Shown here: piece by piece, positions 1 through 34,827 of the stretch
How positions within the stretch are numbered: position 1 is the stretch's first letter
How the letters are laid out: the number at the start of each line of letters is the position of its first letter
From: Opitutus sp. GAS368
Lineage (GTDB): Bacteria > Verrucomicrobiota > Verrucomicrobiia > Opitutales > Opitutaceae
Direction: 5' to 3'
Length of the DNA stretch: 34,827 nt
Assembly (NCBI GenBank): GCA_945868215.1
Contig: CAMBLN010000008.1
Span: 1 to 34,827, forward strand
Notes under the pieces: generated by a model
What the model was told of the DNA's origin: nothing
Seen by the model: only the letters and a program-made list of their open reading frames with translations
Databases searched by the model: none
Position numbers and translations under genes: made by a program

Positions 1-63
1 AAGCGCCAGCATTTGCTCGCGCGTGTTCATGCTCATCATAATGTCCTTCTTCGGACGGTTCAT
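1..63 (-). CDS. 5' end of a truncated gene, possibly carried by an insertion sequence
   Basis: Only the first 21 codons are inside the window, reading MNRPKKDIMMSMNTREQMLA and one further Leu; the rest lies left of position 1. The ATG at 63 is preceded on the minus strand by AAGGA with about six bases of spacing, a good ribosome binding site, so the start looks real. A possible insertion-sequence end lies about 70 bases upstream, which suggests a transposase or helper gene. The fragment is too short to assign a family, and no function is claimed. Confidence 0.4.
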   Translation of the reverse strand, partial: MNRPKKDIMMSMNTREQMLAL

Positions 64-130
64 GGTGTTTCCTTCGGTTGGTGGGTTCCTGTTTCCACCT
101 CACCAACTACCATGATCCGTCTTTTTGCTG

Positions 131-150
131 AACTTTCCGGACACTACCCT
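131..150 (-). mobile_element. Possible insertion-sequence terminal end
   Basis: Read on the minus strand, this stretch is AGGGTAGTGTCCGGAAAGTT. The TGTCCGG core resembles insertion-sequence terminal repeats. It lies just upstream of the truncated gene at 1-63 and abuts AT-rich DNA unlike the neighbouring coding sequence. The other end of the element is outside the window, so neither an inverted repeat nor a target duplication can be confirmed. The family is not assigned. Confidence 0.35.
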
Positions 151-169
151 TAATAAGTTACAAATTGGT
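150..169. repeat. Diverged half-copy of the 31-bp palindrome at 27422-27452
   Basis: TTAATAAGTTACAAATTGGT here matches the right half of the palindrome at 27434-27454 (TTAATAAGTGACAAACTTGG plus T) with one substitution and one missing base. It starts where the putative insertion-sequence end stops, as though the element had inserted near the centre of such a palindrome. The other half would lie outside the window. The surrounding DNA (150-215) is strikingly AT-rich and has no gene. Confidence 0.4.
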
Positions 170-272
170 ATTTATCGTTTATAATGAATTATTTAAGCTA
201 ATTAAAATAGCTCATTCGAGACAGGTTTGAACGACAAAGCGATGACGGGTCAGCCTTCACGCATTCCTTGGC

Positions 273-300
273 AAAAAACTCCGGGCGATAAGCCGCCGAG
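273..300 (-). terminator. Probable rho-independent terminator after nadB
   Basis: On the minus strand, a few bases after the nadB stop, CTC-GGCG-GCTTAT-CGCC-CG-GAG is followed by six T. It is an imperfect hairpin (GGCG/CGCC plus CTC/GAG around a 2-nt bulge) with a T tract, so it is a plausible but not strong terminator. Confidence 0.5.
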
Positions 301-304
301 ATGC

Positions 305-1903
305 TCAGGCTTTGCGAATGCGGGAGTCGCGGGCGACTTTTTTGGTCTTGGGGTAGTCCACGATCTCGTGGAGTCCCCGGCTTTCCTTGCGCTGCAACGC
401 GCACGCGACGATCAGCTCGGCAACCTGGGTGAGGTTGCGCAATTCCAGCAGGCGCGCATCCACCGAAAAATTCCAATAATACTCCTGGATCTCACGCGCC
501 AACGTCGCGATGCGGGTGCGGGCGCGTTCAAGGCGTCGGGTCGTGCGCATGATGCTCACGTAATCCCACATGGTGCGGCGCAGCTCGTCCCAGTTGTGCG
601 CAACGACCACGCGTTCATCGATGTCGCCGCCGCCGAGGTCGTGCCACTTGGGGATTTTTTGCGCGGGGAGACGGCGGGCTTTTTTCAGGTAGGCGTCCAC
701 CGAGATCGAACCGCGGTGGGCCATGACGACGGCTTCAAGGAGCGAGTTTGACGCGAGGCGGTTCGCCCCATGGAGCCCAGTGCAGGCCACTTCGCCGCAA
801 CCGTAAAGTCCCGGCAACGCGGTCTCGGCGGAAAGATTCGTGGCGACGCCGCCGCAGGTGTAGTGCGCCGCGGGGACGACGGGAATCATGTCCTTGGCGA
901 TGTTGATCCCGAGGTTTTTGCAGGTCTGGTAAATCTGCGGAAAACGCTCGCGAAGGAAGGCGTCGTTGCGGTGGGTGATGTCGAGCCACACGTGGGGCGA
1001 GCCGCTTTTCTTCATCTCGGCGTCGATGGCGCGCGCAACGATATCGCGGGGAGCGAGATCGGCCATCGGGTGGTAATCCTTCATGAACGCGTCGCCGGTG
1101 GCGTTGCGCAAAACCGCGCCTTCTCCGCGCACGGCTTCGCTGATGAGAAAGCGTTTGCCGGTGATCGAGTAGAGCGCGGTCGGATGGAACTGGATGAACT
1201 CCATGTTGCGCACTTCGACGCCCGCGCGATACGCCATCGCGATGCCGTCACCGGTGGCGATGTCGGGATTCGTCGTGTAGAGATACGCCTGCCCCGCTCC
1301 GCCAGTGGACAACATCACGACGGGCGCCTCGAACGTGAGCACGCGGCCGTCGCGCACATCGAGCGCATAGACACCGAGCACGCGGTCGGCGCCTCGCGAA
1401 CGCGGGCCGGCGAGCTTGCGGCGCGTGATCACATCGATGGCGAACATGTGTTCGAACATCGCGATGCGCGGTTCGCGAGAGAGGGCCTTGATGAGCGCGG
1501 CTTCGATGGCTTTGCCGGTCATGTCCTTCACGTGCAGCACGCGACGTTCGGTGTGTCCGCCTTCCCTTCCGAGGTCGTAGCCGCCGGCGGAATCGCGGGA
1601 AAACTTAAGACCGAGATCGACCAGTTCCTGCACGCGCGCCGGGCCGTCGCGCAAAATTTCCCGCACGACTTTCTCATCACACAGACCGTCGCCGGCGATG
1701 AGGGTATCGCTGACGTGTTTGTCCACATCGTCGGTCTCACCGGTTACAACCGCGATGCCGCCTTGCGCGTAGTTGGTGTTGGACTCGGCCTGATTCTTCT
1801 TGGTGAGAATCGCGACCGAGTGGCCGAGACGCGCGACCTTGAGCGCAAAGCTCAGGCCGGCGATGCCGCTGCCGATTACGAGGACGTCGAATTGATACCC
1901 CAT
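305..1903 (-). CDS. nadB: L-aspartate oxidase
   Basis: NadB oxidises L-aspartate to iminoaspartate with FAD, the first step of de novo NAD synthesis in the cytoplasm. The product is 532 residues, the normal family length. The N-terminus has the dinucleotide-binding motif VIGSGIAGLSFAL (about residues 9-21), followed by SNTNYAQGGIAVV, a conserved flavin-contacting segment of the succinate dehydrogenase/NadB family. Further family motifs are HTERRVLHVKDMTGKAIE and EFIQFHPTAL. Near the C-terminus is the helical domain with RTTRRLERA. The ATG at 1903 sits directly before the flavin motif; no strong Shine-Dalgarno is visible. It is the last gene of a reverse-strand group with panC and a small secreted protein, starting 8 bases after the latter. 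The quinolinate synthase partner nadA is not in the window. Confidence 0.96.
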   Translation of the reverse strand: MGYQFDVLVIGSGIAGLSFALKVARLGHSVAILTKKNQAESNTNYAQGGIAVVTGETDDVDKHVSDTLIAGDGLCDEKVVREILRDGPARVQELVDLGLKFSRDSAGGYDLGREGGHTERRVLHVKDMTGKAIEAALIKALSREPRIAMFEHMFAIDVITRRKLAGPRSRGADRVLGVYALDVRDGRVLTFEAPVVMLSTGGAGQAYLYTTNPDIATGDGIAMAYRAGVEVRNMEFIQFHPTALYSITGKRFLISEAVRGEGAVLRNATGDAFMKDYHPMADLAPRDIVARAIDAEMKKSGSPHVWLDITHRNDAFLRERFPQIYQTCKNLGINIAKDMIPVVPAAHYTCGGVATNLSAETALPGLYGCGEVACTGLHGANRLASNSLLEAVVMAHRGSISVDAYLKKARRLPAQKIPKWHDLGGGDIDERVVVAHNWDELRRTMWDYVSIMRTTRRLERARTRIATLAREIQEYYWNFSVDARLLELRNLTQVAELIVACALQRKESRGLHEIVDYPKTKKVARDSRIRKA

Positions 1904-1911
1904 GTTGAAAA

Positions 1912-2349
1912 TTAACGGGTGTTCTTGGCCTCAACCGCGGAAAGCGATTCGTAAGAGCCTTTTTCCAGAAGCGAAATCAACGAACCTACATTCTGCGAAT
2001 AGCGATCACACCCCATCATCATGGTGACCTCCAACTCGCTTTTCTCGTAGTGCGTTTTCAGGTGGTCGTAGAGCGGACGGTTCAACTTATAAAACGCGAC
2101 CAATGCATACATGCGCGCGGCATTGGTCCCACGGCCGTATACGACCACGAATTGCTCAAGGTTGTTTTTCTCGGCGTAGATTTTTTTAAACGCCGTCTCG
2201 CCTGCGGATGTCGTGCCGCCAAAGCCGATGCCGCCGCACGCGAAAAAATCCACCTCGGCGAGAATCTTCACCTCCGCTTCACCCGCGTGAAGCGTCGAAC
2301 CCGCGCCCAGCAGGATCACAAGCCACCACGCTGACGCCAAAAATTTCAC
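1912..2349 (-). CDS. Small secreted protein of unknown function between panC and nadB
   Basis: The product is 145 residues with an N-terminal hydrophobic segment (about residues 4-20) ending in LHAG, a plausible Sec signal peptide, so the protein is probably exported. The mature part has two cysteines (Cys38 and Cys114) that could pair, and no family was recognised. It starts with GTG and overlaps the panC stop by four bases (GTGA), which suggests translational coupling, and it ends 8 bases before nadB. Its place inside a biosynthetic operon does not reveal its role: its neighbours are cytoplasmic enzymes whereas this protein looks periplasmic. Confidence 0.75.
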   Translation of the reverse strand: MKFLASAWWLVILLGAGSTLHAGEAEVKILAEVDFFACGGIGFGGTTSAGETAFKKIYAEKNNLEQFVVVYGRGTNAARMYALVAFYKLNRPLYDHLKTHYEKSELEVTMMMGCDRYSQNVGSLISLLEKGSYESLSAVEAKNTR

Positions 2350-3191
2350 AGGATTTGATTATCGATCAGCCGCACTTCATCGACCCACACGGCGATCGTC
2401 ATCACGTCTTTCCCGGGGACGATTTCTCCCTTGATGGCTTCCATCGTCACCAGGTCCACGACGGAAACATAGATGATGCGCACGCGGCGCTGCTGGCCGA
2501 TGAGGTGCGTGGCCTCGGCGATGAGGCGGTCCACGCGACGCTCGCCGGCCGCAACCATGTCGGCGGCCTTCCGCAGCGCACGGTTGATGACCAGCGCTTC
2601 GATGCGCTGCGTGTTCGTCAGGTAACGGTTACGCGAACTCATCGCGAGTCCGTCGGCTTCGCGCAGCGTGGGCGCCACGACAATCTCGACGTCAAAATTT
2701 AGATCGATCGCCATCTTGTTGATCACGGCGACTTGTTGCGCGTCCTTCTGCCCGAAAACCGCCAGATGCGGACGCACGACGTTGAATAGCTTCGCGACCA
2801 CCGTGGTCACGCCGCGGAAATGCGCCGGACGCGACGCGCCCTCAAGCGGCTTCGCGATGTGCTCCTCCAGAACAAACGTCGAGTAACCCTTAGGATACAT
2901 TTCCAAGACTTCCGGGGCGAAAACGTAGTCCACGCCCGCCGCCTCGCACGCGGCGATATCGGCTTCAAGCGGACGCGGGTATTTCGTGTAATCCTCACTC
3001 GGCCCGAACTGCGTCGGGTTCACAAAAATCGAAACAACCACGACATCCGCGATGTCCGACGCGATTTTGACGAGGCTGAGATGCCCTTCATGCAACGCGC
3101 CCATTGTGGGCACGAGGCCGATGCGCTGGCCTTGGACGCGCAGTTGCCCGGCCAGCGACTGCATCTCGGATACCGACTTGATAATTTGCAT
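2346..3191 (-). CDS. panC: Pantothenate synthetase (pantoate-beta-alanine ligase)
   Basis: PanC joins pantoate and beta-alanine using ATP to make pantothenate, the coenzyme A precursor. It belongs to the nucleotidyltransferase superfamily. The sequence shows [14 protein letters not shown] with the HxGH ATP-binding motif (HEGH, residues 34-37), [21 protein letters not shown], and AMSSRNRYL, which takes the place of the KMSKS loop. The ATG at 3191 gives [10 protein letters not shown] and 281 residues, matching the usual length. An upstream in-frame start would add 21 residues with no family similarity and was not chosen. The gene leads a reverse-strand group with the secreted protein and nadB, and is divergent from dapL. 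panB lies about 22 kb away. Confidence 0.96.
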
Positions 3192-3294
3192 GAAACGGGG
3201 GACGCGCGGGGTAACGCGAGGCTTGAACAAAGCCCCGCCGCCACGCTTATTCAAGTTTTTCGCCTGTCGAAACGCATTTTCAAACTCTGCTCAC
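3192..3294. promoter_or_regulatory. Divergent promoter region between panC and dapL
   Basis: This 103-base gap separates two divergent start codons and must hold promoters for both directions. No convincing -35/-10 pair or operator palindrome was found by eye. The stretch nearest dapL (about 3249-3290) is less GC-rich than its surroundings. Confidence 0.4.
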
Positions 3295-4524
3295 ATGATC
3301 CGCATCAACGAAAATTACCTCAAGCTGAAGGCTTCCTACCTGTTTTCCGACATCGCCAAGCGCGTGACGGCCTACACCACCGCCAACCCCGACAAGCCTG
3401 TCATCCGCCTCGGCATCGGCGATGTCACCGAGCCCCTCGCACCGTCCGTCCTCAAGGCCTTCCACGCCGGCGTCGACGAGATGGCCGCCCGCGCCACTTT
3501 CAAGGGCTACGGCCCCGAGCAGGGCTACGCCTTCCTCCGCGAAGCCATCGCGACCCACGACTATGCCGCCCGCGGGTGCCCCATCGCCGCCGACGAGATC
3601 TTCGTCTCCGACGGCTCGAAATGCGACTGCGGCAACATCCAGGAAATCTTCGCCACCGAGGGTCTCCAGCTCGCCATCCCCGACCCCGTGTATCCGGTTT
3701 ACGTGGACACCAACGTCATGGCGGGCCGCACCGGCACCAACCTCGACGGCCGCTACTCCGGCGTGACCTATCTCGATTCCACGCCCTCCAACGGCTACGT
3801 TCCCGCGATCCCCACGACCGCGAGCGACCTCATCTATCTCTGCTTCCCTAACAACCCCACCGGCGCCGTCGCCACGCGCGAACAACTCGTCGCCTGGGTC
3901 GCCTACGCCAAGGCCAACAAAGCCATCATCCTTTTCGACAGCGCCTATGAGGCCTACATCCGCGATCCGCAGATCCCCCACTCCATCTACGAAATTCCCG
4001 GCGCCGACGAGGTCGCCATCGAGTTCCGCAGCTTCTCCAAAACTGCCGGCTTCACCGGCACGCGCTGCGCCTACACCGTAGTGCCCAAAAAACTACAGGC
4101 CTACGACGACGCCGGCAACGCCCACCCCGTCCACGCGCTCTGGAACCGCCGCCACACGACCAAGTTCAACGGCGTCTCCTACCCCGTGCAAAAGGCCGCC
4201 GCCGCGATCTACACCGCCGAGGGCAAGGCCGAGGTGAAGGCCATGACCGACTTCTACCTCGAAAACGCCGCGCTCATCCGCAAAGCCGTGGTCGATCTTG
4301 GGTTCACCTGCATCGGCGGAGACAACGCGCCCTACATCTGGGTCAACACCGGCACCGATTCGTGGCAGTTCTTCGACAAGCTCCTCAACGAAGCCCAGGT
4401 CGTCTGCACCCCCGGCGCCGGCTTCGGCAAATGCGGCGAAGGCCACGTGCGCATCAGCGCCTTCAATTCGCGCGCCAACGTCGAGACCGCCCTCGCCCGC
4501 ATCGCCACCGCGCTGAAAAAATAA
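3295..4524 (+). CDS. dapL: LL-diaminopimelate aminotransferase
   Basis: DapL converts tetrahydrodipicolinate directly to LL-diaminopimelate using glutamate and PLP, a one-step bypass in lysine and peptidoglycan precursor synthesis used by plants, chlamydiae, Verrucomicrobiota and others. The 409-residue product matches the family length. It is a fold-type I aminotransferase with NNPTG (186-190), the cofactor-binding Asp/Tyr in FDSAYEAY (Asp215, Tyr218) and the PLP lysine in [12 protein letters not shown] (Lys249). The N-terminus [17 protein letters not shown] is typical of DapL. The ATG at 3295 was chosen because the upstream extension reads back over panC without family similarity. A terminator follows closely, so the gene is probably transcribed alone. 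Confidence 0.96.
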
Positions 4525-4556
4525 TCCGCACGCCGACTCACGTCGCTTGCAACAGG

Positions 4557-4588
4557 ATGCCCCGGCTTCACCAACCGGGGCATTTTTT
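4557..4588 (+). terminator. Rho-independent terminator after dapL
   Basis: ATGCCCCGG (4557-4565) pairs perfectly with CCGGGGCAT (4575-4583) around a 9-base loop and is followed by a T tract. It lies 33 bases after the dapL stop. Confidence 0.9.
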
Positions 4589-4701
4589 GCGTCCTAATGG
4601 GTGATAAACCCCACGCAATCAGCCCAATGCCGCATCGACTTCACCCCTCCCGCTAAACTGTCTTCCGCACCGGTCGATTGTAACGACCTCTTATTCCATC
4701 C

Positions 4702-5256
4702 ATGAAAAACTCCATCGGTTCCCTTGCCGCCCTCGCCGCCTTTGCCGCACCCGCCGTTGTCCAGGCCGCCCCGCTCTCTTCGGATGTCCGCGAAGCGTCC
4801 TTCAGCAACGTGTCGATCTCTCTCTCGGACCTCACCCCCATCGACTTTGACATCGATGGTGACGGCACGGCGGATTTTTTCGTTTACGGGAATTCCGGCT
4901 TCGCCATCCGCATCGATCCTTATGATCCCGCGGCCCTTTCATCCGCGGGACCGGTGACCTTCGGCTCGACCTTCGAAATCGCAGACGCGACCCGGTCGAA
5001 CAACTCCATCATCGGGGAGAACACCCTTTCTTACTACGGCTTCAGCTTCACCACCGGTGGCGAAGTTCACGCAGCCTGGGTTCAATTCGACACCAACACG
5101 CTCAACCCCGTCGTCGTCGGCGGTGGCTGGCAGGCATCTCCTGGCCTCGACATCACCGTCGGCGTCATCCCCGAGCCGTCCACCGCCGGAGCCTTCGCGG
5201 GCGCCGCCGCCCTGCTCGGCGCACTGGCCGTCCGCCGCCGCCGCACGACCCTGTGA
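4702..5256 (+). CDS. PEP-CTERM sorting domain protein
   Basis: This is an exported protein of 184 residues. It starts with a Sec signal peptide (residues 1-22, ending VQAA) and ends with a PEP-CTERM signal: IPEPS (from residue 156), a hydrophobic segment rich in Ala and Gly, then RRRR close to the C-terminus. In known systems this tail is recognised by an exosortase, often in bacteria that make extracellular polysaccharide. The mature part contains DFDIDGDGTADFF (about 48-60), a DxDxDG loop resembling calcium-binding repeats. The rest was not recognised. Its stop codon overlaps the GTG start of the next gene. No exosortase gene is in the window. A weak hairpin (GGTCG/CGACC, 4672-4688) lies just upstream. 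Confidence 0.85.
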   Translation: MKNSIGSLAALAAFAAPAVVQAAPLSSDVREASFSNVSISLSDLTPIDFDIDGDGTADFFVYGNSGFAIRIDPYDPAALSSAGPVTFGSTFEIADATRSNNSIIGENTLSYYGFSFTTGGEVHAAWVQFDTNTLNPVVVGGGWQASPGLDITVGVIPEPSTAGAFAGAAALLGALAVRRRRTTL

Positions 5257-6236
5257 CGCTGGCCCGCGCCATCGAAAGCGCCCGCGCCCATGACCTGCGC
5301 GCGCACTCGTCCCAGGAGGCGGCCACCCGCCGCCTTCTGGCCAACATCTCCGCCATTGAGGAACGCCTGCGCTTCCATCGCGCCGCCGTGGACGACGTGT
5401 TTTTCGCCCGGCGCGACGCCGCGCGCGGCGCGTCGTCCGAAATCGCCGGCGAAGCCACGCTCGCCGATTACCCGCTGGGGTTTTGCGGCGTCATCCGCGA
5501 CCAGGTGCTCGCGCGTCTCGTCGCCGACGACACGTTCCGCAAACTGATCGGCCCCGACGTCGTCCTCAAAAAAATCTTCGTCCTCCTCAAGGGCGTCTAT
5601 TTCCAAAACGCCCTCCAACTGGGCAACCTCTACGTCGACGTCGCCAACGACACCGTTTTCATCGACAAGCCCAAGATCGAGTGGCTGCGCATCGCCGACA
5701 CCCCGTTTGAAAACGCCGACTCGTGGTCCTCGGTCGCCGCGGTCGGCAGCCGCTACTATGAAGTGGAGCTTTACCCGAATCTGCTCTTCCCGCTCGCCTT
5801 CCCTGCGGCTCCTTTCTTCGCCATCCGCTCCTCGGGTCGCATCGATTTCTTCCAAGCCCAGGACATCCTCTTTCTGAAGGATCTGGGCGACGGCCTGCGC
5901 CGCACCCGCGCCTTGCTCGACGATCCCGCTTTTCTCGAGCGCCCGCTGCCCGAACCTTACCGCCTGCTCATCGAACGCTCCTGCGGCGGTAATCTCCACG
6001 CTGCCTTTCCGCTGGAATACGCTCCGACCGATGTCGACAGCCTGCGCGCGCAGGTGTTGCCGGAATTCGACGCGCTGTTTCGACAGGGCGATGCCGCCGC
6101 ACTCGCCACGGTGGATCGCTACCTGCGACTCATCAAAGATGCCACCCTGCGTCTCATGCGCATGGATCTGCGACCCTCGCCTGCTGAGCTCGACCGCCTG
6201 CGCGCCGAACGGGCGATCCCCGCGGCGGAGAGCTGA
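5253..6236 (+). CDS. Conserved-looking protein of unknown function
   Basis: The product is 327 residues with no signal peptide or membrane segment, so it is probably cytoplasmic. It has an Arg/Ala-rich helical N-terminus followed by a mixed alpha/beta region, and ends with a helical, charged tail. No catalytic motif or family was recognised. The GTG start overlaps the stop of the PEP-CTERM gene by four bases (GTGA), implying coupled translation, although this could be chance in dense DNA. It converges on the Mla lipoprotein gene with an 11-base gap and no visible terminator. The strong third-position GC bias in this frame supports real coding. Confidence 0.75.
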   Translation: MTLARAIESARAHDLRAHSSQEAATRRLLANISAIEERLRFHRAAVDDVFFARRDAARGASSEIAGEATLADYPLGFCGVIRDQVLARLVADDTFRKLIGPDVVLKKIFVLLKGVYFQNALQLGNLYVDVANDTVFIDKPKIEWLRIADTPFENADSWSSVAAVGSRYYEVELYPNLLFPLAFPAAPFFAIRSSGRIDFFQAQDILFLKDLGDGLRRTRALLDDPAFLERPLPEPYRLLIERSCGGNLHAAFPLEYAPTDVDSLRAQVLPEFDALFRQGDAAALATVDRYLRLIKDATLRLMRMDLRPSPAELDRLRAERAIPAAES

Positions 6237-6247
6237 CTAAACGCGGC

Positions 6248-6889
6248 TCACTTCACCGGCAACGCCGTCACGATCTCGGTGCCAAGCGCCGCAACCGCCT
6301 CGCTCAAAGCCGACGCCAGCGCGCCGAAATTTTCGCCGTCCCACTCTGCCTCGGGCGCGGTGAACACCTTGCGCAGCAAAATCGCGCCGCCCGGCTTCGA
6401 CTCCGTCACCTCCACCAGCGCGGAGAAACACGCGACCGCACCGCTGCCGTCGTCCTTGCGCTCCCCTTCGCAGCGAAACACGCGGATCGACACGTCGTAG
6501 TCGCGCTCCACCTCAAACGGGAACGGTTGCGCATAAACACGCTCCACCGTCTCCGCCCGCGCCAGCCGACCCGCCACCGTGCGGCCGATGCTTGTCGTAA
6601 GCGGCTCCGCCCAGCGCGCGAAACTCTGATACACGATCTCGTTGCCCCCTTCACGCACCACCATGTCTTTGCCGTTCAAATAAGGCGCGATCTCGATCCG
6701 CTTCACCCCCAGCACCAGCGCGCCGTCCACTTTGGCCGGACGAGCCGCATCCGAATGCTGGCCGGTCGTAAGCACATAATAACGGGTCGGGTCCGTCTTG
6801 GGCGGTGGCACCAGCGAACAGCCCGCCGCCATCAACAACATTCCCGCCGCCATCGTCACTCTCACCGCGTTTCGTAAATTCGTTTTCAT
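6248..6889 (-). CDS. ABC-type transport auxiliary lipoprotein (PqiC/DUF330-like)
   Basis: This is the probable outer-membrane or periplasmic lipoprotein partner of the MCE transporter encoded just upstream. The ATG at 6889 gives a basic N-terminus, a hydrophobic stretch and the lipobox MAAGC with Cys24, then PPPKTDPTRYYVLTTG, the Pro-rich to YYVL pattern typical of this family. The length of 213 residues fits. AAAGGGAT precedes this ATG. A GTG at 6934 overlaps the mlaD stop (GTGA) and could be used instead, but it would put 15 residues before the lipoprotein signal. It is the last gene of the mlaE-mlaF-mlaD operon. Confidence 0.85.
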   Translation of the reverse strand: MKTNLRNAVRVTMAAGMLLMAAGCSLVPPPKTDPTRYYVLTTGQHSDAARPAKVDGALVLGVKRIEIAPYLNGKDMVVREGGNEIVYQSFARWAEPLTTSIGRTVAGRLARAETVERVYAQPFPFEVERDYDVSIRVFRCEGERKDDGSGAVACFSALVEVTESKPGGAILLRKVFTAPEAEWDGENFGALASALSEAVAALGTEIVTALPVK

Positions 6890-6930
6890 ATCAAAAATCC
6901 CTTTCGTCATATGCGTCCCGTTCCAAGTCT

Positions 6931-7935
6931 TCACTTCGCCGGCTGTTTCCTTCCCGTCAGCAGCGCGCTCGGATTGCGCTCCAGGAAATCCGCCAGCTCA
7001 CGCACCGCCGCGGCGGCTTCGCCGAGCCGGATCAACGCCTGAGAAGCATCGTCGCCAAGGCTCTGCTGCGCGCTGACGAATTTCTGCACGGTTGCCGCGG
7101 TGCTGTTGAAGCTGACCACGGTCGCGCGCACATCTTCCAACGTCTTGGCCATGCTCTCGCCCGTCGGCCCGCTCTTGGCAAACTCGGCGAGGATCGCGTC
7201 CAGTTTCTGCGTCGCCGAACCGAGGTTGACCAGCGACTGCTTCAACTCCGGCGAGGCCGCCAGTTCACGCACCGACGCCCCGGCCGCCGTCCATTCCGCC
7301 ACCAGCGCACCCGTGTCCATCGCGTTGATTTTTTTCCGGGTGTCCGCCAGCAGGCCCTGCACTTCCCTCGAAAGCGCCGCAAAATCCATCCCTTTGATAT
7401 CGTTGAGAATCTCCGTCAGATTAGCCTGAAACTCCGAAATCGCCGAGGGCACGGCCGGCATCTCCACATACTTTGAATCCAGGTCGGCCCGCGGCACCGC
7501 CGGGTAAATCTTCGGATCAAGAAAATCCAGCTCCACGTAAAGCAGCCCGGTCGCCAGGCCGATCACGCCGAGCTGCGCCCGCATGCCGCGATCCACCAGC
7601 CCCTGCAATTTTCCGTCTTCCGTCACGTCGATCAACTCGCCCTTTTCGTCGGCGATCAGGTTGCGGTTCAGCTCGCACGCCACCGCCACCACCGACTGGT
7701 TGCTGGCCGGCACATAACGCAGCCCGATATCGACCACGCGCCCCACACGCACACCGCGCAACTTCACCGGTGAACCGAGATCCAGCCCGTGAATCGACTC
7801 GTCGAAATAAACCACGAACCGCTCGGGCCGTGAGAAAAAATTAATGCCGCCGAACGAAAACAACGCAACCAGCCCGAGGACGAGCGCCCCCAGGACAAAC
7901 AAACCGACGACGGCGGGACTGACTTTGGTCTTCAC
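6931..7935 (-). CDS. mlaD: MCE-family lipid-transport substrate-binding protein
   Basis: This is the MlaD-like subunit of an ABC system that moves phospholipids or other lipids between inner and outer membranes. It is 334 residues, with one N-terminal transmembrane helix (about residues 8-29, VVGLFVLGALVLGLVALFSF) and then the MCE domain, including the signature LDLGSPVKLRGVRVGRV. The MCE domain is followed by a long helical region (about 160-330) that in related proteins forms oligomeric tubes or needles. The start is GTG at 7935, 28 bases after mlaF. It is longer than E. coli MlaD and closer in shape to PqiB/YebT-type or plant-type MCE proteins with a long C-terminal helix. Confidence 0.88.
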   Translation of the reverse strand: MKTKVSPAVVGLFVLGALVLGLVALFSFGGINFFSRPERFVVYFDESIHGLDLGSPVKLRGVRVGRVVDIGLRYVPASNQSVVAVACELNRNLIADEKGELIDVTEDGKLQGLVDRGMRAQLGVIGLATGLLYVELDFLDPKIYPAVPRADLDSKYVEMPAVPSAISEFQANLTEILNDIKGMDFAALSREVQGLLADTRKKINAMDTGALVAEWTAAGASVRELAASPELKQSLVNLGSATQKLDAILAEFAKSGPTGESMAKTLEDVRATVVSFNSTAATVQKFVSAQQSLGDDASQALIRLGEAAAAVRELADFLERNPSALLTGRKQPAK

Positions 7936-7963
7936 GATAAAACAGGGTTATGCGGCTGCGGGT

Positions 7964-8764
7964 TCAAGGGGAAGGCTGGTTTTGGCGGGCGGTGACTTTC
8001 GCGTCCTCCCCGCGTCCGAGAAACTCCCGCACCCGCGCGTCGTTGCTCTCCTTCACCAGCACGCGCGGATCTCCTTCCGCGATGATGCCCTTGTGCTGCT
8101 TGTCCAGCATGATCACGCGGTCCGCGATCGAGAAAATCGACGCCAGCTCGTGCGACACCACCACGCAGGTCATGCCGAGCAGGTCGCGCAGATTCACAAT
8201 CAGCTCGTCCAGCTTGCGCGAACTGATCGGATCCAGCCCCGCCGAGGGCTCGTCGAAAAACACGATCGCCGGATCCAGCGCCAGCGCCCGCGCCAGCCCC
8301 GCGCGTTTGCGCATCCCGCCGCTGATCTCCGACGGATAATAACTGTCGTAACCCGACAGCCCGACTTGCGCGAGTTTCATGCACGCCAGCTCCGCCCGCT
8401 CCGCCGCGTCCAGCGGCGTGTATTCCCCGAGCGGCAGCATCACGTTTTCCAAAAGCGTGAGCGAACTCCACAACGCCCCTCCTTGGTAAAGCACGCCGAT
8501 GCGCTTCAACATCTCCCGCTGGCGGTCGCCGGACGCCCGGTTGAAACACTCGCCGAAAAAATTCACCGTGCCCGCCGTCGGCGGATTCAATCCGACCAGG
8601 TGCCGCAACAGCGTGCTCTTCCCGCAACCCGATCCGCCGATGATGAAAAAGATCTCCCCGCGCTTCACCTGGAAATGAATGTCCGCCAGCAACACCTTTC
8701 CATCGTAGCCGCACTCCAGGCCGGCGACGTCAATGGCGGGGAAATGTGTATCCGTTGTGTTCAT
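7964..8764 (-). CDS. mlaF: ABC transporter ATP-binding protein, MlaF type
   Basis: This is the ATPase that powers the MCE lipid transporter. The 266-residue protein has Walker A GGSGCGKST, a Q-loop region (VLYQGGALWSSLTLLENVMLPL), the ABC signature ISGGMRKRAGLARALALDP, Walker B IVFFDEPSAGLDP and the switch histidine in VVSHE. The phrase SGGMRKRAGLARAL is typical of MlaF. The ATG at 8764 lies 10 bases after the mlaE stop, consistent with one operon. Confidence 0.93.
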   Translation of the reverse strand: MNTTDTHFPAIDVAGLECGYDGKVLLADIHFQVKRGEIFFIIGGSGCGKSTLLRHLVGLNPPTAGTVNFFGECFNRASGDRQREMLKRIGVLYQGGALWSSLTLLENVMLPLGEYTPLDAAERAELACMKLAQVGLSGYDSYYPSEISGGMRKRAGLARALALDPAIVFFDEPSAGLDPISSRKLDELIVNLRDLLGMTCVVVSHELASIFSIADRVIMLDKQHKGIIAEGDPRVLVKESNDARVREFLGRGEDAKVTARQNQPSP

Positions 8765-8774
8765 ACGAGGTGCC

Positions 8775-9911
8775 TCACCAGCCGAATATGTTGAACGTCA
8801 CCGCAAACACAGCGTCCGACACGATGATAAGCAGCAGCCCCATCACCACCGCCGAGGTCGTCGCCCGCCCCACGCCCGCCGCGCTGCGCTCTGCCCGCAG
8901 CCCGCAATGGCACCCCGCCAGCCCCACCAGCACGCCGAACGCCGAGGCCTTGATCAACCCCGTCATGATGTCCGACATGTCGATCGCCGTCTGCGTCTCC
9001 ACCCAATACGCCGTCGGCGGTATGTCCAGCAGGCCGAGCGACACCGCCATGCCTCCGAGTATGCCCAGCCCGTTCGCGTAGAGCGCCAGCAGCGGCATCA
9101 TCAGCCCGAGCGCCACCAGGCGCGGCATCACCAAAAAGTCCACCGGCCTTATCCCGAGCGTCTGCAACGCATCAATCTCCTCGCCCGCCTTCATGTTGCC
9201 CAGCGTCGCCGCAAACGCCGCGCCCGTGCGCCCCGCCAGGATGATCGCCGTCATCATCGCCCCCATCTCGCGCACCATCACCAGCCCCACCGCGTCGGCC
9301 ACGTAAATATCTGCGCCAAACTGCCTCATCAGCACCGCCGACTGGTAGGCCATGATCAGGCCCGTCAGCAAACTGATCAGGCTCACGATCGGCAGCGCCA
9401 TCGCCCCGCATTGCTGCATCTCGTCCACACAGTCCCGCCAGCGGAATTTATGCGGCCTCTTCGCCAGCCCCGTCGCGCTGATCACGCATTCCCCCACAAA
9501 CGTCGCGATCTCCTTCGTCTTCGCCCACACGTCCTGCGCCGCGAGGCCGACCATCGTCAAAAAATTCCGCGAACGGTCCACCACCATGCGCGTCTCGTTC
9601 ACCACCACCAGCTGCCGCAACAATTGCTGCAACGCGTCCGGCAAATCCGAGAGATCGCAGTAAACCCCTTTCACCCGGCACCACTGCTTCACTTCAAAAA
9701 CAAACAGCAGCAGCGCGCTGTCCCAGTCCTCCAGTTTTCCCCATACGAGCTTCACCCGCACCGGATCCCTGCCCGCCAGCAACGACATCCAGGACGGTCG
9801 CGTCTCCGTGATCCGCCACGCCCCTTGCAACTCCACCAGCAACCACTCCCCGTCCGCGTGCATCTGCACTCGGTTGTCGGGCGCGGAGGTAACGTGGTCG
9901 GTTGCGGACAT
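8775..9911 (-). CDS. mlaE: MlaE-family permease with N-terminal STAS-like domain
   Basis: This is the permease subunit of the MCE lipid transporter in the inner membrane. The first ~110 residues (DGEWLLVELQGAWRITETRP onward) resemble a STAS/MlaB-like domain, so MlaB and MlaE functions appear fused. The rest is the multi-helix permease with the family signature GEEIDALQTLGIRPVDFLV. The ATG at 9911 (MSATDHVTSA) gives 378 residues and leaves an 85-base divergent gap to the phosphatase gene. An earlier in-frame start at 10010 would overlap that gene and was rejected. First gene of the mlaE-mlaF-mlaD-lipoprotein operon. Confidence 0.92.
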   Translation of the reverse strand: MSATDHVTSAPDNRVQMHADGEWLLVELQGAWRITETRPSWMSLLAGRDPVRVKLVWGKLEDWDSALLLFVFEVKQWCRVKGVYCDLSDLPDALQQLLRQLVVVNETRMVVDRSRNFLTMVGLAAQDVWAKTKEIATFVGECVISATGLAKRPHKFRWRDCVDEMQQCGAMALPIVSLISLLTGLIMAYQSAVLMRQFGADIYVADAVGLVMVREMGAMMTAIILAGRTGAAFAATLGNMKAGEEIDALQTLGIRPVDFLVMPRLVALGLMMPLLALYANGLGILGGMAVSLGLLDIPPTAYWVETQTAIDMSDIMTGLIKASAFGVLVGLAGCHCGLRAERSAAGVGRATTSAVVMGLLLIIVSDAVFAVTFNIFGW

Positions 9912-9996
9912 TGCAACCACCTTGAACACCCGCCCGCCATGAAGGAACGCTAATTTTGTGTCGTTCACGCAAACCCGCCCGCCGTAAGCTCGCCGG

Positions 9997-10644
9997 ATGC
10001 GTTTTCGCACCGTGCTCTTCGACCTCGACGGAACTTTGCTCGATCACCTCCCGGCGATCCACCGCAGCTACGCCCATACGTTGCCGCGCCTCGGCCTCCC
10101 CGCCCCCACGCCCGAACAGGTCAAACGCGCCATCGGCGGCGGTCTCGAAAACGCCATGCTCAACTTCATCCCCGAGGCCCGCCTCGCCGAAGCCCTCGCG
10201 ATCTACCGGCCGTTCTGGGACGCCACCATGCTCGCCGGCGCCGATCCCATGCCGGACGCGATGCCGCTCCTCGAAAAACTCACCGCCTCTGGCGTCACCT
10301 GCGCCGTCTTCACCAACAAACACGGCCCATCCGCCCGCTCCGTCTGCGCCCATCTCGGCTTCACTCCGTTTCTCCGCGAGGTCTTCGGCGCCAAGGACAC
10401 CCCGTGGCTCAAACCCGAGCCCGCCTTCAGCGACCACGCCCTCGAAAAACTCAACGCCACCGCCGCCACCACCTGCCTCGTCGGCGACTCCCCGTGGGAC
10501 GTCCAGGCCGCGCACAACGCCGGTTTCCCTTGCTTCGCCGTCACCACCGGCACCCACACCGCCGCCGAACTCCGCGCCGCCGGAGCCGACGCAGTCTACG
10601 ACCACCTCACCGCCCTCGGCGCCGCCGAGTTTGGCATCAACTAG
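9997..10644 (+). CDS. HAD-superfamily phosphatase, phosphoglycolate phosphatase-like
   Basis: This is a cytoplasmic HAD-family hydrolase of 215 residues. Motif I is FDLDGT (nucleophile Asp9, acid/base Asp11), motif II is FTNK, motif III is the Lys in WLKPEP, and motif IV is VGDSPWD. A helical cap lies between motifs I and II (about residues 15-80), as in phosphoglycolate phosphatases and beta-phosphoglucomutases. The substrate cannot be told from sequence. It converges on the DUF2721 gene and the two share the CTAG at 10641-10644 as overlapping stop codons. Confidence 0.88.
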   Translation: MRFRTVLFDLDGTLLDHLPAIHRSYAHTLPRLGLPAPTPEQVKRAIGGGLENAMLNFIPEARLAEALAIYRPFWDATMLAGADPMPDAMPLLEKLTASGVTCAVFTNKHGPSARSVCAHLGFTPFLREVFGAKDTPWLKPEPAFSDHALEKLNATAATTCLVGDSPWDVQAAHNAGFPCFAVTTGTHTAAELRAAGADAVYDHLTALGAAEFGIN

Positions 10645-11105
10645 CCGGCCGGCGGATGCTCCAGCGCCCGCTCGACTTCCAGCCCGAGCGCGTTGAGCGA
10701 CAGAAAAATATCCCGCAAAAACGCCCCCAGCGCCCCGAGCAGCAGCACAATGCTCGTCACAAACAGCCCGAGAATCCCCGTCGCCAGATTCACCCCCAGC
10801 ACCGCGTTCCCGAAAATCGCGATCACCAGCAGCCCCGAGCAAAACATGCTCGCCGCCCCCAGCGTCACCGCCAGCCGCACGATCTTCGCCCGGCGATACA
10901 TGATCCGCAGCTGCGTCTCGATATGCCCGCGGTCCGCCACGCCCGCCGCCCGCGCCTGCCCGGCCAGGATGCGCGTGCGGTCCACAACACGACCCATCCG
11001 ATTCGTCATCGTCAGCAACAACGACCCCAGACCCGTGATCAAAATCACCGGCGTGATCGAAAGCTGAATCGTCGGCAGCAAGGACTCGGACACCGAAAGT
11101 TCCAT
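10641..11105 (-). CDS. DUF2721 family membrane protein
   Basis: An integral membrane protein of 154 residues with an N-terminal helix (about 14-34), a cytoplasmic segment containing NRMGRVVDRTRIL, and two further helices (about 80-105 and 110-135). The layout and the N-R-x-x-R-V-x-D-R segment match DUF2721, whose function is unknown. The ATG at 11105 was chosen over a start six codons upstream. Divergent from recD2 across about 99 bases. Confidence 0.8.
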   Translation of the reverse strand: MELSVSESLLPTIQLSITPVILITGLGSLLLTMTNRMGRVVDRTRILAGQARAAGVADRGHIETQLRIMYRRAKIVRLAVTLGAASMFCSGLLVIAIFGNAVLGVNLATGILGLFVTSIVLLLGALGAFLRDIFLSLNALGLEVERALEHPPAG

Positions 11106-11204
11106 CCCCCCACCCCGCCACACCTCACCCTCCTTAGCAATCCTCCCGCCAACACGTCCCCGCGTTTGATTTTTCCCGCGAAGCCGTGTTCATCTTCGCC
11201 CCAC

Positions 11205-14200
11205 GTGGCCGCCTCCTCCGCCAATTCCGACACCCTGACCGGCGTTATCGAACGCATCATTTTCTTCAACGAGGAAAATCACTACACCATCGCGGAATTC
11301 CGCCCCGACTCCGCCGACGGCAAGGACGCCAAGGTCACCATCACCGGCGCCCTCCCCGGCGTTCAATGCGGCGAAACCCTCCACCTCTCCGGTTCCTGGA
11401 CGAAACACGCCCAGCACGGCGACCAGTTCAAAATCGTCTCCTTCACCTCGAAGCTCCCGTCCTCCGCCTACGGCATCCGCAAATACCTCGGCTCCGGCCT
11501 CGTCGAAGGCATCGGCAAAGCCTACGCCAACAAAATCGTCGACGCCTTCGGCACCGCCACGTTCCGCATCCTCAGCGAGGAATCCGGCAAACTCCGCGAC
11601 GTCCCCGGCATCGGCAAAAAACGCGCTGCCGCCATCAAGAAAGCCTGGGACGACCAGCGCGCCTTCCGCGAGCTCTACATCTTTCTCCAGACCTACGGCG
11701 TCACCACCGGCCAGTGCGTGAAGTTGATCAACCAATACGGCTCCGAGGCCAAACGCGTCCTCACCACCGAGCCCTACAAAGTCGCCCGCGAGATCGACGG
11801 CATCGGCTTCAAAACCGCCGACCGCATCGCCATCAATCTCGGCTACGCCAACGACGCCCCGCCCCGCCTCGACGCCGGTCTCCTCTACGCCCTCGAAACC
11901 CTCCAGGAAGAGGGCCACACCGCCATCCTCGAAGCCGCGCTCATCGACTACGCCGCCCCGCTCCTCGAAACCGAAGCCCGCTACCTCGAAGCCCGCATCA
12001 ACGCCTTGGTCGAGGCCAAACAACTCGTCCGCCACCCGCCCGCCGGCGTAACCGATCCGCTTCCCGGCTCGGCCCTCATCCAGCTCCCTGTCAACGACCG
12101 CGCCGAACAAAAAATCGCCGCCACCATCACGCGCCTCGGCAAGGTCGGCAGCGGACTCCCCCCGATCAAAACCGACGCCGCCGTCGAATGGGCCGAGCAA
12201 AAAGCCGGCTTCACCTTCGCCGACCAGCAACGCGTCGGCCTCAAAAACGCCCTCGTCTCCAAAATCTCAATACTCACCGGCGGACCAGGAACGGGCAAAG
12301 CCCAACCGCTCACCGCCCAGGTGCTCACCCCCAAAGGCTTCCGCCCGCTCGGCAGTCTCAGCGTCGGCTCACGCATCATCACCGCCGAAGGCACCGTCGC
12401 CGCGCTCAAAGGTATTTATCCGCAGGGCGAAAAAGACATCTACAGGGTCACCTTCGCAGACGGCCGCTCCACGCTCTGCTGCGATGATCACCTCTGGCGC
12501 GCCTGGACGCGCGTCTCCGTATGGAGCCCAACCAAAAAGAAAAAAATCCGCGCCCGCGACTGGCGCGTCGTCCCCCTCAGTTACCTGCGTAAACGTATCT
12601 GCGAGGATCGCACGGAAAACAACCGTATCGCCGTGCCTCTTCTGGAGGCCAGCGCTGACACCCCGCCTCAATTCTTCTTCTGCGATCCCTACGTAATCGG
12701 TGCACTCATCGGAGACGGCACGATTTCAACCTCCACCCAACTCACGACCACCGATCCGTTTATTCGTGATAAAATTCAAACCCTGATCACCCCGCTCGGC
12801 CTCACACTCAAACCCGTCACACTCCACGGTGCCGACACGATCAGCTACCGCCTCACCCACGCCAAACGAGGCCTCCCCAACACCCTCGGCGCCCATCTCC
12901 GCAGCCTCGGACTCAACGTCGGCTCCGCCAACAAATTCATCCCCGAAATTTTCTTCTCCGGCTCGCGTGACCAACGCCTTCAACTCATTCGCGGCCTCCT
13001 CGATACCGACGGCACCGTGGATAAAAACGGCGTGGTTTCTTTCAGCTCAAGCAGCCTGCGACTCGCCCGTGACTTCCAACGCCTCGCTTGGTCACTCGGC
13101 TGCATTGCCACCATCGGCGCAACCAAACACCCCACCTACACACACCGCGGTGAAAAACGCGCAGGACTTCCATCCCACACAATCATCGTTCAACACCCCG
13201 ATCCCGCCACCCTGCTCAGCCTTCCCCGCAAACTCTCCCGCTTGCAGCGTCCGAACGCCCGCAAGCGCCTCGGCCACCGCCTGCGCATCATAAGCATCGA
13301 ACCCGCCGGCCGTGCCCCCTGCGCCTGCATCTCCGTCGATTCACCCACCGGTCTCTATGTGACCGATGACTATATCGTAACGCACAACACCACGATCCTC
13401 CGCGCCCTCGTCGATATCCTGAAGGCCAAAAAAGTCCGCGTGCACCTCGCCGCCCCCACCGGACGCGCCGCGCAACGCCTCGCCGAAACCACCGGCGGCT
13501 TCGCATCCACCATCCACCGCCTCCTCAAATACGACCCGTCCAAAGGCGGCTTCGTCGCCAACGAACACCAGCCCCTCGCCACCGATTTCCTCATCGTGGA
13601 CGAAGCCTCGATGCTCGACACCCGCCTCGCCGCCGCCCTCCTGCAAGCCGTCCCGTCCCGCGCCCACCTGCTCCTCGTCGGCGACATCGACCAGCTCCCC
13701 TCCGTCGGCGCCGGCAACGTCCTCAAGGACTTGATCGCCACGGAACACGTCCCCGTCACCCGCCTCAACGTCATCTACCGCCAGAAGGGCCAGAGCCAGA
13801 TCGTCACCACCGCCCACGCCATCAACGCCGGCGAACCCGGCCTCCCGCCGTCCGTCAACGAGGTCGCCGCCGCCCAAGCCTGGTCCGACCTCACCTTCAT
13901 CGTCGCCGACTCCGCCGAAGACTGTATCCGGAAAACCATACAGCTCTGCACCGAGTTCATTCCCGCGCATTACCACTGGTTCAATCCCATCAACGACGTC
14001 CAGATCCTCGCCCCGATGCACAAGGGCGTCGCCGGTGTCAGCAACCTCAACGTCCAGCTCCAGGCCGCGCTCAACCCCCACAGCAAAGGCCTCCGCGGTC
14101 CGCACGGCGAATATCGTCCTCGCGACAAAGTCATCCAGCTGCGCAACAACTACGACAAAACCCTCTTCAACGGCGACATCGGCGTCATCACGTCCGTGGA

Positions 14201-14519
14201 CACCGAGGCCGGCACGCTCACCGCGAAATTCGACCACGACGAACACACCTTCGACCGCGGCGAATTCGGCGACCTCGCCCCCGCCTACGCCATCAGCATC
14301 CACAAATCCCAGGGCTCCGAATATCCCGTCGTCATCGTGCCGCTCCTCAAGGCGCACTTCATGATGCTCCAGCGCAACCTGCTCTACACCGCGATCACCC
14401 GCGGAAAGAAAAAAGTCTTCATCGTCGGCGAACCCGCCGCCTACGGCATGGCTGTCCGCGCCAACGAAGCCCGCGATCGCACGACCCACCTCCGCCAAAA
14501 AATCACCGCCTCCTCATAG
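11205..14519 (+). CDS. recD2: RecD2-type ATP-dependent helicase, interrupted by an intein
   Basis: RecD2 is a superfamily 1B 5'-3' DNA helicase without RecBC partners, used in DNA repair. The precursor is 1104 residues; removing the intein (12300-13388) leaves 741, a normal RecD2 length. The N-terminal part has an OB-like region and helix-hairpin-helix motifs VPGIGKKRA (about 133) and IDGIGFKTADR (about 197). Walker A is split: GGPGTGK before and TTILRAL after the intein. Then follow Walker B LIVDEASMLD, motif III LLLVGDIDQLPSVGAGN, motif V AYAISIHKSQGSEYPVVI and motif VI LLYTAITRGKKKVF. The GTG at 11205 is a best guess, with no clear ribosome site; a TTG about 13 codons upstream is the alternative. 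Helicase activity should require splicing because the P-loop is interrupted. Confidence 0.95.
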   Translation: MAASSANSDTLTGVIERIIFFNEENHYTIAEFRPDSADGKDAKVTITGALPGVQCGETLHLSGSWTKHAQHGDQFKIVSFTSKLPSSAYGIRKYLGSGLVEGIGKAYANKIVDAFGTATFRILSEESGKLRDVPGIGKKRAAAIKKAWDDQRAFRELYIFLQTYGVTTGQCVKLINQYGSEAKRVLTTEPYKVAREIDGIGFKTADRIAINLGYANDAPPRLDAGLLYALETLQEEGHTAILEAALIDYAAPLLETEARYLEARINALVEAKQLVRHPPAGVTDPLPGSALIQLPVNDRAEQKIAATITRLGKVGSGLPPIKTDAAVEWAEQKAGFTFADQQRVGLKNALVSKISILTGGPGTGKAQPLTAQVLTPKGFRPLGSLSVGSRIITAEGTVAALKGIYPQGEKDIYRVTFADGRSTLCCDDHLWRAWTRVSVWSPTKKKKIRARDWRVVPLSYLRKRICEDRTENNRIAVPLLEASADTPPQFFFCDPYVIGALIGDGTISTSTQLTTTDPFIRDKIQTLITPLGLTLKPVTLHGADTISYRLTHAKRGLPNTLGAHLRSLGLNVGSANKFIPEIFFSGSRDQRLQLIRGLLDTDGTVDKNGVVSFSSSSLRLARDFQRLAWSLGCIATIGATKHPTYTHRGEKRAGLPSHTIIVQHPDPATLLSLPRKLSRLQRPNARKRLGHRLRIISIEPAGRAPCACISVDSPTGLYVTDDYIVTHNTTILRALVDILKAKKVRVHLAAPTGRAAQRLAETTGGFASTIHRLLKYDPSKGGFVANEHQPLATDFLIVDEASMLDTRLAAALLQAVPSRAHLLLVGDIDQLPSVGAGNVLKDLIATEHVPVTRLNVIYRQKGQSQIVTTAHAINAGEPGLPPSVNEVAAAQAWSDLTFIVADSAEDCIRKTIQLCTEFIPAHYHWFNPINDVQILAPMHKGVAGVSNLNVQLQAALNPHSKGLRGPHGEYRPRDKVIQLRNNYDKTLFNGDIGVITSVDTEAGTLTAKFDHDEHTFDRGEFGDLAPAYAISIHKSQGSEYPVVIVPLLKAHFMMLQRNLLYTAITRGKKKVFIVGEPAAYGMAVRANEARDRTTHLRQKITASS
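12300..13388 (+). other. In-frame intein with class 3 signature and LAGLIDADG endonuclease domain
   Basis: The 363-residue insertion sits exactly between Lys of GPGTGK and Thr of TTILRAL. It begins with Ala (AQPLTAQVLTPKGF), not Cys or Ser, and ends VTHN with Thr as the next extein residue. The class 3 triad is visible: Trp66 two residues after the block B His64 (CDDHLW), Cys343 in block F (CISVDSP) and Thr361 before the penultimate His362. The endonuclease motifs are YVIGALIGDG (131-140) and LIRGLLDTDG (229-238), both retaining Asp. Class 3 inteins splice through the block F Cys instead of residue 1. Boundaries follow from restoring a perfect Walker A motif. Splicing activity itself is inferred. 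Confidence 0.93.
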
Positions 14520-14520
14520 G

Positions 14521-14580
14521 TCCCCTGCGTCCTATGCGTCCCATCCGTCCCATTCCGTCTCCGTCGCCCTCTCCGCGCCT
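14521..14580 (+). repeat. Degenerate stutter tract at the start of the J-domain-like gene
   Basis: Units such as TGCGTCC, ATGCGTCCC, ATCCGTCCC and ATTCCGTCTCC repeat with a 7-10 nt period from just after the recD2 stop into the next gene, so the ATG at 14534 lies inside the tract and the encoded N-terminus is MRPIRPIPSPSPSP. It belongs to a wider set of such tracts in this window. Confidence 0.6.
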
Positions 14581-15451
14581 CGCCCTCGTCCTCATCGACG
14601 CCGCCCCGCTCCGCCACGCCGCCTGGTCCGAGTTCCACGCCGCCCGCAAAGCCGCCGAAAAAGCCGCCCGCGACCTCCACCGTCACGAAGAAACGGATAC
14701 ACCCTCCTACGAACGCTGGCTCCACGGCACGTTCCCGCAGCTCGTCACCACCCTCCGCGGGCTCCACGCCGAGGTGATGCGCAAAGCCCGCGACATGCAC
14801 CACGCCGAGTTCATCGCCTCCGTGACCGGCCGCTCCGTCAAAAAGGTCTGGAAAGAAAACCGCGCCGCCGCAGCCGACCCGGCGGCCGACGAACGCGCCC
14901 ACGGCCCTGATCCAGAACCGTCCCCACACGCCGATTACACACAGTCCGACGACGAAGACGCCTTCGACCCACGCCCAGCCCCACCCACTCCCTCCAACAC
15001 CAACGCCGAAGCCCGCGACATCTACCGCCGCCTCGTCCAACACCTCCACCCCGACCGCGGCGGCGAATGGACCCCCGCCCGCGAACACCTCTGGCACCAG
15101 GTCCAGCAAGCCTGGGCCGCCCGCGACGCCGACTGGCTCGCCCGCCTCGAAATCGAGTGGGACACCGCCAACGACCAGATTGGTCCCGACTCCTCCCTCA
15201 GCCGCCTCCACCGCGCCATCGCCGAACTCCGCGCCGCCCGCCGCGACACCGAACGCAAGCTCCGCGACTACCGCCGCTCCCCCGCCTGGCGCTTCACGCT
15301 CTCCGAAAAAAAACGTCCGCAACTCCACCGCCGTCTCGAGGTCGAACTCCACGAAGATCTCGACGCCCTTCAACGCCACCTCGCCTACCTCAACGCCACC
15401 ATCACCGCCTGGGAATCCCCGCCCGCCTCCCCGCGCAAACCCCGCCGCTAA
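14534..15451 (+). CDS. J-domain-like (DnaJ-related) protein
   Basis: A cytoplasmic protein of 305 residues. Residues about 158-205 resemble a J domain: AEARDIYRRLVQHLHPDRGGEW carries the HPD triad (172-174) needed to stimulate Hsp70 ATPase, followed by a helix ending in AWAARD. The N-terminal ~110 residues are charged and helical, and residues about 112-155 form a Pro/Asp-rich linker. The C-terminal ~100 residues are predicted coiled coil, rich in Arg and Glu. No zinc-finger or canonical DnaJ substrate domain is present, so it is a specialised co-chaperone-like protein. It starts 14 bases after recD2 and may be cotranscribed. The partner is unknown. Confidence 0.75.
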   Translation: MRPIRPIPSPSPSPRLALVLIDAAPLRHAAWSEFHAARKAAEKAARDLHRHEETDTPSYERWLHGTFPQLVTTLRGLHAEVMRKARDMHHAEFIASVTGRSVKKVWKENRAAAADPAADERAHGPDPEPSPHADYTQSDDEDAFDPRPAPPTPSNTNAEARDIYRRLVQHLHPDRGGEWTPAREHLWHQVQQAWAARDADWLARLEIEWDTANDQIGPDSSLSRLHRAIAELRAARRDTERKLRDYRRSPAWRFTLSEKKRPQLHRRLEVELHEDLDALQRHLAYLNATITAWESPPASPRKPRR

Positions 15452-15517
15452 ACCGCCCGCTCATCCCCCTTGCCTTTTCCGCCATCCGCAATCCCCTCTT
15501 CTACGCTTATACCCTCT

Positions 15518-16132
15518 ATGCAAGTCCACGCACGAATCTCCAAAGAATGGCGCCGTCGCATGACGATCATGGCCATCATGCTCAACGGCTCGGCCCTGTT
15601 GTTCTGCTACGACGGCCTCATCGCCTGGCCTTCCGAAGCCAAACGCTACGCCCAACTCGAAACCGTCACCGCCGACATCGTCGCCGAGGGCGTCAAGCCC
15701 ACCGGTGAAGACCCCGCCGTCACCCGCGCCTGGGCCACCTACGCCAAAACCCACGACCTTCCCGTCAAGGTTCCCAAAAACCGCACCCCGGGCGACATCT
15801 CCGGACAACGCATCATCGGCGGCATCTTCCTTGCCATCGGCCTCTCCTTCGTCGGCTGGGTCGCCCTCCAACACCGCAAGAGCGTCCGCGCCGACGGCGA
15901 CGTCATCACCGGTGCCGATGGCGAAACCGTCCACCTCGACAGCATCGTCGAGATCGACCGCCGCAAGTGGGCCAACAAGGGCATCGCCTACGCCATCTAC
16001 GAAAAAGACGGCAAACGCCGCCGCCTCTGCCTCGACGACCACAAGTTCATTGGCTGCGAAGCCATCATCCTCGAAGCCGACCGCCGCATCGCCGCCCGCG
16101 CCGGCACCGCCGAACAACCGCCCGCTTCCTGA
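15518..16132 (+). CDS. Membrane protein of unknown function with two transmembrane helices
   Basis: The product is 204 residues from ATG 15518 (MQVHARISKEWRRRM). It has one helix near the N-terminus (about 15-35) and a second (about 97-118), with a polar segment of about 60 residues between and a C-terminal soluble part rich in charged residues. The C-terminal part, with ADGETVHLDSIVEIDRRKW and IYEKDGKRRRLCLDD, looks like a small beta-rich domain. No family was recognised. It follows the J-domain-like gene by about 66 bases on the same strand. Confidence 0.7.
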   Translation: MQVHARISKEWRRRMTIMAIMLNGSALLFCYDGLIAWPSEAKRYAQLETVTADIVAEGVKPTGEDPAVTRAWATYAKTHDLPVKVPKNRTPGDISGQRIIGGIFLAIGLSFVGWVALQHRKSVRADGDVITGADGETVHLDSIVEIDRRKWANKGIAYAIYEKDGKRRRLCLDDHKFIGCEAIILEADRRIAARAGTAEQPPAS

Positions 16133-16154
16133 TCCGTTAGGCTCCGCCCCGTAG

Positions 16155-16174
16155 CAGCCGAGGTAACGAGGCTG
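16155..16174. repeat. Short palindromic element after a gene
   Basis: CAGCC-GAGGTAACGA-GGCTG forms a 5-bp stem. It follows CCGTAG and is followed by TCCGCCC, an arrangement similar to the element at 21214-21232. There is no T tract, so it does not look like a terminator. The rest of 16133-16218 holds nothing recognisable. Confidence 0.35.
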
Positions 16175-16218
16175 TCCGCCCTGCGTAGCTCGCCCATTGT
16201 TCGAGGCGAAGACAGCGC

Positions 16219-16437
16219 CTAGAACACCGTCGCCTCCCCCACCGTGCACTCATGCCCGGTGCGGAAAACCTGCCCGCTGCGCAAACTCAACGGATGCACG
16301 CACCGCCCGAATCCGGGCCAGCGCTCCTCGTCCAGCACCACATAGTGCCGGCACCAATCCCCGCAACGCTGCACCCCCGCGTGCCCTCGATAAGCGCCCT
16401 CGGCCTCCCCGGCATTTTCCCCGTCTGCATCGGGCAT
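16219..16437 (-). CDS. Small Cys-rich protein next to DUF4405 gene
   Basis: Up to 72 residues from ATG 16437, or 51 from an in-frame GTG at 16374 (VQRCGDWC). The conserved-looking core is RCGDWCRHY, then GRCVHPLSL, then GHEC, giving four cysteines (CxxxC...C...C) with His residues, as in small zinc or iron-sulfur proteins. AAAGGAG touches the upstream ATG, too close to work well; GAGGGC precedes the GTG at better spacing. It starts 18 bases after the DUF4405 stop. No family was assigned. If it is not a gene, 16133-16455 is an empty stretch of 323 bases. Confidence 0.5.
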   Translation of the reverse strand: MPDADGENAGEAEGAYRGHAGVQRCGDWCRHYVVLDEERWPGFGRCVHPLSLRSGQVFRTGHECTVGEATVF

Positions 16438-16455
16438 CTCCTTTCTTTCCCGCCC

Positions 16456-16821
16456 TCAGCGGCTGACCGGCGCAAACAGGAAAAAACCCGCCACCGCGAG
16501 CCCCGCCGCGACACCCGCCGCCAGCCGCCACGGCTTCTGCGCGGCCGCGATCTTCACGAGCCAACGCCAGTGCAATGCCAAGTGCACCACCACCAGCGCG
16601 GCCATCGCGTAACCGACCCACGCGTGCCACTCGCCCCAGTCATGCCGGTTCATCCCCAGCAACGTCACCCGCCCCCCGCCTTCGCCCCGCCCGCGCGGCA
16701 GCCGCTCATCCAGCAACCAGCCCGTCCCCGCCAAAAAACACCCGCCCAAAAACATCAGCCCGTTCAACACCCGCGCCACCGCGTTCTTCGGAACATCCCT
16801 CACCGTTTGCATCGTTATCAT
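16456..16821 (-). CDS. DUF4405-like membrane protein
   Basis: An inner-membrane protein of about 121 residues with three predicted helices: one near the N-terminus (LNGLMFLGGCFLAGTGWLL), a middle one after HDWGEWHAWVGYAMAALVVVH, and a C-terminal one (AAGVAAGLAVAGFFLF). The segment WHAWVGYAM...VHLALHWRWL, with spaced histidines, fits DUF4405 and related cytochrome b-like proteins that may bind haem; haem binding is inferred. The ATG at 16821 is one of two close candidates, the other being 16812. Confidence 0.65.
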   Translation of the reverse strand: MITMQTVRDVPKNAVARVLNGLMFLGGCFLAGTGWLLDERLPRGRGEGGGRVTLLGMNRHDWGEWHAWVGYAMAALVVVHLALHWRWLVKIAAAQKPWRLAAGVAAGLAVAGFFLFAPVSR

Positions 16822-16931
16822 CCGTCCACTCTCGTCCCAAAACCTGTCAGACGCCACGCCCCGCACCACCCCGCCCGCAGTTAGCCGCCCCTCTCATAAC
16901 CCCAAGCAACCGCGCTGCTCACCTCCTGCGT

Positions 16932-19619
16932 CTATCGCAGCGGCTTCTCGGGAAACTGCTCGATCAACCGCGCCACCAACGCCGTCCATCCCGTCTGGTG
17001 ACTCGCCCCGAGCCCCTTGCCCGTGTTCCCGTGGAAAAACTCGTGAAACAACACGAGGTCCTTCCAATGCGGATCCTCCGCAAACTTCACATCGCCCCCC
17101 ATCGCCGGCCGCCCTTCGCCACCTTTCGGTGTGAACAACGACACCAGCCTCCGCCCCAACTCCGCCGCGATCTCCGCCAGATTCAGCTTCACGCCGCTCC
17201 CCGTCGGAAACTCCATCGTGAACGTGTCCCCGTAAAAATGGTGATACCGCTCCAGCGCCTCGATCAGCAGATAATTCAGCGGAAACCACACCGGTCCGCG
17301 CCAGTTCGAATTCCCGCCAAACAACCACGTGTCCGAATCCCCCGGCACATACGCCACCCGGTAATCCTCCCCCGCAAAATGCACCGTGTAGGGATTTTTC
17401 TCATACCATCGCGACAACGACCGCACCCCGTGCGGTGACAACAACTTCTCCTCGTCGAGCACCGTGCGCAGCACCCGCTCCAACCGTTCCCGCGTCGGGA
17501 TAGCCAGCAACAACTGCCCCGTCTCCGCACCATCATGCGAAAAATAAGTGATCTGCCGCGCCAGCTCCGGCCGGTTCTTCAAAAACCACCGCGTGCGCTT
17601 CGCAAACCCGGGCAGATGATCCAGCCGCTCCTTGTAGATAAACTCCACCGCGAAGAGCGGGATCAACCCCACCATCGAACGCAGCCTCACCGGCTCCACC
17701 CGGCCGTCGGGCAACACCAGCTGGTCGTAATAAAAACCGTCTTCCTCATGCCACAACCCCGACCCGCCGAGGTGGTTCATCGCATCCGCGATCATGATGA
17801 AGTGCTCGAAAAACTTCGACGCGATGTCCTCGTAAACCGGATCCCCGTCCGCCAGCTCCAGCGCCATCGCCAGCATCGTCGAACAATAAAACGCCATCCA
17901 CGCCGTCCCGTCCGCCTGCGTCAGCGAACCGCCCCCCGGCAACGGCTTCGACCGGTCAAACACGCCGATATTATCCAGCCCCAAGAACCCGCCCGCGAAA
18001 AGATTCTTCCCGCTCGGATCCTTCCGGTTCACCCACCACGTGAAATTCAGCAGCAGCTTCTGAAACACACTCGCCAAAAACGTCCGGTCCCGTTTCCCGC
18101 GCCCGCCCGTCATCTTGTAAACCCGCCAGCACGCCCACGCGTGCACCGGCGGATTCACGTCCGAAAAGTTAAACTCGTAAGCCGGAATCTGCCCGCTCGG
18201 GCTCATATACCATTCGCGCAGCAACAGATTCAGCTGGTCCTTCGCGAACTGCGGATCCACCCGCGCAAACGGGATCATGTGAAACGCCAGATCCCACGCC
18301 GCGAACCACGGATACTCCCACTTGTCCGGCATCGACAACACGTCGCGGTTGAACAAATGCGCCCACTCCGCATTGCGCCCGTCTTTCCGGCTCGCCGGCG
18401 GCGCCGGCGTTTCCGGATCGCCCTCCAGCCAGTCCTTCACGACGTAGTGGTAAAACTGCTTCGACCACAGCAACCCCGCATAAGCCTGCCGCGCCACATT
18501 GCGCTCCTCCGCCGACACCACGTTCGCCAGCAACCCGCCGTAAAACACGTCCGCCTCCGCCTTCCGCGCCGCAAACACCGCCTCAAACGCCTTCCCAAAC
18601 ACCGCACCCTTCGCCGGCTCCGCCCCTGCCGCGTGCAACCGCAACCGGATCACCCGCTCCTCGCCCGGCGCCAGCTTCACCACATGGTGCGCCGCGCACT
18701 TCGTCCCGCGCCGCCGCGGATTCACCGCATCCGCCCGCCCCGCAATCACGTGGTCATGGAACGCATCCTTCACATGCGGCGACGTGTTCTCCGCCCCGAA
18801 CAACCGCTTCAGATTGGATTCATTTTCCGTAAACAGCACCGGCACGTCATCCTCCATCTGCAACGAGAACCGCCCCAGCGACGCCTGGTCGCACTCCACC
18901 CGCCGCAGCCCGTCCACCCACAGGCGCGGTTTGATTTCACACCCTTCGTGCAGACACCCCCACGACCACGTGTTGCGAAACCACAACGTCGGCAACACCT
19001 GCACCGTCGCCTCCTCCGGCCCGCGGTTCGCCACCGTGATCCGGATCAGAATATCATCCGGCCCATCCTTCGCGTATTCACAAAACACATCAAAATACCG
19101 CCCTTCATCAAACACGCCCGTATCCGCCAGCTCATACTCCGGCTCCGTCCGCGAACGCCGCGCGTTTTCCTCCGTCAACTTCCCATACGGAAACGCCGCC
19201 TGCGGATACTTGTAGAGTCCCTTCAGATACGAATGCGTCGGCGTCGCATCCAAATAAAAATACTCCTCCTTCACGTCCTCGCCATGGTTGCCTTCATGGT
19301 TCGCGAGGCCGAACAAGCGCTCCTTCAGGATCGCGTCGCGCCCGTTCCACAACGCCACCGCAAAACACATCCGCCCTTCGCGATCCGTGATGCCCATCAG
19401 CCCGTCCTCGCCCCAGCGGTAAGCCCGGCTCCGCGCCTGGTCATGCGTGAAATACCGCCAGCTGTCCGCGTCCGCCGAATAATCCTCGCGCACCGTGCCC
19501 CACTGCCGCTCCGCCAGATACGGACCCCAGCGTTTCCAGTTTTTCTCCCGCTTCGCATCTTCCGCCAACCGCATCCGCTCCGCACCTTCAGCTGAATCCA
19601 CGCGCTTGGGTTTCGTCAT
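16932..19619 (-). CDS. GH63-like glucosidase (mannosylglycerate hydrolase/glucosidase family)
   Basis: A large (895 residues) glycoside hydrolase with an (alpha/alpha)6-barrel. The N-terminal ~300 residues form a beta-sandwich region (WRYFTHDQARSRAYRWGEDG, NRGPEEATVQVLPTLWFRN). The C-terminal barrel has EYPWFAAWDLAFHMIPFA, FLGLDNIGVFDRS, SNWRGPVWFPLNYLLIEAL and ASHQTGWTALVARLI, typical of GH63 and related glucosidases that invert at alpha-glucosidic bonds. There is no signal peptide, so it probably acts in the cytoplasm on imported or storage glucosides or on mannosyl/glucosylglycerate. The substrate is not determined. The ATG at 19619 was preferred over a GTG three codons upstream; no strong ribosome site is visible. 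Confidence 0.85.
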   Translation of the reverse strand: MTKPKRVDSAEGAERMRLAEDAKREKNWKRWGPYLAERQWGTVREDYSADADSWRYFTHDQARSRAYRWGEDGLMGITDREGRMCFAVALWNGRDAILKERLFGLANHEGNHGEDVKEEYFYLDATPTHSYLKGLYKYPQAAFPYGKLTEENARRSRTEPEYELADTGVFDEGRYFDVFCEYAKDGPDDILIRITVANRGPEEATVQVLPTLWFRNTWSWGCLHEGCEIKPRLWVDGLRRVECDQASLGRFSLQMEDDVPVLFTENESNLKRLFGAENTSPHVKDAFHDHVIAGRADAVNPRRRGTKCAAHHVVKLAPGEERVIRLRLHAAGAEPAKGAVFGKAFEAVFAARKAEADVFYGGLLANVVSAEERNVARQAYAGLLWSKQFYHYVVKDWLEGDPETPAPPASRKDGRNAEWAHLFNRDVLSMPDKWEYPWFAAWDLAFHMIPFARVDPQFAKDQLNLLLREWYMSPSGQIPAYEFNFSDVNPPVHAWACWRVYKMTGGRGKRDRTFLASVFQKLLLNFTWWVNRKDPSGKNLFAGGFLGLDNIGVFDRSKPLPGGGSLTQADGTAWMAFYCSTMLAMALELADGDPVYEDIASKFFEHFIMIADAMNHLGGSGLWHEEDGFYYDQLVLPDGRVEPVRLRSMVGLIPLFAVEFIYKERLDHLPGFAKRTRWFLKNRPELARQITYFSHDGAETGQLLLAIPTRERLERVLRTVLDEEKLLSPHGVRSLSRWYEKNPYTVHFAGEDYRVAYVPGDSDTWLFGGNSNWRGPVWFPLNYLLIEALERYHHFYGDTFTMEFPTGSGVKLNLAEIAAELGRRLVSLFTPKGGEGRPAMGGDVKFAEDPHWKDLVLFHEFFHGNTGKGLGASHQTGWTALVARLIEQFPEKPLR

Positions 19620-19705
19620 GCACCGCACGTTACCGAACCGCCTTCCGCATGAAAGACCAAAGCATACCTCCCCGCTTACCTAGTGTAACCTGTGAGCCAG
19701 GTGGA

Positions 19706-19725
19706 GCGTGTTGTCCCCAACACGC
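19706..19725. repeat. Perfect hairpin element before the M16 genes
   Basis: GCGTGTTG (19706-19713), loop TCCC, CAACACGC (19718-19725): an 8-bp perfect stem with no T tract. It lies in the 224-base gap between two divergent genes and looks like a dispersed palindromic repeat, not a terminator. Confidence 0.5.
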
Positions 19726-19737
19726 TTGTCTTGAGCG

Positions 19738-19751
19738 CCCCCCCCCCCCCC
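19738..19751 (+). repeat. Poly-C tract of 14 bases
   Basis: Fourteen consecutive C lie 13 bases after the hairpin and 92 bases before the M16 peptidase start. Such tracts are prone to slippage in vivo and to length errors in sequencing. It is not inside a gene. No promoter spacing could be assigned to it. Confidence 0.8.
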
Positions 19752-19843
19752 GCACACACCGCTTGCCCCCGTCCACCCCCTCCCCTTTTCTCCCAACCAA
19801 TTTGAACATTCCCCCGCCACCCGCGGTCTCCTTCTCCCCACGC

Positions 19844-21205
19844 ATGAACCTCCTCCGTCTGTCCTCCGTCCTCTGTCTTCTGACCTCCGCTGTCCTCTGC
19901 CTTCAAGCCGCGCCCGCCCCCGTCGAAGGCTTCACCGCCGTCCGCACCCTCGGCGGCATCTCCGAATACACCCTCGACGCCAACGGCCTCCAGGTCCTCG
20001 TTCTCCCCGAACACTCCGCGCCCGTCGTCACCTTCATGGTCACCTACCGCGTCGGCTCCCGCAACGAGGTCACCGGCACCACCGGCGCCACCCACCTCCT
20101 CGAGCATCTCATGTTCAAGGGCACCAAAAACTTCAACCGCGAGAAGGGCAACAGCGTGGACCAGCTCCTCGAACGCGTCGGTGCCCTCTACAACGCCACC
20201 ACCTGGCTCGACCGCACCAACTACTACGCCAACCTCGGCAAAGCCCACGTCGAGGCCTACGTCGCCATCGAGGCCGACCGCATGCGCAACCTCTGGCTCC
20301 GCGAGGACGACCGCCGCCCCGAGATGACCGTGGTGCGCAACGAATTCGAAATCGGCGAAAACAACCCCATCTACGCCCTCGACAAGGAAATCAACGCCGC
20401 CGCCTTCATGGCGCACCCCTACCACCACTCCACCATCGGCTGGCGCAGCGACATCGAAAAAGTATCCATCGAAAAACTACGCGAGTTCTACGACACCTTC
20501 TACTGGCCCGACAACGCCACCGTCTCCGTCATCGGCGACATCACGACGGCCGACGCCCTCGCCCTCGTCAAAAAATACTACGCCGCCATCCCCCGCGCCC
20601 CGAAACCCATCCCGCAGGTTTACACCGAGGAGCCCGCGCAAACCGGCCCGCGACGCGTCACCGTCAAACGCGCCGGCAAACTCGGCGTCGTCGGCATCGC
20701 TTACAAAACCCCCGCCGCCCGCCACCCCGACATGCCCGCCCTCCAGGTGCTCGGCTCCATCCTCACCTCCGGCAAAAACAGCCGCCTCTTCCGCGCCCTC
20801 ACCGATAAAAACCTCACCACCTCCGTCTCCGCCGACATCGGTTTCTTCCACGACCCGTCGCTCACCACCGTTTACGCCAGCCTCGCCCCCGGCGCCCAAC
20901 ACGACGAGGTCGAAAAAATCGCCCTCGCCGAACTCGCCCGCGTGAAGACCGACGGCGTCACCGCCGAAGAAGTCTCCTCCGCGATCAGCCAGCTCCTCGC
21001 CGCCTCCGCCTACGCCCGCGACGGCGCCTTCGCCGTGGCCAGCAACCTCAACGAATTCATCTCCTCCGGCGACTGGACCCTCTACGTCACCCTCGACGAC
21101 GGCCTCGCCAAGGTCTCCGCCGACGACGTCAAACGCGTCGCCAACGCCTACTTCAACGAAGACCAAAGCACCACCGGCTGGTTCATCCCCGTCACCACTC
21201 CGTAA
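19844..21205 (+). CDS. M16 family zinc metallopeptidase, catalytic subunit
   Basis: A secreted insulinase-type (M16B) peptidase of 453 residues. The signal peptide is residues 1 to about 23 (MNLLRLSSVLCLL...LQAA). The inverted zinc motif HxxEH is present as HLLEH (His84, Glu87, His88), with the distal glutamate in VVRNEFE about 80 residues later. M16B enzymes typically work as pairs, a catalytic chain and a second chain that completes the clamp. The next gene encodes such a partner. The ATG at 19844 is the first that gives a signal peptide. Substrate is unknown, probably small or unfolded peptides in the periplasm. Confidence 0.93.
   Translation: MNLLRLSSVLCLLTSAVLCLQAAPAPVEGFTAVRTLGGISEYTLDANGLQVLVLPEHSAPVVTFMVTYRVGSRNEVTGTTGATHLLEHLMFKGTKNFNREKGNSVDQLLERVGALYNATTWLDRTNYYANLGKAHVEAYVAIEADRMRNLWLREDDRRPEMTVVRNEFEIGENNPIYALDKEINAAAFMAHPYHHSTIGWRSDIEKVSIEKLREFYDTFYWPDNATVSVIGDITTADALALVKKYYAAIPRAPKPIPQVYTEEPAQTGPRRVTVKRAGKLGVVGIAYKTPAARHPDMPALQVLGSILTSGKNSRLFRALTDKNLTTSVSADIGFFHDPSLTTVYASLAPGAQHDEVEKIALAELARVKTDGVTAEEVSSAISQLLAASAYARDGAFAVASNLNEFISSGDWTLYVTLDDGLAKVSADDVKRVANAYFNEDQSTTGWFIPVTTP
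19852..19904 (+). repeat. Degenerate stutter tract encoding the M16 signal peptide
   Basis: Units like CCTCCGTC, CTCTGTCTTCTG and CTCCGCTGTCCTCTG repeat from the fourth codon on and encode most of the hydrophobic core of the signal peptide. A very similar tract encodes part of the signal peptide of the next gene (21337-21400). Confidence 0.7.
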
Positions 21206-21213
21206 CCCGTAGG

Positions 21214-21232
21214 GCCTCACCTCGCTTGAGGC
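21214..21232. repeat. Short palindromic element between the M16 genes
   Basis: GCCTCA (21214-21219), loop CCTCGCT, TGAGGC (21227-21232), flanked by CCGTAG and CGCGCCCA. It lies 8 bases after the stop of the first peptidase gene. No T tract follows, so it should not block read-through to the second gene. Confidence 0.45.
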
Positions 21233-21287
21233 CGCGCCCACCCGCGACACCCGTCACCCGTCCATCTTCAACCCACTCTCACTCTCC

Positions 21288-22676
21288 ATGTCCCTCCTCC
21301 GCTTTTCGTGTATTTCGTGTGTTTCGTGGTTAAACACTCCGTCCTCCGTCCTCCGCCTTCTGTCCTCCGTCACGGCCGTCCTCTGTCTTCTGTCCTCTGC
21401 GGCCCAAGCCGCCATCGCCGACAAAGTCACCCGCGCCACCGTCGCCAACATCGACGTCATCGCCTACCCGACCGCCGTCAAAGACGTCGTCACCTTCCGC
21501 GGCTCCCTCCCCGCCGGCGACTCGCTCTCCCCCGACACCAACCTCGCCATCGCCACCCTCACCGGCGGCATGTTGGACCAGGGCACCGTCACGCAGGACA
21601 AATTTGCCATCGCCCAAAAACTCGACGCCGTCGGCGCTACGCTCTCGTTCTCCGTCGATGACACCATGGTCACCTTCAGCGGCAAGTGCCTCCGCAAAGA
21701 CGTCCCGCTCCTCATCGCCCTCCTCGCCGAACAACTCCGCACCCCCGCGTTCTCCGGGGAAGAATTCGCCAAACTCAAAAAACAAATCGCCGGCCGCCTC
21801 CAACGCGCCCTCGAACAAACCGGCTTCCGCGCCGGCCAGGCCTTCGCATCCACCATCTATCCTCCCGGCCACCCCAACTACGCCCACTCCACCGACGCCT
21901 TCCTCGCCGCCCTCGAAGCCGCCACCGTCGCCGACCTCCGCGCCTTCCACCAAAAACACTACGGCCCCGCCGAACTCACCCTCGTCGCCGTCGGTGACAT
22001 CGACCCCGCCGCCCTCCAGGCCGAAGTCGCCAAAGCCTTCGCCGGCTGGTCCGGCGGCACCCGCCGCCTCGCCTACGAACACGAATTCACCCGCCTCCCC
22101 GGCTCCGAACACACCGTCTTCATGGCCGACAAACCCAACGTCAGCGTGATCCTCGGACAAGCCGTCACCCTCCGCCACTCCGCCCCCGACGCCCTCCCGC
22201 TCCGCGTCGCCACCACCATTCTCGGCAGCGGCTTCACCGGCCGCCTCATGGCCACCGTGCGCGACCAGGAGGGCCTCACCTACGGCATCGGCGCGCGCAT
22301 CGGCAACGACACCTTCATCAATGGCGACTGGCGCATCATCGCCAACTTCTCCCCCGAGCTCCTCGACAAAGGCCTCGCCTCCACCCGCCGCGAATTAAAG
22401 TTCTGGTATGACCAAGGCGTCACCGCCGAGGAAGTCGCCCGCACCAAAACCAACCTCGCCGGCCAGTTCCAGGTCGGCCTGGCCACCACCGACGGACTCG
22501 CCTCGACGATCCTCGCCACCCTCCATCGCGGCTACCCGCTCAGCTGGATCGACACCTACCCCGATCAACTCGAAGCCGTGACCCTCGACCAGGTAAACGC
22601 CGCCATCAAAACCCACCTCAAACCCGACGAGTTCATCCTCATCAAAGCCGGCACTGTCCCCACCGCCGCGAAGTAA
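21288..22676 (+). CDS. M16 family peptidase-like subunit lacking the zinc motif
   Basis: The 462-residue partner of the preceding peptidase. A signal peptide spans about residues 1-41 (ending SSAAQAA), longer than usual. The region that holds HxxEH in active members reads LATLTGGMLDQGT, so the zinc ligands are missing. The C-terminal half keeps the paired Arg and Tyr of the non-catalytic chain in GRLMATVRDQEGLTYGIGA. This division of labour is known for heterodimeric M16B proteases and mitochondrial processing peptidase. The start ATG lies 82 bases after the first gene, and the two are probably cotranscribed. The gene is open throughout, so it is not a pseudogene. A terminator follows. Confidence 0.9.
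   Translation: MSLLRFSCISCVSWLNTPSSVLRLLSSVTAVLCLLSSAAQAAIADKVTRATVANIDVIAYPTAVKDVVTFRGSLPAGDSLSPDTNLAIATLTGGMLDQGTVTQDKFAIAQKLDAVGATLSFSVDDTMVTFSGKCLRKDVPLLIALLAEQLRTPAFSGEEFAKLKKQIAGRLQRALEQTGFRAGQAFASTIYPPGHPNYAHSTDAFLAALEAATVADLRAFHQKHYGPAELTLVAVGDIDPAALQAEVAKAFAGWSGGTRRLAYEHEFTRLPGSEHTVFMADKPNVSVILGQAVTLRHSAPDALPLRVATTILGSGFTGRLMATVRDQEGLTYGIGARIGNDTFINGDWRIIANFSPELLDKGLASTRRELKFWYDQGVTAEEVARTKTNLAGQFQVGLATTDGLASTILATLHRGYPLSWIDTYPDQLEAVTLDQVNAAIKTHLKPDEFILIKAGTVPTAAK
21305..21400 (+). repeat. Two-part degenerate stutter tract in the second M16 signal peptide
   Basis: Part one (21305-21331) is TTCGTG repeated three times, ending TTCGTGGTTA. Part two (21337-21400) repeats units such as CCTCCGTC, CCTTCTGTC and CCTCTGTC. 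Both lie within the coding sequence from codon 6 to about codon 37, stretching the signal peptide region. Confidence 0.7.
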
Positions 22677-22694
22677 CACATCTTCGCTTCGCAA

Positions 22695-22732
22695 AAAAGG
22701 CCGCGCCTCCCTCTCGGGTGGCGCGGCCTTTT
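22695..22732. terminator. Bidirectional rho-independent terminator
   Basis: AAAAGGCCGCGCC (22695-22707) pairs perfectly with GGCGCGGCCTTTT (22720-22732) around a 12-base loop, with A and T tracts on the two sides. It lies between the convergent M16 and oxidoreductase genes and can serve both. Confidence 0.92.
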
Positions 22733-22743
22733 ATTTTGTCCGC

Positions 22744-24063
22744 TTAAACCATCGCGCCCTGCTTGCGCAGCGTCTCCCTCAGCAACTTCACATCGAGATC
22801 GCGCGTCGATTTCAACCCGAGCTTCACGCACAACGCCGCCGCCGCGCCCACGCCTTCGCCGATCGCCATCACCTGCGGCGTGATGCGGATCGCCGCATGA
22901 GCCTCGTGCGTGCTGTCGATGCAACGCGACGCCACCAGCAGATTGTCCACACCCTGCGCACGCGTGCAGCGGAACGGAATCTCATACCACTTCCCCGCCG
23001 GCGGATGAATCCGCACCGTGCCCTCGCCCGTCGGGCTGTGGATGTCGATGAACCAGTCGCCGCGCGCGATGCAGTCCTCAAACGGAACCACCTCGACGAT
23101 GTCCTTCGCCGTGACCGTATAATCACAACGGATACGCCGCGTCTCACGCACGCCGATATGCGGAGCCGTCTCCGAAACCACCGCGTTCTCAAACCCCGGA
23201 ATATTCTTCCGCAAAAACGCCGCGACCTCCGCCACTTGCCGGCGGCCTTCGATCATCGCATCGGTCACATCACGCAGCTTCGTGCCGTCCTTGTTGATGA
23301 TGCGCGTCGTGTTAAAATTCCACTCGCCCGCGCGCGGCTGGCGCGACGACAACACATCCTCGCGCGGCACCGTCACCTCACCGCGCGCCTTCGCCGCCTG
23401 CCACGCTTTCGTAAAATCACGGTCGGCTTTTTTCGAGGCCATGGCCCGCTCATCATCCACGCCCGTCATCTTGAAAATCATCGTCATCGGCTGAACCGCG
23501 CCGTCTTCGTCGCGACCCTTGTCCGACGGCACGCCCGCCAGCACGCTCACGTCGCCGTCACCCGACGAATCGACGATCATCTTCGCCAGAATAACCTGAC
23601 GTCCTTCCTTCGACTCAATGATCACGCCCTTCACCCGGCTGCCTTCGCGGATCACCGCCGACACCTGCGCAAAGAAAAACGGTGTCACCCCTGAACTCAC
23701 CACAAAGCGATCCAGCGTCACCTTCGCCGTCTCAGAGTCATACGTGCCGGACGCGCCGTAGTCCTTCGCGCCCCAACCGTTGTCATTCCAACCACCCGCC
23801 GCCGCCCACGAATCGACGACTTCCTTGAAAAGTCCGCGCACATGCGGAAACGGCATGATCGCACTCAGGATGCCCGCCGTCCACGTGCCGCCGAAGCTGC
23901 CGAACCGCTCGACGAGGATCGTCTTGGCGCCATTGCGCGCCGCCGACACCGCCGCGCCGATGCCGCCGGGACCGGCGCCAACAACCAGCACATCACACTC
24001 GGCGATCACGGGAATCGTGCGCGCCGGCTCTTCATAAAAACCAAGGACAGGGGTGGAACTCAT
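22744..24063 (-). CDS. FAD-dependent oxidoreductase
   Basis: A flavoprotein of 439 residues. The N-terminal dinucleotide-binding motif is VVGAGPGGIGAAVSAARNG, followed by ILVERFGSFGGTWTAGI, the pattern of the FAD_oxidored family common in Verrucomicrobiota and Planctomycetota. A second conserved stretch is MIVDSSGDGDVSVLAG, and the C-terminus has LLVASRCIDSTHEAHAAIR and GEGVGAAAALCVK. There is no signal peptide. The substrate is unknown. The ATG at 24063 has GGGTGGTGAC upstream; an earlier in-frame start 15 codons up is less likely. The gene is divergent from an AraC regulator that may control it. Confidence 0.85.
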   Translation of the reverse strand: MSSTPVLGFYEEPARTIPVIAECDVLVVGAGPGGIGAAVSAARNGAKTILVERFGSFGGTWTAGILSAIMPFPHVRGLFKEVVDSWAAAGGWNDNGWGAKDYGASGTYDSETAKVTLDRFVVSSGVTPFFFAQVSAVIREGSRVKGVIIESKEGRQVILAKMIVDSSGDGDVSVLAGVPSDKGRDEDGAVQPMTMIFKMTGVDDERAMASKKADRDFTKAWQAAKARGEVTVPREDVLSSRQPRAGEWNFNTTRIINKDGTKLRDVTDAMIEGRRQVAEVAAFLRKNIPGFENAVVSETAPHIGVRETRRIRCDYTVTAKDIVEVVPFEDCIARGDWFIDIHSPTGEGTVRIHPPAGKWYEIPFRCTRAQGVDNLLVASRCIDSTHEAHAAIRITPQVMAIGEGVGAAAALCVKLGLKSTRDLDVKLLRETLRKQGAMV

Positions 24064-24144
24064 GTCACCACCCTGCCACCCCCACGCCGTAATCGCCACC
24101 CGCGACACTTGATAAGATTACATATAAAGTTGTAGATTTTAAAC
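24064..24144. promoter_or_regulatory. Divergent AT-rich promoter region between oxidoreductase and AraC genes
   Basis: About 24108-24143 is AT-rich in an otherwise GC-rich region. On the plus strand TTGATA and TAGATT are 18 bases apart and could be -35 and -10 for the regulator gene, which would give a very short leader. The region is the natural place for regulator binding; no clear direct repeat was found. Confidence 0.45.
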
Positions 24145-25005
24145 ATGCCGCCCGCCGCGCCCGTTCCCTCCCCACTCACCTTCGAAGACTGGTCCTTCCT
24201 CCACGCCCGCCTGCTCTGGTGTTACGAGGGCGAAGTCGACGCCCCCAACCGCCGTCGCATATCCCAGCGCAATCAACTCTCCGCCTGGTGGATTCAGGCC
24301 GGCTCCGTCACCGTCAAACGCGGACGCGACACGTGGACCGCCCGCGCCAGCGAATGGATCTTCTGCGGACCTCACCCGCTGCACCAAGATTTCTCCCCCG
24401 ACGCCCGCATCCTCTCCATCAACTTCAAACTCGAATGGCCCTCCGGCGATTCGCTCGTCGAGCAGATCCTCGTCGTCCCCGCCGGCACCCGCCCCGCCCT
24501 CGGCAAAACCGCCCGCGCGCTTCTCCGCGTCATCAGCCGCCGCTTCCCCCGCATCAGCACCGCCCTCCAGCCGCAACCCGTCGAACTCACCGACTTCTTC
24601 GAACTCCAACAACTCTTCGCCGCCTGGGCGCAGGCCTACCTGAAAACCTTGCTCGCCGTCGGCGTCGTCCCCGCGCGCATGGGCGGACTCGACTCCCGCG
24701 TCCTCGCCGCGCTCCGCCAGCTCGACCGCCACGACTGGCGCACGCCCTTCCGCGAAAAAAACCTCGCCGCCTCCGCCGGCTTGAGCGCCGGCCACCTCGA
24801 CCGCCTCTTCGTCCAACAACTCGGACTCACCCCGCGCGCCTACCTGCAAAAACGCCGCCTCGAATCCGCCACCGCCACGCTCGCCGACACCACGGTCCCC
24901 GCCAAAAAAATCGCCTACGACCTCGGTTTTTCTTCGGCCTCGCACTTCACCCACTGGCTCCGTCGCGCCACCGGCAAATCCCCCCGCGAAGTTCGCCAAG
25001 GCTGA
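24145..25005 (+). CDS. AraC-family transcriptional regulator
   Basis: A DNA-binding regulator of 286 residues. The N-terminal part (about 15-100) looks like a cupin-type ligand-sensing domain, with QLSAWWIQAGSVTVKRG. The C-terminal ~100 residues contain the double helix-turn-helix: LAASAGLSAGHLDRLFVQQLGLTPRAYLQKRRLESA and KIAYDLGFSSASHFTHWLRRATGKSPREVR are quoted here in part as LGLTPRAYLQKRRLE and GFSSASHFTHWLRRATGKSP, the latter being the family signature. It is divergent from the FAD-dependent oxidoreductase and probably controls that gene or itself. The inducer is unknown. Confidence 0.92.
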   Translation: MPPAAPVPSPLTFEDWSFLHARLLWCYEGEVDAPNRRRISQRNQLSAWWIQAGSVTVKRGRDTWTARASEWIFCGPHPLHQDFSPDARILSINFKLEWPSGDSLVEQILVVPAGTRPALGKTARALLRVISRRFPRISTALQPQPVELTDFFELQQLFAAWAQAYLKTLLAVGVVPARMGGLDSRVLAALRQLDRHDWRTPFREKNLAASAGLSAGHLDRLFVQQLGLTPRAYLQKRRLESATATLADTTVPAKKIAYDLGFSSASHFTHWLRRATGKSPREVRQG

Positions 25006-25061
25006 GCCTGAACCCCAGAGTTGGCTTTTTCATTACGACCTGCGACGTTCATCGCCCTCGT

Positions 25062-25850
25062 ATGAAGTCCGTCCTCGAATTCAAAGCCCGCAAGGGCAAG
25101 GGCCGTATCAGCATGTCCACCGCCTACGCGCAGTGGGAGGCGAAGTTCCTCGCCGCCTCGCCCGTCGATTGCGTGCTCGTCGGCGACAGCGTCACCACCG
25201 TCGTGGACGGTGAAGCGACCACCTTTGCCGCCACCCCCGAAATCATGGCGCGCCACACCGCCGCCGTCGCCCGCGGTCTCGCCGGCTCGAAGTTTCTGAT
25301 CACCGACTTCCCCTACCTCGCCGCGCGCAAAGGCATCGTCCCCGCCGTCGAATGCGCCTCGCTCCTCATGCGCGCAGGCGCCCATGCAGTGAAGATCGAG
25401 GGCATCGACGGACACGAGGACGTCATCCGCCACCTCGTCCAATCCGGTGTCCCCGTCATCGGCCACCTCGGCCTCACTCCACAATCGGTCCATGCCCTCG
25501 GCGGCTACAAGGTGCAGGGCAAAACCGACGCCACCGCCGCCGATCTCCTCCGTCAAGCGCGCGCCGTCGAAGCCGCCGGCGCCTCCGGTCTCGTGCTCGA
25601 ATGCGTCCCCACCGAGGTCGCCCGCACCATCACCGAAGCCCTCGCGATTCCCGTCATCGGCATCGGCGCCGGCCCCCACACCGACGGACAAGTCCTCGTC
25701 TTCCACGACATGCTCGGCCTCAACCCCGGCTTCTCTCCCAAATTCGTCCGCCAATTCGCCGACGGGAATAAAGCCGTGACCGCCGGCCTCTCCTCCTTCG
25801 CCGAGTCCGTCGCCGACGGCACCTTCCCGAGCAAAAAAGAATCCTACTGA
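25062..25850 (+). CDS. panB: 3-methyl-2-oxobutanoate hydroxymethyltransferase
   Basis: PanB transfers a hydroxymethyl group from methylene-tetrahydrofolate to ketoisovalerate, giving ketopantoate, the first committed step to pantothenate. The 262-residue product is of normal length. Visible motifs are MSTAYAQWEAKFL, VLVGDSVTTVV (metal-binding Asp), AVKIEGIDGHE, GHLGLTPQSVHALGGYKVQG, LECVPTEVA and PVIGIGAGPHTDGQVLVFHDMLGL, all typical of PanB. The ATG at 25062 (MKSVLEFKARK) was chosen because upstream sequence reads back through the AraC gene. coaC and coaB follow on the same strand. panC is elsewhere in the window. Confidence 0.96.
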   Translation: MKSVLEFKARKGKGRISMSTAYAQWEAKFLAASPVDCVLVGDSVTTVVDGEATTFAATPEIMARHTAAVARGLAGSKFLITDFPYLAARKGIVPAVECASLLMRAGAHAVKIEGIDGHEDVIRHLVQSGVPVIGHLGLTPQSVHALGGYKVQGKTDATAADLLRQARAVEAAGASGLVLECVPTEVARTITEALAIPVIGIGAGPHTDGQVLVFHDMLGLNPGFSPKFVRQFADGNKAVTAGLSSFAESVADGTFPSKKESY

Positions 25851-25933
25851 ATACAAACCCCGGAATGAGTCACAGAGAAAACCGAGTCCCAATCCTGAGT
25901 TCACGGAGTACAACCCCTCCGATCCTCAACTCC

Positions 25934-25976
25934 GAACTCTGTGCTCTCTGTGTCCGAGCTCTGTGAACTCTGTGAC
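25934..25976 (+). repeat. Degenerate stutter tract upstream of coaC
   Basis: CTCTGTG recurs as GAACTCTGTG, CTCTCTGTG, GCTCTGTG and AACTCTGTGAC, ending about 28 bases before the coaC ATG. Related words (CACAGAG, GAGTTCACGGAG) appear in inverted sense at about 25870-25910. It occupies most of the 153-base panB-coaC gap. Confidence 0.7.
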
Positions 25977-26003
25977 AAAAAATCCGACCTCCGTTTTCCT
26001 CTC

Positions 26004-26567
26004 ATGACCACCGCCCGCAAGCCCCGCCTGCTCTTCGTCCTCACCGGCTCGATCTCCTGCTACAAGGCGTGCTTCGCGATCTCCCGTCTCGTGCAAGCCG
26101 GCATCGAGGTGCGCACCGTGGCCACGCCGTCCGCGCTCCGCTTCGTCGGTTCCTCCACCCTCGAAGGCCTGACCGGCCATTCCGTCGCCAGCGATCTCTG
26201 GGAATCCGGCAAGGCCATGGACCACATCAATCTCGCCCGCTGGGCTGATCTCGCGCTCGTCGCCCCCGCCACCGCCAACACTCTCAACCGCCTCTCCGCC
26301 GGCCTCGCCGACGACCTCGTCGGCAGCCTCTTCCTCGCCTGGGAAATCAACAAAAAGCCGTGGTGGGTCGCCCCCGCGATGAACGTCGCGATGTTCAACC
26401 ATCCGCTCACGCAGGCCTCCCTCAAAAAACTCGCCGACACCGGCGTGCGCGTCCTCCCCACCGGCTCCGGCGCCCTCGCCTGCGGTGAGGAAGGCGAAGG
26501 CCGCCTCCTCGAGCCCGACCAACTCATCACCGAAGTCCTCGTCCAACTCAGCCCCAAGATCGCGTGA
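26004..26567 (+). CDS. coaC: Phosphopantothenoylcysteine decarboxylase (free-standing CoaC)
   Basis: CoaC is an FMN-dependent flavoprotein that decarboxylates phosphopantothenoylcysteine to phosphopantetheine, a late step before coenzyme A. The 187-residue product is a HFCD flavoprotein with LTGSISCYKA, the active-site His in MDHINLARWAD, LVAPATANTLNRLSAGLADDL, the PAMNVAMFNHP clamp motif and ACGEEGEGRL carrying the catalytic Cys. In many bacteria CoaC is fused to CoaB; here the two are separate genes. The ATG at 26004 was chosen over an upstream start whose extension falls in the stutter tract. Confidence 0.94.
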   Translation: MTTARKPRLLFVLTGSISCYKACFAISRLVQAGIEVRTVATPSALRFVGSSTLEGLTGHSVASDLWESGKAMDHINLARWADLALVAPATANTLNRLSAGLADDLVGSLFLAWEINKKPWWVAPAMNVAMFNHPLTQASLKKLADTGVRVLPTGSGALACGEEGEGRLLEPDQLITEVLVQLSPKIA

Positions 26568-26636
26568 ACCCGAGCCACGGAATTATGGCCGAAAAAAGTC
26601 GAAGAAATTCCTTTGGTTCCGACGTATCTCTCCCAC

Positions 26637-26650
26637 GCGCCTATAGGCGC
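26637..26650. repeat. 14-bp perfect palindrome between coaC and coaB
   Basis: GCGCCTATAGGCGC is a perfect palindrome in the 160-base gap. No gene lies in this gap, which otherwise has AT-rich patches at about 26585-26615 and 26660-26690. Its role is unknown; it could be an operator, a hairpin or part of a dispersed repeat. Confidence 0.6.
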
Positions 26651-26670
26651 ACGCAGGGCCAAATTCGCAT

Positions 26671-26699
26671 TCCGTTTTTTGTGACTTTTTGCGGCCAAC
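26671..26699 (+). repeat. Short stutter-like tract upstream of coaB
   Basis: TTTTTTGTGACTTTTTGCGGCCAA has the same two-unit structure and GG(C/T)-ending as the TTCGTG tract at 21305-21331. It ends about 29 bases before the coaB ATG. Confidence 0.4.
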
Positions 26700-26727
26700 T
26701 CTCTGGGAACTGATCCCACGTCTATCC

Positions 26728-27372
26728 ATGCGCATCCTCATCACCTCCGGCGCAACCCGCGAACCCATCGACGCCGTTCGTTTCCTCTCCAACATCAGCA
26801 CCGGCCGCACCGGCGCACTCCTCGCCGACGCCCTCGTCACCCGCGGCCACACCGTCACCTTGCTCCACGGTGAAGCCGCCGTCCGCCCTTCCTCCGCCGT
26901 CACCGCCCGATCCTTTTCCTCGACCGCCGATCTCCAGTCGCAACTCCAGCGTCTCCTCGGCACCGGCATCTTCGACGCCGTGATCCACGCCGCCGCCGTC
27001 TCCGATTACCGCCCCGCCGAAACGTCCTCCGGCAAACTCAGTTCCTACGCTCCCGAGCTCACGCTGCGTCTCGTGCCCACGCCCAAGCTCCTCCCCCAAC
27101 TCAAGTCCTACGCGCCACCCACGCCCCTCCCGCTCCGCGTCATCGGCTTCAAACTCACCGCCGGCGCCGACCCCGAAGCCCGCGCCCTCGCCGTCTCCAA
27201 ACTCTTCGCCGCCGGCACCGTGGACGCCGTCATTCACAACGACATGGACGACCTCGCCACCGGCGACTCCCGCCCCTTCTCCGCCTGGCGCCCCGGCCCA
27301 CCCACCCCCGAACCCCTCGCAGGCCTGGATGCACTCATCACTTGGCTAAACACCTACCTCGCATCCCCCTAA
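26728..27372 (+). CDS. coaB: Phosphopantothenate-cysteine ligase (free-standing CoaB)
   Basis: CoaB joins 4'-phosphopantothenate and cysteine using a nucleotide triphosphate. The product of 214 residues has ILITSGATREPIDAVRFLSN with the ISTGRTGALLADAL nucleotide motif, the HAAAVSDYRP segment, the substrate-contacting Lys in IGFKLT and the IHNDM motif. It is near the length of the CoaB half of bifunctional CoaBC. The ATG at 26728 places the beta-strand RILITSGATR directly at the N-terminus. Separated from coaC by 160 non-coding bases, so it is not simply a frameshifted fusion gene. Confidence 0.93.
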   Translation: MRILITSGATREPIDAVRFLSNISTGRTGALLADALVTRGHTVTLLHGEAAVRPSSAVTARSFSSTADLQSQLQRLLGTGIFDAVIHAAAVSDYRPAETSSGKLSSYAPELTLRLVPTPKLLPQLKSYAPPTPLPLRVIGFKLTAGADPEARALAVSKLFAAGTVDAVIHNDMDDLATGDSRPFSAWRPGPPTPEPLAGLDALITWLNTYLASP

Positions 27373-27421
27373 AAATCAGCCCAATCCTACTCCTCAACCC
27401 CCTATCCCCCAACATAAAATA

Positions 27422-27452
27422 CAAGTTTGTCACTTAATAAGTGACAAACTTG
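27422..27452. repeat. Perfect 31-bp AT-rich palindrome
   Basis: The 15-base arm CAAGTTTGTCACTTA (27422-27436) and its exact reverse complement (27438-27452) flank a single central base. It lies between coaB and the feo operon, about 65 bases upstream of the putative promoter. It has no T tract, so it is a weak candidate for a terminator and a better one for an operator or mobile-element target. A diverged half-copy is at 150-169. Confidence 0.85.
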
Positions 27453-27517
27453 GTCTTCCCCTGCTCGCCCCTCTGCCTGCTCCCGATCCCTTCCCCGCAT
27501 CGATTTCATCCGTCGCG

Positions 27518-27550
27518 TTGACTTTGAAACTGAGTCTCAGTCATATCTGC
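27518..27550 (+). promoter_or_regulatory. Probable feo promoter with Fur-like operator
   Basis: TTGACT (27518-27523) can serve as -35, and TCATAT or CATATC 17-18 bases downstream is a weak -10. Between them lies TGAAACT-G-AGTCTCA (27525-27539), a 7-1-7 palindrome with one mismatch, the geometry of a Fur box (TGATAAT-N-ATTATCA type). A repressor bound here would cover the promoter. It precedes ferrous iron uptake genes by about 20 bases, which fits Fe-dependent control. Binding is inferred. Confidence 0.6.
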
Positions 27551-27558
27551 GTCTTGCC

Positions 27559-27819
27559 ATGAACTCAGACCCGCGACTCCAGCGTCCGCGCATGACCCTC
27601 ACCGAGCTCCCACCGGGAGCCGCAGGCCGCGTCTGCGCGTTAAACGGCGAGGCCGAACTCTGCCAGCGCCTGCGCGAGATGGGGTTCTGTGAATCTGCCG
27701 TCATCGAAAAAATCTCCGGTCGCAGCACGCTTCTCTGCCAAATCTGCGGCATGCGCGTCGCCCTCGGCGAAGGCGTCGCCAAACACATCACGGTTGAACT
27801 GATCCGCAGCGCCGCCTGA
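27559..27819 (+). CDS. feoA: FeoA domain protein with extra cysteines
   Basis: FeoA is a small SH3-like cytoplasmic protein that assists FeoB in ferrous iron uptake. This 86-residue copy has the family core LPPGAAGRV...RLREMGFCESAVIEKI and VALGEGVAKHITVEL. It has five cysteines (26, 35, 44, 60, 63), including a CxxC (CQIC), which ordinary FeoA lacks, hinting at metal or redox sensing. Start is ATG 27559; ATG 27592 (MTLTELPPG) is an alternative. First gene of the feo operon, behind a Fur-like site, and 23 bases before a second feoA. Confidence 0.9.
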   Translation: MNSDPRLQRPRMTLTELPPGAAGRVCALNGEAELCQRLREMGFCESAVIEKISGRSTLLCQICGMRVALGEGVAKHITVELIRSAA

Positions 27820-27842
27820 TCCGCCTCCTTTCCGCTCACGCC

Positions 27843-28097
27843 ATGGCCGACCTCGTCACGCTTTCCTCCCTCGCCGTCGGCACCTCCGCCGTCCTTCGCG
27901 AATTTCCCAAACAAGGCGTCGCCTTCCTCCGCCTCCGCGAAATGGGCCTCCTGCCCGGCACCTCCGTCACCCTCGTTCGCACCGCCCCGCTCGGCGATCC
28001 CATCGAAATCAAAGTCCGCGGCTACAACCTCACCCTCCGCAAATCCGAAGCCGACCACGTCATGGTCGAGCCCGCCGCCGGCACGGCCACGAAATAA
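27843..28097 (+). CDS. feoA: Second FeoA domain protein
   Basis: An 84-residue FeoA protein: LSSLAVGTSAVLREF, FLRLREMGLLPGTSVTLVRTAPLGDPIEIKVRGYNLTLR is its core, seen here in the order typical of FeoA, ending in ADHVMVEP. It has no cysteine, unlike the first copy. Two feoA genes before feoB are common in several phyla; the two products may form a complex with FeoB. The gap to feoB (134 bases) is longer than usual and filled with repeat words. Confidence 0.93.
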   Translation: MADLVTLSSLAVGTSAVLREFPKQGVAFLRLREMGLLPGTSVTLVRTAPLGDPIEIKVRGYNLTLRKSEADHVMVEPAAGTATK

Positions 28098-28098
28098 A

Positions 28099-28219
28099 CC
28101 ATGTCCAATGTCCAAGGCCCATTGGCTTACAACATGAACACCCGACATCATTCGCCCATCCTACGCGCCCCGCACGCGATTCCGTCCATTGGTCATTGGT
28201 CATCGGACATTGGTCATTC
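28099..28219 (+). repeat. Stutter tracts in inverted orientation between feoA and feoB
   Basis: At 28101-28126, ATGTCCAATGTCC is followed by CCCATTGG. At 28184-28219, CCATTGGTCATTGGTCAT and GGACATTGGTCATT repeat a 7-10 nt unit. CCAATGTCC (28105-28113) and GGACATTGG (28205-28213) form a perfect 9-bp inverted repeat 100 bases apart, so the transcript could loop the two ends together. The tract ends 13 bases before the feoB start. Confidence 0.7.
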
Positions 28220-28231
28220 CGACGCGCGCCC

Positions 28232-30352
28232 ATGACCCCTCCGCCCGCCAAACCCGCCTCCGCGCGCGCGTCGGTCTACGCCCTCGTCGGCAATCCCAAC
28301 TGCGGCAAATCCACCCTCTTCAACGCCCTCACCGGCCTGAAACAAAAGGTGGGCAACTACCCCGGCGTCACCGTCGAACGCAAAGTCGGCACCGCCTACA
28401 CGCAACACGGCCAGCCGCTCACCGTCATCGACCTGCCCGGCACCTACTCGCTCGCCGCCCGCTCACCCGACGAGGCCGTCACCCGCGACGTGCTCCTCGG
28501 CCGCCGCACCGACACCGCGATGCCCGACCGCATCATCTGCGTCGTCGATGCCACCAACCTCGAGCGCAACCTCTACCTCGTCCACCAGATCCTCGACCTC
28601 GGTCGCCCCGTCATCCTCGTCCTCAACATGATGGACGTCGCCGAAGCCGCCGGCCTCAAAATCCACACGTCCCGCCTCGAACACACGCTCGGCATCCCCG
28701 TGGTCTCCTGCGCCGCCTCCACCGGACGCGGGCTCATCGAACTCAAGCTCGCCCTCAGCCGCCCCGACCTCCCGCTCTCCCGCCACGCCTGGGACGTCCC
28801 CGCCGCCATCGCCCCCGCCGTCTCCGAGCTGCAAGCCTCGCTCCAGGACAGCGACAAAAAACAACCCCTCATCGCCCGCGCCGAGGCGCTCCTGCTCCTC
28901 ACCGACCAGGACAGCGTGCGCGTCTCCGGCTCGACGCCTCTCTCCCCGCGCACCCAGGAAATCCTCTCCTCCTGGGAAAAACGCTGGGCCGCCGACGGCA
29001 CCGATTGGGCCGCCGCCCTCGTCAACGCCCGCTACGACAGCATCGGCCGGCTCACCGCCGAAATCATCGGCACCTCCTCCGCCCCCTCCGGCCCGAGCAC
29101 CAGCGACCGCATCGACGCCTGGGTCACCCATCCCGTCTGGGGCTGGATCATCTTCGGCGTGCTCATGGGTGTGATGTTCCTGAGCATCTTCACCTTCGCC
29201 GGCATCCCCATGGGCTGGATCGAAAACCTCGTCGCCGCCTTTTCCGGCTGGGTGTCCGGACTCATCCCCGCCGGCGACTTCCACGATCTCGTGATCGACG
29301 GTGCCATCGCCGGCGTCGAGGGTGTGATCATCTTCCTGCCGCAGATTCTGATTCTGTTCCTCTTCATCGGCCTGCTCGAAAGCACCGGCTACATGGCGCG
29401 CGCCGCCTTCATCATGGACCGCCTGATGAGCAAGGTCGGCCTCAACGGCCGCAGCTTCATCCCGCTCCTCGGCTCCTACGCCTGCGCGATTCCCGGCATC
29501 ATGGCCGCCCGCACCATCGAGCAACCCAAGGACCGTCTCGTCACCATCCTCGTCGCCCCGTTCATGAGCTGCTCGGCGCGCTTGCCCGTCTACCTGTTGC
29601 TCATCGCCGCCCTAGTGCCCGACGAACAGGTCCCCGTCGGCCTCAAGATCGGCATCATGCTGCTCATGTATGCGCTCGGCACCTTCGGCGCGTTCGGCTT
29701 CGCGTGGCTGTTCAAAAAAACCCTCCTGCGCGGCGCCCCGCCGCTCATGATCATGGAGCTGCCGCCCTACCGCCTGCCGAAGATCCGCGACGTGCTCCTG
29801 CAAATGCTCGAACGCGGCGGCATCTTCGTGAAACGCGCCGGCACCATCATCCTCGGCTTGTCGATCATCCTGTGGTTCCTCGCCACGTATCCAAAACTTC
29901 CCGACAACCAGCCCGAAGGCGACCCGCTCGCCCACAGCCTCGCCGGACGCGCCGGCCACGCCATCGAACCCGCCATCGCCCCGCTCGGCTTCGACTGGCG
30001 CATCGGCATCGGGCTCATCCAATCCTTCGCCGCGCGCGAGGTGTTCAACAGCTCCATGGGCGTGATCTTCGCCGTCGAGGAAAGCGACGACGAGTCCGCC
30101 AACGAGCTCCACCTGCGCGACGCCTTGCGCGCCGCCGAACGGCCCGACGGCACCAAGCTCTTCACTCCGTTGATCTGTCTCAACCTGATGGTGTTTTACG
30201 TCTTCGCCATGCAGTGCATCAGCACCATCGCGGTCGTGAAGCGCGAAACCAACTCGTGGAAATGGCCGCTCTTCCAACTCGCCTACATGACGGGCTTCGC
30301 GTGGTTCATCTGTCTCGTGATCTACCAAACGGGCCGCGCGCTGGGCTATTGA
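28232..30352 (+). CDS. feoB: Ferrous iron transporter FeoB
   Basis: FeoB is the inner-membrane Fe(II) uptake protein with a G-protein domain. The 706-residue product starts with that domain: G1 GNPNCGKST (20-28), G2 Thr in YPGVTVE, G3 DLPG (67-70) and G4 NMMD (132-135). The rest is the membrane part with two Gate domains, recognisable by GSYACAIPGIMAARTI and PFMSCSARLPVYLLL, and a C-terminal helix bundle. The ATG at 28232 was chosen because the upstream in-frame extension lies in the repeat tract. The cytosolic helical insert (about 170-270) is normal. A Cys-rich partner gene follows. Confidence 0.97.
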   Translation: MTPPPAKPASARASVYALVGNPNCGKSTLFNALTGLKQKVGNYPGVTVERKVGTAYTQHGQPLTVIDLPGTYSLAARSPDEAVTRDVLLGRRTDTAMPDRIICVVDATNLERNLYLVHQILDLGRPVILVLNMMDVAEAAGLKIHTSRLEHTLGIPVVSCAASTGRGLIELKLALSRPDLPLSRHAWDVPAAIAPAVSELQASLQDSDKKQPLIARAEALLLLTDQDSVRVSGSTPLSPRTQEILSSWEKRWAADGTDWAAALVNARYDSIGRLTAEIIGTSSAPSGPSTSDRIDAWVTHPVWGWIIFGVLMGVMFLSIFTFAGIPMGWIENLVAAFSGWVSGLIPAGDFHDLVIDGAIAGVEGVIIFLPQILILFLFIGLLESTGYMARAAFIMDRLMSKVGLNGRSFIPLLGSYACAIPGIMAARTIEQPKDRLVTILVAPFMSCSARLPVYLLLIAALVPDEQVPVGLKIGIMLLMYALGTFGAFGFAWLFKKTLLRGAPPLMIMELPPYRLPKIRDVLLQMLERGGIFVKRAGTIILGLSIILWFLATYPKLPDNQPEGDPLAHSLAGRAGHAIEPAIAPLGFDWRIGIGLIQSFAAREVFNSSMGVIFAVEESDDESANELHLRDALRAAERPDGTKLFTPLICLNLMVFYVFAMQCISTIAVVKRETNSWKWPLFQLAYMTGFAWFICLVIYQTGRALGY

Positions 30353-30376
30353 GCGATTCGGGTGTAGTGTGTCCGC

Positions 30377-30535
30377 ATGAACAACTGGCAAACCCCGCTC
30401 GCCCTGCTGGTCGTCGCCGTCACCGTGGCGCTCTTCGCGTGGAACACTTGGAAAAAACGCCGCAAGCCCGGCTCCGGTTGCGGCGGTGACTGCGGTTGCC
30501 CGAGCACCGATTTCAAAGCCCGGCTTAAAAAGTAG
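30377..30535 (+). CDS. FeoB-associated Cys-rich membrane protein
   Basis: A 52-residue protein starting at ATG 30377, 24 bases after feoB. It has one transmembrane helix (LALLVVAVTVALFAWNTW, about 8-25), then basic KKRRKP and the Cys cluster GCGGDCGCPS (Cys36, 40, 42 approximately). This is the pattern of the FeoB-associated Cys-rich protein family, short proteins that occur next to feoB and are thought to assist iron uptake. Too short for many gene callers and easily missed. Confidence 0.88.
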   Translation: MNNWQTPLALLVVAVTVALFAWNTWKKRRKPGSGCGGDCGCPSTDFKARLKK

Positions 30536-30584
30536 TTCGAAAAGCATTTGTCTCCCCGCCCCGCGTCACCGTGAAGTGGACGGC

Positions 30585-31319
30585 GTGCAAATCGAACTGC
30601 GGCGGGTCTCCAAAAAATACGACGGATCGAAGGCGTTGGACGATGTCTCGCTCGTCATCGAACCCGGACAAATCGTCGCCCTCATCGGCCTCAACGGCGC
30701 CGGCAAGACCACCCTCCTCCGTTGCCTGAGCGCCATCGTCGCGCCGTCGCGCGGACAGGTGCTTTACGACGGCCAGCTCTTCCGCCGCGACCGCATCGAC
30801 CTTCGCCGGCGGCTCCTGTTTCTTCCCGATTTCCCCGCGATGTATGCGCACCAGTCCGCGCTCGAACACGTGTCGCTCATGGCCCGCCTCTACGAACGCG
30901 AACCGCTCGCGCTGGAAGACTCCCTCGTGCGCGTCTTCGGCGAACTCGATCTGCTGCCGCTCGCCGAGGTTCCCGTCGGCCGGCTCAGCCGCGGACAGAT
31001 CTACAAGGTCGCGCTCGCCGCCCTCGTGCTCATCAACCCCGAACTGTGGCTGCTCGACGAGCCCTTCGCCTCCGGCCTCGACCCGCAGGGCCTGGCCATG
31101 CTCAAGGACTACTCCCGCGCCGCCGCCAAGGCGGGCGCGACCGTCATCTACACCACGCAAATCCTCGAAATCGCCGAGCGGTTCGCCGACCGGTTGTGCG
31201 TCATCGACCGCGGACAATTCCGCCACATCTACACCCGCGCCGATCTCGACGCCATGCCCGCCTCCGGCACCGACAGTCTTGAATCGCGCCTGCGCCAGTT
31301 CCGCGAGGTGCAGTCATGA
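30585..31319 (+). CDS. ABC transporter ATP-binding protein
   Basis: A cytoplasmic ATPase of 244 residues, with Walker A GLNGAGKTT (35-43), signature LSRGQIYKVALAALVLINP, where SRGQ replaces SGGQ, Walker B LWLLDEPFASGLDP and a Gln in place of the switch His (IYTTQILEIAERF). The last feature is odd for an active ABC ATPase and should be checked. The GTG at 30585 was chosen since the family begins with IELRRVSKKYDG. Its stop overlaps the permease ATG by four bases (ATGA), so both are translated together. Substrate is unknown; proximity to feo does not prove a link. Confidence 0.88.
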   Translation: MQIELRRVSKKYDGSKALDDVSLVIEPGQIVALIGLNGAGKTTLLRCLSAIVAPSRGQVLYDGQLFRRDRIDLRRRLLFLPDFPAMYAHQSALEHVSLMARLYEREPLALEDSLVRVFGELDLLPLAEVPVGRLSRGQIYKVALAALVLINPELWLLDEPFASGLDPQGLAMLKDYSRAAAKAGATVIYTTQILEIAERFADRLCVIDRGQFRHIYTRADLDAMPASGTDSLESRLRQFREVQS

Positions 31320-33034
31320 AACTCACCCCCGACCGCAAGGCATGGAAACATTGGCGGCGCGCCGTGAGCCGCCGCATCAAGGCGAGCCCCGACCTGCGCC
31401 GCGAACGCCGCCGCGCCCGTCCGCGCATCACCAAACATTACTCCGCGGGTAGTTTCCGCGTGCTCGTGCCGCTCGTCATCCTGATCGCCGTGCTGAACAA
31501 CGGTCCGATCACCGCGCTCGCCAACGCCCTGCTGCTCTGGACCACGCTCATCACGTTCGTCCGCGCCCAACAAATCGCCGCCAACACCCACGACCCCAAC
31601 CAACTTTGGATCTGGTATGGCTGGCCCGTGACCGACGACTCCGTGTTCGCGCATCAACGCGGCTATGTCCTCCGCGCCGCCGTCTGGCTCGTCGTGGACT
31701 GGCTCGTCTTCGGTCTCGCCGTCGCCTGGAAAACAGAGGCCGTCCTCCTCGCCTTCGCCGCCCCCGTCATCGCCTTCACCCAGGGCGTCACCGCCTTGGC
31801 CCTCGCCGTCTGGCTCGCCCGTTGGCGTCCGCAGTTTCCTTACGTCTGGGTCACCACGCCGCTCACGTTGCTGGTTTTCTTCAGCTTCAAACTTGAAACC
31901 GATCACAACACCGTGACCGCTTGGCTGAATATGGTGCGCAACGCCCTCCACTCGGCCACCCCCGCAGGCTGGCTGCTGTCAGGCTGGCATAACATCGCCC
32001 AAGGCCACGCCACCGGCTGGTGGATATTTCTCGGCATCGGCGGCATCGCGTGCGCCGCACTCGTCGCGGGCGCACGCGCGATGCGCAAGGTCTTCAACCC
32101 CGACGCGCTTTTTGGCTACGAGAACACACCCGAGGAAACGGTCGATAACCCACTCCCCGCATCCGCAGCCTCGTCACCCCATCCGTCGCATCAGTCCCCT
32201 GAGTCCCATCCCCCGCAACCGACGCATCGCGAGACCGCCCCGGTGGACCTGAGTCTCCTGCGCGTGCGCACCGAAGGCGTGCTCGCCACTCCGCCCGGCC
32301 GGACCCTCGCCTCACGCGGCCCGCTCGAGCAGGCGGTCACGTGGTTCCTCACCCCACGCCAACGCACCTTGGTCGATTTTATGGTGCCGGGCGGCATGTC
32401 GTGGAACCGCCGCTGGCTCATCGCCGTCGCGCTCCTGGGAATCGTGGTGATCGCCGGCGGCACGTCGTCGCCAAATCTGCGCGTTCTGCCCGCACTCGCC
32501 GCCCTCGCCTTCGCTTTGCCCGTCCTCGGCGGACGCTGGCTCGGCTTCGAGGCGATGCGCACGTTCCAGACCCAGATCGGCCTGACCGCCTACGTGCCCA
32601 CCGGCTTCGGGGAAACGTCCCGCCTCGTGCTCACGATCAACGCCCTGTATTGCATCCTCGCGTTTCCGTTCGTGCTGGCCGTCGTCTGGCTCGGCTTCGC
32701 CCCGGCTCATGCACCGTTCACCTGGTCGCTCGACTACAGTGTGCGCGGCATCGGCATCGTGCTCGCGTTCCAGCCGGTCTGGCTCGTCTCCAAATTCTCA
32801 ACCAACACCAACGACTCCTCCACCGGCCGGCTTTGGTTTGCCGGGCTCGTCATCCTCATCATCGCCGGACTCATCATCGGCGTGTCGCTCTGCGTGGTCG
32901 CCGTGATGATCGAGTCGACGTCCGTCGCACTGGGCTGTGTGGGTGCTCTGGCCTTGCTGACCCATGCCGGTCTCGCCCTCTACGGCTGGGTGTGGGGACG
33001 CGGTTGGTTCGACCTGATCGCGAAACTCAAGTGA
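31316..33034 (+). CDS. ABC transporter permease-like membrane protein
   Basis: A 572-residue membrane protein with about ten predicted helices: five in the N-terminal half (about 45-250) and five or six in the C-terminal half (about 365-565). The halves are joined by a Pro/Ser/His-rich linker (about 280-310) encoded by a stutter tract. No substrate-specific motif was recognised. The overlap with the ATPase gene (ATGA) and the organisation suggest an ABC-type exporter of the ABC-2 style. It converges on the following small membrane protein gene. Confidence 0.78.
   Translation: MKLTPDRKAWKHWRRAVSRRIKASPDLRRERRRARPRITKHYSAGSFRVLVPLVILIAVLNNGPITALANALLLWTTLITFVRAQQIAANTHDPNQLWIWYGWPVTDDSVFAHQRGYVLRAAVWLVVDWLVFGLAVAWKTEAVLLAFAAPVIAFTQGVTALALAVWLARWRPQFPYVWVTTPLTLLVFFSFKLETDHNTVTAWLNMVRNALHSATPAGWLLSGWHNIAQGHATGWWIFLGIGGIACAALVAGARAMRKVFNPDALFGYENTPEETVDNPLPASAASSPHPSHQSPESHPPQPTHRETAPVDLSLLRVRTEGVLATPPGRTLASRGPLEQAVTWFLTPRQRTLVDFMVPGGMSWNRRWLIAVALLGIVVIAGGTSSPNLRVLPALAALAFALPVLGGRWLGFEAMRTFQTQIGLTAYVPTGFGETSRLVLTINALYCILAFPFVLAVVWLGFAPAHAPFTWSLDYSVRGIGIVLAFQPVWLVSKFSTNTNDSSTGRLWFAGLVILIIAGLIIGVSLCVVAVMIESTSVALGCVGALALLTHAGLALYGWVWGRGWFDLIAKLK
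32168..32215 (+). repeat. Stutter-like tract inside the ABC permease linker
   Basis: Units CCCCATCCGTCGCATCAGTCC and CCTGAGTCCCATCCC, shown here as ATCCGTCGCATCAGTCC and TGAGTCCCATCC, resemble the tract at 14521-14580 (ATGCGTCCCATCCGTCCC). They encode SSPHPSHQSPESHPP between the two membrane halves. Confidence 0.5.
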
Positions 33035-33058
33035 CCGCCAACCTTTCGCCGCGCCGGC

Positions 33059-33484
33059 TCACAACCGTCCGTCAAAATCGCACGTCGATTCGGGGTGCGC
33101 CCGCACGTAGTCGTTGATCTCACGGCGCACCGCCTGCACTTCCCACGGATCAAATCCGGGCTGGCCGCGTTGGCGCTCCAAGGCCTCCCGGCGGCTCAGC
33201 AGGGCCGCAAGTCCGTCCTCGTCGTCACCCGAAGGACCGCCGCGAAACATGGCGTCGAGCGCACGGTCGCATTCCGCGAGTTTTTTCCCGCGTCTGAGCC
33301 ACGCGTGGCCGGCCAGTATAGCCGCGAAACACACCAGCGCCTTCAGCGCATCGTAGACCGATCCTTCGTGCAGCGCGGACGCGCCCAAAAACAACCCCGC
33401 GAAAAACAAAATGTAACGGGCTGCAAAGACAAACCGCACCACCATCTCGGCTGGGGTGTTAAGGCGGGTATCACGGGGGCGCAT
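33059..33484 (-). CDS. Small membrane protein with C-terminal helical domain
   Basis: A 141-residue protein with two helices near the N-terminus (about 16-37 and 46-61) and a cytoplasmic, charged helical tail (about 65-141) rich in Arg and Glu, possibly a coiled coil. No family was recognised. The ATG at 33484 is the first candidate; ATG 33445 (MVVRFVFAAR) would start just before the first helix. It converges on the ABC permease gene with a 24-base gap. Confidence 0.65.
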   Translation of the reverse strand: MRPRDTRLNTPAEMVVRFVFAARYILFFAGLFLGASALHEGSVYDALKALVCFAAILAGHAWLRRGKKLAECDRALDAMFRGGPSGDDEDGLAALLSRREALERQRGQPGFDPWEVQAVRREINDYVRAHPESTCDFDGRL

Positions 33485-33622
33485 GACGGGGAATTTTTTG
33501 CGGCCGGCCCGAATGCCGTCCGCATGACTGAAAACTAGGTATCACTCCTTTCGTCGCAAACCCCCATGAGATTTATCCCCATGAAAAGATTGCATCCAAA
33601 AAGGCACTACACGCGGGCGCAA

Positions 33623-33654
33623 AAAAAGAGCGGGCCGGCCGGCCCGCTCTTTTT
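33623..33654 (-). terminator. Rho-independent terminator after the last gene
   Basis: AAAAAGAGCGGGCC (33623-33636) pairs perfectly with GGCCCGCTCTTTTT (33641-33654) around a GGCC loop. On the minus strand it is followed by T residues, so it ends transcription of the gene at 33667-34827. The rest of 33485-33622 shows no gene. Confidence 0.9.
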
Positions 33655-33666
33655 CCGTCACAACTT

Positions 33667-34827
33667 TCAGCCCAGCGGCTGCACGCCGAGGGTGCCGTTG
33701 AGGCTCTGGCGGTAGGCGGGCGATTTCACGCGTTCCAGCTCCGCCCGGGCCCGCGCGAGGCGGGGTTTGAGCGAGAGGCGCGCGATGACGTCGGCGTAGT
33801 CGTCCTGGTCGAGCGCCGCTTCGAGGCTCTTGACGTGATGCGCCCAGAGCGCGGTTTCGCCCTTCTGCTTGGCGTCGAGGCGCGCGCGATACCAATCGCT
33901 GCCGAGCAGCGCCTCGCGGGTGAAGAGCGCACGCACATTGGGCGAATCCAGACCGTCGCCGGCCGCCGTCTTGCCCTTGTCCATGATCTCCAGCAGCGCT
34001 TTCAGCGGCGGGCAGGCCATGTCGATGCTGCCGTCGGCGAAGTAGCTCTCGGCCACGCGCTGGTGCGTCGTCACGATGGTGTCCACGCCGTCGGCGAAGA
34101 CATCCATGTCCTGTTGCTCGGGGCGCAGCATCTCGTCGGTGAACACCACATGCGGATGCGGGAACACGCGTCCGAAGTAGATGCGCACAAACCGCGTGGT
34201 GATGCGGTAGCCGAGACGGCTCGCGTAAACCATTTTTCCGCGATGTTCGAAATCGAGGAGTTTCTCAAAACAACCGTCTGCGATCAGCGCCGAGGCCGAA
34301 CGCTCCGCGTCGCTCATGCGCGAGAAGATCTCGGGCACCAGCAGCGACACGTCGTGATCCACGCGCACCTTGGGGCCGACGCAACCGGCCGATGACAGAA
34401 ACACGTCGTGGCCGGTGAGGATCGAGGAAACCAGCGCGGCGTTGAGATCGATGATCGGAGGCAACGCGTTGAACGGCCCCTTAGTCAGCGCACCTTCGCT
34501 GCCGGCGCCGGTCGTCGAGGGCGACTTGCCGGTCATCGAGCTGATGAACTCCATGAAGAGTTCGGGCAGCTCCAGGTGATGGATCGGATTGAAACAGCAC
34601 AGCGCGCGCACGCCCGGTTCGGGCGGGTTGTTGCGGCGGCCGGGCACCAGCACGTTGACCGGCGTGAGCACCGGCGCGCTGTAAGACAGGCGGCGGTGCA
34701 GACGCAGACCAAGGTGCGCGATGGCCGTGGCCTTCGGGTTGGCCACGTCGGGGCGGAGCTGCAGGTAACGCGGGTTCTTCGAGGGCTTGCCTCCGACGAT
34801 GCGCGGATGCGCGCTCGAAACGAAGTA
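33667..34827 (-). CDS. 3' part of a large gene, probable PPi-type phosphoenolpyruvate carboxykinase
   Basis: The reading frame stays open to the window edge, so at least 386 residues of the C-terminal part are present and the start is beyond 34827. Sequence includes YFVSSAHPRIVGGKPSKNPR, MEFISSMTGKSPSTTGAGSE, FNALPPIIDLNAALVSSILTG and VDHDVSLLVPEIFSRM. These resemble PPi-dependent PEP carboxykinase (about 1100 residues), which interconverts oxaloacetate and PEP using pyrophosphate, known from Entamoeba and Propionibacterium. The match is from memory and cannot be checked here. A GTG at 34746 is internal, not the true start. A strong terminator follows. Confidence 0.55.
   Translation of the reverse strand, partial: YFVSSAHPRIVGGKPSKNPRYLQLRPDVANPKATAIAHLGLRLHRRLSYSAPVLTPVNVLVPGRRNNPPEPGVRALCCFNPIHHLELPELFMEFISSMTGKSPSTTGAGSEGALTKGPFNALPPIIDLNAALVSSILTGHDVFLSSAGCVGPKVRVDHDVSLLVPEIFSRMSDAERSASALIADGCFEKLLDFEHRGKMVYASRLGYRITTRFVRIYFGRVFPHPHVVFTDEMLRPEQQDMDVFADGVDTIVTTHQRVAESYFADGSIDMACPPLKALLEIMDKGKTAAGDGLDSPNVRALFTREALLGSDWYRARLDAKQKGETALWAHHVKSLEAALDQDDYADVIARLSLKPRLARARAELERVKSPAYRQSLNGTLGVQPLG

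Follow-up and report, generated by a model that had tools for sequence, protein, structure and literature searches.

The window analysed here is a 34,827-nucleotide stretch of an Opitutus sp. GAS368 contig (Opitutaceae; CAMBLN010000008.1). Its forward strand carries a recD2 gene whose reading frame is interrupted by a 363-residue insert (AQPLTAQVLTP...DDYIVTHN; 12300-13388, +). The translation of the insert is free of stop codons and continues in frame on both sides, from GGPGTGK, which ends at 12299, into TTILRALV, which begins at 13389. The upstream part, or N-extein (11205-12299, +; 365 aa), contains OB_YrrC, HHH_5, HHH_RecD2 and the start of the helicase core; the C-extein (13389-14519, +; 376 aa) contains AAA_19/AAA_30, SH3_13 and UvrD_C_2. 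The GTG at 11205 is likely the start codon of the precursor, and with this start the computed lengths are 1104 aa for the precursor and 741 aa for the spliced product, the latter equal to the length predicted in a first-pass annotation of this DNA. The precursor scored 781.8 bits against the RecD2 profile TIGR01448 (cut-off 500), in two stretches that are broken at the insert. Both N-terminal RecD2 domains were found (HHH_RecD2, 110 bits; OB_YrrC, 83 bits), and the domain order is OB_YrrC, HHH_RecD2, AAA, SH3_13, UvrD_C_2. The open frame, the flanking residues and the break in the profile match bear out the first-pass placement of the insertion exactly between GPGTGK and TT, that is, inside the Walker A motif. 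RecD2 is encoded in single copy in this 99.8%-complete genome. Those neighbours of recD2 that gave family matches are ordinary chromosomal genes (HAD hydrolase, DUF2721, M16 peptidases and an aminotransferase).

The insert aligns over its full length to phage and bacterial inteins, with E values down to 2e-67. These matches, together with the uninterrupted RecD2 of relatives in the same genus, exclude a chance resemblance. Class 3 inteins are recognized by a non-nucleophilic residue 1, Trp at B:12, Cys at F:4, Thr at G:5 and, usually, Ser or Thr at +1 (PMC5222942), and the RecD2 insert carries all of these features. Residue 1 is Ala rather than a Cys, Ser or Thr nucleophile, as in all 17 RecD2 inteins. 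In block B (12489-12497, +), Trp66 (B:12) stands two residues after His64 (B:10) in the order H64-L65-W66. Block F (13320-13328, +) contains a CxC pair, Cys341 (F:2) and Cys343 (F:4, the position of the class 3 nucleophile); it is C343, and not the nearby C341, that aligns with Cys124, the catalytic block F residue in the DnaB1 intein of Mycobacterium chimaera. Block G (13380-13391, +) ends the insert with T361 (G:5), H362 and N363, followed by Thr+1 of the C-extein. Thus Ala1, W66, C343 and T361 all lie where the first-pass annotation had placed them. H64, W66, C343, T361, H362 and N363 did not vary among 205 distinct homologues, which came from genomes, plasmids and viruses; this set was picked by similarity to the query and so shows consistency rather than independent proof. 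Ala was the first residue in 176 of these homologues. Among 242 homology-selected inserts, most lie between GK and the following T or S of P-loop ATPases.

Phylogeny and the predicted fold agree with the signature residues. In a quick 150-row intein tree, with SH-aLRT support only and with a third, very long outgroup row misplaced, the RecD2 insert grouped with class 3 sequences and was separated from two outgroups of class 1 (branch 100). The AlphaFold2 model of the intein (pLDDT 93.1, pTM 0.91) has a predicted HINT fold that resembles solved class 3 inteins. The best match of its splicing domain was the class 3 DnaB intein 6bs8 (Z 19.9, 1.6 A over 123 residues), followed among class 3 DnaB structures by 6rix (Z 19.1; 1.6-1.9 A across the two), and these class 3 structures were slightly ahead of class 1 ones as matches of the splicing half. 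The whole model matches full inteins such as PI-SceI (Z 27.6). On these three lines of evidence the class 3 assignment made in the first-pass annotation is upheld, and its expected similarity to known class 3 inteins was recovered in the alignments. We consider the element to be a real and probably active class 3 intein in RecD2.

A LAGLIDADG homing endonuclease domain occupies approximately residues 122-324 of the intein (12663-13271, +). It was matched by PF14528 at 43-46 bits (cut-off 22.5), and the same residues of the model match LAGLIDADG enzymes (I-Tsp061I). No other PF14528 LAGLIDADG match was found in this genome. The first motif, YVIGALIGDGT, lies at 12690-12722 (+) and the second, LIRGLLDTDGT, at 12984-13016 (+), with catalytic-type Asp139 and Asp237, respectively. 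Both Asp residues are present in the window's intein, and its endonuclease domain looks intact. Between the window and G005, the other occupied genome of the genus, dN in the endonuclease region is 0.068 and dS is 0.56 (dN/dS about 0.12), which suggests that selection keeps the endonuclease in this pair. By contrast, Asp237 is replaced by Gly in two relatives (G037/L149 and L152). Because of this change in the second motif, these two copies have probably lost cutting and therefore homing.

Of the 252 family genomes, 17, distributed over 10 genera, have the same intein at this position of RecD2; three further weak matches in this survey are other inteins. Outside the family at least one genome is occupied, a betaproteobacterial MAG (L152, host as binned), whose RecD2 and intein are 40% and 42% identical, respectively, to those of the window. 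The RecD2 site is empty in most close relatives. Within the window's genus, nine genomes have an uninterrupted RecD2 and two are occupied; in one more the gene is truncated at the end of a contig, and one gave no match. Comparison of RecD2 proteins with and without the insert, which the first-pass annotation had proposed as a check, supports the intein reading by nine empty sites in the genus and 17 occupied genomes in the family.

RecD2 of this family also has a second intein site. In three relatives, including L317 and L111 (G051) and L316 (G556), the C-terminal helicase core is interrupted between SIHK and SQGSEYP by an intein of class 1 type (Cys1 ... His-Asn, with Ser at +1). The Walker A site is empty in G051 and outside the locus coverage in G556. 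In a Candidatus Didemnitutus MAG (L141, JAUXOH010000098.1; G486), both inteins are present in one 1634-aa RecD2 frame: a 363-aa class 3 intein in the Walker A motif and a 461-aa class 1-type intein between SIHK and SQGSE. Short, low-complexity RecD2 inserts of variable length were seen after NVLKDLIA in L113 (G419), L110 (G027) and L317 (G051); these are not inteins. Class 1-type inteins with LAGLIDADG domains were also observed in ribonucleotide reductase-like genes of relatives (L318 of G487 and L121 of G199).

The patchy distribution may be explained by movement of the element or by its loss from an occupied ancestor. The intein tree conflicts with the RecD2 tree, and the simplest reading of these sequences is that the element comes and goes, with at least one transfer between genera. 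The closest RecD2 to that of the window, at 94% identity, belongs to G010, which lacks the intein, whereas the window's intein is the sister of the one in G005. A tree in which the RecD2 proteins of the window, G005 and L139 form a group was rejected (p-AU 5.9e-5). The RecD2 proteins of L140 and L154 are sisters (100/98), whereas their inteins belong to different subclades and their union was rejected on the intein tree (p-AU 1.6e-4). The L140 intein instead groups with those of the window's genus (window and G005; 97/99), and holding these three together was rejected on the RecD2 tree (p-AU 1.4e-50). All of these p-AU values are indicative, since the tested groups were chosen after inspection of the trees. 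In addition, L151 and G030 differ by a dN of only 0.011 in RecD2, and the insert is present in L151 alone. Two observations favor the alternative that the insert was ancestral in the genus or family and is now being lost, mostly without transfer: the synonymous divergence of the inteins is equal to or higher than that of their RecD2 hosts, and the intein and RecD2 run in parallel in several clades. However, loss alone would require several inherited allele lineages to account for the sister L140 and L154 proteins with inteins of different subclades, and for the grouping of the window, G005 and L140 inteins without their RecD2 proteins. We therefore regard this explanation as credible but on the unlikely side. 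That the intein passed recently between the genomes of the window and G005 was considered and is unlikely, because dS between them is larger in the intein (0.64) than in RecD2 (0.33). No co-conversion tract was visible: around the insert, the sequence is no more identical to relatives that have the intein than to relatives with an empty site. The GC3 of the intein is below that of the host RecD2 in most copies (0.72 versus 0.86 in the window), which fits repeated transfer, although weaker codon selection is another possible cause.

The first-pass annotation had suggested that the chromosomal host may mark capture from a phage. Phages very often carry class 3 relatives (745 phage records matched). 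A phage progenitor has been proposed for class 3 inteins (PMC3196547), as has transfer from phage to host in the case of mycobacterial DnaB (PMC5050341). The low GC3 of the intein noted above points in the same direction. In the mostly viral intein tree, however, the RecD2 inteins of 10 Opitutaceae genera and the betaproteobacterial MAG form a single clade (SH-aLRT 97 with L152, 100 without), and the best phage or viral identity to the RecD2 intein is about 40-42%. The fetched loci included no viral RecD2 with the insert, and those flanking genes that have family matches are ordinary chromosomal ones. Little in these data thus favors the suggested capture, and a recent jump from a phage ATPase gene into recD2, shortly before or within the history of the genus, appears decidedly improbable. 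A deep phage origin of the RecD2 intein clade is possible.

Could the insert instead be degenerate, with splicing lost and the strain left with an inactive RecD2? Dead class 3 inteins are known, an example being Arthrobacter Arth_1007 (PMC3196547), and an open RecD2 frame is by itself no proof of splicing. However, the Arthrobacter pseudogene has no Cys F:4, whereas the window's intein has this residue and all other catalytic positions intact. Furthermore, the frame is open through the entire precursor, and dN/dS is well below 1 in both exteins and intein (window versus G005: 0.23 and 0.14). We give this explanation very little credence. We also considered a regulatory role for the CxC pair. 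Every one of the 17 distinct RecD2 inteins has C341, compared with only 35 of the 188 other relatives, and redox control has been demonstrated for mycobacterial DnaBi1, with a different cysteine pair (PMC6195587). It seems improbable, though, that the RecD2 intein is a redox-responsive switch in which a C341/C343 disulfide would keep the precursor inactive until the cell is reduced. The reading that we strongly prefer, and hold to be very probably correct, is that chromosomal recD2 harbors a class 3 intein equipped with a LAGLIDADG homing endonuclease; this intein would be spliced via the Cys343 route and would home into empty alleles.

We infer the splicing chemistry, the loss of activity before splicing and the homing; the steps of splicing are drawn from established class 3 biochemistry (PMC5222942; PMC7664689). 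Cys343, together with His64, would attack the Lys-Ala1 peptide bond, so that the N-extein moves onto the Cys343 thiol. The chain would then be transferred to the hydroxyl of Thr+1, which is the Walker A threonine. Cyclization of Asn363, aided by His362, would release the intein, and conversion of the ester to a peptide bond would yield an intact GGPGTGKTT RecD2 of 741 residues. Since the +1 residue is the Walker A threonine, unspliced RecD2 should be without ATPase activity, by analogy with P-loop inteins (PMC6195587). Because the gene is single copy, its Walker A motif is split and the threonine of this motif is the +1 nucleophile, it is fair to infer that RecD2 activity depends on splicing. 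For homing, recD2 alleles that lack the insert would be cut by the endonuclease at the codons for Walker A, and the element would thereby be copied into them.

No report of an intein in RecD or RecD2 was found in the open literature, which is not proof of novelty since the coverage of class 3 surveys was incomplete. A review table of inteins, which names RecG, DnaB and UvrD/PcrA among other entries, does not contain the term RecD. What is new is the RecD2 host and the site allele, while the type of element is already known. RecD2 thereby joins the P-loop ATPases colonized at Walker A by class 3 inteins. Within a single bacterial family, alleles of one repair helicase occur with no intein, with one or with two, and the Opitutaceae offer a natural setting, outside phages and mycobacteria, for studying the homing, loss and transfer of inteins. 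The same setting is suited to asking whether splicing controls a repair enzyme.

Several known inteins resemble this element. The mycobacterial class 3 DnaB-b inteins (Msm DnaBi1 and Mch DnaB1; 6bs8 and 6rix) share with it the non-nucleophilic residue 1, the W-C-T residues, the THN end, a P-loop insertion between Lys and Ser/Thr and a near-identical splicing fold, which is a predicted one here. However, they are mini-inteins in the replicative helicase DnaB, whereas the RecD2 intein retains its LAGLIDADG endonuclease, and the identity is about 24%. Among solved structures, the class 1 gp41-1 intein (6qaz) and its engineered WCT form, the latter without productive splicing (PMC7664689), matched the N-terminal splicing half best in single-sequence comparison. 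gp41-1 uses Cys1 as nucleophile and is without the block F Cys, while the RecD2 intein has Ala1 and Cys343. The class 3 inteins of large-genome phages (for example Xanthomonas phage LucasX, PhiPA3, and PhoH and SNF2-type hosts in viral contigs) share the length range of the RecD2 intein, its LAGLIDADG domain, the AQPL start, the VTHN end and the insertion between GK and T, but their hosts are DnaB-annotated, SNF2-type, PhoH and other phage ATPases, their identity is about 35-42% and they fall outside the RecD2 clade. A chromosomal RecD2 host had been called a less familiar setting in the first-pass annotation, which is only partly true of chromosomal hosts, since class 3 inteins occupy the same motif in mycobacterial DnaB and in many Streptomyces RecG genes. 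The Streptomyces RecG intein, of about 338 aa between GEVGSGK and T, was observed in many species (L166 was checked as RecG, and L168-L214 share its flanks). Like the RecD2 intein, it is a full intein with a LAGLIDADG domain, located at the Walker A site of a housekeeping repair helicase on the chromosome; it differs in its RecG host, in its identity of about 35% and in forming a separate clade.
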